Source: Nostoc sphaeroides
GTDB lineage: Bacteria > Cyanobacteriota > Cyanobacteriia > Cyanobacteriales > Nostocaceae
Assembly: GCF_003443655.1 (NCBI RefSeq)
Contig: NZ_CP031941.1
Location: forward strand, 3,842,501 to 3,906,500
DNA: 64,000 nt
Reading direction: 5' to 3'
Shown here: positions 1 to 64,000 of the stretch, one piece after another
How the letters are laid out: each line of letters opens with the position of its first letter
Position numbering within the stretch: the stretch's first letter is position 1
Notes under the pieces: generated by a model
The model's database searches: none
Seen by the model: only the letters and a program-made list of their open reading frames with translations
What the model was told of the DNA's origin: nothing
Translations under genes and position numbers: made by a program

Positions 1-1
1 A

Positions 2-439
2 GTGTGCCAAGAAACATTGCGAATTTACCCAATTGCCATGACTGCTTTCGTGCGGGTTGTGAAGACCCCAATTAAAATTATGGGCTATGAATTGCCACAA
101 GGGACAGCAATAGTCCCCAGTATTTATTTAGCGCATCATCGAGAAGAAGTTTATCCACAATCAAAGCAGTTCAAACCAGAACGCTTTTTAGAAAGACAAT
201 ATTCACCTTATGAATATTTCCCCTTTGGTGGCGGTAATCGTCGCTGTATTGGCATGGCATTTGCCCAGTATGAAATGAAAATTGTCTTGGCAACTATTTT
301 GTCAGAATTTCAAGTATCGCTAGTGAACAAACGTCCTGTGCGTCCTGTGCGCCGTGGGTTAACTATAGCCACACCGGCCGGAATGCGGATGGTTGCAACA
401 CCTCAAGTTAAGCCTGCAAATACACCAGCCCTAATCTAG
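2..439 (+). CDS. Cytochrome P450, C-terminal fragment (CYP110-like)
   Basis: This is the last 145 residues of a cytochrome P450; the gene starts before the window. The K-helix ExxR motif (ETLR) is at fragment residues 4-7, the PERF motif at 59-62, and the haem-binding loop FGGGNRRCIG at 75-84 with the thiolate Cys at 82. The order and spacing are those of a normal P450 C-terminus, so the end is intact. The haem loop and the tail resemble the CYP110 group common in Nostoc, which hydroxylates fatty acids or terpenes; the substrate cannot be read from this piece. The first codon shown is only the first GTG in the window, not the real start. Confidence 0.93.
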   Translation: MCQETLRIYPIAMTAFVRVVKTPIKIMGYELPQGTAIVPSIYLAHHREEVYPQSKQFKPERFLERQYSPYEYFPFGGGNRRCIGMAFAQYEMKIVLATILSEFQVSLVNKRPVRPVRRGLTIATPAGMRMVATPQVKPANTPALI

Positions 440-500
440 GCAAGTAAGGTGGGAATTTTTATCCCCACCCTACTGTCGTGTAATAATTACGAATTACGAA

Positions 501-1091
501 TTACGAATTATCCTGATCTTGCTTGTTTGCAAGTTGTTCATAATGTTCTTTGTCGCGGTATTTAATTGTTCTCATAGGTTGATTTCCAACAATTGCTAAA
601 GGTTCAACATTCGCAGTTACAACCGTACCAGCCGCCACAATTGCACCATCTCCAATGAAAATTCCTGGAATAATTAGAACATTTCCGCCAATCCAAACAT
701 TGCGACCGATAACAACAGGTTTATGAACGTAGATATTATGTTGATATGGCAAATCATTACTTTGATAGTCGTGGTTTGCTGAAAGGATAACAACGTTAAA
801 TCCAAGTGTGGTGTTGTCGCCAATTGTGATTCCACCACGTCCATCTAATAAGACATTAGGGCCGATGTAGACTTTATTCCCTAGAGATACATTTTGCGGA
901 TGGTCAATTCTAATATCTCGCTTAAATCTTAGACCTGAGCCACAAAATTTTAATTGGCTCTTCAGTTCTTGATGCTTGTAGCGTCTGATTTTGGTTTCTA
1001 GGTATTCTCCCCACTGTACCAAACGGGGTACTAACCGTTGTTCAAATAGCCGCTCTAATTTATTTGTAATTTTATTTTTGATCTCTTTCAT
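501..1091 (-). CDS. Hexapeptide-repeat O-acetyltransferase
   Basis: A 196-residue acyltransferase of the left-handed beta-helix (LbH) type, as in WcaF, NodL and maltose acetyltransferases. Hexapeptide repeats run from about residue 68 to 170 (VSLGNKVYIG, ITIGDNTTLG, VVIGRNVWIG and so on). The catalytic His lies in the loop SANHDY. These enzymes move acetyl from acetyl-CoA to a sugar hydroxyl, usually in exopolysaccharide or lipopolysaccharide synthesis. The N-terminal 60 residues are basic and helical. It stands alone, facing the P450, with no sugar-transferase neighbours, so the acceptor is unknown. Confidence 0.85.
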   Translation of the reverse strand: MKEIKNKITNKLERLFEQRLVPRLVQWGEYLETKIRRYKHQELKSQLKFCGSGLRFKRDIRIDHPQNVSLGNKVYIGPNVLLDGRGGITIGDNTTLGFNVVILSANHDYQSNDLPYQHNIYVHKPVVIGRNVWIGGNVLIIPGIFIGDGAIVAAGTVVTANVEPLAIVGNQPMRTIKYRDKEHYEQLANKQDQDNS

Positions 1092-1320
1092 AAAACCTCA
1101 TGGAAGTCTAGGAACTCTCTGGCTTTCAACTAAGGAGGAAAAACGACGTGGGTACTTTAGCACCCTTTACATTTGTTAGGTTTCCCTGATTAGAGTATTT
1201 TCTCCCGTGTGAATACCGTTTCTCTATTAGTAGGCTGAGAGTCTAAGATTTCGGAACTAGAGACGATTACGGAATCTTTGTAATCAACAATTCCAAAACA
1301 GATCATCTGTTGTATTTAGT

Positions 1321-1554
1321 CGAATTTGCTGCTATCGCAAACGCGCTGAAGCTGTACTTTGCAACTCCCAAAAACGCTTATCGTTGCCGATCCAACAAAT
1401 GCCGATAGTGGTAATTGAGTGGAGCCTTGAGTTTATGGTTCGAGGTTGTAACCCATCCGCCGACAAGATTTTTGGTTACACGATAGTACAAGTGATGGGG
1501 CGTTCACTCGATTTTCTGATTGCTATAGATCAACTCCCAATACGGTTCGGTTAA
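1321..1554 (+). pseudogene. PAS-domain remnant, cut by a MITE
   Basis: Reading from 1321 in the frame of 1399 gives a readable PAS-domain start: an RAEAVL..SQKRLSL linker, then PIQQMPIVVIEW, then NPSADKIFGY and VMGRSLDFLI. This matches the first half of a PAS domain as found in cyanobacterial sensor kinases. There is no proper start, and after about 70 residues the frame runs into the terminal repeat of the element at 1538 and stops at 1552-1554. Nothing further of the kinase is visible downstream. I read this as the relic of a signalling gene broken by insertion and deletion. Confidence 0.72.
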
Positions 1555-1676
1555 GGTGTTTATTCCTCGAAGATCCCCCCAACCCCCCTTAAAAAAGGGG
1601 GGGACTTCTAACTCTCTTTTACCCCCAATTTATCGGGGGTCGCCGCAGGCGGGGGGATCTTAACCGAACCGTATTG
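1538..1676. mobile_element. MITE, family 1, copy 1
   Basis: A 139-bp element with 18-bp perfect terminal inverted repeats, CAATACGGTTCGGTTAAG and its complement. It is flanked by a perfect 10-bp direct repeat GATCAACTCC (1528-1537 and 1677-1686), the expected target-site duplication. The core is a C/G-rich palindrome and there is no ORF. A 10-bp duplication would fit mobilisation by an IS4-type transposase (inference). A second copy with related ends lies at 21409. Confidence 0.88.
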
Positions 1677-1786
1677 GATCAACTCCTCCCTATAAAAATT
1701 GTAGAGACGCTTTCAGAATTGGCGTCTCTACAAAAGTTTTATTCGGGTACTAATCAAAATCCCTGTACCGATAGATGGCAGGCTAG

Positions 1787-2044
1787 TTAAAAAGGAATAG
1801 CTCTCAAAAAGCCACCAGCTAAGTTGAGCGCGAAGAAAGCTAAGATTGGAGAAAAATCCATACCGCCTAATGGAGGAATAATTGAGCGGAATAGATTCAA
1901 ATAAGGGTCGGTTATCTGGGATAAAGCAGCAAATGGCTGATTATACCAGTTGATTTGCGGAAACCAGGTCAACAAAACCCGGATAATTAGCAAATAGCTA
2001 TAAAAGGTGACAAAGGTAACTAGTGTCGTAATCAGTAAACTCAT
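1787..2044 (-). CDS. YggT family membrane protein
   Basis: An 85-residue protein with two hydrophobic segments (about residues 3-26 and 62-82) around a polar loop with the family signature RVLLTWFPQINWYNQPFAAL and TDPYLNLFRSIIPP. This is the YggT/CCB3/YlmG family; plant and cyanobacterial members have been linked to haem attachment to cytochrome b6 and to nucleoid or division-site placement. Length is normal. The next gene on the same strand starts 128 bp upstream, so co-transcription is possible. Confidence 0.88.
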   Translation of the reverse strand: MSLLITTLVTFVTFYSYLLIIRVLLTWFPQINWYNQPFAALSQITDPYLNLFRSIIPPLGGMDFSPILAFFALNLAGGFLRAIPF

Positions 2045-2171
2045 GGATAGTTTTGTTTCCTACTAAGTGTCAAACGCGGTCTTATCCTTTAATTTTAATT
2101 TAGTCCATGTCATGATGTTTGCGGATTTAGCACTTACCACACTTGACATTTTCACCACGCCTGAACAAACC

Positions 2172-2525
2172 TCAAGAGTCTTTAGTGAGGGAGCGGTCAT
2201 TAGTTGCTTGGGGTGAACCGCTATTAACATTTCCCAGTTGCTTCCGCACATCATCTATTGTGGCATTTAGCTGGGCAATTTTATCTTCTAGCGATCGCCT
2301 AGCCGTTTCTATGCCAATGCTCTCGCTTTCTGAGGCTTTCATCTGACGACGCTTTGCTGCTATTTTCTTGGCTTGGGCTTGGCTATCCGTCATTTCTGTC
2401 TCCTCCTCTGCTAGCAACTCTGGATTGCGTCGAGAAGCAATCAGTGCCCCGATAACACCGCCAAATACGCCACCAACAAACGCCCCTGCTACAAAACCAC
2501 CGCCAAAACCATCTCGTTGACTCAT
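2172..2525 (-). CDS. Small Gly-rich membrane-anchored protein (YtxH-like layout)
   Basis: I start the gene at the ATG at 2525 because GAAGG precedes it and the extra N-terminal residues before it are not protein-like. The 117-residue product has a glycine-rich hydrophobic stretch (about residues 6-28, FGGGFVAGAFVGGVFGGVIG), then a charged coiled region with many Lys, Glu and Gln, and a polar tail. This layout (short glycine-rich TM helix plus cytosolic coil) is that of YtxH-type proteins. The function is not known. It is followed by YggT on the same strand. Confidence 0.7.
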   Translation of the reverse strand: MSQRDGFGGGFVAGAFVGGVFGGVIGALIASRRNPELLAEEETEMTDSQAQAKKIAAKRRQMKASESESIGIETARRSLEDKIAQLNATIDDVRKQLGNVNSGSPQATNDRSLTKDS

Positions 2526-2597
2526 ATTACCGCCTTCAACAAACCTTGCAACTTTTACAGTAGTTATGCTACTTTCCTGCCCTAGCTGCATAGTAGC

Positions 2598-3248
2598 TTA
2601 AGTCCCAAAGATGCGATCGCCTGCATCTCCCAATCCCGGTACAATATACCCCTTGCTGTTAAGTTTTTCGTCAATAGTCGCCGTGTAAATTATTAAACCT
2701 GGATAAGCTGCACTCAATTTTTGCAAAGCTGGTGCAGCCGCTACTACGCAAACAATCCGGGTTAACGTTGGATCAGCACCCCGTTGTATTAATTCTGCCA
2801 TCGCCGCCATCATTGACCCTCCTGTTGCCAACATTGGATCGGTAATTAACACTCGTGTTTGGGGGTCAAATTTTTCTGGTAACTTGTTCAGATAACAATG
2901 AGGTTGCAGTGTCTCTTCGTCTCGCGCTAAACCAAGATGGTAAATCGATGCTAAAGGAAGTAAAGTCTGCGCTCCCTCAAGTAATCCTAGTCCAGCCCGC
3001 AGAATCGGTACTACTGCTACTGGTATCTGCGGATCAATCACGGTTGCCAAACAGGTATCCAAGGGACTCTGCACCGTGGTTTCTTGGGTTGGCAACCAGT
3101 CTCGCGCAGCTTCATAAGTCAGCCATCTTCCCAACTCAGTCATGGCACTACGAAATAATACTGAAGGTGTGCCTGCATCACGGGCAACTGCCAGCCAGTG
3201 TTTTATCAGGGGATGGGGTGGAACATAAACGCGCAATTGTAGCGTCAT
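2598..3248 (-). CDS. upp: Uracil phosphoribosyltransferase
   Basis: A 216-residue PRTase that makes UMP from uracil and PRPP (pyrimidine salvage, cytosol). The PRPP-binding loop reads VLITDPMLATGGSM at about residues 133-146, and the uracil-binding end GLGDAGDRIFGT closes the protein, both typical of Upp. The N-terminal RVYVPPHPLIKHWLAVARD is also the family form. Length is normal (about 210). It stands 72 bp upstream of the YtxH-like gene on the same strand. Confidence 0.95.
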   Translation of the reverse strand: MTLQLRVYVPPHPLIKHWLAVARDAGTPSVLFRSAMTELGRWLTYEAARDWLPTQETTVQSPLDTCLATVIDPQIPVAVVPILRAGLGLLEGAQTLLPLASIYHLGLARDEETLQPHCYLNKLPEKFDPQTRVLITDPMLATGGSMMAAMAELIQRGADPTLTRIVCVVAAAPALQKLSAAYPGLIIYTATIDEKLNSKGYIVPGLGDAGDRIFGT

Positions 3249-3478
3249 AGCCAGAAAATTTGGGCTTTTTTATTGTATAAGAACTGAAAACACCATAATA
3301 CTCTTTCCTGCATCCGGCTGACAGATGATAATTAACAGTCTCAGCTTTATTGATAAATATTTTCATTAATAGTTGACATTAATTCTCAATCAAGGTTATA
3401 TTCTTATACAGTGTTCTCCTCTCTTTTAAGGATCGGCAGACGGGATTAGCCAGCAGTAGCAGGCTCGTCCCTCTTTTT

Positions 3479-3635
3479 TTTGATTAGTCATTGGTCATTA
3501 GTTAAATTAAATATTGATTGACTCTGGACAAAGGACAAATACTTCTCTACGAGACGCTACGCGTTAGCGGAGGTTTCGCTTTAGCGATACGCTCAGTACA
3601 AATTGACAAAGGACAAATGACAAATGACAAATGAC
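3479..3635. repeat. Tandem 7-mers and palindromic repeat before crtH
   Basis: The 375-bp space between upp and crtH holds no gene. It carries GTCATTGGTCATTAG-type 7-mers, a palindromic repeat (CTCTACGAGACGCTACGCG) at about 3545-3595, and GACAAAT 7-mers that run into the crtH start codon. The same families recur across the window. Confidence 0.75.
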
Positions 3636-5114
3636 GCGATCGTTATTGGGTCTGGGATTGGCGGATTAGTAACAGCGACCCAGTTAGCGGCGAAGGGAGC
3701 GAAAGTGCTGGTACTGGAACGTTATTTGATTCCAGGTGGTAGCGCTGGTTATTTTGAACGCCAAGGGTATCGATTCGATGTTGGGGCGTCAATGATTTTT
3801 GGACTGGGACAAAACGGTACTACCAACTTACTCACCCGTGCATTATCAGCTGTAAATGTCAGCCAAGAGGCGATCGCAGATCCGGTACAGATTCACTATC
3901 ATTTACCCCAAGGTTTAAACTTGAAGGTTGACCGGGTTTATGAAAAATTCTTGCAAAATCTTATTGCTCATTTTCCCCATGAAGACCAGGGGATTCGTCG
4001 CTTTTATGACGAATGTCAAAAAGTATTCAAGTGCCTCAACAGCATGGATTTGCTGTCACTGGAAGAACCTTGGTATTTACTGCGGGTATTTTTCCAGCAT
4101 CCTTTGGCGTGTCTCGGTTTAGCTAAGTATCTGCCCCAAAATGCCGGGGACGTGGCGCGGCGTTACATCAAAGACCCGCAATTATTGAAATTTATCGATA
4201 TGGAATGTTATTGCTGGTCGGTAGTTCCATCAGACATGACACCAATGATTAATGCTGGGATGGTCTTTTCTGACAGGCATTATGGCGGAGTTAACTATCC
4301 TAAAGGCGGAGTGGGACAAATTGCCCAAAAACTGGTGGAAGGTCTAGAGAAAGCTGGAGGTAAGATTCAGTATCAAGCTAGAGTCACAAAAATTCTTACA
4401 GAACAGGGAAAAGCGGTAGGTGTGCAACTGGCTAATGGTAAAGTGTATTGGGGTAAACGCATAGTTTCTAATGCTACACGCTGGGATACATTTGAACAAT
4501 TATTATCGGTAGAAGAAATGCCACGTAATGAGAAAAAGTGGCAACAAAATTATCAAAAATCTCCCAGCTTCTTGAGTTTGCACATCGGGGTAAAGAAGTC
4601 AGTTTTACCTGCGGGGACAGAGTGTCACCATATTTTGCTGGAAGATTGGCAAAAGATGACAGCAGCAGAAGGCACTATTTTTGTTTCGATTCCCACATTG
4701 CTTGATCCAGATTTAGCACCAAATGGATATCACATCATTCATGCATTTACGCCTCACTGGATTGATGATTGGCAAAAACTTTCTGTGAGTGAGTACGAAG
4801 CGAAGAAAGAAGAGGCGGCTTGGCGGATTATTGATCGCCTAGAAAAGATTTTTCCCAGTTTAGATGCTGGATTGGATTATTTAGAAGTGGGGACACCCCG
4901 CACCCATCGCCGCTTTTTGGGTCGTCAGGATGGCACTTATGGGCCAATCCCCCGGCGCAAGTTGTGGGGGTTATTGAATATGCCGTTTAATCGCACAGCT
5001 ATTCCAGGACTTTATTGTGTAGGGGATAGTACCTTTCCCGGTCAAGGGTTGAATGCAGTAGCTTTTTCTGGGTTTGCTTGCGCCCATCGCATTGCTGTAG
5101 ATTTAGGATTTTAA
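3624..5114 (+). CDS. crtH: Carotenoid (prolycopene) isomerase
   Basis: A 496-residue FAD protein of the CrtI/CrtISO family. The dinucleotide-binding motif VIGSGIGGLVTATQLA is at about residues 7-22, followed by LVLERYLIPGGSAGYFERQG, nearly identical to cyanobacterial CrtH. The C-terminus GLYCVGDSTFPGQGLNAVAFSG is the FAD-binding end. CrtH converts poly-cis lycopene, made by the CrtP/CrtQ route, to all-trans lycopene. Phytoene desaturase and synthase are also in this window but 38 kb away. The start codon at 3624 lies inside a run of GACAAAT repeats: ATGs occur every 7 bases (3617, 3624, 3631), and only 3624 is in frame. There is no clear Shine-Dalgarno. Confidence 0.93.
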   Translation: MTNDAIVIGSGIGGLVTATQLAAKGAKVLVLERYLIPGGSAGYFERQGYRFDVGASMIFGLGQNGTTNLLTRALSAVNVSQEAIADPVQIHYHLPQGLNLKVDRVYEKFLQNLIAHFPHEDQGIRRFYDECQKVFKCLNSMDLLSLEEPWYLLRVFFQHPLACLGLAKYLPQNAGDVARRYIKDPQLLKFIDMECYCWSVVPSDMTPMINAGMVFSDRHYGGVNYPKGGVGQIAQKLVEGLEKAGGKIQYQARVTKILTEQGKAVGVQLANGKVYWGKRIVSNATRWDTFEQLLSVEEMPRNEKKWQQNYQKSPSFLSLHIGVKKSVLPAGTECHHILLEDWQKMTAAEGTIFVSIPTLLDPDLAPNGYHIIHAFTPHWIDDWQKLSVSEYEAKKEEAAWRIIDRLEKIFPSLDAGLDYLEVGTPRTHRRFLGRQDGTYGPIPRRKLWGLLNMPFNRTAIPGLYCVGDSTFPGQGLNAVAFSGFACAHRIAVDLGF

Positions 5115-5637
5115 TGTGTATCAATCAAAGGGTAAGTAAGTGGGTCTTAAATATAAAACCTCACCCTGCCTCCGGCTTCCCCCGACAATACCAAGGAGAG
5201 GGATTGAGGATGAGGTTTTATCTTATGTTTAATTACGCCTAGTAGTCTGTCAAATTTATTTTGACGGTTAGAGAGACGCGATAAATCGCCGTCTCTACAA
5301 GTGTTTTGGTCTTATCTGAACTGTATTGTGTCATTACCAACATTTTTTAAATCTTGGGATTCCTTACCATTCCCGCCTCGGAATAAATTCCAAGGCTAAT
5401 AGTTAAAGTCCTCTCAAGAGGACTAAATACAAAATTTTTAGCCATGCAGAAGGCTCTTTTATGTAAAAGGTAAAATTTCAGTCTACTTAAGTGGACTTTA
5501 GCTATCAGCCCAGAACTTAAGTTCTGGGCGGGATATCGGGTAAGCGCGACACTTTGACTATTACAAAAATGTGGGTAACGACAAGCTTTTTAAGGGGGGT
5601 TATATCAAGTTCGGATAATTACTTTTAATAAAATCTA
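5115..5637. repeat. Intergenic repeats and triple hairpin
   Basis: No gene is seen. At 5311-5328 is a solitary copy of one end of MITE family 1 (CTTATCTGAACTGTATTG). At 5268-5300 is the GAGACG...CGTCTC palindrome. From 5407 come three hairpins: AGTCCTCTCAAGAGGACT (5407-5424), then AGTCTACTTAAGTGGACT and CCAGAACTTAAGTTCTGG up to about 5531. The last two are repeated as a pair at 27769. Confidence 0.75.
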
Positions 5638-6801
5638 TCAATTAATTGTGATTTTACTTGCGGCTTTAGTAGCTTTTTCCCTAGCCTCTTGCACATTCAT
5701 ACCCTTTGCCAAAGCTACGCCCATTCGCCGATATGGATGAGCATTAGGTTTACCAAATAATCTAATATCTACATCTTTTTCTGACAAAGCATCGGCTACA
5801 CCACTAAAAGCAATAGAATCAGATTTTTCTGAAGCTAAAATTACTGCACTGGCTGATGCTCCTAACAGTTCTATATGAGGAATTGGCAACCCTATAATAG
5901 CTCTTAAATGTAGTTCAAATTCATTGATATTTTGTGAGATTAATGTCACCATTCCGGTATCGTGAGGTCTAGGAGACAGTTCAGAAAAAATCACTTCGTC
6001 TTTGGTAATGAAAAACTCAACACCAAAAATTCCGGCTCCTCCTAAAGCATCAGTGACTTTTATGGCTATTTCTTGAGCTTTTAATATTTTATCTTCAGAA
6101 ATTTCTGCGGGTTGCCACGACTCCTGATAATCGCCTCTTTCTTGGCGATGACCAATAGGAGAACAGAAAATCGTGGGTGCATTCCACTGTTTAATTGTCA
6201 GTAAAGTTATCTCAATTTCAAAGTTAATAAATTCTTCGACGATGACCTTTTGACTATCTCCTCTAGAATTAGCGATCGCATAGTTCCAAGCCCTCTCAAC
6301 CTGATTCCTATGCTGCACTACAGACTGACCTTTACCAGAGGATGACATCACAGGTTTAACAACATTACTAAACCCAATTTCATCAGAAACTGCAATCAAT
6401 TCTTCTAGAGTTGTTGCATAACCATATTTAGCCGTTCTGATGCCCAATTCTTGATGTGCCAGTTCCCGAATTCTATCGCGGTTCATTGTATAGTTAGTGG
6501 CAGCCGCAGTCGGTATAACTGTAATCCCTCGCTGTTCAAATTCGAGCAGTTTTTCTGTTCTTATTGCTTCAATTTCTGGTATAATAATATCTGGCTGATG
6601 TTTTGTTACTACAGCTTCTAAATCATCAGCACTGAGCATAGAAATAACTTCATAAGCATCAGCAACTTGCATAGCCGGAGCATTGGCGTAACGGTCAACA
6701 GCAATCACATAATTACCAAGACGTTGAGCAGCGATCGCAAATTCTTTGCCTAGTTCTCCTGAACCCAGCAACATCAATTTTTGGGGCAATTTAATACTCA
6801 T
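5638..6801 (-). CDS. purT: Formate-dependent GAR transformylase (PurT)
   Basis: A 387-residue ATP-grasp enzyme that makes formyl-GAR from GAR, formate and ATP in purine synthesis. Features: N-terminal MLLGSGELGKEFAIAAQRLG (residues 10-29, Rossmann-like), RDRIRELAHQELGI, the ATP loop KPVMSSSGKGQS, VEEFINFEIEITLL, and the acidic metal site FGVEFFITKDEVIFSELSPRPHDTGMVTL split across the C-terminal half. Length and order are normal for PurT. It stands alone, 65 bp downstream of a pentapeptide gene on the same strand. Confidence 0.95.
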   Translation of the reverse strand: MSIKLPQKLMLLGSGELGKEFAIAAQRLGNYVIAVDRYANAPAMQVADAYEVISMLSADDLEAVVTKHQPDIIIPEIEAIRTEKLLEFEQRGITVIPTAAATNYTMNRDRIRELAHQELGIRTAKYGYATTLEELIAVSDEIGFSNVVKPVMSSSGKGQSVVQHRNQVERAWNYAIANSRGDSQKVIVEEFINFEIEITLLTIKQWNAPTIFCSPIGHRQERGDYQESWQPAEISEDKILKAQEIAIKVTDALGGAGIFGVEFFITKDEVIFSELSPRPHDTGMVTLISQNINEFELHLRAIIGLPIPHIELLGASASAVILASEKSDSIAFSGVADALSEKDVDIRLFGKPNAHPYRRMGVALAKGMNVQEAREKATKAASKITIN

Positions 6802-6866
6802 TAACTTATCCAGGTCAATCTCAATTCAATAATCTTATAATTTTTTGTGTTTTAATTACCGTCTTC

Positions 6867-7349
6867 TCAAGAGTTAAATCTAGCTTGGCGCAGTTGTAAA
6901 TCTTGACGTTGTAGCTCAGTTAAACCAGTACCTCCACCAAGCTGACACTTATCTACTAGAGTCTCCAACCAGATAGTCTCATTCAAAGTTGCACCTCGTA
7001 AATCTGCATTTCTCAAGTCGGCTTTCATCAAATTTGCAAACAAAAGGTCTGCATTGACTAAACTGCTACCTTGCAGATTTGCTCCAGATAAATTTCCTCT
7101 GATGAAGTTTACGCCATCCAAAATTAAACCAGATAAATCTGCTCCAATAAGATTAGGAAACTTTAGCTGACTTGGATATTTCAAAAATCGCATCATACAA
7201 ATGATATTTGCTTCATTTAATTGTATTTTAGTTAAAAAATCATAACGAGCTATGCCCAGTTGCTTAAGAATTTGTAGACGCTGTGAGGGACTTTGTTCTA
7301 AAAAATGGATGGCTGTATAGCGTAAGTCTTGATTAGGGATATTTAACAT
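6867..7349 (-). CDS. Pentapeptide-repeat protein
   Basis: A 160-residue protein. The N-terminal 65 residues are helical without repeats. About residues 70-130 hold A(D/N)LxX repeats ([38 protein letters not shown]) that fold as a right-handed beta-helix. Cyanobacteria have many such proteins and most have no known role. It may be co-transcribed with purT, 65 bp downstream. Confidence 0.82.
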
Positions 7350-7374
7350 AATTATTAAATTTTAACGATGTAAG

Positions 7375-7403
7375 AACCCCGACTTCTTTAAGAAGTCGGG
7401 GTT
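7375..7403. terminator. Hairpin terminator, usable both ways
   Basis: AACCCCGACTTCTTTAAGAA continues into a perfect complement: a 13-14 bp G/C-rich stem with T-rich flank (TTTT on the plus side). It lies between the ABC permease stop and the pentapeptide gene, where it would end the ABC operon transcript. Confidence 0.8.
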
Positions 7404-7419
7404 TTAATTCACTACTTAC

Positions 7420-9171
7420 TTAGCGTCCCGCTAATAATGCTTTCGTAGCAGATTCACCTGCTAATCTCACCTGCTTTGTTAACTGGAAGTTCAACAACGC
7501 TAAAACACTTAACTGAGCTAGGAATGCCATAAAAATTGTTGTCGCCCCAGAGTATTGTATCGCTGCCCAAGGAAAACTTGAAAACAGCCATATAGTAGGA
7601 TGTTCCCACAAGGAGATGCCGAGAAATTCTAGAATTATCGGTGGTAGCAACGTTACCGTACCTATAGTACCTATTGCCCAGAAGGAACGTTTGGGAGTTT
7701 TCTGCAAAACTATCAATTGGGCAATGGTAGCGTAAATCATGATGATGCTAATAGACAAAGCTACAGCTAAAAGTACTTTTAACCTGTCAAAATTTTCGCT
7801 ATATTCTGTATCAAAAACAGATGTAAGTGCAATCCAGGGTAGCCAAGGGATAGCAACAATTGTCAGATTAATAGCGATCGCTACAATTGCAGGGCTTTTT
7901 TCCGCCCAAATTAGATCCTGCCAAACACTCTTGCGACTAGAAACTTCTTGATGTCGGTATCTTGCCCAATCTTGTACATCTTGACGATGAGGAGAAAGAA
8001 CGGCAATTAAACTGAGAAGTAACACCAAGTTGTATAGTGCCAGAAAAACTAAATTTTGTGCAACAAATTCATTAAATCTAGAGTTGTTTCGCCAAGATTG
8101 TAAGCTAAATCCCCACATCATCACCTGACAAAAAGCTACCAATAAATAACTTTGTTTTTTGCTGATGATTGAGGCTTGAGGATTACGGAAGCAACGTTTG
8201 AGAGCTTGTAAAATTCCGTAACTGCACAATCCAAAGTTCAATAAATAGAAGCCAACAACACTAACAATATTTTTTCCTAACGGCAAATAGAAAAACTCTA
8301 AGTTTTTCAGGTGAGAACTATGATGTACACGTAACAAGTTAGGAAACAGATAATTTATTGCATCCCAAGGAGCGAAAAGCCTTAACCAAGCAGTTGAATT
8401 ATTTAAACTGTTGCTATAAGACGACGCTATCAATATTGTTGTGAACAAGAAAAATAAAACTGCACCACTACCTAACCAAGGCTGGAAACCGCTAAACCAA
8501 CGAGTAACTAAACCAAAGAGAAGTGCAGCACTGTAGAAGAAAATACAGCTAGCAATAAGAATGGCGTAGTAACTAAAAATGTAACTAAAGGCAATTTTGG
8601 CAGAACGTCCAGCCAACAGATGCAAAGGAACTGCAACTAAGATTACGAGATAAACTAAACTCGGAACTCCTAGCAATTTACCAGTCAATATACTTGTTTC
8701 TGATTGTGGGCTGAGACGGATAAAATTCAATGTGCCGCGACTTTCTTCTTTTGCTAAATCGTTGATTAGCAAATAAGTTCCTGCAACTAATAGTGTAAAT
8801 ACAAAAATTACACTAAATGTTAGAAATATATATTCCCAGTGATCTCGCCACCACAATTGCCAATTAATTTGGTTTTGGGGACAAAAGTTATTTAACAGAA
8901 AATCACTGAAGTCATTAATTGTAGATTGATTTGATTCTTGGTAAACCTGCTTTTGTTGCAGTTCATATACTTGACGTAAAGGACAGTATGCTCCAGTTAG
9001 GGAGTATCGATCATCAGGTAAGTCGCGTAATTGATATAGAAAAACTACGAGTTGTAGAAGTAGTGATGTTGCAACTGCGATCGCAACATTAAAAAATTTC
9101 AGCCGTCCTTTGATTTCCCGCAATAATTGCGGATTCCAGTCGCCGATTTTGTCTGTTAAATTGGGCATCAT
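7420..9171 (-). CDS. ABC transporter permease (ABC-2-like)
   Basis: A 583-residue membrane protein with about 11-12 hydrophobic segments: the first at residues 30-50, a large outside loop to about 110, a helix at 115-135, then groups at 170-260, 300-320, 345-395, 430-450, 465-490 and 500-570. The stretch LAKEESRGTLNFIRLSPQS after the second helix is the typical cytosolic part of ABC-2 export permeases. The ATPase gene lies 43 bp upstream on the same strand, so the pair forms an exporter. Substrate unknown. Confidence 0.85.
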   Translation of the reverse strand: MMPNLTDKIGDWNPQLLREIKGRLKFFNVAIAVATSLLLQLVVFLYQLRDLPDDRYSLTGAYCPLRQVYELQQKQVYQESNQSTINDFSDFLLNNFCPQNQINWQLWWRDHWEYIFLTFSVIFVFTLLVAGTYLLINDLAKEESRGTLNFIRLSPQSETSILTGKLLGVPSLVYLVILVAVPLHLLAGRSAKIAFSYIFSYYAILIASCIFFYSAALLFGLVTRWFSGFQPWLGSGAVLFFLFTTILIASSYSNSLNNSTAWLRLFAPWDAINYLFPNLLRVHHSSHLKNLEFFYLPLGKNIVSVVGFYLLNFGLCSYGILQALKRCFRNPQASIISKKQSYLLVAFCQVMMWGFSLQSWRNNSRFNEFVAQNLVFLALYNLVLLLSLIAVLSPHRQDVQDWARYRHQEVSSRKSVWQDLIWAEKSPAIVAIAINLTIVAIPWLPWIALTSVFDTEYSENFDRLKVLLAVALSISIIMIYATIAQLIVLQKTPKRSFWAIGTIGTVTLLPPIILEFLGISLWEHPTIWLFSSFPWAAIQYSGATTIFMAFLAQLSVLALLNFQLTKQVRLAGESATKALLAGR

Positions 9172-9214
9172 AGGAAAAATTCTCCAAAAATGGGGAGTGA
9201 TATTTATTGACGTA

Positions 9215-10195
9215 TCAAGATGCTTGTTTGTGACCTAATTTTAAGAAAATAGTTTCTAAGTCTTCTTGGGTGCAGTGAAAATCAGTTAGGGGAATGCCTG
9301 CTTTTATGAGCGATCGCAACAACTCAGCACTATCTTCGTCCTTACCCAAAAAATTCACCCGCACGCTGTTTTTTCCTGGTATTACCTCCCACTCTTCTAC
9401 TAAAGCATGATGTTTAAGTTCGCTCAAAAGTGTCTCTAGGTTCCCTAAAGTTGATAATACAATTTGTTGGTGTGCAAGACGTTGATAAAGTTGCTGTAGG
9501 GAAGTACTTTCTACCAAAAAGCCAAGTTCCATAATTCCTACAGAAGTACAGAGTTCCGCTAAATCACTGAGAACGTGGGAAGAAATGATTACAGTCATCC
9601 CAGCTTCTTGCAAAGCCTTGATGATTTCCCGAAAGTGCATCCTCGCAATGGGATCAAGCCCAGAAACAGGCTCATCTAGTAGTAGTAAAATCGGTTCGTG
9701 GATAATGGTTCGCGCTAAACTTAAGCGCTGTTTCATCCCCCGCGACAGAGTAGAAATCTGACTGTTGCGTTTATTACCAAGTTGGATTAATTCTAAAACT
9801 TCATGTAGGCGTTGAGTGCGGCGTGGTTCTCGCAAGCGATAGAGACGCGCAAAATAATCTAGGTAATCCCAGACTGTCAAATCCTCATATAACGGGTAGT
9901 CATCGGGTAAGTAGCCTAGACGACGCTTAAGTTTGGGATTACTCTTGTCACGGAGTAGGCGATCGCCATTAATATAAATCTCACCCGTAGTTGGTTCCTC
10001 AGCAGTTGCCAACATTCGGATGAGAGTTGTTTTACCCGCGCCATTGGGGCCAATCAGTCCATATACTTCCCCCGCTTGAATCTCTAAATCAACATCATTG
10101 ACAGCAACGTGCCGGTCAAATTGCTTAGTTAGTCCACGGGTGCAAATTGCTAATTCTTTTACCATCGCGGCTGGGGTGCGGCTTGTGATTAACAC
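9215..10195 (-). CDS. ABC transporter ATP-binding protein
   Basis: A 326-residue ATPase. Walker A GPNGAGKTT (about 53-61), Q-loop region YLPDDYPLY, signature LSRGMKQRLS (about 153-162), Walker B ILLLLDEP and the H-loop SSHVLSD are all present. A C-terminal 85-residue extension follows, as in CcmA/NatA-type export ATPases. The start may be GTG at 10195 (weak AGG upstream) or ATG at 10165. It pairs with the permease 43 bp downstream. Confidence 0.93.
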   Translation of the reverse strand: MLITSRTPAAMVKELAICTRGLTKQFDRHVAVNDVDLEIQAGEVYGLIGPNGAGKTTLIRMLATAEEPTTGEIYINGDRLLRDKSNPKLKRRLGYLPDDYPLYEDLTVWDYLDYFARLYRLREPRRTQRLHEVLELIQLGNKRNSQISTLSRGMKQRLSLARTIIHEPILLLLDEPVSGLDPIARMHFREIIKALQEAGMTVIISSHVLSDLAELCTSVGIMELGFLVESTSLQQLYQRLAHQQIVLSTLGNLETLLSELKHHALVEEWEVIPGKNSVRVNFLGKDEDSAELLRSLIKAGIPLTDFHCTQEDLETIFLKLGHKQAS

Positions 10196-10396
10196 TTAAC
10201 CTAACCTTTTTCTACAGCTTTTATCTGGCTTGTTTCAGAAATTGAAACTGGCTTTATTTAAAGCTGCTTTGAGTCATGGGCATTATTTACCCTATCTTCA
10301 CTAAAGTTTTAAAAAATACCAATTATTAAGTTTTGCTACGGAGAATACTAAAGCTAGAAATCTCTAAGTCTTCTCAGTTAATCAGGTGTAAAAATT

Positions 10397-10996
10397 ATGG
10401 ATTTTGGTTCGATGCCTGGTATCGGGTCAATTATTGCTAAAGCCATCGAAGATGGCAGAGAGTGGGGGCAAACGTTTCTCAACGATTCAAGCTGGCGCGG
10501 TGATAAAGATAAGATGGCAAATCATGCCATATATGAGTCAACACTGTGGTCTGTAGGTAACGGAATTGCTGGTGGGGCCGTGGGGATAGCTGGGATACCG
10601 TTTGAAGTTGCTAGTACACTCTATTCTCAAGTAAAGCTAGCATCTACTCTTTTCGCCATACATGAAATTGACACCTATAGCCAATCTGCACAGCCTTTAG
10701 TCTTAGCTGCTGCTGCTGGAGTTAGTGTATCTGAACTAGCTAATACGTTGGCAACAAAAGCAGCGTCACAGGCTATTCAGAAAGCTTTGATGTCTATCCC
10801 TGGTAAAACATTTGCTCAGGTAAATAAAACTTTGGGAATTAAGTTAATCGCCAAAACTGGTGAAAAGACTTTAGTCAACGTAGCAAAAATAGTACCTTTT
10901 GTAGGGTCTACGGTTGGTGGTACGGTAAATGGGGTAATGATGAATGCTTGTGGACATTCAGTGATTACCTTCATCAAGGTTTGGAAAAGGTTATAA
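10397..10996 (+). CDS. EcsC-like protein, function unknown
   Basis: A 199-residue protein without signal peptide. Alternating hydrophobic, glycine/alanine-rich stretches occupy residues 55-80, 100-120 and 160-185. The C-terminal KIVPFVGSTVGGTVNGVMM resembles the EcsC family end, where a small-residue segment is followed by a conserved Asn. EcsC proteins are of unclear function, sometimes next to ABC exporters, as here, although this gene is divergent from the ABC pair. Function not assigned. Confidence 0.6.
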   Translation: MDFGSMPGIGSIIAKAIEDGREWGQTFLNDSSWRGDKDKMANHAIYESTLWSVGNGIAGGAVGIAGIPFEVASTLYSQVKLASTLFAIHEIDTYSQSAQPLVLAAAAGVSVSELANTLATKAASQAIQKALMSIPGKTFAQVNKTLGIKLIAKTGEKTLVNVAKIVPFVGSTVGGTVNGVMMNACGHSVITFIKVWKRL

Positions 10997-11065
10997 AGTA
11001 AAGTGGTATTTGTAGCGATTATCTAGATTGTCAAGTTTAGGCGATCGCTACCACATAAAACTTTT

Positions 11066-11545
11066 CTACTTTTCGCCCTTCTCCTGCTCTTTTCGTCGCT
11101 CCTCAATGCGAGCAAAGATTTCATCAATAGTGGGATTTCCCAAGATTTGATCCCTGTCTCGTGTGTAATCTCCACTACCTAACCTAAGTTGCTGCATAAA
11201 TCTTGCCATTCCAGCAAGGCCAAGAGCCTTTGTTAAGGCTTCTATTCCCAGTTGCCTAATCTCACGTTGAGTAAGTTTAGTTACATCTAGCATTCTCATA
11301 TTTGTAACTTTGGGCAGAACATCTGAACTTTCAACCTCTGAGATCCGCCTTTCTTTGATTCGGGCAACTATTTCCTCAATAGTAGGGTTTCCCAATATTT
11401 CATCCCTATCTCGCGTGTAATCACCGCTTCCTAAATTGAATTGATGCATAAATAGCCCCATTCCTGCTGGGCTAAGAGCTAAACTCAGCGTATCTATGCC
11501 TAATTGCTGAATTTCAGTCTGAGTCAACTTACTAACATCTATCAT
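11066..11545 (-). CDS. Two-module small protein (PIN-partner type), modules B and C
   Basis: I start at the ATG at 11545, where the repeated module begins. The product is two copies of a module of about 70 residues: (M)(I/L)DV(S/T)KLTQ.EI.QLGI, then LA.AGM..FM.Q...GSGDYTRDRD.ILGNPTI.EI.ARI.ERR. Module B is about 1-75 and module C 84-160. A third copy is the adjacent gene at 11532-11753. The modules sit behind a PIN gene, in overlapping order, so they may act as its antitoxin or regulator; this is inferred from position only. Confidence 0.65.
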   Translation of the reverse strand: MIDVSKLTQTEIQQLGIDTLSLALSPAGMGLFMHQFNLGSGDYTRDRDEILGNPTIEEIVARIKERRISEVESSDVLPKVTNMRMLDVTKLTQREIRQLGIEALTKALGLAGMARFMQQLRLGSGDYTRDRDQILGNPTIDEIFARIEERRKEQEKGEK

Positions 11546-11753
11546 GCTGTTGTCGCCCTTCCTCAATACTGACGAAGATTTCTTCAAGAGTGATATCTCC
11601 TAATATTTGATCCCTATCTCGCGTATAATCTCCACTACCCATCTCAAATTGCTGCATAAATCGCGCCATTCCAGCAGGGCCAAGAGCCTTAGTCAGTGCT
11701 TCTATTCCCAGTCGCCTAATCTCAGCCTGAGAAAGTTTAGTCACGTCTATCAT
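11532..11753 (-). CDS. Single-module small protein (PIN-partner type), module A
   Basis: 73 residues made of one module: MIDVTKLSQAEIRRLGIEAL, then GPAGMARFMQQFEMGSGDYTRDRDQILGD. It overlaps the end of the PIN gene by 17 bp and the start of the two-module gene by 14 bp, so the three form one translationally linked unit. Compared with module C, only a few residues differ, which points to recent tandem duplication. No DNA-binding motif is clear to me. Confidence 0.68.
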   Translation of the reverse strand: MIDVTKLSQAEIRRLGIEALTKALGPAGMARFMQQFEMGSGDYTRDRDQILGDITLEEIFVSIEEGRQQHDRC

Positions 11754-12192
11754 CTGTCACCTCCATTACCCAATTAAGCGGGTTTTCTACTCTTACTTGT
11801 AACAAGTTCCTGCACCTTGCTGCCAAACGCAACATCCTATCGTCAGTGGTTAGCAGAATATCCGCATTTCCCACTTCTGCACAAGCGATATGCAAAGCAT
11901 CATAATTCTTAAACCCTAATTCATTCAGTTCTCTTGCACGAGATTTAACCTGTTCAGTCAAACTTACTTTGATGATTACAGAAGCAGTCCAAAGCTTCAT
12001 CTGTCGTTTTCTATCAGTGTCTGGAGTCCGTTTAAGTTCATTATCAATGGCTTCACTTACAAGCATTTGCCATTCACCTGTTTGACAATTAGCTAAAATC
12101 AGCCGTACTGCCTCGGCTTCTAAAAAAATCCGTTCTTGTGTCTGATCGTCAAAAGGGCGATTCAGACAACATATAAATAAATTAAAAACTCC
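11737..12192 (-). pseudogene. PIN-domain toxin (VapC-like), N-terminus decayed
   Basis: The first ATG (12066) falls in mid-domain. The same frame is open upstream and reads ICCLNRPFDDQTQERIFLEAEA, the second part of the usual PIN start (Y)LDxCCLNRPFDDQ. Here the first catalytic Asp position is Phe and there is no ATG, GTG or TTG ahead of it. The rest is preserved: NYDALHIACAE with the second Asp, and ADILLTTDDRML with the C-terminal acidic pair. PIN proteins are metal-dependent RNases. I infer a toxin disabled at its N-terminus while the partner modules remain. Confidence 0.68.
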
Positions 12193-12256
12193 ATCGGTAC
12201 ATTTTGCTAGGTATGATATTTAATCTGCAAGCATTTACCTAGTAATATAACCAGCT

Positions 12257-13345
12257 ATGACCCAAAACTACCGCATTACTCTACTCCCCGGCGATGGCAT
12301 TGGCCCTGAAATTATGGCAGTGGCGGTAGACGTGCTAAAAGTCGTAGGGAAGCAATTTGATCTGAAGTTTGAATTCCAAGAAGCCCTCATCGGTGGTGCA
12401 GCAATTGATGCCACAGGCGAACCCCTACCATCTGTGACTTTAGATACCTGCCGTAACAGTGATGCTGTGTTACTCGCCGCTATTGGTGGCTATAAGTGGG
12501 ATTCTCTGCCATCCAACTTACGCCCAGAAGCAGGTTTGTTAGGATTACGTGCAGGTTTGGGATTATTTGCCAATTTACGCCCAGCGAAAATTTTGCCCCA
12601 GCTAATCGACGCCTCGACTTTGAAACGCGAAGTTGTGGAAGGCGTGGATATTATGGTAGTGCGTGAACTCACTGGCGGAATTTACTTCGGTAAACCTAAA
12701 GGAATTTTTGCCACAGAAACTGGTGAGAAACGCGGTGTAAATACAATGGTTTACACTGAATCGGAAATCGAACGCATTGGACGAGTGGCGTTTGAAGCAG
12801 CCCGCAAACGCGGTGGAAAACTTTGTTCGGTGGATAAAGCGAACGTATTAGAAGTATCTCAGTTATGGCGCGATCGCATCACCCAACTTAGTACAGAATA
12901 TCCAGATATCGAACTCTCTCATTTATATGTAGATAATGCTGCTATGCAGTTGGTACGCGCTCCCAAGCAGTTCGATACTATTGTCACAGGCAATTTGTTT
13001 GGTGATATTCTCTCTGATGCTGCTGCCATGCTCACAGGTAGTATTGGAATGTTACCCTCAGCTAGTTTGGGTGCTTCTGGGCCTGGTGTGTTTGAACCAG
13101 TTCATGGTTCGGCCCCAGATATTGCCGGACTTGATAAGGCAAATCCTCTAGCACAGGTTTTGAGTGCGGCGATGATGTTACGCTACGGTTTAGACCAACC
13201 AAAAGCAGCAGATCACATCGAACAAGCCGTATTGCAAGTTTTAGAACAAGGCGATCGCACCGGGGATATAATTTCTCCAGGAAAAAACCTTTTAGGTTGC
13301 CGCGCTATGGGCGATGCACTGATTTTAGCTCTTGAAGGAAAATAA
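12257..13345 (+). CDS. leuB: 3-isopropylmalate dehydrogenase
   Basis: A 362-residue enzyme of leucine synthesis that oxidises and decarboxylates 3-isopropylmalate with NAD+. [11 protein letters not shown] opens the protein (residues 8-18); [15 protein letters not shown] and [13 protein letters not shown] are substrate-site segments; [16 protein letters not shown] and NLFGDILSD carry the metal-binding Asp residues; [12 protein letters not shown] binds NAD+. All are in the expected order and the length is normal. The gene stands alone. Confidence 0.97.
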
Positions 13346-13434
13346 TAAATAATGCCACTTGGGCAATTTGGCAACCTTTGCTATAAGTTTCGGGTAGACT
13401 AAAGGGAAATCTAGCAATCAAATAACAGTCGATA

Positions 13435-13695
13435 GTGTACGCATTACGACAAGGTCAAGTAAATTTTACCGCCCCAAAGAACCAATCGCCTTTGATTGAT
13501 CCCGCCCTAATCAGAGCCGCTGGGCAGATATACTATATTCACTGTGAAGTACATCCCGAAATAGCTGGGCAACCTTCCGGTGTAGCAATTAATCGTGTGA
13601 CTCATCGAGGTAAGGTTATTTTCACTAACCAACCAGTTCTTTTACCTCAAGAATGTTTTGTGCCCTTGAGTCAAATAGAATCGCACATGTATTAG
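13435..13695 (+). CDS. Small conserved-looking protein, unknown
   Basis: 86 residues from a GTG. No domain recognised. It has no TM segment; the sequence VTHRGKVIFTNQPVLLPQECFVPLSQIES looks like a small beta-rich fold. It lies 90 bp after leuB on the same strand. The reading frame and codon use look genuine, but I cannot give a role. Confidence 0.55.
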   Translation: MYALRQGQVNFTAPKNQSPLIDPALIRAAGQIYYIHCEVHPEIAGQPSGVAINRVTHRGKVIFTNQPVLLPQECFVPLSQIESHMY

Positions 13696-13872
13696 TCATT
13701 GGTCATTGATCATTGGTCATTAGTCATTAGTCATTGGTCATTAGTCATTAGTCACTTGTACTGAGCGACTTGTACCGAGCGAAGCCGAGGTAAGCCGAAG
13801 TATTAGTTCTCGACAAAGGACAAAAGATAAACGACAAATGACACAGGACAAATGACAAAGGACAAATGATTG
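13696..13872. repeat. Tandem 7-mer repeats
   Basis: GTCATTA/GTCATTG 7-mers at 13696-13755, a short palindromic repeat (ACTTGTACTGAGCGA) at about 13755-13800, then GACAAAT/GACAAAG 7-mers up to the pilD start. The same arrangement precedes crtH. Confidence 0.75.
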
Positions 13873-13873
13873 T

Positions 13874-14722
13874 ATGGACATTTTGTTCGCCCTTCCGGCG
13901 AGTGTAATGGTCTTTGCTTTAGGTGCATCTATTGGCAGTTTTATCAACGTTATTGTTTATCGGCTACCTGCTGGGTTGTCAGTTCTTTGGCCGCCCTCTC
14001 GTTGTCCCCACTGCTTAAACCAGCTAAAAGCTTACGACAATGTACCAGTATTTGGTTGGATTTCGTTAAGAGGGCGGTGTCGATATTGCAAAAGCAAAAT
14101 TGCTGTCCGTTATCCTGTGGTAGAAGGGGTAACGGGCATAATTTTTTTACTAGTTTTTTTGGTATTCCATGTTTCGACTTTAACAATAGGCTATTGGGCT
14201 TTTTGTAGTTGGTTATTGGCGCTATCGCTTATCGATCTAGATACAATGACTTTACCCAATCCACTTACTCAGTCGGGTTTGGTGGTGGGGATTTTGTTTC
14301 AAATGGTGGTTGGTTTTCTACCAGAGGGTAGTTTTGTGGCATTGGTAAATCACCTGATAATGGCGATAGTTGGTGCAGTATTAGGCTTATGGCTGTTTGA
14401 TGCGATCGCCCTATTGGGTTCAATTGCCTTTGGTAAAGCTGCAATGGGTGCAGGTGATGCCAAGTTAGCAGCCATGATGGGAGCCTGGTTAGGCTGGAAA
14501 TATTTGCTCTTGGCTAGTTTTATTGCTTGTCTGCTAGGAGCGTTAATTGGCAGCAGTGTCATTATGCGTAGAAGCAAAGCCGCAAGTCAAAAAACATCAC
14601 TACCAAGGTTAGGACAAAAGATGCCTTTTGGCCCTTTTCTGGCTTTAGGATCTGTGATTACTCTATTTAGCGGCGAAGCCATTTTGTCTAACTACCTGCG
14701 GTTATTTTTCCCAGCGTCTTAA
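13874..14722 (+). CDS. pilD: Prepilin peptidase / N-methyltransferase
   Basis: A 282-residue inner-membrane aspartic protease that cleaves and methylates type IV pilin-like precursors. The N-terminal half has GASIGSFINVIVYRLPAG and two CxxC pairs (CPHC at about 44-47, CRYC at about 69-72), typical of bifunctional enzymes. The catalytic Asps are in LIDLDTMTLPN and in GAGDAKLAAMMGAWLG. About eight hydrophobic segments follow. It would serve type IV pili for motility and DNA uptake; no pil genes are adjacent. Confidence 0.95.
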   Translation: MDILFALPASVMVFALGASIGSFINVIVYRLPAGLSVLWPPSRCPHCLNQLKAYDNVPVFGWISLRGRCRYCKSKIAVRYPVVEGVTGIIFLLVFLVFHVSTLTIGYWAFCSWLLALSLIDLDTMTLPNPLTQSGLVVGILFQMVVGFLPEGSFVALVNHLIMAIVGAVLGLWLFDAIALLGSIAFGKAAMGAGDAKLAAMMGAWLGWKYLLLASFIACLLGALIGSSVIMRRSKAASQKTSLPRLGQKMPFGPFLALGSVITLFSGEAILSNYLRLFFPAS

Positions 14723-15133
14723 ACTGGAATTAGGGAGCAGGGGGAGATGAACTATTGATTATTGACCAATGCCCAATGCCCAATACCTCGACTTCGCTCA
14801 GTACAAGTGCCCAATGCCCAATGCCCAATGCCCATTCATAATAAATATTTATAATTTGTGACTGTAACCAACATTACCCCATCTACCCTTGAGATTTTGA
14901 TAATATTTAGCTTGTGAACTAATCCGCCGTCTAGACGGACGTAGTTCTCCCAATTCATCGGCAATACCTCCAGAACTCCGTAGTTCTATTGGTTTGACAT
15001 CCCTCGAAGGGCAGAAGTCTTGGTTCGCAAGACCCAAATCTTTTACCCGCAGCTCTGCCCTACTCCTTCCCTACGGGACGCTGTGCGAACGGAGAAGCTA
15101 GCTACGTGTAGCCTCCCATAGAGAACGGTTTTC
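14723..15133. repeat. Intergenic repeats after pilD
   Basis: CCCAATG 7-mers lie at about 14765-14832, interrupted by a short palindromic unit. Downstream, 15061-15125 holds another palindromic repeat (CCCTACGGGACGCTGTGCGAACGG). A 62-codon minus-strand frame at 14849-15037 is open but I cannot support it as a gene. Confidence 0.6.
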
Positions 15134-15586
15134 TTGCAACATATACCTATAAGCTTGGTTTTTGCTTGTGGCATTGATGGTTATCGAGCGCAGTCGAGAT
15201 ATGGTCAAGACACTAACTATAATATCCGAGAAATCGGTGATTCCTTATATATCCTGGATACAATCGTCATCAGCCGCTTACAATGCCCACCTTATGAATA
15301 CATAGGTCGGGACTTCCGCCGCAATGCATTAACGACGATTAACCGTTGGCAAGCACAACTAGTGCAACAGATGCTGATTGCTCATAACCTAACAATACGA
15401 ATCATTGATTTGGGTAGGAGGGGGAAAGCATCTTATTTGGAGGTTGGTATTCTCATGGCTTTGTCAGTATGTCCATATAATTTAAGTCTGCTGAAAAAAG
15501 AGCAAGAGACTTGTATTGGCATAAGTATTTTCGTTAAGCTGGCAACCAAAGATGAAAATTTTGGTCTGAATTGCTTAAAAGCGTAG
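15134..15586 (+). CDS. Hypothetical protein, possibly a remnant
   Basis: 150 codons from a TTG, directly behind a palindromic repeat, with no Shine-Dalgarno. The middle part (YILDTIVISRLQCPPYEYIG, then RRNALTTINRWQAQLVQQML) reads like real protein, whereas both ends look random. I do not recognise the family. The beginning may have been replaced by the repeat and the end by a frameshift. Confidence 0.35.
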   Translation: MQHIPISLVFACGIDGYRAQSRYGQDTNYNIREIGDSLYILDTIVISRLQCPPYEYIGRDFRRNALTTINRWQAQLVQQMLIAHNLTIRIIDLGRRGKASYLEVGILMALSVCPYNLSLLKKEQETCIGISIFVKLATKDENFGLNCLKA

Positions 15587-15698
15587 TTTGACGATGTAGC
15601 CATTAGTCATTAATAAAGACAAATGACAAAAGGCTAAGGACAACCCAATACGGCTTGACATGTTTTCGACCTCATACCCACTTAAAATAAAATAAAAA

Positions 15699-16649
15699 AT
15701 GGCTAACAACGAAGAATCACGCGGTTTAAAGTCTCTATTTGATTGGTTTGCAAATCGACGCAAGTCAGGATCTACCAGTCTCGAACGCCAAGAACGTGAA
15801 ATTGCTGATGGACTGTGGCATAAATGTTCTAAATGCAGTGTGCTGGCATATACAAAAGACCTGAAAGCCAACCAGATGGTTTGTACCGAATGTGGCCATC
15901 ACAATCGGGTAGACAGCGATGAGCGCATCCGTCAATTGATAGATCATAATACCTGGAAACCTCTAGACGAGCATTTGCGTCCAACCGATCCGCTTGAATT
16001 TCGCGATCGCAAACTCTACAGCGATCGCTTGCGGGAAACCCAAGATAAAATTGGCTTAATAGACGCAGTTAGAACTGGTTTAGGTCAAATTAATGGTTTG
16101 CCCATTGCCCTTGGGGTTATGGATTTCCGCTTCATGGGTGGTAGCATGGGTTCCGTCGTGGGTGAAAGACTCACCCGCATGATTGAGCAAGCCACTCAAC
16201 GGCGGTATCCTGTAGTTATCGTCTGCACCTCCGGTGGCGCGAGAATGCAAGAAGGAATGCTCTCCCTGATGCAGATGGCGAAAATCTCCGCAGCCCTACA
16301 ACGCCATAAAGATGCGCGATTATTATATGTTCCTGTTTTGACCAATCCCACAACAGGAGGCGTTACCGCTAGCTTTGCGATGTTGGGCGATATCATTTTG
16401 GCAGAACCCAAAGCAACCATTGGTTTTGCCGGTCGGCGAGTGATTGAGCAAACCCTGCGGGAAAAACTACCTGATGATTTTCAGACTGCTGAAGATTTAC
16501 TTTTGCACGGTTTTGTTGATGATATCGTACCCCGTACCCAATTAAAGAACACCCTAGCCCAGCTAATTGCCCTACACCAGCCTGTACTAACAACACCTCA
16601 AATGGTGTTGTGGGAAACAATGTCTTTAACTTCTACCGCCGCAGAATAG
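15699..16649 (+). CDS. accD: Acetyl-CoA carboxylase carboxyltransferase, beta subunit
   Basis: A 316-residue subunit that, with AccA, transfers CO2 from biotin to acetyl-CoA to give malonyl-CoA for fatty acid synthesis. The N-terminal zinc ribbon has CSKC (about 48-51) and CTEC (about 67-70). The crotonase-type core has [12 protein letters not shown], the oxyanion loop [10 protein letters not shown] and [14 protein letters not shown]. Length is normal. Palindromic repeats flank it; no other acc gene is near, as usual in cyanobacteria. Confidence 0.96.
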
Positions 16650-16763
16650 TCAAAAGTCAAAAGTGATGAGTTAGGAGTGAAGAGTTATGAGTGTAAAATT
16701 CATAACTCCTTACTCGTCTACAGACGCGATTAATCGCGTCTCTACTCCTCACTTTTCCCTCCC

Positions 16764-18215
16764 TCACCTTCTTGCCTCTTTGACAAAAAGTAGTGGGATA
16801 AGCGCTGTTAGTCGAAATAGACTAGAGAGGGCGAACAACCCCAGTAAGCCTCCAAACTGAGCAAATTGGACGATGAAGCTGCCTATAGTTGTGCCTAAAG
16901 CACCACTCGCTCCAGCAACGGCAGCTGCTGTCGCAAAATAGATAGACTGATTTTTAATTGGTGCGATCGCCAATTGTATATTGTTGTTACACAAGTCAAT
17001 CGCCGCCCAAGTACCTCCAGCCAAGATGTGTAACAGGGGTAACCACAACCAGATATCAAGGCGATTAGCACCAATCCCCAGCCAAAGCAGTGGTGTGGCT
17101 GCAACCAAAATCCCAATACAGATCAAAATGGGACGATTGCCTATCTTGTCTGCTAATTTGCCCCATACAATGAGCATCACCAAAGTCGCCCCCGCCTGAA
17201 GGCTATTGTAGATAGTTACGTAGCTCACGTCTAAATCGAGGGTGTCGAGCATGTAGAGGTTAAAAAAAGGACTGCTGAGGTTAACAGCAAGCGCCCAAAA
17301 GCTGAAATACAGCAGAAATCTCAAAAAGTTAGAATTTTTCCAGATGCTGGAAGCTGGCGCAATAGGTGGGGTTGAATCGCCATCTGAACTATCCCCCTTG
17401 CTCCCTACTTCCGTTCGGCTACGCTCACGGCAAGCCTGCTCCCTTGCCTCTTGTTCAATCTCATTTGTTTGAGGTAACTTGCCATAATAAGTGTTTTGCG
17501 ATTGCGGATTCATATCCACCTGGAAATATTGACACCCCAATCCCACAATCCCAAACACTATACCTACCAGCAGAACTACCCCATAGCCTTGAATACTTCC
17601 ACCATACCAATGTGATACAACTAGACCGGCTATTGGTACGCAAACCAAATTGGTGAGACTAGAAGCACTATTGCGTATCCCAAAATACCTGCCTCGCAAT
17701 TGCCGGGGAACTATCATTGCTACCCAACTTAGCCACGATGCTGTTCCTAGTCCTCCTAAAAGATTGCTGAATAGAACAATCAAGAGTGTCAATATCACTA
17801 GCTGGTGAGTATTAATCACTCCCAAACTTACGCCGACAATACCGATTACTACAACCAGCCATAGCAGCCGACCAATTCCGTGTGTCCGAAGAGAATATTG
17901 AAAGCGGCTGGTGCTACGTTCAGACAAGTAAGCACCCAACGGCTGAATAAGATTAACCAACATCGGGATAGAGCACAGCATCCCAAATACCACTGGACTA
18001 GCACCCAATTCCACCAAAAAATTGCTGAGTAAAATCCCGCCAGTTCCAAGGGAGTAAATCGCTGCTAAGACAGAATCTGTAGTGGAGGCTTTTAAACTAG
18101 TACGAATCGCATCCTTGGGAATTCGAGAGATGGGAGAAAGTGCTGTGGATGGTGAGGCAATCTGGGGAATTTCCAGAGTCAGTGGCGCATTTGTTTCAAC
18201 CTGAACAAAATCCAT
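16764..18215 (-). CDS. MFS transporter with a repeat-derived loop
   Basis: 483 residues with about 12 hydrophobic segments, MFS-like: six before residue 230 and six after 290. The segment between helices 4 and 6 contains RGRYFGIRNSASSLTNLV, the usual MFS cytosolic loop. The central loop (about 238-285) includes EQACRERSRTEVGSKGD, encoded by DNA at 17405-17440 that is a plain copy of an intergenic palindromic repeat (CTTCCGTTCGGCTACGCTCA). So a repeat has been absorbed in frame into a tolerant loop. Substrate unknown. Confidence 0.82.
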   Translation of the reverse strand: MDFVQVETNAPLTLEIPQIASPSTALSPISRIPKDAIRTSLKASTTDSVLAAIYSLGTGGILLSNFLVELGASPVVFGMLCSIPMLVNLIQPLGAYLSERSTSRFQYSLRTHGIGRLLWLVVVIGIVGVSLGVINTHQLVILTLLIVLFSNLLGGLGTASWLSWVAMIVPRQLRGRYFGIRNSASSLTNLVCVPIAGLVVSHWYGGSIQGYGVVLLVGIVFGIVGLGCQYFQVDMNPQSQNTYYGKLPQTNEIEQEAREQACRERSRTEVGSKGDSSDGDSTPPIAPASSIWKNSNFLRFLLYFSFWALAVNLSSPFFNLYMLDTLDLDVSYVTIYNSLQAGATLVMLIVWGKLADKIGNRPILICIGILVAATPLLWLGIGANRLDIWLWLPLLHILAGGTWAAIDLCNNNIQLAIAPIKNQSIYFATAAAVAGASGALGTTIGSFIVQFAQFGGLLGLFALSSLFRLTALIPLLFVKEARR

Positions 18216-18413
18216 AATGTATGTTTATGAGTAAAACATCCTGGGAGTAATCCGGTTGCAAAGGAACTCAGTATGCTTTTTTAGCATTTCTGATAAGTTT
18301 TCGTTATTTTAGCTTGCATTTTCAACAAAACTTTCAAATAAGTAAAATATGACTTACTATTTCCGCTTTCCAGGTAAGCAAATATACTTAAAGGATATCA
18401 TCAATAACTTTGA

Positions 18414-18547
18414 TAAGGGAACTCCAAAAAATAAATTATTCCACATTCAAGTCGTTGACTGTTGACTGTTGACTGAAAACTCGTGAACCGTCAACGGTCA
18501 ACACTGAACAATAGCAATGGAATATTTTTTTACTTGGAAGTCCCTTA
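18414..18547. mobile_element. MITE, family 2, copy A
   Basis: Ends TAAGGGAACTCCAAAAAATAA at left and TTACTTGGAAGTCCCTTA at right are inverted repeats of each other with a few mismatches. The core has GTTGACT 7-mers. Directly at its right edge another left end (AGGGACTTCCAAATAAAAAA) begins, suggesting a partial second element. Copies B, C and D lie at 30699, 49649 and 54403. Confidence 0.7.
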
Positions 18548-19219
18548 GGGACTTCCAAATAAAAAATATCCCATCCTTGCGGGACGCTACGCGTAGCTTG
18601 CTTCCCCAAAGGGTACGCTTTTAGGTCAGGGGAGCAGGGAGAGGAAAAGTCGTTTTAATTCCAAAAATTTAGATAATTTATTTTTTGAAGTTATTCTAAT
18701 AGGGTATGGTATCGGTTCTAAATTGCGTATAAGAAAAATACTCAGTATTTATCGGCTATGACTAAGACCTACTGCGATCGCTATTAATGACGGGAGTGAA
18801 TTATGCTATACCTTCGCAGATAAGTAAATATTCAGAGGCGATCGTGAATAATTTTGGTAATCAATTTGTCAGCGCCTTGTTGGGGTAACAATCTTTAAAG
18901 CAGATGATGCTGAAGGCACAGAATAAAGCAGAGCAACTAAATTTATTTATGGATAGATAAATTTTAAACTTTGCTTGGTTCAGAGCAAGCGGATTTATCC
19001 GTGGGCATTAATTGCGAATTGCGTTCGCGTTCGCGCAGCGTCTCGTAAAGAGAAACGAGCGTCATTGCGAATTGCGAATTGTGCTGACGCTGCGCTATGC
19101 GCTAAAGCGTCTCCCTGATTCCGGTTCGCCCCTTTTTAAGGTGGGTTATGGGGGATCAATAAGTGCCTAAAATTATAGCAAACCACTTTTCAAAAACCTC
19201 TTAAAACCCTACCTAACTT
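18548..19219. other. Gene-free stretch with repeats
   Basis: Palindromic repeat units (GGGACGCTACGCGTAGCTTG at about 18579) and GCGAATT-type repeats (19012-19075). No ORF or RNA gene is seen in the 18.2-19.2 kb interval. Confidence 0.6.
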
Positions 19220-19870
19220 TTAGGGTTTGGTAGCTTCTACGTATAGACTTTCAAATCTTCGGGACTCCTGATCTATTAATAGTTCAGGAATATTACTTGT
19301 TTCAAAATCAACCCTATGTACATCCTTAAATCCCGATTCTTCAAACACAACTTTCATTGTTTCAAAATCGTAACAATATTGATGTTCAAACCCTTGCCGA
19401 AATACCTCATTGACGATCGCCATACGTGTTCTAGGTTTGACCTCAGGTCTTCGCTGCATCATCCACTCGTGATCGTTAAAGTATCGATCTAGGTAAAGCT
19501 CTCCATCAGGAACAGACAACCTCAAAATCCCACCGGGCTTGAGTACTCTAAGGCATTCTGATAAAAATATTTTGGTGTGGTCAGGGATTAAATGCTCAAA
19601 AAAATGTTCTGTAAAAACCCCTTCAAAACGAGTATCTTTAAAAGGCATCTTTCCGGTTAGATCGAAAACATAATCCACGCTAGTTTGAAGAAAACCATCA
19701 CAGTTTAGCCAGTCTTCTGTCTGAATGCCTTTTCTTCCACATCCCAAATTGAGAAATCGTGCCTTCGGCTTAATCCTATTTGGATTTCTGGCTAATAGCA
19801 GATTTACCACAGTTGTGGTAACGTGATAAAAGTCATTTTTAAGCCAGTATCTCGTGTGAACGTTGATCAT
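19220..19870 (-). CDS. SAM-dependent methyltransferase (class I)
   Basis: 216 residues. The SAM-binding motif I is FLNLGCGRKGIQ (about 41-52); DYVFDLTGKMPF gives the acidic/aromatic motif II, and FEGVFTEHFFEHLIPD and LRVLKPGGILRLSVPDG are the post-motifs of the Methyltransf_11 group. Such proteins often sit in sugar or lipid clusters; here it is a single gene beside a transposon-type tnpB. Substrate unknown. Start ATG at 19870. Confidence 0.87.
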   Translation of the reverse strand: MINVHTRYWLKNDFYHVTTTVVNLLLARNPNRIKPKARFLNLGCGRKGIQTEDWLNCDGFLQTSVDYVFDLTGKMPFKDTRFEGVFTEHFFEHLIPDHTKIFLSECLRVLKPGGILRLSVPDGELYLDRYFNDHEWMMQRRPEVKPRTRMAIVNEVFRQGFEHQYCYDFETMKVVFEESGFKDVHRVDFETSNIPELLIDQESRRFESLYVEATKP

Positions 19871-19912
19871 GGCAATGCTAATAATTCTATGTGAATATAC
19901 AGGCTGAATTAT

Positions 19913-19972
19913 GTGACATGACTCCGAACCGAAGGTACGGAGCTTCCAAGAATCACTTCTTAGTTTTCCTAG
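19913..19972 (-). ncRNA. Putative TnpB reRNA (omega RNA) scaffold
   Basis: In this family the guide RNA is made from the 3' end of the tnpB transcript and the element's right end, with the guide taken from flanking DNA. Here the 60 bases after the stop fold into a stem ending GGAGTCATGTCAC. If the end is right, the guide would start at 19912 with ATAATTCAGCCTG. Confidence 0.4.
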
Positions 19973-21214
19973 TTACTCCCTTGCGGGTTTTCGACTTTGA
20001 CCTAGATTGAGTTTCCCCAATCCAAAGAGCAAACCGTCTGCATAGGCGTTTTGGATTCCGACGTGTCCCGCCGTACTAATTAGCTCTATTCCTCTGTTTC
20101 TAATTATTTGACCACTAGCTACATCTCTATCAGTTGTGTAATTGCAGCTAGCACAATGATGTACTCTAACACTCAAGTCTTTTCTAACTTCTGCACCACA
20201 CTCAGGACACTCCTGCGAAGTCCCCCTTGCGTTAACTTCATCGAAGAATTTACCACGCTTCCAACACACATACTTGGTTATAGCTCGGAACTGTCCGAAC
20301 CCAGCATCAAGCATCTGTTTACCCAGCATCCCTTTTGCCAGAGTCCGGTAATCCAAGTCTTCCATAAAGACCATATCACCAGCATCACAAAGGGCATGAG
20401 CTTGTTTGAAGTGGAAATCTTTACGAGTTTTATCAATTCTGTGGTGAAGTCTAGCAACTTTAATGCGTTGTTTCTCGTAATTTTTAGACCGCTTCTTTTT
20501 TCTAGAAAGTCTGCGTTGCAGTAATTTCAGCTTGCTTTGCATCACTTTCAAAAACTTGGGCGACTTCACAAGAACACCATCACTAGTTGCCAAAAACTTA
20601 TATAGCCCCACATCTACCCCGATGGGATGACCATGCGGCATCGGATTAGGAACATTGACATCACATTGAATATTAATGTCAGCGTACCAAACATCCGCCT
20701 TATTAATTATCCGAACTTGCTTAACCACAAATCCATTTGGAATTGGGCGATGCAAGTTAATCGGAATTAACCCAAGTTTAGGGAGTTTGATATTTAACCC
20801 AACTACAGGATTTTCTTTAAACTGGGGAAACAATAAAGATTTAAATTGACCAAACTTTTTAAATCTGGGAAATCCATGTCCAATTTTCTGAAAACCGTCC
20901 CATGCTCGGTGCAATTGTTTAATGGCTTGCTGTAAAACTTGACTCGGTACTTCACCCAATCGGGGAAATACCTTTTTAGCGTTTGGCAGTGCATTAAGTT
21001 GTTTTACTTCACTGGGGAAAGGGCTGTCAGCAGCCATGATGTACTCATGGCTAATCGAGCATCTGTCAACCAGACATTTCCGACTATTGCACCAATCCTT
21101 AATTTCTCGCAGACCATAGTTATAGGCGACGCGACAAATGTCCATCCACTCAAAAAGCCACTGCTCTTGAGTGATGTTTGGATAGATTCGGTAGCGGTAA
21201 TTTATGGTTAACAT
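19973..21214 (-). CDS. tnpB: TnpB RNA-guided nuclease (IS605 OrfB)
   Basis: 413 residues, full length. The N-terminal YRYRIYPNITQEQWL is the usual TnpB start. The RuvC-like triad is intact: D201 in GVDVG, E285 in VFMEDLDY, D364 in TDRDVASGQ. The zinc ribbon has CPEC (336-339) and CASC (354-357). TnpB cuts DNA using an RNA guide from the element's end and promotes retention of the element; it is the ancestor group of Cas12. There is no TnpA partner here, so movement would need one in trans. The first codon gives MLTINYRYRI. Confidence 0.93.
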   Translation of the reverse strand: MLTINYRYRIYPNITQEQWLFEWMDICRVAYNYGLREIKDWCNSRKCLVDRCSISHEYIMAADSPFPSEVKQLNALPNAKKVFPRLGEVPSQVLQQAIKQLHRAWDGFQKIGHGFPRFKKFGQFKSLLFPQFKENPVVGLNIKLPKLGLIPINLHRPIPNGFVVKQVRIINKADVWYADINIQCDVNVPNPMPHGHPIGVDVGLYKFLATSDGVLVKSPKFLKVMQSKLKLLQRRLSRKKKRSKNYEKQRIKVARLHHRIDKTRKDFHFKQAHALCDAGDMVFMEDLDYRTLAKGMLGKQMLDAGFGQFRAITKYVCWKRGKFFDEVNARGTSQECPECGAEVRKDLSVRVHHCASCNYTTDRDVASGQIIRNRGIELISTAGHVGIQNAYADGLLFGLGKLNLGQSRKPARE

Positions 21215-21408
21215 TCCGCTACTTTAGCATATTTAGTGAGACTTGCATCTCTAGTAAATATAAAGCCGTCCTACAAGGACGGGGTTTTCAACCCATTTCT
21301 CCGATAAAAAATTTTGTGCCAACACAAGTACGAGGGATGCTAACCCAACAATTCTAATTTCTGAGTACGGAGTTCCCAGTTCAGAAGCTCAAGTTCCGAT
21401 TTATAAGC

Positions 21409-21546
21409 CAATACGGTTCAGTTAAGGCTAAAACTCTTTGCCAAAGTCAATTTTTTTTACGTAGACGCGGAGCGGCTTGCCGCAGGCTACCACAGAGACG
21501 CAGAGGGCACCCAGAGAATAAAGAAATGCTTAACTGAACTGTATTG
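21409..21546. mobile_element. MITE, family 1, copy 2
   Basis: 138 bp with terminal inverted repeats CAATACGGTTCAGTTAAG and CTTAACTGAACTGTATTG (one mismatch). It is flanked by a perfect 10-bp duplication ATTTATAAGC (21399-21408 and 21547-21556). The core differs entirely from copy 1: it contains ACGTAGACGCGGAGCGG and CACAGAGACGCAGAGGGC. No ORF. Confidence 0.88.
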
Positions 21547-21754
21547 ATTTATAAGCACAAAGTACGAGAAATAATCATGCACGACCCATCGCTACAGCCG
21601 GGTTAGTACGTGATTAAGCGGAGGTTAAGTAGTGTTTGAAATCAGCAGGCGGCACAGAAATGCCAGGTAGAATATCACAGATAGTTGGTCGGTTTTCGGA
21701 ACTTTACGCGATTAGCTGAAGATGAACGAGTTTGGATTGCTTTGAGAAACACAG

Positions 21755-21855
21755 CAGGGGGCATTGGGCATTGGTTATTCCCCTCATCACCCTCATTCCC
21801 CCATTCTTCATCCCCTATGCCCCACGCCCCATTCCCAATGCCCCATTCCCCAAAC
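21755..21855. repeat. Degenerate CCCCATT / GGGCATT 7-mers
   Basis: A pyrimidine-rich run of near 7-mers before the small gene at 21939. The rest of 21215-21938 holds the TnpB left end and MITE copy 2 and no gene. Confidence 0.65.
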
Positions 21856-21938
21856 AGTATTTTGGGCAACAAATTGCACTCCTAACGTGATATTGGTATT
21901 ACAGCGACTCAATCTCTATCTATCAGTTAACAAGCATT

Positions 21939-22154
21939 ATGGGTTTTGCAGACCTATCAATCGCAGAGATAGCAGCCGACTACAGCATTCCTGTAGAAAA
22001 AGTGTTTTCTCTGTGCAACCAACTGGGAATTGCTTACAAACACCAAAAGACTCGTTTGGCGTTAGAAGATGCAAAGGCAATTATTTCCCAAATATCGTCT
22101 GAAACACGCCTAAAAGGTACTAGCGACTTGATGGGCGATCGCGAGGTCACCTGA
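21939..22154 (+). CDS. Small helical protein, HTH-like, unknown
   Basis: 71 residues. DLSIAEIAADYSIPVEKVFSLCNQLGIAYKHQKTRLALEDAKAIISQI has the period of a small helix-turn-helix (AEIAADYSIPVEKVFSLC as helix-turn-helix). It lies 132 bp before psbV on the same strand. I recall similar small proteins in other cyanobacteria but know no function. Confidence 0.65.
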   Translation: MGFADLSIAEIAADYSIPVEKVFSLCNQLGIAYKHQKTRLALEDAKAIISQISSETRLKGTSDLMGDREVT

Positions 22155-22286
22155 AGGGTTATCTTGGGCTTTGGCTAATCACTGATAGCTAATGATAAAA
22201 AACAATGAGTCATTAGCAATTAGCAGCTTGGAGATTGAGAATCGCTTTCTTAGCTGTGTCGAGCGTTAAAATTTTTAAGGGGAAAC

Positions 22287-22778
22287 ATGTTTAGAAGACT
22301 AATTGGCGTTGTTGTGGTTACTGTTTTACTCTCGTTTCAGTTGCTTGTCGGTAGCGCGACAGCAGTGGAACTGGACAAAGCTACCCGAACAGTGCCATTA
22401 AATACTCAGGGTGAGACCACCGTACTCAGCCTTAAACAAGTCAAAGAAGGCAAACGTTTATTTAATTACGCTTGCGCCCAATGTCATGCTGGGGGAGTTA
22501 CCAAAACAAACCAGAATGTGGGACTCACTCCAGACGATCTGGCACTGGCAACACCCAACCGTAACAACATTGAAGGCTTAGTGGATTATTTGAAAAATCC
22601 CACTACTTACGACGGGGAAGAAGAGATTTCCGAAATCCACCCCAGTATCAAAAGCGCAGATATTTTCACAGCAATGCGAAATCTGACTGATGAGGACTTG
22701 GAGGCGATCGCCGGTCATATTCTCTTACAACCCAAAATCGTTGGCACTAAGTGGGGAGGTGGAAAAATCTATTACTAA
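22287..22778 (+). CDS. psbV: Photosystem II cytochrome c-550
   Basis: 163 residues: a 26-residue signal peptide (cut after SATA, mature VELDKATRT) and a lumenal cytochrome. Haem attachment CAQCH has C63, C66 and H67; the second axial ligand is His118 in SEIHPSIK, which is His92 in mature numbering, the bis-His ligation known for PsbV. It stabilises the Mn4CaO5 cluster on the lumenal face of PSII. A strong AAGGGG precedes the ATG. The C-terminus KWGGGKIYY is the normal end. Confidence 0.97.
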   Translation: MFRRLIGVVVVTVLLSFQLLVGSATAVELDKATRTVPLNTQGETTVLSLKQVKEGKRLFNYACAQCHAGGVTKTNQNVGLTPDDLALATPNRNNIEGLVDYLKNPTTYDGEEEISEIHPSIKSADIFTAMRNLTDEDLEAIAGHILLQPKIVGTKWGGGKIYY

Positions 22779-22799
22779 ATCCTGGAATTAGTACTGAGT

Positions 22800-23010
22800 C
22801 ATTGGGGCATTGGGCATTGGGCATTGGGCATGGGAAAGAGGCAGAGGGGCAGGGTGCGGGGGGCAGAGGGGAAAACTTTCTCTATTGCTCCCTTGCTTCT
22901 TCCCCTGCTCCCCATGCTCCCTGCCCCATGCTCCCTGCCCCCTGCCCCCTGCCCCCTGCCCCCTGCCCCCTGCTCCCTGCTCCCCCTGCCCCCTGCTCCC
23001 TATTCCCCAA
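22800..23010. repeat. GGGCATT and CCCTGCC 7-mer tracts
   Basis: GGGCATT repeats at 22804-22832, then a long pyrimidine-rich tract with at least 12 units of CCCTGCC-like 7-mers at 22895-23005. The strand asymmetry (C/T versus G/A) could allow unusual DNA structure. The rest of 22779-23306 is petE leader. Confidence 0.8.
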
Positions 23011-23229
23011 AGTTTAGCTGCTTTCGTTCTCACAGCAGCACAAAAGGTTCTTAGTTGGGGCACGGAAAATTTTTGAATCAAGATATTCTTCAAGAAAAAA
23101 TAAAAATATCTGATTTTACTGTTTACCTTTATTCACAGGCTTTTTGGGCTATGGCAGTCTAATATTTATTACTGATCGCACAAATTTTTGCAATAAATTT
23201 TTCCTTATTCTTAAAAAAAAATTGTATCT

Positions 23230-23244
23230 ATGACAGATTGTCAT
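23230..23244. promoter_or_regulatory. Palindrome in the petE promoter, possible operator
   Basis: ATGACAGATTGTCAT is a perfect 6-bp inverted repeat with a 3-bp spacer, 62 bp before the petE start. Copper-dependent control of petE by the BlaI-type repressor PetR is known in Synechocystis; that this is its site here is inference. Confidence 0.4.
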
Positions 23245-23306
23245 ACTTTGGCGTTGATTTTATTTAAAATGAGAAAGGAAAAAAAATTGTTTGTTAGGAG
23301 AGAGCC

Positions 23307-23726
23307 ATGAAATTGATTTCGGCAAGCTGGCGACGCCTTAGTTTAGCTGTGTTGACAATCCTTTTAGTTGTTAGCAGCTTTGCTGTTTTTACCCCCAGTG
23401 CCTCGGCTGAAACCTACAAGGTGAAATTGGGTAGCGATAAAGGGATGCTGGCATTTGAACCGAAAAAGTTGACAGTTAAACCAGGTGACACAATTGAATG
23501 GGTGAACAATAAAGTTCCTCCCCATAATGTTGTGTTTGATTCTGCCAAAAACCCCGCCAAGGATGCCGCTTTAGCAAAATCTCTGTCTCATAAGAATTTG
23601 CTGATGAGTGCAGGTCAAAAGGAAACAACCACCTTCCCCGCAGACGCACCTGCTGGTGACTACACCTTCTACTGCGAACCCCACCGTGGTGCTGGCATGG
23701 TTGGTACAATCACTGTTCAAGGCTAG
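23307..23726 (+). CDS. petE: Plastocyanin
   Basis: 139 residues with a 34-residue signal peptide (cut after SASA). The mature protein ETYKVKLGSDKG has the four copper ligands: His73 in PPHNVVFD, Cys123 in YCEPHRG, His126 and Met131. It carries electrons from cytochrome b6f to PSI or cytochrome oxidase in the lumen. AGGAGAG precedes the ATG. petJ, for the alternative carrier, is 255 bp downstream, and psbV lies upstream, so three lumenal electron carriers are adjacent. Confidence 0.98.
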   Translation: MKLISASWRRLSLAVLTILLVVSSFAVFTPSASAETYKVKLGSDKGMLAFEPKKLTVKPGDTIEWVNNKVPPHNVVFDSAKNPAKDAALAKSLSHKNLLMSAGQKETTTFPADAPAGDYTFYCEPHRGAGMVGTITVQG

Positions 23727-23827
23727 AAACATCCTCATTGACACAAGATGATTTTCTGGGCTTCCTTCTCTGAAATTAGCCCATAGCAACACATCACACT
23801 CCTAGAGTGACGCACACAATGAATAAA

Positions 23828-23904
23828 TGGCGGTAACGAGTCCTATCCTCCCCTCTCTACGCTAAGTAACCTGTGGTGATAGAGGGGTAAACTCGTTACC
23901 GCCA
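23828..23904. repeat. Large inverted repeat between petE and petJ
   Basis: Perfect 14-bp arms TGGCGGTAACGAGT and ACTCGTTACCGCCA, with an inner pair CCCCTCT / AGAGGGG. The structure could be a terminator of petE (T-rich ATTTTG follows), a MITE relic, or a regulatory stem. It differs from the other repeat families in the window. Confidence 0.65.
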
Positions 23905-23981
23905 ATTTTGATCAAACTTGACTTCATCAGGCATTAATCGCGTTTATACTCTTGCTGGAGGCTTGTTGCGAGGAAATTCTG

Positions 23982-24326
23982 TTGAAAATACTTTTATTAA
24001 TCCTACTGTTAGCGATCGCTCTATTCAAATTGACATTCATTAGTCCAGCACTAGCTGCCGAAATATCCAACGGCGCTAAAATTTTCGAGGCTAACTGCGC
24101 TTCTTGCCATATAGGTGGCGGTAATATCCTTATTAGCCAGAAAACCTTGAAAAAGGAAGCATTGTCAAAGTACTTAGAAAATTATGATAGCGACTCAATC
24201 GAGGCGATTATCCACCAAGTACAAAATGGTAAAAATGCCATGCCTGCCTTTAAAGGTAAATTAAGTTCTGAGGAGATTCTGGAGGTAGCTGCTTACGTTT
24301 TTCAGAATGCAGAACAAGGCTGGTAA
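23982..24326 (+). CDS. petJ: Cytochrome c6 (c553)-like
   Basis: I start at TTG 23982, because GAGGAAAT lies 7 bases before it and it gives a clean signal peptide ([16 protein letters not shown], cut after ALA). The 114-residue product has CASCH (C39, C42, H43) and axial Met87 in [10 protein letters not shown], the c6 form. It carries electrons to PSI when copper is low. The region just after the haem site ([19 protein letters not shown]) is normal for cytochrome c6. Confidence 0.92.
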
Positions 24327-24607
24327 AGTAGCTATACCCTCTACTTCTTGTGGTGTGTGTGTGTTTTAGCATACCAGTAATTAAAGGCGGGTGAGACACC
24401 CACCCCACAATATTGGAGAATTTCATTGTTTGAAATTCCTCAGTGCATTTCTTTATTAGAACCTTCTAACGAAATATGGCTGACGAACTAGCGATTCGCC
24501 ACTTCGTCAACTCCTAAAAACAATATTTTAAAGATGAATGATAAATTCAGAATCTTTATCATTCATCGCTTTTAGCTTGTTCTTAATCCAAAATAACCAT
24601 CTGGTGA

Positions 24608-26278
24608 TTATTTTTCTAGATTAGACTTTTCTCTGTTTTCCTTCACTTCGCGCAACCGTTCTACTAATTTTCCATCGGATTCAGCAGAGGCTGTAGGCTG
24701 ACTCTTATTGATTCTTGGCAGCACTAACGGTTCGGAAGTAGTAGCTGCTGATGAAGGCGTAAGCTGGTTATTTCTGATTTGCAATTCAGGGAATGGTTTA
24801 GAAGTAAGTGCTGGTGAAGGCGTAGGTTGATTGCTATTGACTCCCGGTGCAGCTAATGGTTTAAGAGTACCTGTAGGTAAGGACGCAGGCTGGTTTTTTC
24901 TGATTTGCAGTTCAGATAATGGTTTGGGAGCAACTGTGGGTGAGAACTCAGGCTGATTGGTATTGACGCCTGGTGCAGCTAATGGTTTAAGAGTACCTGT
25001 CGATGAGGAAGCAGGCTGGTTATTTCTGATTCGCAGTTCTGGAAATGGTGAGGGGGTAAGCTGATTTTTATTGACTCCTGGTGCAGATAACTGAGTAGTT
25101 CCAGTAGTGTTGTTTTGGAAACTTAGGTTAAATGGATAGGAACTGATCCGTTTATCTCCCTTGGGGGATTGCTTGTTGAAGTATTCCCTTGCTTCTGATT
25201 TCAATTCCGGGGAAACTAACTTGTCTTGAAACTTAATATCTAAGACCTTACCATCAGGATCTACCACTAATACACCCAAAACAGCACCTTCAAGATTCGG
25301 TTTCTTCGTGGGTAATGTTTGCCGGATGACTGGTTTTTGTTCAGCGTTGGGGTATTGTTGCTGGACTTCTTTTCTCAGGTTTGCGTAAGAGTCTAGCTGT
25401 GCTATGGCCAGTTGAGTTCCTTTGGCAGATAAATCGGGTGTCTGTGACGTGGTTCCCCTAATTAGGGTTAAGCTATCCCCAGCCCTTGATGCTTGTTTTA
25501 GAGAATTTATCAGCGGGTTTTGAGCAATTCTAGACGCACCATTAACCGATTGCGTCATTTGTGAAGCCGTATTTCCCTGTGCTGTTGCAATGGGGGTAGT
25601 GTCAGATAAGTTTGGAGATTGGGCATTTTGCAGAATATCATCAGGTATTTGCTGCGACTGCAATTGTGGCAATCTATTTACAGCCAAAGGCTTTTGCAGA
25701 ATATTATCAGGTATTTGCTGCGATCGCAATTCTGGTAATCTGTTTGCTAGCGGCACAGATGCTTCGTATTTGGTGTCACTGACATTCACACGAGGAACTG
25801 TTCGAGAGAATTTAGGGCTGCTATTAAATTTAGAACTATCAAATTTAGAGGCGTCAAATCCCAAATTACCACTAGGAATCATCCGCAAAGACTGCCTTGT
25901 AGGCAAGGAGGAAACCCGATAGTTATTTGATGATGCGGGTAGCGGAGGCAGGATTAGCTGACTCGATGGCGCTGGTGCCACTGGGGGCAATAGAGTTTGA
26001 GCGCTAAAGTTGGGAGCAGATAGTGGCGCTATTGGAGGAAGTTGTTGTAAACCAATTTGGGGGGTACTTTGTGGCAAACGGCTTTGATCCGCTTGGCTCA
26101 ATTCCAAAAGTCCAACGGTTTTTGATGATGCTGTATCTTTGGGTTTGCTAGAATCCATAGGCATCAATGGCACAATCATCGCGATCGCACCGTGGATGCC
26201 AAGAGAAGCTATAGCTGCTATCCCAATTGGCTGGCTTAAGAGTTCTGGTATATTTTTAAACAGGGAGACGTAAGACAT
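24608..26278 (-). CDS. TonB-like protein with Pro/Ser-rich repeats
   Basis: 556 residues: a hydrophobic segment at about 16-40 (IGIAAIASLGIHGAIAMIVPLM), as in TonB anchors, a long Pro/Ser/Gln-rich region, a globular part at about 325-390 (LEGAVLGVLVVDPDGKVLDI...) like a TonB C-terminal fold, then three degenerate repeats of about 37 residues ((L)KPLAAPGVN..QP.. and PELQIRNNQ). The repeats lie after the globular part, an unusual order. Role may be outer-membrane energy coupling; this is inferred. Confidence 0.65.
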   Translation of the reverse strand: MSYVSLFKNIPELLSQPIGIAAIASLGIHGAIAMIVPLMPMDSSKPKDTASSKTVGLLELSQADQSRLPQSTPQIGLQQLPPIAPLSAPNFSAQTLLPPVAPAPSSQLILPPLPASSNNYRVSSLPTRQSLRMIPSGNLGFDASKFDSSKFNSSPKFSRTVPRVNVSDTKYEASVPLANRLPELRSQQIPDNILQKPLAVNRLPQLQSQQIPDDILQNAQSPNLSDTTPIATAQGNTASQMTQSVNGASRIAQNPLINSLKQASRAGDSLTLIRGTTSQTPDLSAKGTQLAIAQLDSYANLRKEVQQQYPNAEQKPVIRQTLPTKKPNLEGAVLGVLVVDPDGKVLDIKFQDKLVSPELKSEAREYFNKQSPKGDKRISSYPFNLSFQNNTTGTTQLSAPGVNKNQLTPSPFPELRIRNNQPASSSTGTLKPLAAPGVNTNQPEFSPTVAPKPLSELQIRKNQPASLPTGTLKPLAAPGVNSNQPTPSPALTSKPFPELQIRNNQLTPSSAATTSEPLVLPRINKSQPTASAESDGKLVERLREVKENREKSNLEK

Positions 26279-26892
26279 AGCTGTTATCGTTCACTCTACT
26301 CAGTTGAAGTTGACTAGCGCTTTTCTCTTTTTGACTATCTTGCAAAAGATGCGTCCTTATAAGGAAATAATAACTTCCTATCCTGGCAATGAAAACGCCA
26401 AAATTGCCACTTATTCAAGTTTTAATTGATCAATGACGCTGTATCATGTGTTCCAATTTGAGCTTGCTAAAGAGATATTTTAAAAATTACTAGTTTTGAT
26501 TTCTTTTCTTATTGTTATGACGCACACAATTAAAATTAATATCTCGGATATTTATAAAGTTTAAGTGAAACCACAAGTTTGAGTAGATAAGAATATCTCT
26601 TGAAGTTGCCTTGTTTTTCTACTGTTTTCCACTCAACTACGCTTCTGTAACAGATAGCACACTTACTTATCCAAGACTAGCCCCTATGTGAAAATACTAC
26701 CACATCAGCAGTCCCTAAATCTGTTGTAAATTGTACAATTTTATTGAAATTCTAGTGCTAAACCCCATCAAAGTTATTTGGGTTTTTATAAAAGGAGTCA
26801 GTCATGCGATCGCAATTCTAACTTTTAACTTTTGACTACTTCTTCGCCAAAAAAGTTCAAACCCTCATCAATCATTGCATCCAAAATTTAAA
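26279..26892. other. AT-rich intergenic stretch
   Basis: About 600 bp without a supported gene, RNA or clear repeat. It probably holds promoters for the two divergent neighbours. Confidence 0.5.
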
Positions 26893-27588
26893 ATGCCCTT
26901 ACCGACAGTTATTGTACCTGGGTATCTAGAAAGCGCGATCGCTTACCGCCAACTAGAACAATCCCTACAACAGTTAGATTTTCCTACACTTACAGTACCA
27001 CTGCGACGGCGTGACTGGCTACCCACTATTGGAGGAAGACCTGTAACGCCAATTCTGCAACAACTTGATCTTACAATCAAGCAGACATTAGAGCAATATA
27101 ATGCTACTCAAATTAACTTGATTGCTCACTCAGCCGGAGGTTGGATATCTCGCATCTACATGGGAGAAAAGCCTTATTTAGGACGCGGTAACGTTAAACT
27201 ATCTCTCTGGAAAGGGCATCCTCTGATTGCTACTCTCATCACCTTGGGTACACCTCATATTAGTCAAGAACGCTGGACGCGCTCCAATCTAGATTTTGTC
27301 ACCAATAACTACCCAGGAGCTTTTTACAAAAACGTTAATTACGTTTGTGTGGCTGGCAAAACTATCTTTGGCCAAAGGCGGCGCGGTAGTTGGTTAGCTT
27401 ACAGTAGTTACCAATTAACCTGTGGTAAGGGCGACACTTGGGGAGATGGAATCACACCCATTGAAGCTGCTCACCTGGAAGGGGCAGAAAATCTGGTGAT
27501 TGAAGGTGTGAGGCATTCTCCGAGAAGTCCTGGGATTTGGTATGGTTCACCAGAACCCTTAAAAGCTTGGGCGCAATATTTGATTTAA
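26893..27588 (+). CDS. Alpha/beta hydrolase (lipase-like)
   Basis: I start at ATG 26893, since the longer frame begins with TTG and adds non-conserved residues. 231 residues. The nucleophile elbow AHSAGG is in INLIAHSAGGWISRIYMG, the oxyanion strand is TVIVPGYLES at the start, and the catalytic Asp and His are likely GDGITPIEAAHL and GVRHSPRSPG. Similar to triacylglycerol-lipase-like cyanobacterial and chloroplast proteins that hydrolyse lipid esters. Soluble, no signal peptide. Confidence 0.85.
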   Translation: MPLPTVIVPGYLESAIAYRQLEQSLQQLDFPTLTVPLRRRDWLPTIGGRPVTPILQQLDLTIKQTLEQYNATQINLIAHSAGGWISRIYMGEKPYLGRGNVKLSLWKGHPLIATLITLGTPHISQERWTRSNLDFVTNNYPGAFYKNVNYVCVAGKTIFGQRRRGSWLAYSSYQLTCGKGDTWGDGITPIEAAHLEGAENLVIEGVRHSPRSPGIWYGSPEPLKAWAQYLI

Positions 27589-27937
27589 CTGATATCTGGC
27601 GCTAGTCTCAACAATCCCCTAGTAAGCCGTTACGTAATACAACTTGCATTATCAGGGCGGGCAGGATGCCCACCCCACAATTATCTTAAAAAATATTAGT
27701 GCAAATTAAAGGCGCGACAGCTTAATTGATTGCTAGGCTATCGTCTAAAAACGACTAGTAAACAGTTTCAGTCCACTTAAGTGGGCTTGAGCTATTAGCC
27801 TCAGACTTAAGTCTGAGGCGGGCTAGTACCGCAATGGGGAAGTCTATATTTTATTTTAGTAATGCAACATTTATTAATATTTCTTAGTTAAAATTATAAA
27901 GGAATAAATACCTAGTTAAGAACAGGAGGGGTGAGCT
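27589..27937. repeat. Intergenic repeats incl. paired hairpin
   Basis: At 27650-27682 a GGGCGGGCAGGATGCCCACC unit; at 27769-27823 the pair of hairpins AGTCCACTTAAGTGGGCT and CTCAGACTTAAGTCTGAG, like 5479-5531. Both central CTTAAG sites are kept although the arms differ by compensating changes. No gene. Confidence 0.75.
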
Positions 27938-28597
27938 ATGCAAAGCACCCAGTTCGATAGGATTTTGCGACGAGTAGCGACGATAATATCGGTCGTGATT
28001 CTGACTTTGTGCTTAATTTATATCTCGACCGGAGTAATGCTGTCTTTTTACTATGAACCGACAGCAGGCGGAGCTTATAACTCATTGAAGATGATTAATA
28101 CACAACTACCATACGGGTGGTTGTTTTGGAGAGCGCATGATATTGCTGGTAACGCAGTAATTGCGATCGCTCTGATTCAAATTGTAGTGATGTTTTTAGG
28201 TCGGCAATTTCGCAAGAGTTGGCTGGCTGCTTGGATTAGTGGGATTTTGTTAACCTTAAGTGCGATCGGGCTGAATTGGACAGCGATGATTTTAGATTGG
28301 ACTCAGGAGGGATACTGGCGTTTTAACATTGAACTAGGAACCATAGAAGCCATTCCTTTTATTGGTGGACAACTCCGCGAGATCCTAACTGGCGGTGGAG
28401 CCATTAACACAACTACTATCGAACACCTTTACACAATTCACAGTTATCTGATTTCTGTGACGACGCTAATTCTTGCCATAGTTCATTTATCTGCTTTACT
28501 GTGGCAGGAATGGGAAATATATCAAGAAACGCCAAGACCAGAAATTGGTAATTTACAACAACCGCCAGAAGGCGAATTTATTCCTTCCCAAAGCTAA
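27938..28597 (+). CDS. Divergent cytochrome b6 N-terminal-domain protein
   Basis: 219 residues with four TM helices, colinear with cytochrome b6: LSFYYEPTAGGAYNSLKMI, then helix B RAHDIAGNAVIAIALIQIV, EGYWRFNI..IEAIPFIGG and helix D IHSYLISVTTLILAIVHLS. Compared with b6, the first His of helix B and both His of helix D (15 apart) remain, but the second His of helix B is Gln, and the Cys that binds haem cn is not at its place. So at most one b haem is normally ligated. An extra membrane electron carrier is the likely role. Strong SD AGGAGGGG precedes the ATG. Confidence 0.83.
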   Translation: MQSTQFDRILRRVATIISVVILTLCLIYISTGVMLSFYYEPTAGGAYNSLKMINTQLPYGWLFWRAHDIAGNAVIAIALIQIVVMFLGRQFRKSWLAAWISGILLTLSAIGLNWTAMILDWTQEGYWRFNIELGTIEAIPFIGGQLREILTGGGAINTTTIEHLYTIHSYLISVTTLILAIVHLSALLWQEWEIYQETPRPEIGNLQQPPEGEFIPSQS

Positions 28598-28659
28598 TAA
28601 AGAGTCAAGAGTTAGGAATTCTTCCTTCCTCTGCCTCCCCTGCTCCCTGCCCCTCTGCC

Positions 28660-30570
28660 TCATCCCCCAGGAACCTCACTAGCGGACAATTGGACGAGGG
28701 ATAGGTCTTCAACCTCTGGTAGCTTTTCTAAAGAGAGGGGAGTGGATTGAGTAGCACCAGATAAGCGTTTTAAAAGGCTAGGTCTGGGGTCATGCAACAG
28801 GTAAATAATGCGATCGCCAATTTCCCACTCTTGATTAACTGGCATTACCTGTAAACGTTCTTCTCGTTCTACCAATAACGGTATCAACACCCCAGTCCGA
28901 ATCTTTTCTTGGATGCGATCGCATTGAGTAGAAAACTCCAACTCATCTAACGTAGTTGTCCCTAACTTGACTCGCCCATCATTCAAATATTCATTCCAAG
29001 TTTTAATCCCTAAGTCTGGGATAAAAGCTTGCTCAACTTTATTACTAGCCGAAATATTCGCTTGCGGATCGCGGGGGAAAACAGCTAAAACGCGCGGCGG
29101 ACTAAACTCCTCAGCTGCTCGTTGAGCCAAAACAAAATTTACCTCGCCATTACTAGTCATAGCCAAAAAAGTACCCATAGAGCCAAGTCCCGCCTCTTCC
29201 AAAACAGCAGCATCTAGCGCACTGCTGGCAATAACTCGAAGATTTTGCGCCTCAGCTTGAACAAGATATTGGGGGTCAGTATCAATCATGACTACGTTTT
29301 CTCCCCGTTCTTGAAAGAAGCGGGCAATCAAAAGACTCAAGGGATTACAACCCACAATCACTGCCCCAGTTACGTCTTTGGAAGTTATTTGCAGCCATTT
29401 AGCAACCCAGCCAGCTGTTAGCCCTTGGCAGACAACAGTCATGATAATTGTGAGGAAAACTAAAGCTTTGATGGAATCACCGCCGTTAATGCCGCGCTGT
29501 GTCAGCGAAATCGCAAAAAAAGAAGCGACGGAGGCAGCAACAATTCCTCTAGGAGCAACCCAGCTTAAAAATACTTTTTGTCGCCAGTTTAAGTCACTGT
29601 TCCAGGTACACAACAGGATATTAATTGGGCGAACGACAAACATTAATACCAAAACGGTGAATAAACTACCCCAACCCAAAGCAAACACACTGGCAATGGA
29701 TAAATCAGCAGCTAATAAGATGAATAGCACCGAGACGCTGAGGATTGTCAGTTGACCCTTAAAGCTCCTTAATAAGCGTTCTTCTGGGACTGAGGAGTTA
29801 GCAAAAACTGCTCCTGCAACTACTGTTGTCATTACTCCCGATTCACTGCGGATCATTTGCGATAAGGTAAACAGGCTCCAAAGTATCGCCAATACCACTA
29901 AGTTTTTTAGCTCGAATGACAGAAAACTGGCGCGTTTGAAAATCAAACTCATCAGATAACCGCCAGCACCACCAATTGCCGCACCAACACCCAGGCGCAT
30001 CAGCAAACCAACGATCGCATTGATGGGGTCAGCATCACCGTTCAAAATCGTATCGAGGACAACGAAGGCGAGGATAGCCCCTACAGGGTCAATTAAAACC
30101 CCCTCCCCTTCCAAAAGTGTTGCCACTTGCCGATCTACATTAATTTGTTTCAGCAAAGGGCCAACGACGGTTGGCCCTGTCACCACGATTATGGAAGCAT
30201 AGAGAAAAGCTATGTTCCAAGGAAATTCGCCCAGCCAGTGGGCTGCCATGCTCCCACCTAGCAATGTGATCAGCGTTCCTTGAGTGACCAGCAATTGCAA
30301 GCTGACTGAAACTCTGCCTAACTCTCGTAAATCCAAGTTAAGTCCGCCTTCAAACAAAATTATTGCCGTGGCGAGGGCGACAATAACTTCTAGTCCAGTG
30401 CCTAGCGAATGGGGATGCAATAGCCCTATACCATCAGAGCCAAACAGAATGCCCAACAGCAATAATAAGACGATGCTGGGGACACGAAGGTATGCAGCTA
30501 GCACTTGGGCGCTAATGCCAGCAAAGACAGCGATCGCCATCTGTACCGTAATTTCAAAAGATGCTTCCAT
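28660..30570 (-). CDS. Na+/H+ antiporter (CPA) with C-terminal TrkA-N domain
   Basis: 636 residues. About 12 hydrophobic segments fill residues 1-400, with the CPA features LFEGGLNLDL and VVTGPTVVGPLL. Residues 405-525 form a Rossmann TrkA-N/RCK domain (VIVGCNPLSLLIARFFQERG, VVMIDTDPQ), and a TrkA-C part follows. Such proteins exchange Na+ or K+ for H+ and are gated by nucleotides or pH. Normal length. Single gene. Confidence 0.93.
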   Translation of the reverse strand: MEASFEITVQMAIAVFAGISAQVLAAYLRVPSIVLLLLLGILFGSDGIGLLHPHSLGTGLEVIVALATAIILFEGGLNLDLRELGRVSVSLQLLVTQGTLITLLGGSMAAHWLGEFPWNIAFLYASIIVVTGPTVVGPLLKQINVDRQVATLLEGEGVLIDPVGAILAFVVLDTILNGDADPINAIVGLLMRLGVGAAIGGAGGYLMSLIFKRASFLSFELKNLVVLAILWSLFTLSQMIRSESGVMTTVVAGAVFANSSVPEERLLRSFKGQLTILSVSVLFILLAADLSIASVFALGWGSLFTVLVLMFVVRPINILLCTWNSDLNWRQKVFLSWVAPRGIVAASVASFFAISLTQRGINGGDSIKALVFLTIIMTVVCQGLTAGWVAKWLQITSKDVTGAVIVGCNPLSLLIARFFQERGENVVMIDTDPQYLVQAEAQNLRVIASSALDAAVLEEAGLGSMGTFLAMTSNGEVNFVLAQRAAEEFSPPRVLAVFPRDPQANISASNKVEQAFIPDLGIKTWNEYLNDGRVKLGTTTLDELEFSTQCDRIQEKIRTGVLIPLLVEREERLQVMPVNQEWEIGDRIIYLLHDPRPSLLKRLSGATQSTPLSLEKLPEVEDLSLVQLSASEVPGG

Positions 30571-30698
30571 GTTGTAGATTTTGAGCGATTTATTTCAAAA
30601 TCTCTTGTAAAAAACCGTAGACATTAACTTTGCACGGTACAACATCATACCCTTTGTCCATTGTAGAAGTTAGGGTTTTTTCTATCTGGGCGTCCCTT

Positions 30699-30827
30699 TA
30701 AGGGAACTCCAACAAATAAATTATTCGATGTTGTGGGGTGGGCAACATGAGCGCCCAGTTCACAGCACGGGCGAGACGCCCATCCTACAAGAAATCTTGG
30801 GATATTTTATTACTTGGAAGTCCCTTA
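30699..30827. mobile_element. MITE, family 2, copy B
   Basis: 129 bp between TAAGGGAACTCCAACAAATAA and TTACTTGGAAGTCCCTTA. The core holds TTGTGGGGTGGGCAACATG and GGCGAGACGCCCATCC, as in copies C and D. No ORF. The rest of 30571-31023 has no gene. Confidence 0.72.
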
Positions 30828-31023
30828 AATCCCCAGCGCCGAACGCTGATGAACCCTGCGGCTTGTCACAAAAGCATCTACGAAATTCTTTTGCTGTCTC
30901 CATATCTTTGTATCCTCTTCAAGCTTTTGCCTCCACCCAGTTTAGCCGCCACAAACTTTTTTTGGCAAAAGCTGTTGACAAAGGCCAGGAAATTGGTTAA
31001 CTTATAAAAGGTCTGAGTCCGAT

Positions 31024-31096
31024 GCCCCCATCGTCTAGAGGCCTAGGACACCTCCCTTTCACGGAGGTAACGGGGATTCGAATTCCCCTGGGGGTA
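31024..31096 (+). tRNA. tRNA-Glu (TTC)
   Basis: A canonical 73-nt tRNA. Anticodon loop CTTTCAC gives TTC; acceptor GCCCCCA pairs with TGGGGGT (one wobble); T-loop TTCGAAT is standard. This well-formed copy, unlike the Glu copies in the array, is probably the one used for protein and for tetrapyrrole synthesis. Confidence 0.97.
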
Positions 31097-31146
31097 CTTA
31101 AAAACTATAAAAAAGCAAAAGTATTTTTTGCTAGAAATCTACGAAA

Positions 31147-31186
31147 TTAAACTATCATTCAGGAACAAACCTGAATGATAGTTTAA
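31147..31186. terminator. Bidirectional hairpin after tRNA-Glu
   Basis: Perfect 17-bp arms TTAAACTATCATTCAGG and its complement around AACAAA. It lies between convergent tRNA-Glu and the cyclase gene. Confidence 0.8.
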
Positions 31187-31199
31187 CTATACATAAGGT

Positions 31200-31793
31200 T
31201 CAATGCTTGGCTAACTCTTCTACACGTTGATGAATAGCCAGAAGATTTGACCGCAAATCTTTACTCAAGCGGTTTTCAATGATTCCCACTGGCATGGTGA
31301 GTTTAGGCCAAACTTGAATTGTGTAGCAAAGATTTGTTCCGACATACTCACCGAAAGAATAAGGCTCTAAGCACCAGCTACCAGAAAAACCTTTAAAATC
31401 TCCCTCCACCATGCGGAAGTTAATTTCTTTGGGGAAGTATTCTTCCAAATCCAAAACTACCCGCGCACTAAAGTTGAAATTCAGTAAGCGCTGTGAGCCT
31501 ACTTGCTCCAGTCTAATTCCACCATTGGGATGCTCGATTAGACGACTTTTGGCGAGGTTGGGGAGAAAGTCAGGTAAGGCTTCATAATCTGTCAGAACCT
31601 TCCAGATTTGTTCCACTGGTTGGGGAATTTGGACTTTGGCGGTGATTTGTCGCTGTCGCTCTGCTATTTTCTCAATTTTAACTTCTACCTTAGCTGCCAC
31701 GACTGCATCAACAGTCAAATCCCCTTCGAGGTAGATATCATCATTAGGAGACTGGGAATCAAGGTTCTCTGTTGCGTTCTGTTGTTTAGTCAC
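31200..31793 (-). CDS. SRPBCC (cyclase/dehydrase-like) protein
   Basis: 197 residues. Residues 45-195 form a START/SRPBCC fold: VQIPQPVEQIWKVLTDYEALPDFLPNLAKS is the typical start helix, and NRLSKDLRSNLLAIHQRVE the long C-terminal helix. It would bind a lipid or polyketide-like ligand; plant and cyanobacterial members are often membrane-lipid or quinone linked. The GTG start is 8 bp after the kinase-like gene stop, so both are one operon. Confidence 0.83.
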   Translation of the reverse strand: MTKQQNATENLDSQSPNDDIYLEGDLTVDAVVAAKVEVKIEKIAERQRQITAKVQIPQPVEQIWKVLTDYEALPDFLPNLAKSRLIEHPNGGIRLEQVGSQRLLNFNFSARVVLDLEEYFPKEINFRMVEGDFKGFSGSWCLEPYSFGEYVGTNLCYTIQVWPKLTMPVGIIENRLSKDLRSNLLAIHQRVEELAKH

Positions 31794-31801
31794 TTTCAGA
31801 A

Positions 31802-33853
31802 TTATGGTTTGCTTTCGTCAGAAAATTGGGGCAGAGTCAGGGTGAAGCAAATTTCGCTCTGTTCAGAATCCGAAATTGGCAGACTTTCAACTGCGATCGC
31901 TCCATTCAGATGCTGCACTAAAGACTTGACTAAAGCAAGTCCCAAGCCAGTCCCCGGAGTCCAGCGCCCTTTTCCGCGACGGAACTTGTCAAAGATGTAG
32001 GTCGCTTCTTCTTGAGAGATGGCACGTCCTGTATTCGTCACCTTTATGATAACTTGATCAATTTGTTGATCAACTTGGTGAGAGGCTTCAAGGCGCACCA
32101 TTGTATCATGCTGTGAGTATTTACAGGCATTTGTTAACAATTCTTGCAGGATGCGGTCAAAACTCTCCAGTTCCGTTTGCAGTTTTAGCGATTTCTCTGG
32201 TAAATCTACAGAAATATTTAATCCTTTCTCTGCGAGTTTTTTCTCGAAAGATGCTGTTATATTCTGGATTTTAGTATTTAAATCTATAGATTCTAATTGC
32301 GGGGCTTCATGAGGCGATTCTAGTTTCTGGAGTGTCAACAAGTCATTAATCAAGTTGATTTCCTTTGTACATTCCTGCTCTAAGATATCCATATATCGAG
32401 CCTGACGCTCTGGCGCGATTCCTGGCAAACGTAAGTTCCGAATTGACATCAGCATGTTTGTCAAAGGATAGCGCAAGCGATCGCTCATGTTGCTCAAAAA
32501 TTCATCTTTGAGTTCATTGAGTTTCCGCAGTTGCTCAACATACTGCCGGGTTCTTTCATGCAACTTTGCCTGGAGTTCTAGACTACTCTGTAGTTTCGCC
32601 GTCCGCTCATCTACCAAAGTTTGCACTTGGCGCAATGTCTGTGACTGAATAATGGCGTTACTTACTTGAGCACAAACCAGTTCCACAAGATTTAATTCTG
32701 CTGCTTGCCAACTGCGAGTGACAGCTTGCTGTAGCACCAAGAATCCTAAGATTTTACCTTGACTCTCTAATGGCACTAATAAGACCGCAGGCAATTGCTC
32801 TGTTGCAAATAATGCAGCAGCTGACGAAGTATCATTTTGCTCAGTGTAATTCTCAAAGATTACTGGTTTGGCAGAATCTATGAAGGCACGCTGGCATAAA
32901 CCACACTCCGAAAGCAAGAAAAACTGATCTTCTAAGGTATCTGGTTTAGTAGTGCGAGAAATTTGTATTTCCTTAGCCCATTCACCAACCACTCTAGCTT
33001 TCGCTTTCGGAATTTGTTTTTTAGCTTGAGTCCTAAATAATGGGTCTGTATATTTTAGTAATATGAGCAAACCCCGATCTGCCTGTAGAGATTCCGCAGT
33101 AGAGGCGATAACTAACTGGAGCATTTGATTAAGCTCCAAGTTGCTACGGCTCAGTAGTGTTAGTTGCTTGATCAAGCTTTGATACTGCTTGGTCTTTTGC
33201 AGAGACTGTTGTTGATGAGCAATTAGCTGGGCTTGTGCTACGCGAGAAAAAGCGATCGCGCAAGCCGATTCTACCTGTTTTAGCAGTTGTTTTTCTGATT
33301 CACTCCAATCATAGGGTTGGAATTTTATCAGACTAATCACGCCATTATTATTGCCACCAAACCGAGTGGGAATTGCCAAAACAGCTTTTATCGGTAGTGG
33401 CAAATATTTACACCCAATTACCAGACTGTTCTGAATGATAGAAATATCTTCAATAGTCAATGGTTCAGCAGCACATTGCAGCACTGGCGAGTGCATAAGC
33501 AACTGTTCCATCGAAAACATTTCTTCTTGGTGTGGTAACCCTAAATACTCATCAGCACACCAATTAGTAGTAGTTGCTTCGTCGGATGTCTCACCCGTTA
33601 CTGAAACCAAGCAGCAACAATCTACTTGAAAGACAACTCCTAGCAATTGGGCAATATCTTGCAGCATCAAGGCCGTAGCGGAGCTATTGGCAATGATTTG
33701 GTTAATCTTTTGTACCAACTTGCGGGCAGGTTCTTCCTGATGCTGCATCGATTTGACTTGGTAAGGTTGTAGTCGATCTATGTCATCTACATAATGTGGC
33801 GGCGACGATAAAGGCTTTTTCATTTTTGGCACGCCCTCAGATAATAACTCCAT
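31802..33853 (-). CDS. GAF-domain histidine-kinase-like protein lacking the H-box His
   Basis: About 683 residues from ATG 33853. Two GAF-like regions (about 35-195 and 220-400; the second with CGLCQRAFIDSAKPVIF), a coiled region, a HisKA-like helix pair (about 450-515) and a HATPase domain with N-box ELLTNACKYSQ and G-box GTGLGLALVKSL. The H-box, normally S-H-E-L-R-T-P, is SDRLRYP: the phospho-acceptor His is Asp. The altered codons coincide with a HIP1 octamer at 32477-32484. It probably cannot autophosphorylate in the usual way and may be a sensor or a pseudokinase. Operon with the SRPBCC gene. Confidence 0.87.
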   Translation of the reverse strand: MELLSEGVPKMKKPLSSPPHYVDDIDRLQPYQVKSMQHQEEPARKLVQKINQIIANSSATALMLQDIAQLLGVVFQVDCCCLVSVTGETSDEATTTNWCADEYLGLPHQEEMFSMEQLLMHSPVLQCAAEPLTIEDISIIQNSLVIGCKYLPLPIKAVLAIPTRFGGNNNGVISLIKFQPYDWSESEKQLLKQVESACAIAFSRVAQAQLIAHQQQSLQKTKQYQSLIKQLTLLSRSNLELNQMLQLVIASTAESLQADRGLLILLKYTDPLFRTQAKKQIPKAKARVVGEWAKEIQISRTTKPDTLEDQFFLLSECGLCQRAFIDSAKPVIFENYTEQNDTSSAAALFATEQLPAVLLVPLESQGKILGFLVLQQAVTRSWQAAELNLVELVCAQVSNAIIQSQTLRQVQTLVDERTAKLQSSLELQAKLHERTRQYVEQLRKLNELKDEFLSNMSDRLRYPLTNMLMSIRNLRLPGIAPERQARYMDILEQECTKEINLINDLLTLQKLESPHEAPQLESIDLNTKIQNITASFEKKLAEKGLNISVDLPEKSLKLQTELESFDRILQELLTNACKYSQHDTMVRLEASHQVDQQIDQVIIKVTNTGRAISQEEATYIFDKFRRGKGRWTPGTGLGLALVKSLVQHLNGAIAVESLPISDSEQSEICFTLTLPQFSDESKP

Positions 33854-33868
33854 TGTTTTTGCACCCAA

Positions 33869-34448
33869 CCTCTTGGCATATTTTTCACCGTTAGTTGTGT
33901 TGCTCCAGCTTTATAATTGACAATTCTTGTATGAATACTTTCTCTCACCTGTTATAGCCCTTTTCTATGGGAGATGGCCAAGTTCCCTTTATATTAAGCA
34001 AATTGCTACATAGGTACTGAGATACTTAGGATATTCTAAAATGTCCCAGCCTGATTATTTTTGGCTGCTTTATCTTCTTTATATTGAGATAATTAACTAA
34101 CTTTGACTTATAATATCCTGTCTATAAGTATACATAAACCGTAATTTCTCTGGAATTTCAGGGAAAATCCCCCAGCTATAACCGTAAAAATACTGGATCT
34201 TTTTTAAAGATTTTGTAAAATTTTGTTTTCATATTAATTTTAACATTCTTAACAATAAGTTTTATTTCTTAGATAAAATAAAGCTAAATACTGAATGCAG
34301 CCCAATTATTTAGCAAAAATAACTGAGCTGCATTGCCTGAATAAGCTGTCGCGCATTTAATTTGCACAACTAGGGCGGGCAAGATGCCCACCCCAGAAGA
34401 GATTCATTTTTTTGAGGATGCAAATTAAAAGATTTTTAGCTTATAAGA
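33869..34448. other. AT-rich gene-free stretch
   Basis: One GGGCGGGCAAGATGCCCACC unit at 34371-34395. Otherwise I see nothing. Confidence 0.5.
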
Positions 34449-34784
34449 CTATCCAGCCAAACTCTCGACACTCAGAGGAACCATATCGCCATTCCTCGTC
34501 AGACCTAACAACATCGGTTCTTGGGGTTGAATTAGTTGACCTGTGAGTACACAGCGTTCTTCTTGCTGGGCTGTGGCAGCGATGCTAGCTCGAATGTCCG
34601 TTCGGGAAAATCGAGGCTTCCATTCACCTGATTTTTGCTGGACATAATTCCAAAGAATATCTCGGATTAAAGCTTGGTATCCCTGATTGCCAGCTATTTC
34701 TTTGAGCTTATCTTTCAGTTCCCGCTCTAGGCGGATGCTGGTAACTTCCATATCGGTGGTTGGGGTGCGAGCGATCGTATGCAT
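34449..34784 (-). CDS. Ribbon-helix-helix regulator-like protein
   Basis: 111 residues from ATG 34784, with AAGGAG 8-10 bases upstream. Residues 13-50, VTSIRLERELKDKLKEIAGNQGYQALIRDILWNYV, have the layout of an RHH (CopG/Arc) DNA-binding domain: a beta strand with alternating residues, helix, turn, helix. A second part (CVLTGQLIQPQEPMLLGLTRNGDMVPLSVESL) is unusual for the family. It is divergent from the small unit at 34856, so may regulate it. Confidence 0.7.
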   Translation of the reverse strand: MHTIARTPTTDMEVTSIRLERELKDKLKEIAGNQGYQALIRDILWNYVQQKSGEWKPRFSRTDIRASIAATAQQEERCVLTGQLIQPQEPMLLGLTRNGDMVPLSVESLAG

Positions 34785-34805
34785 CACTATTTCTCCTTAA
34801 AGGTA

Positions 34806-34834
34806 TAGACAAGATAGTAATACAAGTGTAGTAT
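34806..34834 (+). promoter_or_regulatory. Promoter of the 34856 unit
   Basis: -35 TAGACA (34806-34811), 17-bp spacer, -10 TAGTAT (34829-34834). The -10 and the TGTAGTAT around it are the same as in the tRNA-array promoter at 37300. Confidence 0.55.
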
Positions 34835-34855
34835 GTTTAAAGCGATATTCAATAG

Positions 34856-35107
34856 GTGAAATTTTCTGTGAAATCCATTTACCCCATCTCTACTTCAATT
34901 TTGTGTGCCACCAATTGCCGAACCGGTTGGGAATCGGCTGCGATGGAAGTGGAGTATTTATTTATGGGCGATGGTAGCCGAAATTATGGGCAAATCACAG
35001 AAGGTAATTATGACTTTAGACATCTCAGCATTAGTGCGCTGATTGCAAAACCAGAACTAGATCAACAAAGCGGGGGGTACAGACAAAGGAATACTGTACC
35101 GATATGA
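34856..35107 (+). CDS. Possible small protein or part of a short RNA
   Basis: 83 codons from a GTG without Shine-Dalgarno. The translation (CRTGWESAAMEVEYLFMGDG) matches nothing I know. It has a promoter 22 bp upstream and a strong terminator 27 bp downstream, so a transcript of about 330 nt is likely; whether it codes is uncertain. Confidence 0.35.
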   Translation: MKFSVKSIYPISTSILCATNCRTGWESAAMEVEYLFMGDGSRNYGQITEGNYDFRHLSISALIAKPELDQQSGGYRQRNTVPI

Positions 35108-35133
35108 GACCAGAAAATTTTCCGGTCAATTCT

Positions 35134-35173
35134 AACCCCCGCTTCACCGAAAACTTGAAGCGGGGGTTTTTTT
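35134..35173 (+). terminator. Strong rho-independent terminator before the HNH gene
   Basis: CCCCCGCTTCA and TGAAGCGGGGG make an 11-bp stem, followed by seven T. A weaker hairpin (GACC...GGTC, 35108-35127) precedes it. It ends 15 bp before the HNH start, so it may end the 34856 transcript or attenuate the nuclease gene. Confidence 0.88.
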
Positions 35174-35188
35174 ATAAGGAGTTAAGCT

Positions 35189-35749
35189 GTGACGATATCT
35201 TCTCTGCGAGACGCTACACGAACAATGCGCGGCGCGAACGCAATGCAAGTGTTAGAGCAATCTGTGGTGGTGTTTTCTCAAAATTACTTGCCACTGTGTC
35301 GGATCAATATCAAGCGGGCGATTGTGCTGTTATTAACAGACAAAGCTCAACCGCTAGGTTTTACCACAGAACAAGGATGGCGAGTTCACTCACCCAATTT
35401 GGTAATTGATGTGCCAAAACACATTCGCTTAACAGTTACTTCTAATGAGCGGATGTGGAAAATTCCGCCAGTGAATCGGCGGGAAGTGTTGCGACGAGAT
35501 AATCACACTTGTCAATACTGCGGTAGCGGCAAACATCTAACGCTAGATCATGTGATGCCGCGATCAAGAGGCGGTTCTCACACTTGGGATAACGTAGTCA
35601 CAGCTTGTGAGAAATGTAACTCCCGTAAAGGCGATCGCATCCTGTTTGAAGCTGGTATGCAACTGCGTACCAAGCCAAAAGCACCAATCCACCCCGCGAT
35701 TTCTTTCGCCGAACAGTTTTGGATCGATATGCAAGGAAGCCTGGAATAA
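35189..35749 (+). CDS. HNH endonuclease
   Basis: 186 residues from GTG 35189 with AAGGAG 8 bases before. The HNH domain is at about 100-165: CQYCGSGKHLTLDHVMPRSR, GGSHTWDNVVTACEKCN, with CxxC pairs and catalytic His in LDHV. The first 18 residues (SSLRDATRTMRGANA) are encoded by a copy of the CTCTGCGAGACGCTACACGA palindromic repeat; the conserved part starts at MQVLEQSVVVFSQNYLP. Cyanobacterial genomes hold many such small HNH genes of unknown role. Confidence 0.9.
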   Translation: MTISSLRDATRTMRGANAMQVLEQSVVVFSQNYLPLCRINIKRAIVLLLTDKAQPLGFTTEQGWRVHSPNLVIDVPKHIRLTVTSNERMWKIPPVNRREVLRRDNHTCQYCGSGKHLTLDHVMPRSRGGSHTWDNVVTACEKCNSRKGDRILFEAGMQLRTKPKAPIHPAISFAEQFWIDMQGSLE

Positions 35750-35765
35750 CAGGAGAGCATAAGGA

Positions 35766-36155
35766 ATGCTGAAATTAACTTACACTGAAAGCAGTTTTTA
35801 TTTGGAATGTCTCACTCTGTCGCTAGAAGAATGGGTAGCGCAGCGAGTGATTTTAGCCTTGCGAGTTGGGCAAAGTTTATGCATTGAACCCAGTACCGCT
35901 TCCTTTTTGCTTCCTGTTGATTTGCCAGGAGTAGAAGTGCTTAAGGCTGAGGTAAAAAGGGATGACGGAGAAATTATTGCCCTCTCTGCCTGCGATGCCG
36001 AATATATGGAAGTCACCCTGCGGGGTTCTTGGCTATTAGATAGTTCTAAGGATGCGGTAGGTGTGTTTTTCACCACCATGAGCGATCGCGCTGAGTTCTT
36101 TTTGCACAAACTCTGGCAAGAGTCTCAAGCTTGTGCTTCTGTCATGAGCGAATAA
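35766..36155 (+). CDS. Conserved-looking protein after HNH, unknown
   Basis: 129 residues, 16 bp after the HNH stop with GGAGAG before the ATG, so co-transcribed. Soluble alpha/beta-like, for example SFYLECLTLSLEEWVAQRVILALRVGQ. Family not recognised. Confidence 0.75.
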   Translation: MLKLTYTESSFYLECLTLSLEEWVAQRVILALRVGQSLCIEPSTASFLLPVDLPGVEVLKAEVKRDDGEIIALSACDAEYMEVTLRGSWLLDSSKDAVGVFFTTMSDRAEFFLHKLWQESQACASVMSE

Positions 36156-36331
36156 ACGAAATAGTAGGGTAACTCAATTTTGGATTTTGGATTTTAGATT
36201 TGTTCTCGCGTTGAAATTTGGGGGTAACTCTTGGAGACACTGCCAGAATAGACCTTTTTGGATTTTGGGCTATTTAATCCAAAATCCAAAATTTAAAATC
36301 TAAAATTCGGGGAGAAATAATTACTCCCCAT

Positions 36332-37168
36332 TTATTGCGCCATTTTTAACAATTCGGGAATTGTCACAAATCGGTAGCCTTGCTGTTTGAGTCCACTGAT
36401 GATTTGTGGCAATGCTTGTACAGTTCTTTGGCGATCGCCACCACCGTCATGCATCAAAACAATAGAACCTGGTTTCGCGCCTTTCAATACATTATTGACA
36501 AATGCTTGCGGTTTGGCATGAGGATCAGTATCGGCTGAAGTTAGCGACCACATAATTACAGCGTCTTTCTGGCTTTTGGCGTAAGCGGCTAGTCCGTTAT
36601 TTAAAAAGCCTCCAGGAGGACGAAACAGAGCAGTTTTCACTCCTGTAGTTTTGTATATCAAATCGGCTGTGCGATCGATTTCATTCTTCGCTGTGGCTTC
36701 ATCCATTCGCCGATACCAATGATGCCAAGTATGGTTGCCAATGGCGTGTCCCTCGGCTACTTCACGCTTGGCTAGGTCGGGATTTGCTTGCAAAGCTTGT
36801 CCTACCCAAAAAAATGTTGCTTTAACATCATTTTGCTTCAGGATATCCAGCATTTCTAGGGTTGTCTTCGGCCACGGCCCATCATCAATGCTTAGAGCAA
36901 TAACCTTTTCGTTATTCCTGGGTTGGGCTTTATAAACTGTTTTTCCCTGAAATTTAGCTGGGACTGTAAAGGTAGGGTTTTCTACTTTGGCTGGCGGTAG
37001 TTGGACATTAATTTGGCTCTTGGCTGGATGATCTGGAACTTGTGCAATATTGATTTTGCTTAAAGGCTTGTTCAACCCCAATTGTGGGGTGATACTACAA
37101 GCTGTAATCGTAGAGGCGATCGCGACAAAACTAATTATCTGTTGTCGCTTGAGGGAGTTATTTGTCAC
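36332..37168 (-). CDS. Polysaccharide deacetylase (NodB family)
   Basis: 278 residues from GTG. The N-terminus has a lipoprotein or signal sequence (FVAIASTITACS, with a possible lipobox Cys at about 24). NodB motifs: SIDDGPWPKT (motif 1, catalytic and metal Asp), GNHTWHH (motif 2, metal His), RPPGGF (motif 3), and LMHDGG near the end (His). It removes acetyl groups from peptidoglycan or another polymer outside the membrane. Single gene. Confidence 0.92.
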   Translation of the reverse strand: MTNNSLKRQQIISFVAIASTITACSITPQLGLNKPLSKINIAQVPDHPAKSQINVQLPPAKVENPTFTVPAKFQGKTVYKAQPRNNEKVIALSIDDGPWPKTTLEMLDILKQNDVKATFFWVGQALQANPDLAKREVAEGHAIGNHTWHHWYRRMDEATAKNEIDRTADLIYKTTGVKTALFRPPGGFLNNGLAAYAKSQKDAVIMWSLTSADTDPHAKPQAFVNNVLKGAKPGSIVLMHDGGGDRQRTVQALPQIISGLKQQGYRFVTIPELLKMAQ

Positions 37169-37299
37169 GTCAGGCTTTTCAGGCTTTTAAAGATTCACCC
37201 AATCATAAACTGTAGTTTGACTTTTCAGAGGGTTTAGCAAGCTCAAATATAAATGCAGAAGCTTTTCTAGACAATTCCAAAAAATTTTTCTGAAACCCC

Positions 37300-37337
37300 T
37301 TGACACCTCTTGTAGTATTTTGTAGTATAAATGTAGT
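37300..37337 (+). promoter_or_regulatory. Promoter and TGTAGT iterons of the tRNA array
   Basis: -35 TTGACA (37300-37305), 17-bp spacer and -10 TAGTAT (37323-37328) make a near-consensus sigma-70 promoter. TGTAGT is repeated at 37311, 37321 and 37332, spaced 10 and 11 bp, on one helix face, across the -10: an operator candidate. Confidence 0.72.
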
Positions 37338-37372
37338 GAAGCGAAAGACAAAGCTTCTCAAGGGTCAAAGTC

Positions 37373-37567
37373 ATGTTCTACATCCAACTAAAAGACAGGC
37401 GTTGGAATCAACCAAAGTCCCCAGTCAACAAAGCTGTTTCTACTCGCAAACCATCGGAAGTAGAAGTAATCAACCAAAAAAGTTTTGAGTTTGCACTCAG
37501 CAAAACTAGAGAATACATCCGTAATACACAACAGGCTTGCTACCTAGAGTTTCGGTTGTTTTCCTAA
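37373..37567 (+). CDS. Small basic protein leading the tRNA array, unknown
   Basis: 64 residues, ATG about 40 bp after the promoter, with AAGGG ahead of it. Sequence QLKDRRWNQPKSPVNKAV and EVINQKSFEFALSKTREYIR is polar with one likely helix. Family not known. It would be the first gene of the transcript that continues into the tRNAs 120 bp later. Confidence 0.5.
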   Translation: MFYIQLKDRRWNQPKSPVNKAVSTRKPSEVEVINQKSFEFALSKTREYIRNTQQACYLEFRLFS

Positions 37568-37686
37568 CAGTTTTTAACAGTTAAAAGTAATTTTTCTGAA
37601 CCTTGAAAACTAAATAAGAAATGGGCAAGTTCACCAAACAAATTTGTGCTTAAAAACCTAACAATTTAGGCACAGATTCAATAAAT

Positions 37687-37779
37687 CGGGGTGTAGCTCA
37701 ACTGGCTAGAGCGTTCCGTTGTCTGCGGAAATGTTGCGGGTAACCTGTGGGAAGCAAGCTATAAGTCCTGTCACCCTGG
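37687..37779 (+). tRNA. tRNA-Asp (GTC), T-loop insertion
   Basis: Acceptor CGGGGTG/CACCCTG, D-stem GCTC/GAGC, anticodon stem TTCCG/CGGAA with loop TTGTCTG (GTC). T-stem GCGGG/CCTGT holds a 26-nt loop instead of 7: the extra bases ACCTGTGGGAAGCAAGCT match the palindromic repeat family. Position 37 is T, also odd. Confidence 0.72.
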
Positions 37780-37783
37780 TTGC

Positions 37784-37857
37784 AGTCCTGTAGGCGAATA
37801 GTTTAAGCCGTCAGCCTCTCAAGCTGAAGATTGCGAGTGCGAATCTCGTCGGGACTC
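37784..37857 (+). tRNA. tRNA-Glu (CTC)
   Basis: Acceptor AGTCCTG/CGGGACT, anticodon loop CTCTCAA, T-arm GCGAG TGCGAAT CTCGT. The T-loop starts TGC instead of TTC. Confidence 0.8.
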
Positions 37858-37863
37858 TCAAAT

Positions 37864-37936
37864 GGCTGAGTAGCCAAGTGGTCGAAGGCGTCGGTCTGCA
37901 AAACCGATATCGTGAGTTCAAATCTCACCTCAGCCT
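37864..37936 (+). tRNA. tRNA-Cys (GCA)
   Basis: Acceptor GGCTGAG/CTCAGCC, anticodon loop CTGCAAA, T-loop TTCAAAT. Well formed. Confidence 0.88.
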
Positions 37937-37947
37937 CTGGTGCTTTC

Positions 37948-38020
37948 CGCAGTGTAGCTTAACCAGCAAAGCCCCAGGTTCATACCCTGGTATATGCGGG
38001 TGCAAATCCCGCCACTGCCA
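37948..38020 (+). tRNA. tRNA-Met/Ile2 (CAT)
   Basis: Anticodon stem CCAGG/CCTGG with loop TTCATAC; acceptor CGCAGTG/CACTGCC with a mismatch at the first pair. T-loop TGCAAAT. CCA is encoded (38021-38023). Could be elongator Met or lysidine-type Ile. Confidence 0.75.
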
Positions 38021-38026
38021 CCAAAT

Positions 38027-38098
38027 GCAGGGATGGTGTAACGGTAACACCTCGTGACTCCAAATCCGATGTTCTAGGTTCAAATCCTAGTCCCTGTG
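38027..38098 (+). tRNA. tRNA-Trp (CCA), bulged anticodon stem
   Basis: Acceptor GCAGGGA/TCCCTGT and T-arm CTAGG TTCAAAT CCTAG are good. The anticodon loop CTCCAAA gives CCA, but the stem pairs only as TCG(T)GA with TCCGA, leaving one bulged T. Confidence 0.7.
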
Positions 38099-38167
38099 TC
38101 AGACAATTTTAGATTAAATAATTTAATCCAAAATCTAAAATTTAAAATCTAAAATTCAGTCAATTAT
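38099..38167. repeat. AT-rich repeat inside the array
   Basis: TAATCCAAAATCTAAAATTT and similar direct repeats separate two tRNA genes; the same motif (ATCCAAAATCCAAAATTTAA) is at 36275-36305. Confidence 0.6.
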
Positions 38168-38239
38168 GCCCTCGTGGACGAATGGTTAAGTCAGTGTTCT
38201 TTCAAAGCACAGATGCGAGTTCAATTCTCGTCGAGGGAA
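38168..38239 (+). tRNA. tRNA-Glu (TTC), array copy
   Basis: Anticodon loop CTTTCAA. Acceptor GCCCTCG/CGAGGGA has a G-A mismatch at the first pair. T-arm GCGAG TTCAATT CTCGT. Confidence 0.78.
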
Positions 38240-38246
38240 TAATTAT

Positions 38247-38319
38247 GGGTCGGTGGCCGAGTCTGGCTGAAGGCGACAGTCTGTAAAACTGTTCTTTTTT
38301 GCACGCAGGTTCAGACCCA
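38247..38319 (+). tRNA. tRNA-Tyr (GTA), T-arm deleted
   Basis: Acceptor start GGGTCGG and anticodon stem ACAGT/ACTGT with loop CTGTAAA are fine. The 3' part GCAGGTTCAGACCCA lacks about 10 bases of the T-arm, so the 3' T-stem strand is missing. Likely a pseudo-tRNA. Confidence 0.65.
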
Positions 38320-38323
38320 CTAT

Positions 38324-38411
38324 GGAGAGGTGGCTGAGTGGCCTAAAGCGTCCTCCTGCTAAGAGGAAACGGGTAGTTTACCCGTCACAGGTTCAAATCC
38401 TGTTCTCTCCG
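38324..38411 (+). tRNA. tRNA-Ser (GCT), array copy
   Basis: Class II with a long variable arm (ACGGGTAGTTTACCCGT). Acceptor GGAGAGG/TCTCTCC, anticodon loop CTGCTAA, T-loop TTCAAAT. Well formed. A second Ser(GCT) gene is at 45900. Confidence 0.9.
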
Positions 38412-38415
38412 CTTT

Positions 38416-38490
38416 GAGAGTGTGGTGTAACTGGATAACATCTCAGTCTACGAAACTGAAGACGTGAGGGTTCAAATCCCTCCGCTCTCG
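38416..38490 (+). tRNA. tRNA-Arg (ACG)
   Basis: Acceptor GAGAGTG/CGCTCTC, anticodon loop CTACGAA (A34 would be edited to inosine), T-arm TGAGGG TTCAAAT CCCTC. Confidence 0.88.
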
Positions 38491-38511
38491 TTACATAATC
38501 TCTTCTTTTAT

Positions 38512-38586
38512 CCCCCGGTAGCTCAGTTGGTAGTTAGCGCCTGTCTGAAGAACAGGAGGTCGTCGGTTCGATTCCGACCTGGGGGG
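38512..38586 (+). tRNA. tRNA-Phe (GAA)
   Basis: Acceptor CCCCCGG/CTGGGGG, anticodon stem CCTGT/ACAGG with loop CTGAAGA, T-arm GTCGG TTCGATT CCGAC. D-loop slightly long. Confidence 0.87.
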
Positions 38587-38592
38587 CTTCGT

Positions 38593-38664
38593 TGCCTCAT
38601 AGCTCAATGGTAGAGCAAGCGGCTGTTAACCGCGCGGTTGTAGGTTCGAGTCCTACTGAGGCAG
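38593..38664 (+). tRNA. tRNA-Asn (GTT)
   Basis: Acceptor TGCCTCA/TGAGGCA, anticodon loop CTGTTAA, T-arm GTAGG TTCGAGT CCTAC. CCA is encoded (38665-38667). Well formed. Confidence 0.9.
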
Positions 38665-38667
38665 CCA

Positions 38668-38817
38668 ATCATAATTCGTAATTATTAATTCGTAATTTGT
38701 AATTAAACAAGGGTTTATACCCACGTTTTTATAAATGGCTTGTATGTTAGTCGGGGTTAAAATCACTCTCAAAAAACATAATTACGAATTACGAACTACG
38801 AATTACGAATTGTTTAA
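38668..38817. repeat. TTCGTAATT / ATTACGAA repeats inside the array
   Basis: Inverted groups of AATTCGTAATT and ATTACGAATT units bracket a 90-bp AT-rich spacer, separating the tRNAs into two blocks. The same unit is at 485-508. Confidence 0.65.
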
Positions 38818-38890
38818 TGCCGGGTGGACGAATTGGTAAGTCGCATCGCTCTGAACGATGAGGTTGCAGGTTCAAACCCTGCCCTGGCAA
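38818..38890 (+). tRNA. tRNA-Gln (CTG)
   Basis: Acceptor TGCCGGG/CCTGGCA, anticodon stem CATCG/CGATG with loop CTCTGAA, T-arm GCAGG TTCAAAC CCTGC. Confidence 0.87.
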
Positions 38891-38893
38891 TAA

Positions 38894-38966
38894 AGCCCTA
38901 TGGTGTAATTGGCAACATAGCGCCCTTTGAAGGCGAAGATTCCAGGTTCGAGTCCTGGCGGGGCTG
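38894..38966 (+). tRNA. tRNA-Gln (TTG)
   Basis: Acceptor AGCCCTA/CGGGGCT (last pair mismatched), loop CTTTGAA, T-arm CCAGG TTCGAGT CCTGG, CCA encoded. Confidence 0.85.
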
Positions 38967-38974
38967 CCAAACCT

Positions 38975-39074
38975 GCTCTTGTAGCCCAACTGGAAGAGGC
39001 TGCCGTCTCAAAAACGGTATGTTGTGGGTACCCTGCGGGAAGCCGCTCTGCGTCTACAATTCCCACCAAGAGTA
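38975..39074 (+). tRNA. tRNA with Leu anticodon (CAA), class I body, T-loop insertion
   Basis: Acceptor GCTCTTG/CAAGAGT, CCA encoded; anticodon loop CTCAAAA gives CAA. The body has a short variable loop, unlike normal tRNA-Leu (class II). T-stem GTGGG/CCCAC encloses a 33-nt loop; the additional 26 bases (ACCCTGCGGGAAGCCGCTCT...) match the palindromic repeat family. Confidence 0.68.
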
Positions 39075-39083
39075 CCAAAACTT

Positions 39084-39159
39084 GCTCCTGTAGCCCAATT
39101 GGAAAAGATGGCAGACTTAAAATCTGTTTGTTTGTGGGTTCAACTCCCACTCTTGTGTA
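39084..39159 (+). tRNA. tRNA with Leu anticodon (TAA), class I body, weak acceptor
   Basis: Anticodon stem CAGA/TCTG, loop CTTAAAA, T-arm GTGGG TTCAACT CCCAC. The acceptor GCTCCTG pairs poorly with the 3' side CTTGTGT (about 4 of 7). No long variable arm and no group I intron, unlike ordinary cyanobacterial tRNA-Leu(TAA). Confidence 0.62.
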
Positions 39160-39163
39160 CCAA

Positions 39164-39236
39164 CGGGATGTAATTCAGTGGCCAGAAGCCATGCTTTGGG
39201 AGCATGGAGTCGCAGGTTCAAATCCTGCCATCCCGA
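39164..39236 (+). tRNA. tRNA-Pro (TGG)
   Basis: Acceptor CGGGATG/CATCCCG, anticodon loop TTTGGGA, T-arm GCAGG TTCAAAT CCTGC. Well formed. Confidence 0.88.
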
Positions 39237-39239
39237 TAT

Positions 39240-39312
39240 GCCCTTGTAGCCCAACGGAAGAGGCGCTTCGCTTAGAACGAAGAGGTTGCTGGTTCAAATC
39301 CAGTCAGGGGTA
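39240..39312 (+). tRNA. tRNA with Leu anticodon (TAG), class I body
   Basis: Acceptor GCCCTTG/CAGGGGT, anticodon stem CTTCG/CGAAG with loop CTTAGAA, 5-nt variable loop, T-arm GCTGG TTCAAAT CCAGT. All stems pair, yet bacterial tRNA-Leu should be class II. Confidence 0.75.
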
Positions 39313-39322
39313 TTGGTGAATA

Positions 39323-39397
39323 TGCGGGGATAGAGCAACGGTGGCTCGTGGGGCTGCATAACCTGAATATCGGCAGGTTCGACTCCTGCCCCGGTCA
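39323..39397 (+). tRNA. Initiator-Met-like tRNA (CAT), 8-nt anticodon loop
   Basis: GCGGGG, the GAGC/GCTC D-stem and GCATAACC are like tRNA-fMet, with one extra G in the loop (CTGCATAA) and a weak stem TGGGG/CCTGA. T-arm GCAGG TTCGACT CCTGC is good; the acceptor does not pair well with CCCGGTC. CCA encoded. If the loop is 7 nt the anticodon would read GCA. Confidence 0.55.
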
Positions 39398-39408
39398 CCA
39401 AAATTAGT

Positions 39409-39481
39409 GCTGGTGTAGCTCAATTGGCAGAGCAACTGACTTGTAATCAGTAGGTTGCAGGTTCAATTCCTGTTACCAGCT
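39409..39481 (+). tRNA. tRNA-Thr (TGT)
   Basis: Acceptor GCTGGTG/TACCAGC, loop CTTGTAA, T-arm GCAGG TTCAATT CCTGT. Well formed. Confidence 0.9.
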
Positions 39482-39485
39482 TGAT

Positions 39486-39557
39486 GCGGGTGTGATGTAA
39501 TCGGTAGCATCTGAGTACGCCATACTCAGTGCGTGGGTTCAAGTCCCTCCACTCGCT
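39486..39557 (+). tRNA. tRNA-Gly (GCC), C33
   Basis: Acceptor GCGGGTG/CACTCGC, stem TGAGT/ACTCA with loop ACGCCAT. Position 33, almost always T, is C. T-stem GTGGG/CCCTC has one mismatch. Confidence 0.78.
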
Positions 39558-39562
39558 TGCGT

Positions 39563-39635
39563 AGTCCTGTAGCTCAATTGGTAGAGTGTCTTCCTTACAA
39601 GAAGAATGTTGCGGGTTCAATTCCTGCCAGGACTA
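39563..39635 (+). tRNA. tRNA-Val (TAC)
   Basis: Acceptor AGTCCTG/CAGGACT, loop CTTACAA, T-arm GCGGG TTCAATT CCTGC, CCA encoded. Confidence 0.9.
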
Positions 39636-39644
39636 CCAAATATT

Positions 39645-39718
39645 GGGAGTGTAGCTCAATGGAATAGAGCTTCGAGCTTCTACCTCGAAAGTTGTAGGTT
39701 CAAGTCCTACCACTCCCG
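39645..39718 (+). tRNA. tRNA-Arg (TCT)
   Basis: Acceptor GGGAGTG/CACTCCC, stem TCGAG/CTCGA with loop CTTCTAC, T-arm GTAGG TTCAAGT CCTAC. Confidence 0.88.
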
Positions 39719-39821
39719 CCTAAACAAGTCAAAAGTCAAAAGTCAAAAAAAAGAATTTAATTATTTTTTTTTCTTTAGTACTCTTTAGTATTTTTTATTC
39801 TGCTCTTTTCACTTGTTTGAT

Positions 39822-39895
39822 GGGGTCATAGCTCAAATGGCTAGAGCGCCTGCCTTGCAAGCAGGAGGTTATGGGTTCAATTCCCATTGATTCCA
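39822..39895 (+). tRNA. tRNA-Ala (TGC)
   Basis: Acceptor GGGGTCA/TGATTCC with the G3-U70 pair that AlaRS reads, loop CTTGCAA, T-arm ATGGG TTCAATT CCCAT. Confidence 0.9.
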
Positions 39896-39900
39896 CTGAT

Positions 39901-39975
39901 GGTGTCTGAGGCCAAAGTGGTCGAGGCGCTGGTTTGTGGAACCAGTCATAGCGGGTTCAAGTCCCGTCAGATACC
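39901..39975 (+). tRNA. tRNA-His (GTG)
   Basis: Extra G at -1 opposite C73, acceptor GTGTCTG/CAGATAC, stem CTGGT/ACCAG with loop TTGTGGA, T-arm GCGGG TTCAAGT CCCGT. Confidence 0.88.
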
Positions 39976-39982
39976 CTTGAAT

Positions 39983-40065
39983 GGAAGATGCTGCTGAATG
40001 GACGGCAACTGGTCTTGAAAACCAGGGTATGGGCAACTGTAGGGGTTCAATTCCTCCATCTTCCT
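39983..40065 (+). tRNA. tRNA-Ser (TGA)
   Basis: Class II with a variable arm; acceptor GGAAGAT/ATCTTCC, stem CTGGT/ACCAG with loop CTTGAAA. Confidence 0.85.
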
Positions 40066-40070
40066 CTTTT

Positions 40071-40142
40071 CCACCTGAAGCCGAAAAGCAAGGCGCTGTG
40101 CTGATAACACAGAAATAGGAGGGGCAGTACCTCCCTGGTGGA
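40071..40142 (+). tRNA. tRNA-Ile (GAT), aberrant T-loop
   Basis: Acceptor CCACCTG/CTGGTGG (one mismatch), stem CTGTG/CACAG with loop CTGATAA, T-stem GGAGG/CCTCC. The T-loop is GGCAGTA instead of TTCRANT. Confidence 0.7.
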
Positions 40143-40222
40143 TTCATCTCTAGTGTTGGTGTTACAAGACTTGCAATGTAAGTATACGATCGCATTTGCC
40201 CATTTCTTATTTAAATTAACTA

Positions 40223-40293
40223 GGGTGGTTGGCATAACGGCTGTGCAGCAGGCTTTTAACCCGCAGAAATAGGTTCGACCCCTATACCACCCA
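40223..40293 (+). tRNA. tRNA-Lys (TTT)
   Basis: Acceptor GGGTGGT/ACCACCC, stem GCAGG/CCCGC with one mismatch and loop CTTTTAA, T-loop TTCGACC. It ends next to the nagZ stop codon, on the opposite strand. Last member of the array. Confidence 0.83.
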
Positions 40294-41382
40294 TTATGAA
40301 TAGGAACTAGCGATCGCTAGTTGAGCATGTTGCAATAATATATCTTTATCCAGAGCATGTACGGGATATTGCGGTGTTAATGCCAGCAGTTTATCGATTC
40401 TTTCTTTGGCTGCTTCCACTACTGATTCATCTAAGCTGCCCTTACTGAGGGAATCAACGAAATCTTCAGCAATCTGATAAGTTCTTTCAATAGATGATGA
40501 GTTGATATTGCGTGAGACAATAAACAGGTCGCAGCCTGCATGAAACGACCGCGCCACAGTACCAGCTTTAATAAACATATCTGAGATCGCTTTCATATCT
40601 AAGTCGTCAGATACAACCACTCCCCGAAAGCCAAGTTCCTCTCTAAGTATGGTTTTGAGAATAGCCTGGGAAAGCGTTGCTGGTACATCAGCATCTATCT
40701 TAGGAAATAAAATATGGGCAGTCATGATTAAAGGAATCTGTACTTCGATTAAAGCTTTGAAAGGTATGAGTTCTCGAAGTCGCAGGTCTTCTAAAGTTAA
40801 ATTCAGTATTGGTAGCTCAAGGTGAGAGTCTTTGCTGGTGTCTCCATGTCCGGGGAAGTGTTTGGCGCATCCCAAAATTCCTGACTCTTGAAGTCCAAGG
40901 TAGTACTCACGAGCATCTTTTGCAGCAATTTCGGGAGTGTTACCAAAGGCGCGAGATCCAATGACGGGGTTGTGGGGATAGGAAAAAATATCTGCTACAG
41001 GTGCCCAAGATAAATTTATTCCTAGTGATTTGAGTTCTACTGCTGTGGCTTTTGCTACTTCGCGGGCGTGCGATCGCAGCAACAACGCATGAGGAAACCG
41101 CGTAATCGGCAGTGGTGTACGAATCACACGACCTCCTTCATGATCCAAAGTCATAAACATCGAATCACGTTCAGTATATTCTCGTATCTGATTGTTTAAA
41201 TCTTTGAAGCTTTCTAGCCAAACTTGATATGGTGTGCTATCCAAAAAGTTTTTAGCGAAAAAGATTACCCCAATCGGCTTTAATTCACTGAGTGCGCGTT
41301 TATCATCATCGCTTAATGTCGTGCCAGAAATACCTAGAATCAGGTGATGTCCAAAGCACTTTAGCTCCTGCGATATTGGCAT
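40294..41382 (-). CDS. nagZ: Beta-N-acetylhexosaminidase (GH3)
   Basis: 362 residues, no signal peptide. The GH3/NagZ signature KHFPGHGDTSKDSHLELP has the His of the catalytic His-Asp pair; the nucleophile Asp is in VVSDDLDMKAIS. MFMTLDHEGGRVIR and LSWAPVADIF are also typical. NagZ removes GlcNAc from anhydromuropeptides in cell-wall recycling. Converges on the tRNA array, with stop codon next to the last tRNA. Confidence 0.92.
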   Translation of the reverse strand: MPISQELKCFGHHLILGISGTTLSDDDKRALSELKPIGVIFFAKNFLDSTPYQVWLESFKDLNNQIREYTERDSMFMTLDHEGGRVIRTPLPITRFPHALLLRSHAREVAKATAVELKSLGINLSWAPVADIFSYPHNPVIGSRAFGNTPEIAAKDAREYYLGLQESGILGCAKHFPGHGDTSKDSHLELPILNLTLEDLRLRELIPFKALIEVQIPLIMTAHILFPKIDADVPATLSQAILKTILREELGFRGVVVSDDLDMKAISDMFIKAGTVARSFHAGCDLFIVSRNINSSSIERTYQIAEDFVDSLSKGSLDESVVEAAKERIDKLLALTPQYPVHALDKDILLQHAQLAIASSYS

Positions 41383-41765
41383 AATCCTTTACCTATACTT
41401 GTGTAGCAAATAACTGGGATGTTCAACCTATGAAGACATAAACCCTGATTCTACACTTTTATGGGGAGTGGGAACTTTTAAGAGGCAGAAGGTAAAGAAT
41501 TTTCTGTTTGCTTTCCTACTTGTTGAACAATACTTTATGTTCAATACCCTTGAACCTCTCAGTAACTCTTTAAAAAAGACTGACTTATAAAAAGAAACAG
41601 TAAATATCTTCTCGGCAAATATTATTCATTATTTCACAATTTAGAGCTAAATTACATGATATTACTTACGTAAGTATAGATTAGTTTTTCCGCAAAATGA
41701 TTTTTGCGGTGTTCCTTTGGAGTCGCTCTGTGAACGCATCCTACCATCTAAATCTCAGGAGACTT
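41383..41765. other. Intergenic region, divergent promoters
   Basis: AT-rich, between nagZ and the PhyH-like gene. No repeat family or RNA gene seen. Confidence 0.5.
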
Positions 41766-42722
41766 ATGTCTATAAGTTTATTCAACAACTATCTAGATAG
41801 AATTTTTTCCAAATTTTATAATATTTGTTATGAAAATTATAAAGGATTGACTAAAAATCCCAGATGGCTTGTAATGCGTAAAATTGCCCGATTTAAAACT
41901 GGGCGAACTATAATGATATTTTTGTTAAAACCCTCAAAAAAATTATCTTCATCAGTTGTTAATGAAAGCAATAGTTGTTTTACAGATGTGAATGTTGACG
42001 ACGTTGTTAACACCCTCAAAACTGAAGGATTATATTTGGGAATTAATTTACCCCAAGAGATTGTTAAAGAAATAGTCGAATTTGCTTATTCAACAGTTTG
42101 CTATGGGAATCGAAAAACAAATATGGGTTTCTTTTATCATCAAAAAGAAGAAGCTCAACTCAAGTCAGGAAAGCATTTTATCATCGGTAGTTATTTTAAT
42201 ACGTCTTTGCTTTGCCCTGCTATAAAAAAACTTCAAAATGAGCCAAATTTATTGGCAATAGCTGCTAGATATTTAAATGCTCAACCAGTACATCAAGGGA
42301 ATATGATGTGGTGGAGTTTTTCAGGAGAAACAACGTATCATCAAAAAAACCAAGCTGCTCAATTGTTTCATTACGATATAGACGATTATCGGTTTATAAA
42401 ATTTTTCTTTTATTTGACTGATGTAGATGATCAAAGCGGGCCTCATATCTGTGTTCGTGGTAGTCACAATAAGAAGAAGCTGTCATATCTTTGGCTACGT
42501 AAACGAGAGACAGATGAAGAAATCATCAATTATTATGGTTCTGAATCTTTAGTAAAGATTTGTGGCAAAGCTGGTTTTGGATTTGTGGAAGATCCGCTTT
42601 GTTTTCATAAAGGAATTACTCCTACTCATAAAGACCGTTTAATATTACAAATAGAATTTGCCCGAACTGACTATGGAATGCAGCACGACTTCCGAGCATC
42701 TTCTCTACTAAAATGTATTTAG
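41766..42722 (+). CDS. Phytanoyl-CoA dioxygenase-like protein
   Basis: I start at ATG 41766 because AGGAG lies 7 bases before. 318 residues. The HxD iron motif is in QLFHYDIDDYRF, the distal His in DPLCFHKGITPTHKDR with Arg for 2-oxoglutarate, and DVDDQSGPHICVRGSH is the usual strand of PhyH-type Fe(II)/2OG oxygenases. The N-terminal 75 residues are basic. Codon use is noticeably richer in A/T than the neighbours, so transfer is possible. Substrate unknown. Confidence 0.78.
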   Translation: MSISLFNNYLDRIFSKFYNICYENYKGLTKNPRWLVMRKIARFKTGRTIMIFLLKPSKKLSSSVVNESNSCFTDVNVDDVVNTLKTEGLYLGINLPQEIVKEIVEFAYSTVCYGNRKTNMGFFYHQKEEAQLKSGKHFIIGSYFNTSLLCPAIKKLQNEPNLLAIAARYLNAQPVHQGNMMWWSFSGETTYHQKNQAAQLFHYDIDDYRFIKFFFYLTDVDDQSGPHICVRGSHNKKKLSYLWLRKRETDEEIINYYGSESLVKICGKAGFGFVEDPLCFHKGITPTHKDRLILQIEFARTDYGMQHDFRASSLLKCI

Positions 42723-43416
42723 GTAACTTATGTGATGAGTTAACGCGCCTACATATTGCACAAACTCCGTGTAAACCGTCCGACCGTCATTAGTTACTTG
42801 TACTGGGCCTTGTCGTTGGCGCAGCCTCTCGTAGAGAAGTATTAGTCCAGAAGTGTTTACCATTGGACTTTGGACAAAGGACAAATGACAAATGACAATC
42901 TCACCAGTTGATGTGCAATCTTATTTGCGTAACAGCTTCATGAATTTAGTCTTCAGTTTCCACAATTGTCACCATGATGTAACAGCAAAAATACTTAAAT
43001 AAAATATATTTAGTCTTTATTTTTACACAAATTCAATGTTTGCCGAATAAAAGTATTCTGAAAATCAACTGGTAGCCTTTCACCACTGTCCGAGATATCT
43101 TCTCATAGCAGATACACGGATTCCCAAAGAAATCAACTAGTTTAAGGCCACGTTTGAGATTACTTATTTTCACTCAAAAAAATTACTTTTGTTTTCCCTA
43201 AATTTTCTGTATATAAATCTAGATGAAATGTTTGCCAAAACCTATTACCAACAATGGTGTTGGCAATTTTGTTGGGTAGGTGCGCGTAGGTAAAATTCCC
43301 TTTGACAAAAGTTTTTTGGGAGAGCGATCGCACAATAACTGCCAAATGTAACGGATTGCAACGTATAATGAGAATCGACAAAACCATTAAGAAATATTGA
43401 AGGGCATTAGGGTTAA
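42723..43416. other. Gene-free stretch before crtP
   Basis: A palindromic repeat unit (42808-42840) and GACAAAT 7-mers (42870-42895), then AT-rich promoter sequence. No gene or RNA recognised. Confidence 0.5.
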
Positions 43417-45772
<2,356 letters not shown>

Positions 45773-45899
45773 AAAATTAGTCATTTGTCTCTAGTCCTTA
45801 GTCCTTAGTGTTTTATAAATAACCAACGGCTAATAACAAATGACAAATGACTATTGACTCTTAAGAGCAAGTCTGATAACATTGATATTCGTGAGTCAT

Positions 45900-45991
45900 G
45901 GAGAGGTGGCTGAGTGGTCGAAAGCGGCAGATTGCTAATCTGTTGTACGGCAGGTAACTCCGTACCGAGGGTTCGAATCCCTCCCTCTCCG
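45900..45991 (+). tRNA. tRNA-Ser (GCT)
   Basis: Canonical class II, acceptor GGAGAGG/CCTCTCC, loop TTGCTAA, long variable arm, T-loop TTCGAAT. Better formed than the array copy at 38324. Confidence 0.96.
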
Positions 45992-46181
45992 TTTTCCAGC
46001 CTTTGATACACAGAGTATGTTCTGTGTGGAAGAATAATACTAATCTAGTGTAAATATTTCTACTCCTAAAGATGGATGATATGATTTATCTTTTGGAGTC
46101 TTGATAAGATCCAGCTAACTTAGAAATCTAGTTTGAATCTTATTTTTAGGCTCCTAAATATCTGAGGAGTCAAAGTTACTT

Positions 46182-47501
46182 ATGAAAAAAATTAGCGCCG
46201 CCTTAACCTTCAGTATAGCTACCCTAGCAATTGGGTTCCTAGTTGGGGCTTGTGGTGATAATAGTACCCCCAATGGCACAGCTAACACCGGAAGTACCGC
46301 TACCCCAGCAGCAAACTCAACTACTACAAGCAGTGATAAAGGGCTAAAAATTGGTTCCCTGCTACCGACTACAGGCGATTTGGCTTCTGTCGGACAGCAG
46401 ATGCTAGGTTCTGTTCCTTTACTTGTCGATACCGTCAACGCTTGCGGTGGGGTGAATGGCGAACCAGTTACTTTAGTGCAAGTAGACGACCAAACCGACC
46501 CCAGAGCGGGTGCAGCCGGTATGACCAAACTAGCAACTTTAGATAAAGTGGCAGGTGTAGTTGGTTCCTTTGCCAGTAGCGTCTCTAGTGCAGCAGTCTC
46601 CATTGCCACGCCGAATAAAGTTATGCTGGTTTCCCCTGGTAGTACCAGCCCTGTCTTTACTGAAAAAGCTCAAAAAGGCGACTATAAAGGCTTTTGGGCG
46701 CGTACTGCTCCCCCTGATACCTACCAAGCACTAGCTTTAGCCCAACTTGCCAGAAAAAAAGGTTTCAAGCGAGTTTCTACAGTTGTGATTAATAACGATT
46801 ATGGTGTTGGCTTTGAAAAAGCATTTGTGCAAACTTTTGAAAAATTGGGTGGAACTATAGTTAATAAAGATAAGCCTGTCCGCTACGATCCGAAAGCCCA
46901 GACATTTGATACAGAAGCGGCTGCTGCTTTTGCTGGTAAACCAGATGCGGTCCTAGCTGTACTTTATGCTGAAACTGGTAGTCTGTTTCTGAAAGCCGCC
47001 TATCAGCAAGGTGTGACAAAGGGAGTGCAAATTTTACTGACAGATGGAGTAAAATCACCTACTTTTCCCGAACAAGTTGGCAAAGATGGTGATAAATTTA
47101 TTTTAACCGGAGCGATCGGTACAGTACCCGGTTCCAATGGTAAAGCACTAGAAGCTTTCAACAAACTGTGGAAGGATAAAAAGGGTGGTGCGCCAGGGGA
47201 ATACGCTCCTCAAGCTTGGGATGCAGCTGCTTTATTGACATTGGCAGCACAAGCTGCTAAAGAAAATACAGGCGTTGGAATAGCCGGCAAAATTCGTGAA
47301 GTCGCTGATGGCCCTGGCACAGAAGTTACCGATGTCTGCGAGGGACTGAAGTTACTGAAAGATGGTCAAAAGATTAACTATCAAGGAGCTAGCGGCAACG
47401 TAGATGTTGATGCTAACGGCGATGTAGTCGGTGTTTACGATGTTTGGACAGTAGGAGACGATGGGAAAATCAAGGTAATTGACAAAGTTACCCCTAAATA
47501 A
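46182..47501 (+). CDS. Amino-acid ABC transporter substrate-binding lipoprotein (NatB-like)
   Basis: 439 residues. Signal peptide with lipobox LVGAC (Cys at about 24), a Ser/Thr-rich linker to about 60, then a periplasmic-binding type I (Leu/Ile/Val-type) domain: IGSLLPTTGDLASVGQQML, VDDQTDPRAGAAG, VVGSFASSVSSA. Similar to NatB of the neutral amino-acid system of Anabaena. The permease and ATPase genes are not adjacent. Confidence 0.87.
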   Translation: MKKISAALTFSIATLAIGFLVGACGDNSTPNGTANTGSTATPAANSTTTSSDKGLKIGSLLPTTGDLASVGQQMLGSVPLLVDTVNACGGVNGEPVTLVQVDDQTDPRAGAAGMTKLATLDKVAGVVGSFASSVSSAAVSIATPNKVMLVSPGSTSPVFTEKAQKGDYKGFWARTAPPDTYQALALAQLARKKGFKRVSTVVINNDYGVGFEKAFVQTFEKLGGTIVNKDKPVRYDPKAQTFDTEAAAAFAGKPDAVLAVLYAETGSLFLKAAYQQGVTKGVQILLTDGVKSPTFPEQVGKDGDKFILTGAIGTVPGSNGKALEAFNKLWKDKKGGAPGEYAPQAWDAAALLTLAAQAAKENTGVGIAGKIREVADGPGTEVTDVCEGLKLLKDGQKINYQGASGNVDVDANGDVVGVYDVWTVGDDGKIKVIDKVTPK

Positions 47502-47504
47502 AAA

Positions 47505-47689
47505 GTTAGGAGTTAGGAGTTAGGAGTTAGGAGTTAGGAGTTAGGAGTTAGGAGTTAGGAGTTAGGAGTTTGGAGTTAGGAGTTTGGAGTTAGGAGTTAG
47601 GAGTTAGGAGTTAGGAGTTAGGAGTTTGGAGTTAGGAGTTTGGAGTTTGGAGTTTGGAGTTAGGAGTTTGGAGTTTGGAGTTAGGAGTG
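47505..47689. repeat. About 26 copies of TTAGGAG/TTTGGAG
   Basis: A purine-rich 7-mer tandem array of 185 bp, with a T-for-A variant at irregular units. It follows the binding-protein stop within 5 bp. Such short tandemly repeated repetitive (STRR) sequences are known in heterocystous cyanobacteria. Confidence 0.95.
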
Positions 47690-47777
47690 AAATATTACAA
47701 GTATTAGAGCAGAAAGCCCGTTAAGAAATTAGCTAAAAAGCACCTCAAGGTAAGTAGACAGCGCAAAGATTTTGCAA

Positions 47778-47800
47778 TCCCACACCTTTAAGGTGTGGGA
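47778..47800. terminator. Palindrome TCCCACACCTT-T-AAGGTGTGGGA
   Basis: Perfect 11-bp arms between convergent genes, without a T-run. It could end transcription on both strands. Confidence 0.5.
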
Positions 47801-47842
47801 GTGTCAATAACTTAGAACTTCTAACTCTCTAACTCTTAAGTT

Positions 47843-48682
47843 TTAAAAGCCAGTGAAGTTGTAACCAACTCCTAACAACAAGCCTATATCAGTTTCATCG
47901 AAAAATCCGGCATTCACAGCAGCTGTTGCAGTGAATTGAGGAGTTAGAGGCACATCAATGCCACCAGATACTAAAAAGGCTAATTGCGAATCATCACCAG
48001 TTTTGTAAGCTGCACCCACTCCAATGTAAGGTGCGATCGCTAACGGTTCGCTAAAAGCATCTGCTGACTTGAAGGTAAAATCGTAGGTGATCGGAACTAG
48101 AACTGTGGTGTTGTCCCCAAATACGGCTGAGGGTCGCACTGATATAGAATTTGTCACTCCGATTTTGCTGACTACTGCGAAGTTACCATCGCCCAAAGAT
48201 GAGTCTCCACCACTCAAACCAATATTAGCAGCTACGCCAATATAGCTGCTGCCGCCACGGGTAGTTCTACCTAAATCAATATCCGATTGCGCTACTTTGG
48301 GAGCAGATGGTTGAGAAGTCGTTTGAGAAGTCGGTTGTACAAACTCAGAGGTAAGCGTTGCAGATGAGGTTGCCACTGTGCCTGGAATGGGTGTAGGCGT
48401 TACACTGGCGTTTTCCTGTATCGCATTTGGGGGCTGCTGTACCTTAGCTAAATTTGTTGCTGTAAATGTTTCAGTTGTTTCTGTAGAGAGATTTTGACTT
48501 ACAGTGTCTAGTTCTGTACTAAACTCGTTGGGAGACGCTACGGTTGTGGAAGGGTCGGTTAATGCTTGACTGCTCACCTTGTCAACTGTCTGGGCACTTG
48601 CAGATAAGCCGCTACTCAGGACTGTAAGAGCAGCTATACTTGGCAACCAAAAAACACCTTTACGAAAAAAAATAGTAGTCAC
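47843..48682 (-). CDS. Outer-membrane beta-barrel protein
   Basis: I prefer GTG 48682, 5 bases after AGGAG (GTG 48688 is too close). About 279 residues: signal peptide ending SASA, a Thr/Ser/Gln-rich linker to about 140, then a beta-barrel of short amphipathic strands (SYIGVAANIGLSGG, AIAPYIGVGAAYKTG, TATAAVNAGFFDETDIGLLLGVGYNFTGF) with the terminal Phe of outer-membrane barrels. Opacity-type fold. Role unknown. Confidence 0.8.
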   Translation of the reverse strand: MTTIFFRKGVFWLPSIAALTVLSSGLSASAQTVDKVSSQALTDPSTTVASPNEFSTELDTVSQNLSTETTETFTATNLAKVQQPPNAIQENASVTPTPIPGTVATSSATLTSEFVQPTSQTTSQPSAPKVAQSDIDLGRTTRGGSSYIGVAANIGLSGGDSSLGDGNFAVVSKIGVTNSISVRPSAVFGDNTTVLVPITYDFTFKSADAFSEPLAIAPYIGVGAAYKTGDDSQLAFLVSGGIDVPLTPQFTATAAVNAGFFDETDIGLLLGVGYNFTGF

Positions 48683-49229
48683 GTTCACTCCTAAAACAAT
48701 ATTGCCACGAAAAATAAAGGGTTTTGTTGACTTTAATCAACAAATTCGGGCAATACTCAAAATTTAACATCAAAAAATCGGTTTTTTCCATTCTGACTTT
48801 ACTGGATTTATTTAGTTAATATTTACTATCAAAAAAATTAAATACCATTTCCTAAATATCTGGAATTTGGCAGATGACAAAAATTATTTTTGCTTTAGTA
48901 AAGAGTCTATTTGTTAAGGAGGTCATTAGGATTGCGAAAACTTTTAACAAAAAACTTAGCCTATATCAACACCTAGTTCTCTTAGTTTTTCTGCTAACTC
49001 CGTAGTACAAGAGAAGAGGAGATATTCCAAGTAGCGACTACCAAAGAAAGGCTTCCCTTAACTTATGGTTGGTGTATTTCCGCCATGCTCTACTAGAAAT
49101 TGCGCTTTGTAACAAAAAAAGTTGATTATGAAGTTATATTACGAAGCTTGCAAAAATATTTAGAAATTCTCTAGAAGGCAAACATAGTTCTAACGTAGAA
49201 CCTATTAGGAGAGACTTGAGGCAAATGTG
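48683..49229. other. Gene-free, divergent promoter region
   Basis: AT-rich; no repeat or RNA recognised in about 540 bp. Confidence 0.5.
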
Positions 49230-49547
49230 ATGAGCGGAAATAATATTCAAAAGTATCGGTTTGTCTGTACCCTGACTTTCGGTGATATCTACGGTCAAAT
49301 AATTGTTTGGTTGATTACAATTACCCTAAGTTTGGCATCAGCCTTAGCGCTTATGGGTGCCAAGCGGCCCGTGTACGCTTTAGCAACAGCGGGTCTGGTC
49401 GTTCTGCTATCGCTACCTTTCTTGTTGTTTGCGTTTGTCACTACCTTGTTAAATCATATTGAACTCACTCCTGTAGGGCCTGGAACCAAAATGGAACCCA
49501 TGCCAGGTAATGTGTCTCAACAACAACCTGTAGAAGCGGCTAGCTGA
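49230..49547 (+). CDS. Small two-helix membrane protein, unknown
   Basis: 105 residues from ATG 49230, with TTGAGG 8 bases upstream. Two hydrophobic segments (about 22-42 and 50-75) and a polar Pro/Gln tail. YRFVCTLTFGDIYGQIIVWLIT at the start. I do not recognise the family. Confidence 0.65.
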   Translation: MSGNNIQKYRFVCTLTFGDIYGQIIVWLITITLSLASALALMGAKRPVYALATAGLVVLLSLPFLLFAFVTTLLNHIELTPVGPGTKMEPMPGNVSQQQPVEAAS

Positions 49548-49554
49548 AGAGTTA

Positions 49555-49625
49555 GGAGTAGAGACGTGATTAATCGCGTCTGTACAAAAGTTAGGAGTAG
49601 AGACGCCATTAATCGCGTCTGTACA
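49555..49625. repeat. Two GAGACG...CGTCTC palindromic units
   Basis: AGAGACGTGATTAATCGCGT and AGAGACGCCATTAATCGCGT stand in tandem. Related units: 1694-1735, 5268-5300, 16721-16747. Confidence 0.75.
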
Positions 49626-49648
49626 GGAGAGACTTCATTTTTAGCTCT

Positions 49649-49776
49649 TAGGGACTTCCAAATAAAAAAATATACAACTATTTATTGTGGGGTGGACGTC
49701 TCGCCCGCCCATAGTCAAAGGCACTTATGTTACCCACCCCACAAGATTGGATAATTTATTTCTTGGAAGTCCCTTA
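49649..49776. mobile_element. MITE, family 2, copy C
   Basis: 128 bp with ends TAGGGACTTCCAAATAAAAA and TTTCTTGGAAGTCCCTTA. The core holds TTGTGGGGTGGACGTCTCGC and its complement CACCCCACAA. No ORF. Confidence 0.8.
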
Positions 49777-49796
49777 ATTTCAAAATTTGTAATAGC

Positions 49797-49824
49797 ATCC
49801 CTGTCTATAGGCAGGGATTTTTTT
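49797..49824 (+). terminator. Rho-independent terminator
   Basis: ATCCCTG/CAGGGAT stem, 8-nt loop and seven T. Confidence 0.82.
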
Positions 49825-49900
49825 GTAGAGATGCAACCCACTACCTGATTAATCACCTCTCTACAATAGAACAGCAGGGGTTTGCAATCAGGGGCTAATT

Positions 49901-51628
49901 ATGCTGGAACACGATGTGATTATTGTCGGGGGTGGATTGGCGGGATGTCGGGCTGCTGTAGAAATTGCCCGTATTGACCCTAGTTTAAATATTGCTGTGG
50001 TTGCCAAAACCCACCCAATTCGATCGCACTCAGTGGCGGCTCAAGGTGGTATGGCTGCATCGCTGAGAAATGTTGATTCCGAAGATAGTTGGCAAGCACA
50101 TGCTTTTGATACTGTCAAGGGTTCTGATTATTTGGCAGACCAAGATGCTGTGGCAATTCTCGCCCAAGAAGCGCCAGATGTAGTAATTGACTTGGAACAT
50201 CTAGGGGTTTTGTTCTCTCGCTTACCCGATGGGCGCATTGCTCAACGGGCTTTTGGCGGACATTCCCACAATCGCACTTGCTACGCTGCTGATAAAACCG
50301 GTCACGCGATTTTGCACGAATTGGTTAATAACTTGCGGCGTTATGGGGTGCAAGTTTATGAAGAATGGTATGTGATGCGTCTCATTTTAGAAGAAAATGA
50401 GGCGAAGGGTGTGGTAATGTTCCATCTTTTGGATGGACGTATAGAGGTGGTGCGAGCCAAGGCAGTGATGTTTGCCACAGGGGGCTATGGTCGCGTTTAT
50501 AACACCACCTCTAATGATTACGCTTCTTCTGGGGATGGTTTGGCAATGACTGCGATCGCAGGTTTGCCCCTGGAAGATATGGAATTTGTCCAATTTCATC
50601 CCACTGGCTTATATCCAGTAGGCGTGTTGATTTCAGAAGCAGTACGGGGTGAAGGGGCGTATCTGATAAATAGTGAAGGCGATCGCTTTATGGCGAACTA
50701 CGCACCCAGTCGCATGGAACTGGCTCCTCGTGATATTACCTCACGAGCGATCGCTTACGAAATTCGCGCCGGTCGTGGTGTTCATCTTGATGGTAGTGCT
50801 GGTGGCCCCTTTGTCTATCTGGATCTCCGCCATCTGGGTAAAGAAAAAATTATGAGTCGCGTCCCCTTCTGTTGGGAAGAAGCACACCGATTGGTAGGTG
50901 TTGACGCGGTAACTCAACCTATGCCAGTCCGCCCGACAATTCACTATTGTATGGGTGGTATCCCAGTTAATACTGATGGGCAAGTCCGTAGTAGTGGTGA
51001 TGGTTTAGTTGAAGCTTTCTTTGCTGCTGGCGAAACATCTTGTGTTTCCGTACATGGTGCTAATCGTTTGGGGAGTAATTCTCTGCTGGAATGTGTCGTT
51101 TATGGCAAGAGAACTGGGGCTGCGATCGCGCAATTTGTCCAAAAACGTAAGCTGCCCTCTGTAGATGAGCAACGATATGTAACGGAAGCCCAGCAACAAA
51201 TCCAAGCTTTGCTAGAACAACCAGGACAATATCGCATTAATGAAGTCCGTCAAGCCTTCCAGGATTGTATGACTGAGTACTGCGGTGTTTTCCGCACTGA
51301 GGCATTAATGAGTGAAGGGTTACACAAATTAGCAGAAATCCAACAAAAATATCCACAAATTTATTTAGATGACAAAGGTAGTTGCTGGAATACAGAACTT
51401 GTGGAAGCCTTAGAATTGCGAAGTTTGATGGTAGTGGGACAGACTATTTTGGCATCAGCTTTAAATCGCCAAGAGAGTCGTGGCGCTCATTTCCGCGAAG
51501 ATTATTCTGAGCGAGATGATACCAACTTTCTCAAACACACAATGGCTTACTATTCACCAGCAGGAATTGAGATTCAATATCGAGCGGTGGCGATTACCAT
51601 GTTTGAACCAAAAGAGCGGAAGTATTAG
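49901..51628 (+). CDS. sdhA: Succinate dehydrogenase / fumarate reductase flavoprotein
   Basis: 575 residues. The FAD motif [17 protein letters not shown] is at about 7-23; the FAD-linking loop is [15 protein letters not shown] with His next to the usual site; [23 protein letters not shown] and the active-site Arg in [15 protein letters not shown] are typical. It oxidises succinate and feeds electrons to plastoquinone in the thylakoid chain. sdhB is not adjacent, as usual in cyanobacteria. Confidence 0.95.
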
Positions 51629-51810
51629 CCAAAGATAAATTTATGTGAGAAATCGAGGGGACTACAAAAATTTTGTCCACCTCGATTAAGAATTTTAAAT
51701 GATTAAGTTATCAATCAGAACCTAATTGTTTCTGAATCACAGCTATTATCTTTTCTTCCCAAGCCGGATCATTTAATTGATCAATATGGGAATTGGAAAT
51801 TTGTTCTATG

Positions 51811-52017
51811 ATGCAAAACCTCAACCAGATGACCAATACTGAAATAAAACGATATATTTCAGAACATAGAAATGAGGAAGAAGCGTTTCGGGCTGCATTA
51901 CAAGTTTTGATGAGTCGTTCTGACTTCTCTACACAACACCCTTATCCTTTCGATCTTGACAATCCTGAGAGCAAGGTAGAAGCTCTCCTCTTAGAAAAAC
52001 TCAATCGAACTGAGTGA
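51811..52017 (+). CDS. DUF6887-like small protein
   Basis: 68 residues (ATG 51811 or 51808). QNLNQMTNTEIKRYISEHRNEEEAFRAALQVLM, then a short acidic tail ending EALLLEKLNR. Resembles the small cyanobacterial proteins annotated DUF6887, often found with DUF6888 in toxin-antitoxin-like pairs; no partner is seen here. Confidence 0.62.
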   Translation: MQNLNQMTNTEIKRYISEHRNEEEAFRAALQVLMSRSDFSTQHPYPFDLDNPESKVEALLLEKLNRTE

Positions 52018-52047
52018 GAAGCGATCGCCTATATTTTAAATTGAGGC

Positions 52048-52446
52048 TTAGATAAATAAACTAGGTGAAACCTTGAAGTAATCACCAAGTATTTTGGCTT
52101 GTGCCTTGCTAATCGAACGCTTACCATTAACAACTTCAGACACCACACCGCTCGATCCAATAACGCCTACTAAGTCAGCTTGACGGGTTCCACTTGCTTC
52201 CATAATGTGTTGAAGTATCTCATGAGGCACAGATAAATCCATCGGGTAGTTCTGTGTTTCATATACCTCAATCAGCTTCACCAGCAATTTATGTAGAACT
52301 CGCTGCTCTGGAGTGCGATTTCTCGCAAAGGTTAGACGCTCTACCACTGTCAAAACACGTTCATATTCGTCTTCCGTCTCAATTACCTTGGGAGCAACTT
52401 CAGCTACCAGATTGCGATAAGCAATTTCGTCAAAAGTAAAAGTCAT
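52048..52446 (-). CDS. higA: HigA-type antitoxin (XRE HTH)
   Basis: 132 residues from ATG 52446. The C-terminal HTH (about 85-130) reads MEASGTRQADLVGVIGSSGVVSEVVNGKRSISKAQAKILGDYFKV, with the typical Q..LA.. position as ADLVGVIG. The N-terminal part (EVAPKVIETEDEYERVLTVVERL) is as in HigA. It normally neutralises HigB and represses the operon. Its toxin gene just upstream is only a remnant in the same frame. Confidence 0.82.
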   Translation of the reverse strand: MTFTFDEIAYRNLVAEVAPKVIETEDEYERVLTVVERLTFARNRTPEQRVLHKLLVKLIEVYETQNYPMDLSVPHEILQHIMEASGTRQADLVGVIGSSGVVSEVVNGKRSISKAQAKILGDYFKVSPSLFI

Positions 52447-52621
52447 TTTTCCATTTTCCTTTATCGTATTCAGTATGTGTTGTAAATATTTATTGATTTC
52501 ATACCCATATATACCCAAGAGCGGAAAGTATTTGTAGTAAACTACCTGGTCTTCATAATCAATACCGACAATTAGGCGATAATCATTACCCTTGACATTG
52601 AAAAAGCTGGTGACAATGATG
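52447..52621 (-). pseudogene. HigB (RelE-type) toxin remnant
   Basis: The frame ahead of higA is open from 52621 and reads TSFFNVKGNDYRLIVGIDYEDQVVYYKYF, which is the central beta-sheet of HigB. A typical end (THAEYDKI) is absent; instead PLLGIYGYEINKYLQHIL runs directly into higA without a stop. There is no start codon except a TTG at 52518. The toxin is truncated at both ends. Confidence 0.7.
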
Positions 52622-52635
52622 GCTCACTGGTGTGA

Positions 52636-53631
<996 letters not shown>

Positions 53632-53693
53632 TGGTAAAAAGTGCAATAATTTCATTTTTACTTAATAAATGATTTAGAAAAGTGAGGTGAGTG

Positions 53694-54338
53694 ATGGCAA
53701 AGGAAAAACGCTCTGGTGGAAAAGGTTTTGGCAAACCACCTAAGCCATCTGGTATTGATGATTCGTTTGAATTTGAAGAACTTGTTAACGGCAAACAAAT
53801 CTTGGTAGCCAACGTAATTACAGATGCAACCAAAGGGATTGGAGATATGTTTAGACTCCTAACCTACAATGATTTGAATGACGATTTCTCAAATTTTAGA
53901 GTCGCTATTGGCACTGCATTTGAATCATCTTTAGTGAACTTAGCAAGAAGAAGAAGGCTTGAAGAAGGTAAAGGTTTGTTAACTTTAACCCCAAAAAGCT
54001 ATCGGCAAAAATGGAAACTTGCTGATAAAAGTGACGGTGATATGGTTTTCAATTGGTGGACTCTCTCTGAGTTAAAAGTTGCTCAAGAGCGTAGCTATAT
54101 TTTTGGAGGGACTCGAATTCTTGCTAGATTAGTGGAACCCTTAATTGTGCATAGCAAAGATAGGTTTCCAGTAATTTGTCATGCTGTTCCTTTCACGAAA
54201 GCAGAGGAAGAGACAAACTATGCTCATCTATTGTTCACCGTTCCACTCGATGCTAATGAGTCAACAGAACATCGCAAAATTTACATACTAGAACGCGAGA
54301 CTACACCTCTGACAAAATTAATACCTCCCAATTCTTAG
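53694..54338 (+). CDS. Hypothetical protein, unknown
   Basis: 214 residues; GAGGTGA before the ATG. Basic N-terminus (KEKRSGGKGFGKPPKPSG), then a mixed alpha/beta body without TM: FRVAIGTAFESSLVNLARRR and SYRQKWKLADKSDGDMVFNWW. I do not recognise a domain. Confidence 0.68.
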   Translation: MAKEKRSGGKGFGKPPKPSGIDDSFEFEELVNGKQILVANVITDATKGIGDMFRLLTYNDLNDDFSNFRVAIGTAFESSLVNLARRRRLEEGKGLLTLTPKSYRQKWKLADKSDGDMVFNWWTLSELKVAQERSYIFGGTRILARLVEPLIVHSKDRFPVICHAVPFTKAEEETNYAHLLFTVPLDANESTEHRKIYILERETTPLTKLIPPNS

Positions 54339-54402
54339 AATCCGTAAGGTGCGTTACACTCTGTTAACGCACCGATGTTAATCATAAAGATATCCGAGAA
54401 AT

Positions 54403-54539
54403 TAGGGACTTCCAAATAAAAAAATATCCAATTATTTATTGTATTTATTGTGGGGTGGGCGTCTCGCCCGCCCGTAATCAAGGGCGGGCGAGACGCCCAC
54501 CCCACAAGATTGTATAGTTTATTTCTTGGAAATCCCTTA
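54403..54539. mobile_element. MITE, family 2, copy D
   Basis: 137 bp with ends TAGGGACTTCCAAATAAAAA and TTTCTTGGAAATCCCTTA. The core is a long palindrome, TTGTGGGGTGGGCGTCTCGC and its complement. No ORF. Confidence 0.82.
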
Positions 54540-54553
54540 TCTAACCATTTCCG

Positions 54554-55018
54554 ATGGAAACTGCCATGTCTTCCCTAAAGGCGCATTCCCAAACGCTATA
54601 TGACACGGATTATTTGCAATGGATAGAAACGACTGTGGCAAAATTGCACAGTCATGACTACGCAAACGTGGACTGGGAAAATCTCATCGAAGAAATTGCC
54701 GACATGGGAAGGAGTGAGCGTCGGAGCCTCAAGAGTAATCTGATTGTAATTCTGGTGCATTTGCTCAAATGGCAATTTCAGCCTGAAAAGAGAAGCGGTA
54801 GCTGGGAAGGAAGCATCATTGAACATCGTAGACGTGTCAAAGAAGCTCTAGATGATTCGCCTAGTCTTAAATCCTATATTGAGAGCGTTTTTGCGGAGTG
54901 TTATGCACAAGCGGTTAAGCAAGCAAAAGCTGAAACTGGTTTGTTAGTGGAATCCTTTCCTCTGGTGTGTCCATATCAGCTACCAGAAGTTACAAATGAT
55001 GATTTCTTACCTCAGTAA
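54554..55018 (+). CDS. DUF29 family protein
   Basis: 154 residues. YDTDYLQWIETTVAKLHSHDY, VDWENLIEEIADMGRSERRSL and LVHLLKWQFQPEKRS are the DUF29 signature. All-helical and soluble. Function unknown; cyanobacteria have many copies. An alternative ATG is at 54566. Confidence 0.9.
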   Translation: METAMSSLKAHSQTLYDTDYLQWIETTVAKLHSHDYANVDWENLIEEIADMGRSERRSLKSNLIVILVHLLKWQFQPEKRSGSWEGSIIEHRRRVKEALDDSPSLKSYIESVFAECYAQAVKQAKAETGLLVESFPLVCPYQLPEVTNDDFLPQ

Positions 55019-55080
55019 GCACTGAATCGGGCTTATGTGCGCTTCATTCTCTGTACAGTTATCCTCTCCATTCCCTACTC

Positions 55081-55109
55081 TTGACTTGTACCTGTAACAA
55101 ATGTATAAT
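55081..55109 (+). promoter_or_regulatory. Promoter of the Mn2+ riboswitch unit
   Basis: -35 TTGACT, 17-bp spacer, -10 TATAAT, placing the start about 5-12 bases before the aptamer. Confidence 0.78.
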
Positions 55110-55120
55110 CTACTTTCATA

Positions 55121-55233
55121 GAAGGGGAGTAGCTGCTGGCATAAAAACATAAAAGCCAGTACATCTGAATCAACATACTGGCGATGAGCCTGGTTCAGAT
55201 GGCAAGTAATCAATATTTGAAAGCGAGACCTTC
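55121..55233 (+). promoter_or_regulatory. yybP-ykoY manganese riboswitch aptamer
   Basis: The core elements of the class are in order: GAAGGGGAGTAGC at the 5' side, TCAACATAC in the middle, and GCGAGACCTTC at the 3' side; GAAGG pairs with CCTTC as P1. Internal stems CTGGC/GCCAG and CTGAATC/GGTTCAG are visible. The class binds Mn2+ through the two loops. The gene downstream is a Mn2+ exporter, as expected. Confidence 0.88.
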
Positions 55234-55275
55234 ACTAAGTTCACACCGAAAAGTGTAAACTTGGTGAGGTCTTTT
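55227..55275 (+). terminator. Riboswitch expression platform (terminator)
   Basis: GACCTTCACTAAGTTCACAC pairs with GTGTAAACTTGGTGAGGTC (one bulge), then TTTT. Its 5' strand contains the CCTTC of aptamer P1, so the two folds exclude each other: Mn2+ would favour P1 and read-through. Confidence 0.85.
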
Positions 55276-55326
55276 GGTTCTCATCAAGCTTCACATCGGT
55301 AAACGATTTTTCAGGAGCTTGAGAGA

Positions 55327-55947
55327 GTGTTAACAGCTTTTACCGCAGGTTTATTATTAATTACAGTTTCAGAGCTAGGCGATAAAACATTTTTTATTGC
55401 TGTGATTTTGGCGATGCACCACTCGCGGCGGCTGGTATTTATAGGTGTGACAGCCGCTTTAGCCGCGATGACAATCCTTTCGGTGCTATTTGGACAAGCG
55501 GTATCTTTGTTACCAAAAAGTTATATTCATTACGCCGAAATAGCTTTGTTTATTGCCTTTGGTCTGAAGCTGTTATATGACGCTAGTAAAATGTCTCCTG
55601 CTGCTTGTGATACAGAAGTTGTAGAAGAAGCCGAAGCTGCGGTGAAAAAAGCAGATTTGGACTTACCAAAGCAAAAGACTTCCTTGGCAATTGTCATAGA
55701 AGCCTTTGTGTTGACATTTATGGCAGAGTGGGGCGATCGCACCCAAATTGCCACTATTGCCCTAGCCGCAGGTAATAATCCCATTGGAGTGACAATAGGG
55801 GCAATTTTAGGACATGCCATTTGTGCTGCGATCGCAGTTATCGGCGGCAAAATGATTGCCGGACGAATTTCTGAGCGTCAACTCACCCTGATTGGCGGAT
55901 GCCTGTTTTTAGTGTTTGGTGTCGTTGCTGCCATTGAGGGAGCATGA
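55327..55947 (+). CDS. UPF0016/GDT1 family Mn2+ exporter
   Basis: 206 residues from GTG with AGGAG 10 bases before. Six TM helices in two halves, each with the ExGD(K/R)T motif: VSELGDKTFFIAV (about 15-27) and MAEWGDRTQIATIA (about 138-151), joined by a charged loop (ACDTEVVEEAEAAVKKAD). The family (TMEM165, Gdt1, cyanobacterial Mnx) moves Mn2+ or Ca2+ against H+. Control by the Mn2+ riboswitch upstream supports Mn2+ export. Confidence 0.94.
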   Translation: MLTAFTAGLLLITVSELGDKTFFIAVILAMHHSRRLVFIGVTAALAAMTILSVLFGQAVSLLPKSYIHYAEIALFIAFGLKLLYDASKMSPAACDTEVVEEAEAAVKKADLDLPKQKTSLAIVIEAFVLTFMAEWGDRTQIATIALAAGNNPIGVTIGAILGHAICAAIAVIGGKMIAGRISERQLTLIGGCLFLVFGVVAAIEGA

Positions 55948-55986
55948 GGGGATGAAGTAGGGAGCAGGGGAGGCAGGGGAAGAATT

Positions 55987-56078
55987 CTAACTCCTAACTC
56001 CTAACTCCTAACTCCTAATTCCTAACTCCTAACTCCTAACTCCTAACTCCTAACTCCTAACTCCTAACTCCTAACTCC
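55987..56078. repeat. About 13 copies of CTCCTAA
   Basis: The complement of the TTAGGAG unit at 47505, with one CTAATTC variant. It separates two convergent genes. Confidence 0.93.
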
Positions 56079-56088
56079 CCAATGCCCA

Positions 56089-56982
56089 TTACTTCGGAGT
56101 ACTTTTCAATGGAGGCGCGGGAGATGCAGCAGGATTAGGGATGGGGGAAGCCGTTGCTGCATTCTTAATTTCATCTTTGTACTGAGCGGGTGCTAAAGCT
56201 GCGGCGCTATCAAATAAAAGTTTTGCATCTGCGTCTTTGCCCTGTTGTTTCAAGAGCATTGCTTTAGCAACAACGGGGCGAAAATCCTTGGGATCTTTCT
56301 TAATTGCTTGGTCATATACAGAGCTAGCTTGATCGTACTGTTTCTGGGAAGCGTGAACAGAACCTAACAGCACCTGCACGGCTACTGTATCTACACTTCC
56401 AGGCTGAATTTTATTTGCTTGGGCTGCGTTAGAGAGGGTTTCTTGCAGCATACCAATGGCTGCTTCTGGGCGTTGCTGACTGATTAACAAAGCTACCATT
56501 CCTTGTAAAGCCTTCAAATCGCCTGGTTTAGTATCCAAAATCGAGCGATAAGCTTGAGCGGCTCCTTCGCGATCGCCAATTTGTTGTTTGGCTTGAGCCA
56601 GTAGCACTGAATATTCTGATTGTTCGGGATTCAGCTTGGCTAGCTTTTCTAAAGGTTCAATGACAACTTGGATATCAGCTGGTTTAACCTCACTTTTTTC
56701 TTTTTGGCTCAGTAATTGTAGCCGCGCCTGTAATAAGCCCTTGAGCGCAGTCTGATTTTCTGGTTCCCTTTGCAAAACCAGTTCATAACCCCGTACTTCG
56801 TCTTCCAGTTTTGATTTTTGGTCAGCAGAGGTCAAAGTGCCTCTGCTGCTAGCGGTATTCTGGCTTGAGGGTGGCGTATTATTAAATGCTCCAATTATGG
56901 GAATCACCGAAACACCCACAAAAGCAAGAATTGCCACCGCCAAGACTACTTGAACTATCCAACGATTGCGCGGTTGAGACAC
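56089..56982 (-). CDS. TPR protein, membrane-anchored
   Basis: 297 residues from GTG with AGGAG before it. One TM helix (about 9-29, VQVVLAVAILAFVGVSVIPII), a linker, then five or six tetratricopeptide repeats (YELVLQREPENQTALKGLLQARL, AYRSILDTKPGDLKALQGMVALL, VYDQAIKKDPKDFRPVVAKAMLL). Pro/Ser tail. A scaffold for protein complexes, on the periplasmic or lumenal side by inference. Confidence 0.87.
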   Translation of the reverse strand: MSQPRNRWIVQVVLAVAILAFVGVSVIPIIGAFNNTPPSSQNTASSRGTLTSADQKSKLEDEVRGYELVLQREPENQTALKGLLQARLQLLSQKEKSEVKPADIQVVIEPLEKLAKLNPEQSEYSVLLAQAKQQIGDREGAAQAYRSILDTKPGDLKALQGMVALLISQQRPEAAIGMLQETLSNAAQANKIQPGSVDTVAVQVLLGSVHASQKQYDQASSVYDQAIKKDPKDFRPVVAKAMLLKQQGKDADAKLLFDSAAALAPAQYKDEIKNAATASPIPNPAASPAPPLKSTPK

Positions 56983-57178
56983 AGTTTTGTCTTTCTCCTA
57001 AATTTTAATGACATTATCATTTACACAAATCGTAAAGTTAAAAATTTCCAAAACTTTGCGGAATACCGTCAATTGCCTGTGAATTTTATAACAATTAACT
57101 ATTTACACTGCTAAAGTAAGTGATGACTTTAGGAGGAGCCGTCAGAATTGTAGCTATGATATGCTTCCGAAACTAGTG

Positions 57179-57231
57179 TAAAGGCGCTAAATTACACATT
57201 TAGTGTTTATACACTCAATTTAGCGCCTTTA
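57179..57231. repeat. Perfect 15-bp inverted repeat
   Basis: TAAAGGCGCTAAATT and its complement, with a 23-nt centre holding ACAC...GTGT pairs. It lies between two divergent genes (56983-57360, no other feature) and 130 bp before a start, so it is more likely regulatory or a small element than a terminator. Confidence 0.68.
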
Positions 57232-57360
57232 GTATTGTATAGAGTACCCTAGTGGGACTTTGTGAAAAGCAAATATACTTTCATCAGTCGCACAAATGCT
57301 CTTTCCAGCTGCCTTTGTAAAATCCCACAATGGGATGTGTCTCCGCCGCAAGGAGTTTTT

Positions 57361-58389
57361 ATGAATTCCGACCTGATGCCGTTGCCTGAATCTTCCAATT
57401 CTTCTGCCTCTAACCAGGGCCCAACTAACGTAGAGGCAGCCGCTAATGTTCACATAGCAGCCAAGTCCTCTAAAGCTGAAAATCCGCCTGTTAACCCCTT
57501 TGAGACTGACTCAAATGGGAACTTAGTTAATCGACAGCAACCGATTCCGCCTCCCAGTGAGCCGATGCAATATCGAGCGATCGGGTTAGTTAGGGGTCGC
57601 TATCATGCTAGCAGCGAACAATTTACTCAAGGTACGCTGCTGACCACAGATGGTGTAGAACTCAATGCCGTCCTCCTAGGCCGGATTATGAGCTTAGTCA
57701 AGAATCATCTAGACTTAGAAAAAGAACACTTGTGGGTAGTATATCCACGTACAAGACAAGAGAATGATACCCTGCATATCCAAATCGTCGGAGTTTGGGA
57801 GCCAGAAAATCTGGCAAAAAACTCAACAGATGAAGACGATTCAGACTTAGAGTCGCAGGAGTTACAGACACCCGATGATGGCTTATCCGAAAATTCTGAA
57901 CTAAGTACAATTCCCACAATTCCCTCATCAGAAGTTGCAGATGGTGGTTTTTCTGTTCGTGGTGAGGTAGTATACCAATCTTTTGACGCTAAGAGCTTGG
58001 TAGTCAAAATTAGGCAGGCTGCACGCAAACCAACTGAGAAACCCAAGTATTTCAAGTTGAAATTGAGGGGTGTGCTGACCACCAAAGCAGTAGGAAAGTT
58101 CTGGGACTTTCAAGCCAAGCGAGAAGCTGACGTTTTGATAGTAGAAAAAGCTGAGGCGATCGCTGACTTGCCCAAAAAACGCAAACCACCATTCAAAGGT
58201 GGCCCTCGTGCTGGCGGTGGCGGTGGTGCTGGTGGTAGAAAACCATTCCCCCCCAAACGCAGTAGTGGCGAAACCCCACGTCCTATCAAGAAAACAGGCG
58301 CAGGCAGTGACACCTCTGTGGTGTCAAAACCTATACCCAAAACACCCGCTCCTAAACCCATCAAGCGACCGAAACCGACTCAAGAATAG
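57361..58389 (+). CDS. Conserved cyanobacterial-type protein with basic Gly/Pro tail, unknown
   Basis: I start at ATG 57361 because AGGAG lies 8 bases before. 342 residues: a polar N-terminus (1-60), a domain at about 70-140 (YRAIGLVRGRYHASSEQFTQ, HLWVVYPRTRQEN), an acidic linker, a second domain at about 200-270 (FSVRGEVVYQSFDAKSLVVKI), and a disordered basic tail rich in Pro, Lys and Gly, as in RNA-binding proteins. Family not recognised. Confidence 0.75.
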   Translation: MNSDLMPLPESSNSSASNQGPTNVEAAANVHIAAKSSKAENPPVNPFETDSNGNLVNRQQPIPPPSEPMQYRAIGLVRGRYHASSEQFTQGTLLTTDGVELNAVLLGRIMSLVKNHLDLEKEHLWVVYPRTRQENDTLHIQIVGVWEPENLAKNSTDEDDSDLESQELQTPDDGLSENSELSTIPTIPSSEVADGGFSVRGEVVYQSFDAKSLVVKIRQAARKPTEKPKYFKLKLRGVLTTKAVGKFWDFQAKREADVLIVEKAEAIADLPKKRKPPFKGGPRAGGGGGAGGRKPFPPKRSSGETPRPIKKTGAGSDTSVVSKPIPKTPAPKPIKRPKPTQE

Positions 58390-58482
58390 GGTATGGGGAG
58401 ATGAGGGAGCAGGGGGAGCAGGGGGAGCAGGGGCAGATAGGGAAGTAAATTCTCCCTCATCCCCCTCATCCCCCTCATCCCC

Positions 58483-59652
58483 TTAAAAATCCGTCCGCCG
58501 GTCTTGGGGTAGAAAAGATCGCTCCATCGGAATTGGGGAAACTGGTTCTGTCAGGGTAAACGTACCTGATTCGATCCACTTTTTCAACTCTAGGGCGACT
58601 TGCCTAGAAAAAAACAAACTCGCTAAGGGGGCAGAGCGTACAGCTTTGCCCTCAATGGTGATCCGCCCAGATTTGAGTTGGGCGTAACTCACTAAACCAA
58701 AGGTGGGACGGACGCGCCGGGGAATGGAAAAATCCACTATTGGGGCTACTAAGTCTTGATCTTGGACGGCACAGTGTTCAATTACTTGTTCATTTAATAC
58801 AGGGAGTGGTACACCAACACCTAACATCAATGAGGGGCCATAACTTTTGAAGTAACATCCCCGCACCCAGTGAGCATCCATTTGCTTGGCATCACCAATT
58901 AAAGCTAAAGTCGCGGAAGGCCCAATCGGTGTACGATTAGCTAAACGTTTTTGTAAAGGAAAATGCTGAGTGCCTTCCCAAGCGACATAGCCAATACCAC
59001 CGCCTAAAAAAATTCGAGTCCCTATCCCAACGAGTTGCAAATCTGGGTCGTTGAGTAAGGGCGAAATAGCACCGGGGTTAGAGTAAACGGCATTTCCCAG
59101 ACGCGGTTGTAAAGGGCCGAGATAGGTGAAGAGGGGGCGATCGCCACCATTTACACCCACAATAAAATTTTGATAAAGATTGCGCGGATTAAATAAGTAA
59201 AACTGATTAATAGTTTCACTGGTAATTGTAGTTTCAAAAGTTGCTCTGGGGTAACAATCTGTTACTTGTCCTTGCGCTTTTACGTGTATAGATTTACCCG
59301 CGATCAAATCTTCGATTACATGACCCCCGCCACGTTCTCGGACTTCTTCCCCGTCCGTCATCTCCACAGCAGAACTCGCACCCAAATATAAATCTACTGC
59401 CCCAAAACCAGAGTATGCTGGTACACCATCTAACCAGCACCGGCGAATTTTTATCGGCGGGTCAGTGTGTCCGAGATTGATAATTGCACCACTTGATTCC
59501 ATCGGCTCAAATGTGCCAGTGGTAATTACATCAACTTCTTTAGCAGCTTTAGTAACACCAATTTCTACAACTCGTGCTTTTAATTCTTCAGTTGTCAACA
59601 CTACCGCACGTTGGCGGCTGATTTTTTCGTTAATTTCTGCAATTGTTCGCAT
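58483..59652 (-). CDS. DUF39 homocysteine-biosynthesis-type protein
   Basis: 389 residues. RTIAEINEKISRQRAVVLTTEE, DVITTGTFEPMESSGAIINLG, GGGHVIEDLIAGKSIHVKAQG and YLGPLQPRLGNAVYSNPGAISPLLNDP fit the DUF39 (HcyBio) family, which in methanogens converts aspartate semialdehyde to homocysteine using sulfide. No ferredoxin-domain partner is seen next to it. metK, which uses the resulting methionine, is 2.7 kb away. Confidence 0.85.
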   Translation of the reverse strand: MRTIAEINEKISRQRAVVLTTEELKARVVEIGVTKAAKEVDVITTGTFEPMESSGAIINLGHTDPPIKIRRCWLDGVPAYSGFGAVDLYLGASSAVEMTDGEEVRERGGGHVIEDLIAGKSIHVKAQGQVTDCYPRATFETTITSETINQFYLFNPRNLYQNFIVGVNGGDRPLFTYLGPLQPRLGNAVYSNPGAISPLLNDPDLQLVGIGTRIFLGGGIGYVAWEGTQHFPLQKRLANRTPIGPSATLALIGDAKQMDAHWVRGCYFKSYGPSLMLGVGVPLPVLNEQVIEHCAVQDQDLVAPIVDFSIPRRVRPTFGLVSYAQLKSGRITIEGKAVRSAPLASLFFSRQVALELKKWIESGTFTLTEPVSPIPMERSFLPQDRRTDF

Positions 59653-60231
59653 TTTATCAGTGCTAGCGCTTCCTGCTGTCTTCCTCTCTGAAGGATATCT
59701 TGATAAATCAGAGAATCTTGCATAATTTCCTGTCGAAATAGTTGTCAGCCTCGATACGACAGCTTAACTCCCCCGATAGGCTTAAAATTCCCCAAAAAAC
59801 AATTCGACTATTGCAAAGTCCAAATCATATATTTTTTGAGGAAAGCACGTAAATCGTATCATAAGTATCTTAAAAACTACGTAAAATTACTGGCAAAAAA
59901 GCCTTGCATTATCAATCAAATATATATATGGTTAGGATTGACTAGTACAGCTTGGCAAAAATGATTTCACGTCAACCGAAAGAAACGTTTTTAGCTTTTG
60001 TAAGCATTCTAAGCCAACTAGTCAATCGCAAAGTGAGAGCTAAAAGCAGATGTTAGAAGGTTTTGGAAAGCGAGAAAGTTCATGGGAGCGGTAATAAAAA
60101 GCATGTCTCAGCAAAAGTTGAAGCTACTCTCTGGCGAACTTATCCTAACTTATACCCCCTGAAAGCAATTCTACTTGTTGCGATTTATTATATTCCTACA
60201 CTTCACCCGATAACCAATTGAGTAAGGTACA
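59653..60231. other. Gene-free stretch
   Basis: About 580 bp without a supported gene, RNA or repeat. Confidence 0.5.
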
Positions 60232-61098
60232 ATGACTACTTCTGAATTAGCTAATCTTGAACAAAGAAACCAAAGTAAGATTTCCAATAGGATCGAAAAT
60301 ATATCCTCTCTGTCAGATGAGAAAAAGTTGTTTAATTTGAAGGTAATTGAGTATTTATTACTTGCAGCTTTTGTATCTTCTGGACTATTTATTCTTTTTC
60401 TTTCAGATGATAAAGCAGTTGTAATCTCTGGAGCAGTATCTCTAACTTTTGTGTTTTTTTTATTGCTGATCAATAGACAAATATTTCAGAACTATAAGAA
60501 GGCCTCTGATCAGTCAGAACTTACCAAAAAAGCTGAACTCTATAGTTATCTATTAACTAACCCTAATTCTTGGGATAAAGAAACACTGACTCTAACAAGA
60601 GGAAAGGCTTTACAATACAGCCAAGACTTGATTGACGATTATAAAAAAATTAGGGGTGTATCAAGGAACCTTTACTATAGTTTGCAAATTGCGACAGTGA
60701 TTTTATCAGGAGTCACACCAATTTTAGTTCTGGTAGACAAATTAGAAGCAGGACAAGCTTGGCTCAAGTGGCTCCCTGTACTCTGCCCAGCTATTGCTTC
60801 TATAGTTGCCAGTATAGTTACCTCTTTTCCTTTTCAGAAGAATTCCCTTGCTGCTAACACAGCCGTTGAATTGTTAGAAGCTGAACAAGAGAAATTTATA
60901 TTGGGGGTCACTCCACCTTATCGTTGTTATGATGTGTCTGACGAAACCCAACAGCAACAAAAGGCAAGTCAAGCATTAGAATACTTTATTGTTCAAGTGA
61001 ATAATATTCATCTCAACCAATTGCAACAAACGAGTGAGACGCAATCCGAGAAGACAGAATCAGCTTCATCTAATGAGTCAAACAAACCAGCAGCATAA
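60232..61098 (+). CDS. DUF4231 (SLATT-like) membrane protein
   Basis: 288 residues. Two TM hairpins: about 42-82 (VIEYLLLAAFVSSGLFILFL... VFFLLLINR) and 150-200 (LYYSLQIATVILSGVTPILVLV, WLPVLCPAIASIVASIVTSFPF), with a cytosolic end rich in Gln and Glu. The second part with EKFILGVTPPYRCYD fits DUF4231. These resemble SLATT proteins, seen as membrane effectors in nucleotide-signal defence systems; no sensor gene is adjacent here. GGTACAATG start. Confidence 0.78.
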   Translation: MTTSELANLEQRNQSKISNRIENISSLSDEKKLFNLKVIEYLLLAAFVSSGLFILFLSDDKAVVISGAVSLTFVFFLLLINRQIFQNYKKASDQSELTKKAELYSYLLTNPNSWDKETLTLTRGKALQYSQDLIDDYKKIRGVSRNLYYSLQIATVILSGVTPILVLVDKLEAGQAWLKWLPVLCPAIASIVASIVTSFPFQKNSLAANTAVELLEAEQEKFILGVTPPYRCYDVSDETQQQQKASQALEYFIVQVNNIHLNQLQQTSETQSEKTESASSNESNKPAA

Positions 61099-61535
61099 GT
61101 AAGGAAATAGAAGAATAGCTGATTAGCTAATTGTGGTAACAAATCAGTCAAGTATTGTTTGTGGTGATTCTTTAAAGTCTGGCGATCGCATTGGACTAGG
61201 TTTGGCTACTTGAGACAAACGTTCGGAAAATTGACTGGTTTTCTCTGAAAGCTGTGATATACATTAGCTAGTGATGTATGTCTGCAAGGCTTCTGTCTTT
61301 TGAGCGATCGCTGACTCGTGAGCTTGCAGGCGTTGCAGATGTTTTTCGCTCACCTCAGTTTTAACTTTGCCAGATTGCCAACATCAAAACCCTCGCTAGA
61401 AAAATGCCTACAACTGGTGTTACAGGTGCAAACTAATTTGCGCTCGTGCATTAATCGCTGTACAAGACAGTAAAGGGGTCAAATGAGCAATCGTACAGAT
61501 AGTTACGCTAACGCCTTCCTCGATAAACTATATTT

Positions 61536-61658
61536 GGCGTTGCTGAATTAAGGGATGATTCTGGTGGGGTGGGCATCCTGCCCGCCCGCAAATACAAGGG
61601 ACGGGCAAGATGCCCATCTCAGAAAAATAGTAAAATCATCCCGCAAATATGCAACCCC
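61536..61658. mobile_element. MITE-like element, family 3
   Basis: 123 bp; ends GGCGTTGCTGAATTAAGGGA and (complement) GGGGTTGCATATTTGCGGGA are imperfect inverted repeats, followed by TGATT on both sides. The core has GGGGTGGGCATCCTGCCCGC and its partial complement. Confidence 0.58.
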
Positions 61659-62194
61659 CTATATTTTAGTTATCTCTAAGAAAGCTTCAGTATAAGTACT
61701 TTTTTTAATAAGTGGTAGGGGTTTAAGTCCCCTGCTTCTATCAAGCAGCGCGAATTGAATGCCTAAATCTAAATCCCCGTCACAAAATGTAATTGCGAAT
61801 TGCGTTAGCGACGAAGGAGCGTCTTTGCGAATTGCGAATTGTTTTAATATTTTACATTTAATAATTAAGTAAAATTACTCCCGGTTCGCCTATTTTTTCA
61901 GGAGTTATTTTTGGAGTGAGTACCCATAGCTTTTAAGCTAATGCACGTCTAAAATATATAAACACTATTAATGGTCTTTGACTGTTGACTGTTGACGGGT
62001 TTTCAGTCAAAACAATTCAAAATTCAAAATTATTAATTCAAAATTGCAATCAGTGGGGGCTTGAAACCCACCACTGATTGTAGACCACTGATTTTAAAAA
62101 TCAGTGGGGGCTTGTACCCAGAATTAATTAATTCAAAATTATTCTTATTCTTCCTAACAGAATTTTGAATTTTGAATTTTGAATTCAAAAAACG

Positions 62195-62258
62195 GTCATC
62201 AGTCATCAGTCATCAGTCATCAGTCATCAGTCATCAGTCATCAGTCATCAGTCATCAG
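62195..62258. repeat. About 9 copies of AGTCATC
   Basis: Perfect 7-mer tandem array of 64 bp, likely length-variable. Confidence 0.95.
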
Positions 62259-62389
62259 GTAAATGTACAATATTATTTGCGTAACAGCTTAATATTCTTG
62301 TGCCTACCAAAAAATGAGGGCATAGGCAACTTAATAACTTGCCAATACCCTCAAATAAATATGCTAAGTTTTTGCAGTAGCGTATAACT

Positions 62390-63664
62390 CTAAGTTAGTG
62401 CCTGAGCAACTACTGCCGAAAGTGACTCGTTTGCTGCTTGCTTCAACAATTCGGCTTTATCGGTCTGTTCCCAAGGTAAGTCTAAATCAGCCCGCCCAAA
62501 ATGACCGTAAGCCGCGACGTCCTGATAAAAACGTCCGCCTCGTTCACTTGGTAAGTTACGTAAGTTGAAGGTATGAATAATCCCCGCTGGACGGAGTTCA
62601 AAGTGCTTGTTGATTAATTCCAGTAAGGTTTCTTCATCCACTTTGCCAGTGCCAAAGGTATCCACTAGGATACTTGTTGGTCGTGCTACACCAATCGCAT
62701 AGGATAGCTGAATTTCAACTTTTTCTGCCAAACCGGCGGCGACAATATTTTTCGCCACATAACGAGCGGCATAAGCCGCAGAGCGGTCTACCTTCGTGGG
62801 GTCTTTGCCAGAAAAAGCGCCGCCACCATGCCGTGAATAACCACCGTAGGTGTCAACAATTATTTTCCGTCCTGTCAGACCAGAGTCTCCTTGAGGGCCA
62901 CCAACGACAAATTTGCCAGTGGGGTTGACTAAAAAACGTGTTTCCTCATTAGGTTTAACGTCAATGTCGCCAAAAACAGGTTCGACCACTGCTAACCAGA
63001 GGTCTTGTTTAATTTTGGCTTGTACAGCCGCCTCATCCGTGATTTCCCCAATACTGGCTGTATGCTGGGTAGAAATCAAGATAGTATCAATACCTACTGG
63101 GCGTCCATCTTCGTAGATCACAGTTACTTGGGTTTTACCGTCAGGACGCAGGTATGGCAGCTCACCTGTTTTGCGGACTGCTGCCAATCGGCGAGCAATG
63201 CGGTGGGCGAGACTGATGGGTAAGGGCATCAGTTCTGGTGTTTCGTTGCTGGCAAAACCGAACATTATACCTTGATCGCCCGCGCCAATTTTGTCAAATT
63301 GTTCATCACTATCTTGTTCGCGGGTTTCTTGGGCGGTGTTAACGCCTTGGGCGATATCGGGTGATTGTTCGTCTAAAGCTAGCAGAACACTGGTGCTGTT
63401 AGCAGAAAAGCCATTATCGGCATTGGTATAGCCAATTTCGGCAATTTTTTTGCGGGCAAGATTAACGAAATTCACATTGGCTTTGGTGGTTATTTCGCCA
63501 GTGATTAGTACCAAACCAGTATTAACTACTACTTCAGCAGCGACACGACTGCTGGGGTCTTGTGTCAGTAGGGCATCTAGAATGGTATCAGAAATCTGAT
63601 CGCAGATTTTATCTGGATGACCTTCGGTGACTGACTCGGAGGTAAATAAATATCGACGAGACAA
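62390..63664 (-). CDS. metK: S-adenosylmethionine synthetase
   Basis: 424 residues. [19 protein letters not shown] (about 16-34) has the ATP and metal-binding residues; [32 protein letters not shown] and [19 protein letters not shown] are the MetK signatures. It makes SAM from methionine and ATP. The start is TTG 63664: a perfect AGGAGG lies 8 bases before it and there is no nearby ATG. Confidence 0.98.
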
Positions 63665-63890
63665 AGGAAATTCCTCCTGACTTGAGTTTTTTCGCTGACT
63701 AAATGTGAGTATTTAGTTCAACTACCTAAATTTAACGTGAGTTCGACCAACCTTTCCCTGACCTGAACTTTAGTTCAAGTCTGTCCCTCAAGCTATCGGA
63801 GAGGGACGGTTTTGAGTAGTAAAACCTCTTAGAGGTCTTTTGATTCACCTCGTTAGGCGAACACCACATAAGTTGTTGAACTTACATTAA
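63665..63890 (-). promoter_or_regulatory. Structured 5' leader of metK
   Basis: Several hairpins in the leader: ACTAAAT/ATTTAGT near 63698-63717, CTTGAACTAAAGTTCAGG at about 63761-63778, GTCCCTC/GAGGGAC (63782-63806), ACCTCTTAGAGGT (63825-63837). I tested for SAM-I and other SAM riboswitch signatures and saw none, so the role is open. Confidence 0.4.
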
Positions 63891-64000
63891 TTTATGAAAT
63901 CATAACAATATTTATACTTCAGTAGTTAGTATCTTCTGAATATTGATAAAAACCAGTAGCTATAAGGTAAGTATCTTTAAAAAAGATAAATCTATGCTAA

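Follow-up and report, generated by a model that had tools for sequence, protein, structure and literature searches.

The inserts in the T-loops of two tRNA genes of the analyzed window, a 64,000-nt stretch of a Nostoc sphaeroides chromosomal contig, are most probably (at roughly 0.78) copies of a mobile repeat of about 20-27 nt that forms two hairpins and inserts at the site TT|CR. Such T-loop inserts constitute a class and are not confined to these two genes. The observations behind this reading include an anatomy that the copies share and that is kept by compensatory changes, sites found both empty and filled, a TTCR rule that holds inside as well as outside tRNA genes, nesting, and copies in both orientations. 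In the best reading of these data, mini mobile elements resembling small dispersed repeats (SDR) would parasitise a redundant stress tRNA operon: a unit consisting of two hairpins in tandem, with A/T bases on either side, would insert at TT|CR and, recurrently, at the TTCR of the T-loop.

Both interrupted genes, for tRNA-Asp(GTC) and tRNA-Leu(CAA), are located in a tRNA gene array of the trn-operon type (37687-40293, plus strand). Neither gene was called in the window by ARAGORN or Rfam; both were recovered by a descriptor search that allowed the T-loop to grow. The Asp(GTC) gene (37687-37779, plus strand; descriptor score 20.3) gave a split alignment with 96% identity to the intact gene of genome G010. 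Its T-stem (37736-37740 and 37767-37771) pairs as GCGGG/CCTGT, including two G-U pairs, and encloses a T-loop of 26 nt (37741-37766). U55 of this gene is replaced by a 20-nt element (37742-37761, plus strand) of the type herein referred to as E19, with the order A-hairpin 1-A-AGCAAGCT-A. Hairpin 1 is decayed in this copy, with ACCCTNCGGGAAGCAAGCTA found at the same place in relatives, and C56 is changed to T as well. The Leu(CAA) gene (38975-39074, plus strand), found by the descriptor search and by split alignment, has a T-stem at 39024-39028 and 39062-39066 and a T-loop of 33 nt (39029-39061), in which U55 is replaced by a 27-nt element (39030-39056, plus strand) of type E26 (A-hairpin 1-AAGC-hairpin 2-TCTA). 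When the two genes are split-aligned to intact counterparts in other genomes, 19 extra bases result for Asp(GTC) and 26 for Leu(CAA), and the positions and insert sizes reported for these loops in an earlier note on this DNA are right. The T-stem and acceptor pairing that it described is possible in both genes, given the two G-U pairs in the Asp T-stem. It had placed the inserts directly after the first T of the loop; T54 does precede them, but more exactly the inserted unit is A...TA and replaces U55 within TTCR.

The same tRNA genes with empty T-loops of 7 bases were found in relatives. Among 59 genomes (the own genome and 58 relatives), the Asp query had matches in 29 and the Leu query in 40, many of the Leu matches being the repeat alone. 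For comparison with the window, 31 stretches from the same genus were used. Filled Asp(GTC) genes were listed for 8 genomes and intact ones for 25; the intact genes of three of these (G027, G028, and G031) are very different and may represent another Asp gene. For Leu(CAA), the corresponding numbers are 9 and 24. The sequence is T-(A...TA)-C(A/G)AN(T) in filled loops and mostly TTC(A/G)AN(T) in empty ones. Because these inserts recur in many genomes and empty counterparts exist, an assembly artefact or chance was rejected. Scars of excision, that is, 7-nt loops reading TAC, were found in none of 838 intact loops. The 5' half of the window Asp gene is identical to that of the Asp genes of 6 other genomes, and its T-arm differs from the commonest filled relative by four changes in the loop and one in the T-stem; thus, the T-arm of this copy is drifting.

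In total, 48 distinct loop sequences were found, and the parsed ones mostly have the order T-A-hairpin 1 (loop usually TNC)-A-hairpin 2-(T)A-C. Three types were distinguished: E19 (A CCC TNC GGG A AGCAAGCT A), E26 (A CCC TNC GGG AAGC CGC TNN GCG TCTA), and E21 (hairpin 1-A-CGC TNN GCG-AA), with unit lengths of 20, 27, and 21-23 nt, respectively. Hairpin 2 of E19 (AGC AA GCT) is weak. The two sides of the stems vary in step, giving CCC/GGG, CTC/GAG, GCC/GGC, CTGC/GCAG, and CCGC/GCGG. For E26, 20 sequences were compared, comprising the 29-nt E26 loops and four from a pattern requiring a paired hairpin 1, with irregular loops of other length excluded. Pairing was found in 160 of 160 cells, with double changes in three pairs and invariant outer T-A pairs. 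The covariation score was matched by none of 500 shuffles, and pairing fell to 17-53% when the partners were slid by one to three columns; one of the five measures, the number of further pair types, was not above the shuffles (336 of 500). Longer inserts of 40, 47, and 61 nt are nested, with one element lying within the loop of another, and element copies occur in both orientations.

Outside the array, the window contains an E26-type copy with hairpin 1 GCC/GGC (21462-21488, minus strand), an E21-type copy (hairpin 1-A-hairpin 2-AA) located in CTT|CG (15069-15089, plus strand), and an intergenic E19-type copy (18594-18614, minus strand). The last is the palindromic repeat to which the inserts had been related in the earlier note on the basis of a shared motif, and this kinship holds, both inserts carrying that motif and being members of the same family. 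The alternative that the loops share their sequence in orthologous arrays with no tie to any repeat does not agree with this membership.

The element copies follow a simple target rule. All 113 copies parsed in the selected fetched loci are followed by C and A/G, and 108 of the 113 are preceded by T. The bare E19 core, a set picked independently of flanks, was found in 83 copies in 59 genomes, all of this genus. T before and CR after the core were found in 76 of these 83 (1 in 32 expected by chance), and the rule is broken by the other 7. These 76 copies are not 76 events, because many non-tRNA copies multiplied within larger repeats; when each distinct context outside T-arms is taken once, 27 of 34 obey the rule (counted by eye). 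Empty and filled states were also found in two other repeats. The palindromic repeat GTAGGGGCAATTCATGAATTGCCC occurs empty in 14 listed matches, which represent 10 places in the own genome since palindromic copies are listed twice, and its filled copies (L176, L178, and L180) have T-E26-C in place of TTC. A second palindromic repeat, TGTTGGGTTTCGTTCCTCAACCCAA, was found in 82 empty copies in 7 of 8 relatives; it is filled in L329 (G022) and L337 (G028), both in genomes that have empty copies too, and in L340 (G004), a genome without empty copies. These filled copies read TT-E19-CG where the empty ones read TTTCG. Thus, in TTCR, E19 and E26 take the place of the second T, and E21, when nested, enters TT|C without loss of a base. 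The loss of one target T in E19 and E26 insertions is not accounted for by plain insertion.

This rule goes far to explain why two tRNA genes are interrupted at the same point. With the T-loop sequence T54-U55-C56-R57, a ready target is present at one point of nearly every tRNA gene, which explains the identical insertion point. The 830 intact array tRNAs contain 1441 TTCR/YGAA sites, of which 823 fall at T-loop positions 55|56, so that all but 7 of the genes carry the target there. The site preference proposed in the earlier note is therefore real and is largely explained by the TT|CR target. In 32 Nostoc stretches, 41 of 52 readable element sites in tRNA genes are in the T-loop, compared with 57% expected by target counts; the 41 comprise 39 sites found by a script with a restrictive pattern and 2 found among 23 further rows sorted by eye (two pairs of these rows being the same place), and the 52 sites are not independent events. 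Of the remaining sites, the Phe anticodon loop, the D-loop of Ser(TGA), and the anticodon-stem end of Arg(ACG) have 3 each, all of them antisense to the tRNA, and the anticodon stem of Leu(TAG) has 2 (sorted by eye). TTCR/YGAA sites number 59 in the 2607 bases of the array and 977 in the 64,000 bases of the window, which corresponds to an only about 1.5-fold higher density in the array. Yet T-arms of array tRNAs or Y-like genes contain 31 of the 83 E19 cores (counted by hand), so target density is insufficient as a full explanation. The excess in T-arms may be partly due to retention and partly to a preference for T-arms.

T-loop inserts are present in many filamentous cyanobacteria. For the descriptor search, 85 loci were fetched and one duplicate was dropped, leaving 84, which were analyzed together with the window array. 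At a score of at least 18, 104 interrupted candidates were obtained; 2 of locus L124, which duplicates L163, were dropped, as were 7 that span two genes and have anticodon loops above 60 nt. Of the remaining candidates, 88 have the insert in the T-loop, in genes representing 23 anticodons, and 7 have it in the anticodon loop of apparent Phe genes. The 88 T-loop inserts represent no rate, because many loci were picked by their T-loop pattern, and two of the loops have 117 and 129 nt, the latter probably covering two genes. All 88 loops start with TA, and 87 have AC ahead of the last four bases. The earlier note had suggested a search of other Nostoc genomes for T-loop repeats, and these are present in many: the insert pattern was found in 63 of 217 genomes of the family, belonging to 15 of 56 genera, with no matches for the reversed control. 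In a collection of 84,980 species, the pattern was found in 64 stretches, all with cyanobacterial titles. Judging by name, 8 of these probably belong outside Nostocales (Leptolyngbya, Leptolyngbyaceae, Pantanalinema, Stenomitos, Cyanosarcina, Scytolyngbya, and Lyngbya). An interrupted tRNA was confirmed by the descriptor in 5 of the 8 (L224, L239, L250, L266, and L283); in the other 3, the surroundings of the pattern are T-arm-like and no tRNA was scored.

Alternatives to insertion at TT|CR concern both the nature of the target and the way of spreading. The target could be a folded T-arm hairpin loop, as RNA or single-stranded DNA, instead of TTCR alone. The share of E19 cores in T-arms agrees with this possibility, as do the empty sites of the two other repeats, which are palindromic with TTCR near the centre, and the nested hits, which are in hairpin loops. 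Nevertheless, the Leu(TAG) and Arg(ACG) hits are in stems or at a stem end, and flank complementarity in the 34 distinct contexts outside T-arms did not reach significance, the mean being attained in 110 of 2000 permutations; a folded target is thus possible and rather doubtful. Targeting of tRNA transcripts only is weakened by the antisense hits in Phe, Arg(ACG), and Ser(TGA) and by the hits in palindromic repeats outside tRNAs, and the presence of hits on both strands of tRNA genes favours a step at the DNA level over insertion into a tRNA transcript. Recombination or gene conversion between T-loops of the array, in place of a separate insertion each time, would be facilitated by dense arrays with similar T-arms, and the Ser(TGA) copies in 8 genomes share, where readable, the element version CCCTACGGG. 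Such spread is nonetheless quite unlikely to be the main route, since element types differ in the same tRNA across lineages (37 anticodon-by-type combinations), the T-stem sequences on both sides are tRNA-specific, and the same TTCR junction is found outside tRNAs.

A further group of alternatives holds that the interrupted tRNAs are functional, as the earlier note had suggested by proposing an RNA that is spliced or tolerated. If the insert were a tolerated helical extension of the T-arm and the genes were kept by selection, inserted halves should be conserved, and for Leu(CAA) they are: mean divergence is 0.027 for inserted and 0.040 for intact genes, which is unexpected under a plain pseudogene view. 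Recent insertion would also account for conserved halves. Additionally, the window Asp T-arm can still pair through G-U despite its changes, although the descriptor's own selection favours pairing. In the classes set by anticodon, which may mix paralogues, divergence is higher in inserted than in intact halves for Cys, Tyr, Leu(CAG), Pro(CGG), and Gly(TCC), and also for Asp (0.023 versus 0.005) when three odd intact genes are left out, making 6 of 7 comparable classes. An apparent equal conservation of inserted and intact Asp genes (0.023 versus 0.062) was rejected as an artefact of these three genes. Broken stem pairs are commoner in inserted genes in 5 of the 7 classes, and U55 is lost. Folding, for which the earlier note had envisaged a model of the insert as a helical extension, instead predicts a disturbed T-stem: only 19 of 84 distinct inserted tRNAs keep it in the minimum-energy fold, and its mean predicted probability is 0.194 with the natural insert, 0.246 with a shuffled one (p = 0.997), and 0.712 without insert. 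Natural inserts are thus no better than shuffled ones, and an adaptation of the insert to the T-arm was rejected. In single folds, the T-stem was lost in Leu and in the Tyr of L062, and kept in Asp. On sequence evidence, toleration leans to no, the interrupted tRNAs look mostly impaired, and maintenance as working tRNAs is unlikely. Even less probable, and in our view very improbable, is that the inserts are T-loop introns which are cut out, with the ends resealed, perhaps by RtcB, to give functional tRNAs. A 7-base loop (TAC...) would result if 19 or 26 bases were removed, and Leu(CAA) of G170 has a 117-nt T-loop with well-kept halves. The available text on Anabaena PCC 7120 describes rtcB as another target of TrcR, placing it and the trn operon under one regulator (PMC10272220). 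This setting makes splicing testable, yet not likely: the own-genome rtcB locus (4.1 kb) has no exact TGTAGTAT, the TrcR box, and only TGTAGTAC; Rfam, applied to the window at gathering scores, gave tRNA only, with no intron family; and the same elements are found in non-RNA repeats and, within tRNA genes, in antisense orientation. If the intron reading were true, stress operons of many cyanobacteria would carry removable T-loop inserts.

For the mobile repeat, the regulatory setting of the array offers a possible reason for persistence. Two TGTAGTAT boxes were found upstream of the array (at 37311 and 37321; 37311-37328, plus strand), corresponding to the TrcR site that the available text reports for the trn operon of Anabaena PCC 7120 (PMC10272220), so that the operator feature of a TrcR-controlled trn operon, TGTAGTAT at the promoter, is present in the window. 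A third box at 34827 lies ahead of a gene for a small protein (34449-34787, minus strand), which looks RHH-like by eye and has no Pfam match. In Anabaena PCC 7120, as far as the available text describes it, TrcR silences the trn operon through the TGTAGTAT box, and the operon responds to translational stress (PMC10272220). Intact genes for Asp(GTC) and Leu(CAA) are present at other places of the own genome, which renders the array copies dispensable; its 40 listed housekeeping tRNAs are uninterrupted, as listed by a search that is blind to interrupted genes. The survival of element copies in the array may therefore be due to its duplication of housekeeping tRNAs and, judging from the Anabaena literature, to its being normally silent, while hits in housekeeping tRNAs would be purged. 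The interrupted tRNAs would then be mostly impaired and slowly decaying, and probably not spliced.

These results provide a clear target rule, TT|CR, for a mini mobile element and make one of the most conserved tRNA loops a recurrent landing site, for which many aligned empty and filled T-loops provide a natural assay. Redundant tRNA arrays appear as a refuge for such elements. The results also flag a class of tRNA genes overlooked here by ARAGORN and Rfam and enable direct tests of whether interrupted tRNAs are processed, charged, spliced, or dead.

Known tRNA introns include the archaeal BHB introns and the cyanobacterial group I intron of tRNA-Leu(UAA). They resemble the inserts described here in being extra sequence within a tRNA gene whose halves are able to pair, and differ in that the repeat is located in the T-loop and is also dispersed in non-RNA places. 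To our knowledge, there is no known splicing signal for T-loop inserts, and no group I or II intron was found in the window by Rfam at gathering scores. The trn operon of Anabaena PCC 7120, according to the available text, is likewise a long redundant tRNA array with TGTAGTAT at its promoter, but it is located on a plasmid, whereas the array studied here is on a chromosomal contig (PMC10272220). T-loop inserts are not mentioned in that available text, and the word "insertion" is absent from its main text (PMC10272220). In the titles and abstract openings of the literature searched, no repeats in tRNA T-loops were described; such inserts may already have been published.

The closest resemblance is to the SDR, which Elhai et al. 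reportedly described in 2008 in Nostoc punctiforme as structured, nested repeats of 21-27 nt with an exact insertion site. By their described features, SDR share with E19, E26, and E21 a unit length of about 21-27 nt (here 20, 27, and 21-23 nt), a structure kept by compensatory changes (here in 20 E26 sequences and in 48 loops), self-nesting (here inserts of 40, 47, and 61 nt), a host range of Nostoc and relatives, and an exact insertion site. The available account of SDR5 places its insertion between bases 3 and 4 of HIP1 (PMC4390886), and thus its target differs from the TT|CR of the elements studied here, for which the tRNA T-loop is a conspicuous home. REP elements with GTAG or CGTC tags are described in the available text as palindromes of 20-40 bp in filamentous cyanobacteria, found also inside other palindromes (PMC3733652). 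The complement of E19 and E26 together with the target C reads GTAG..., and E21 types have no GTAG end.

In the array of tRNA genes in the window, the Tyr(GTA) gene (38251-38322) has a T-arm from which about 10 bases are missing, as judged by eye against relatives. Tyr genes are among the most frequently filled in relatives, that is, found with an element in the T-loop. A gene for an HNH endonuclease (PF14279) is located upstream of the array, at window positions 35189-35749. Annotated HNH genes were also found upstream of the arrays in two Nostoc plasmids, at positions 635-1171 of locus L123 and 602-1138 of locus L124.

In the Pantanalinema array (L239), five T-loop inserts were found, with hairpin 1 formed by CCGC/GCGG. 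The Phe T-loop of this array holds one antisense insert.

A different palindromic element, 45-116 nt in length, is located in the anticodon loop of array genes for Glu(CTC), at about position 33/34. This element was found in 7 of the 32 Nostoc stretches scanned (L069, L071, L073, L077, L078, L084, and L085). In these seven stretches, the halves of the interrupted genes are 96-100% like intact genes.

A second kind of array consists of tandem tRNA-like genes and was found at ten loci (L145, L146, L148, L149, L154, L164, L129, L131, L140, and L314) as well as in the own genome (L219, G000:C1:5203500-5207500). These genes have acceptor, D, and T arms, the anticodon arm being replaced by a conserved stretch, CATCCTT...GGGTTATCG. 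At each of the ten loci, one tRNA-like gene carries E19 or E26, two types of small mobile repeat, in its T-arm. The own genome has a Ro60/TROVE gene with four core motifs directly upstream of it. The tRNA-like genes resemble YrlA Y RNAs (RF02553); their highest score is 50.6 bits, short of the 69 set as cut-off.
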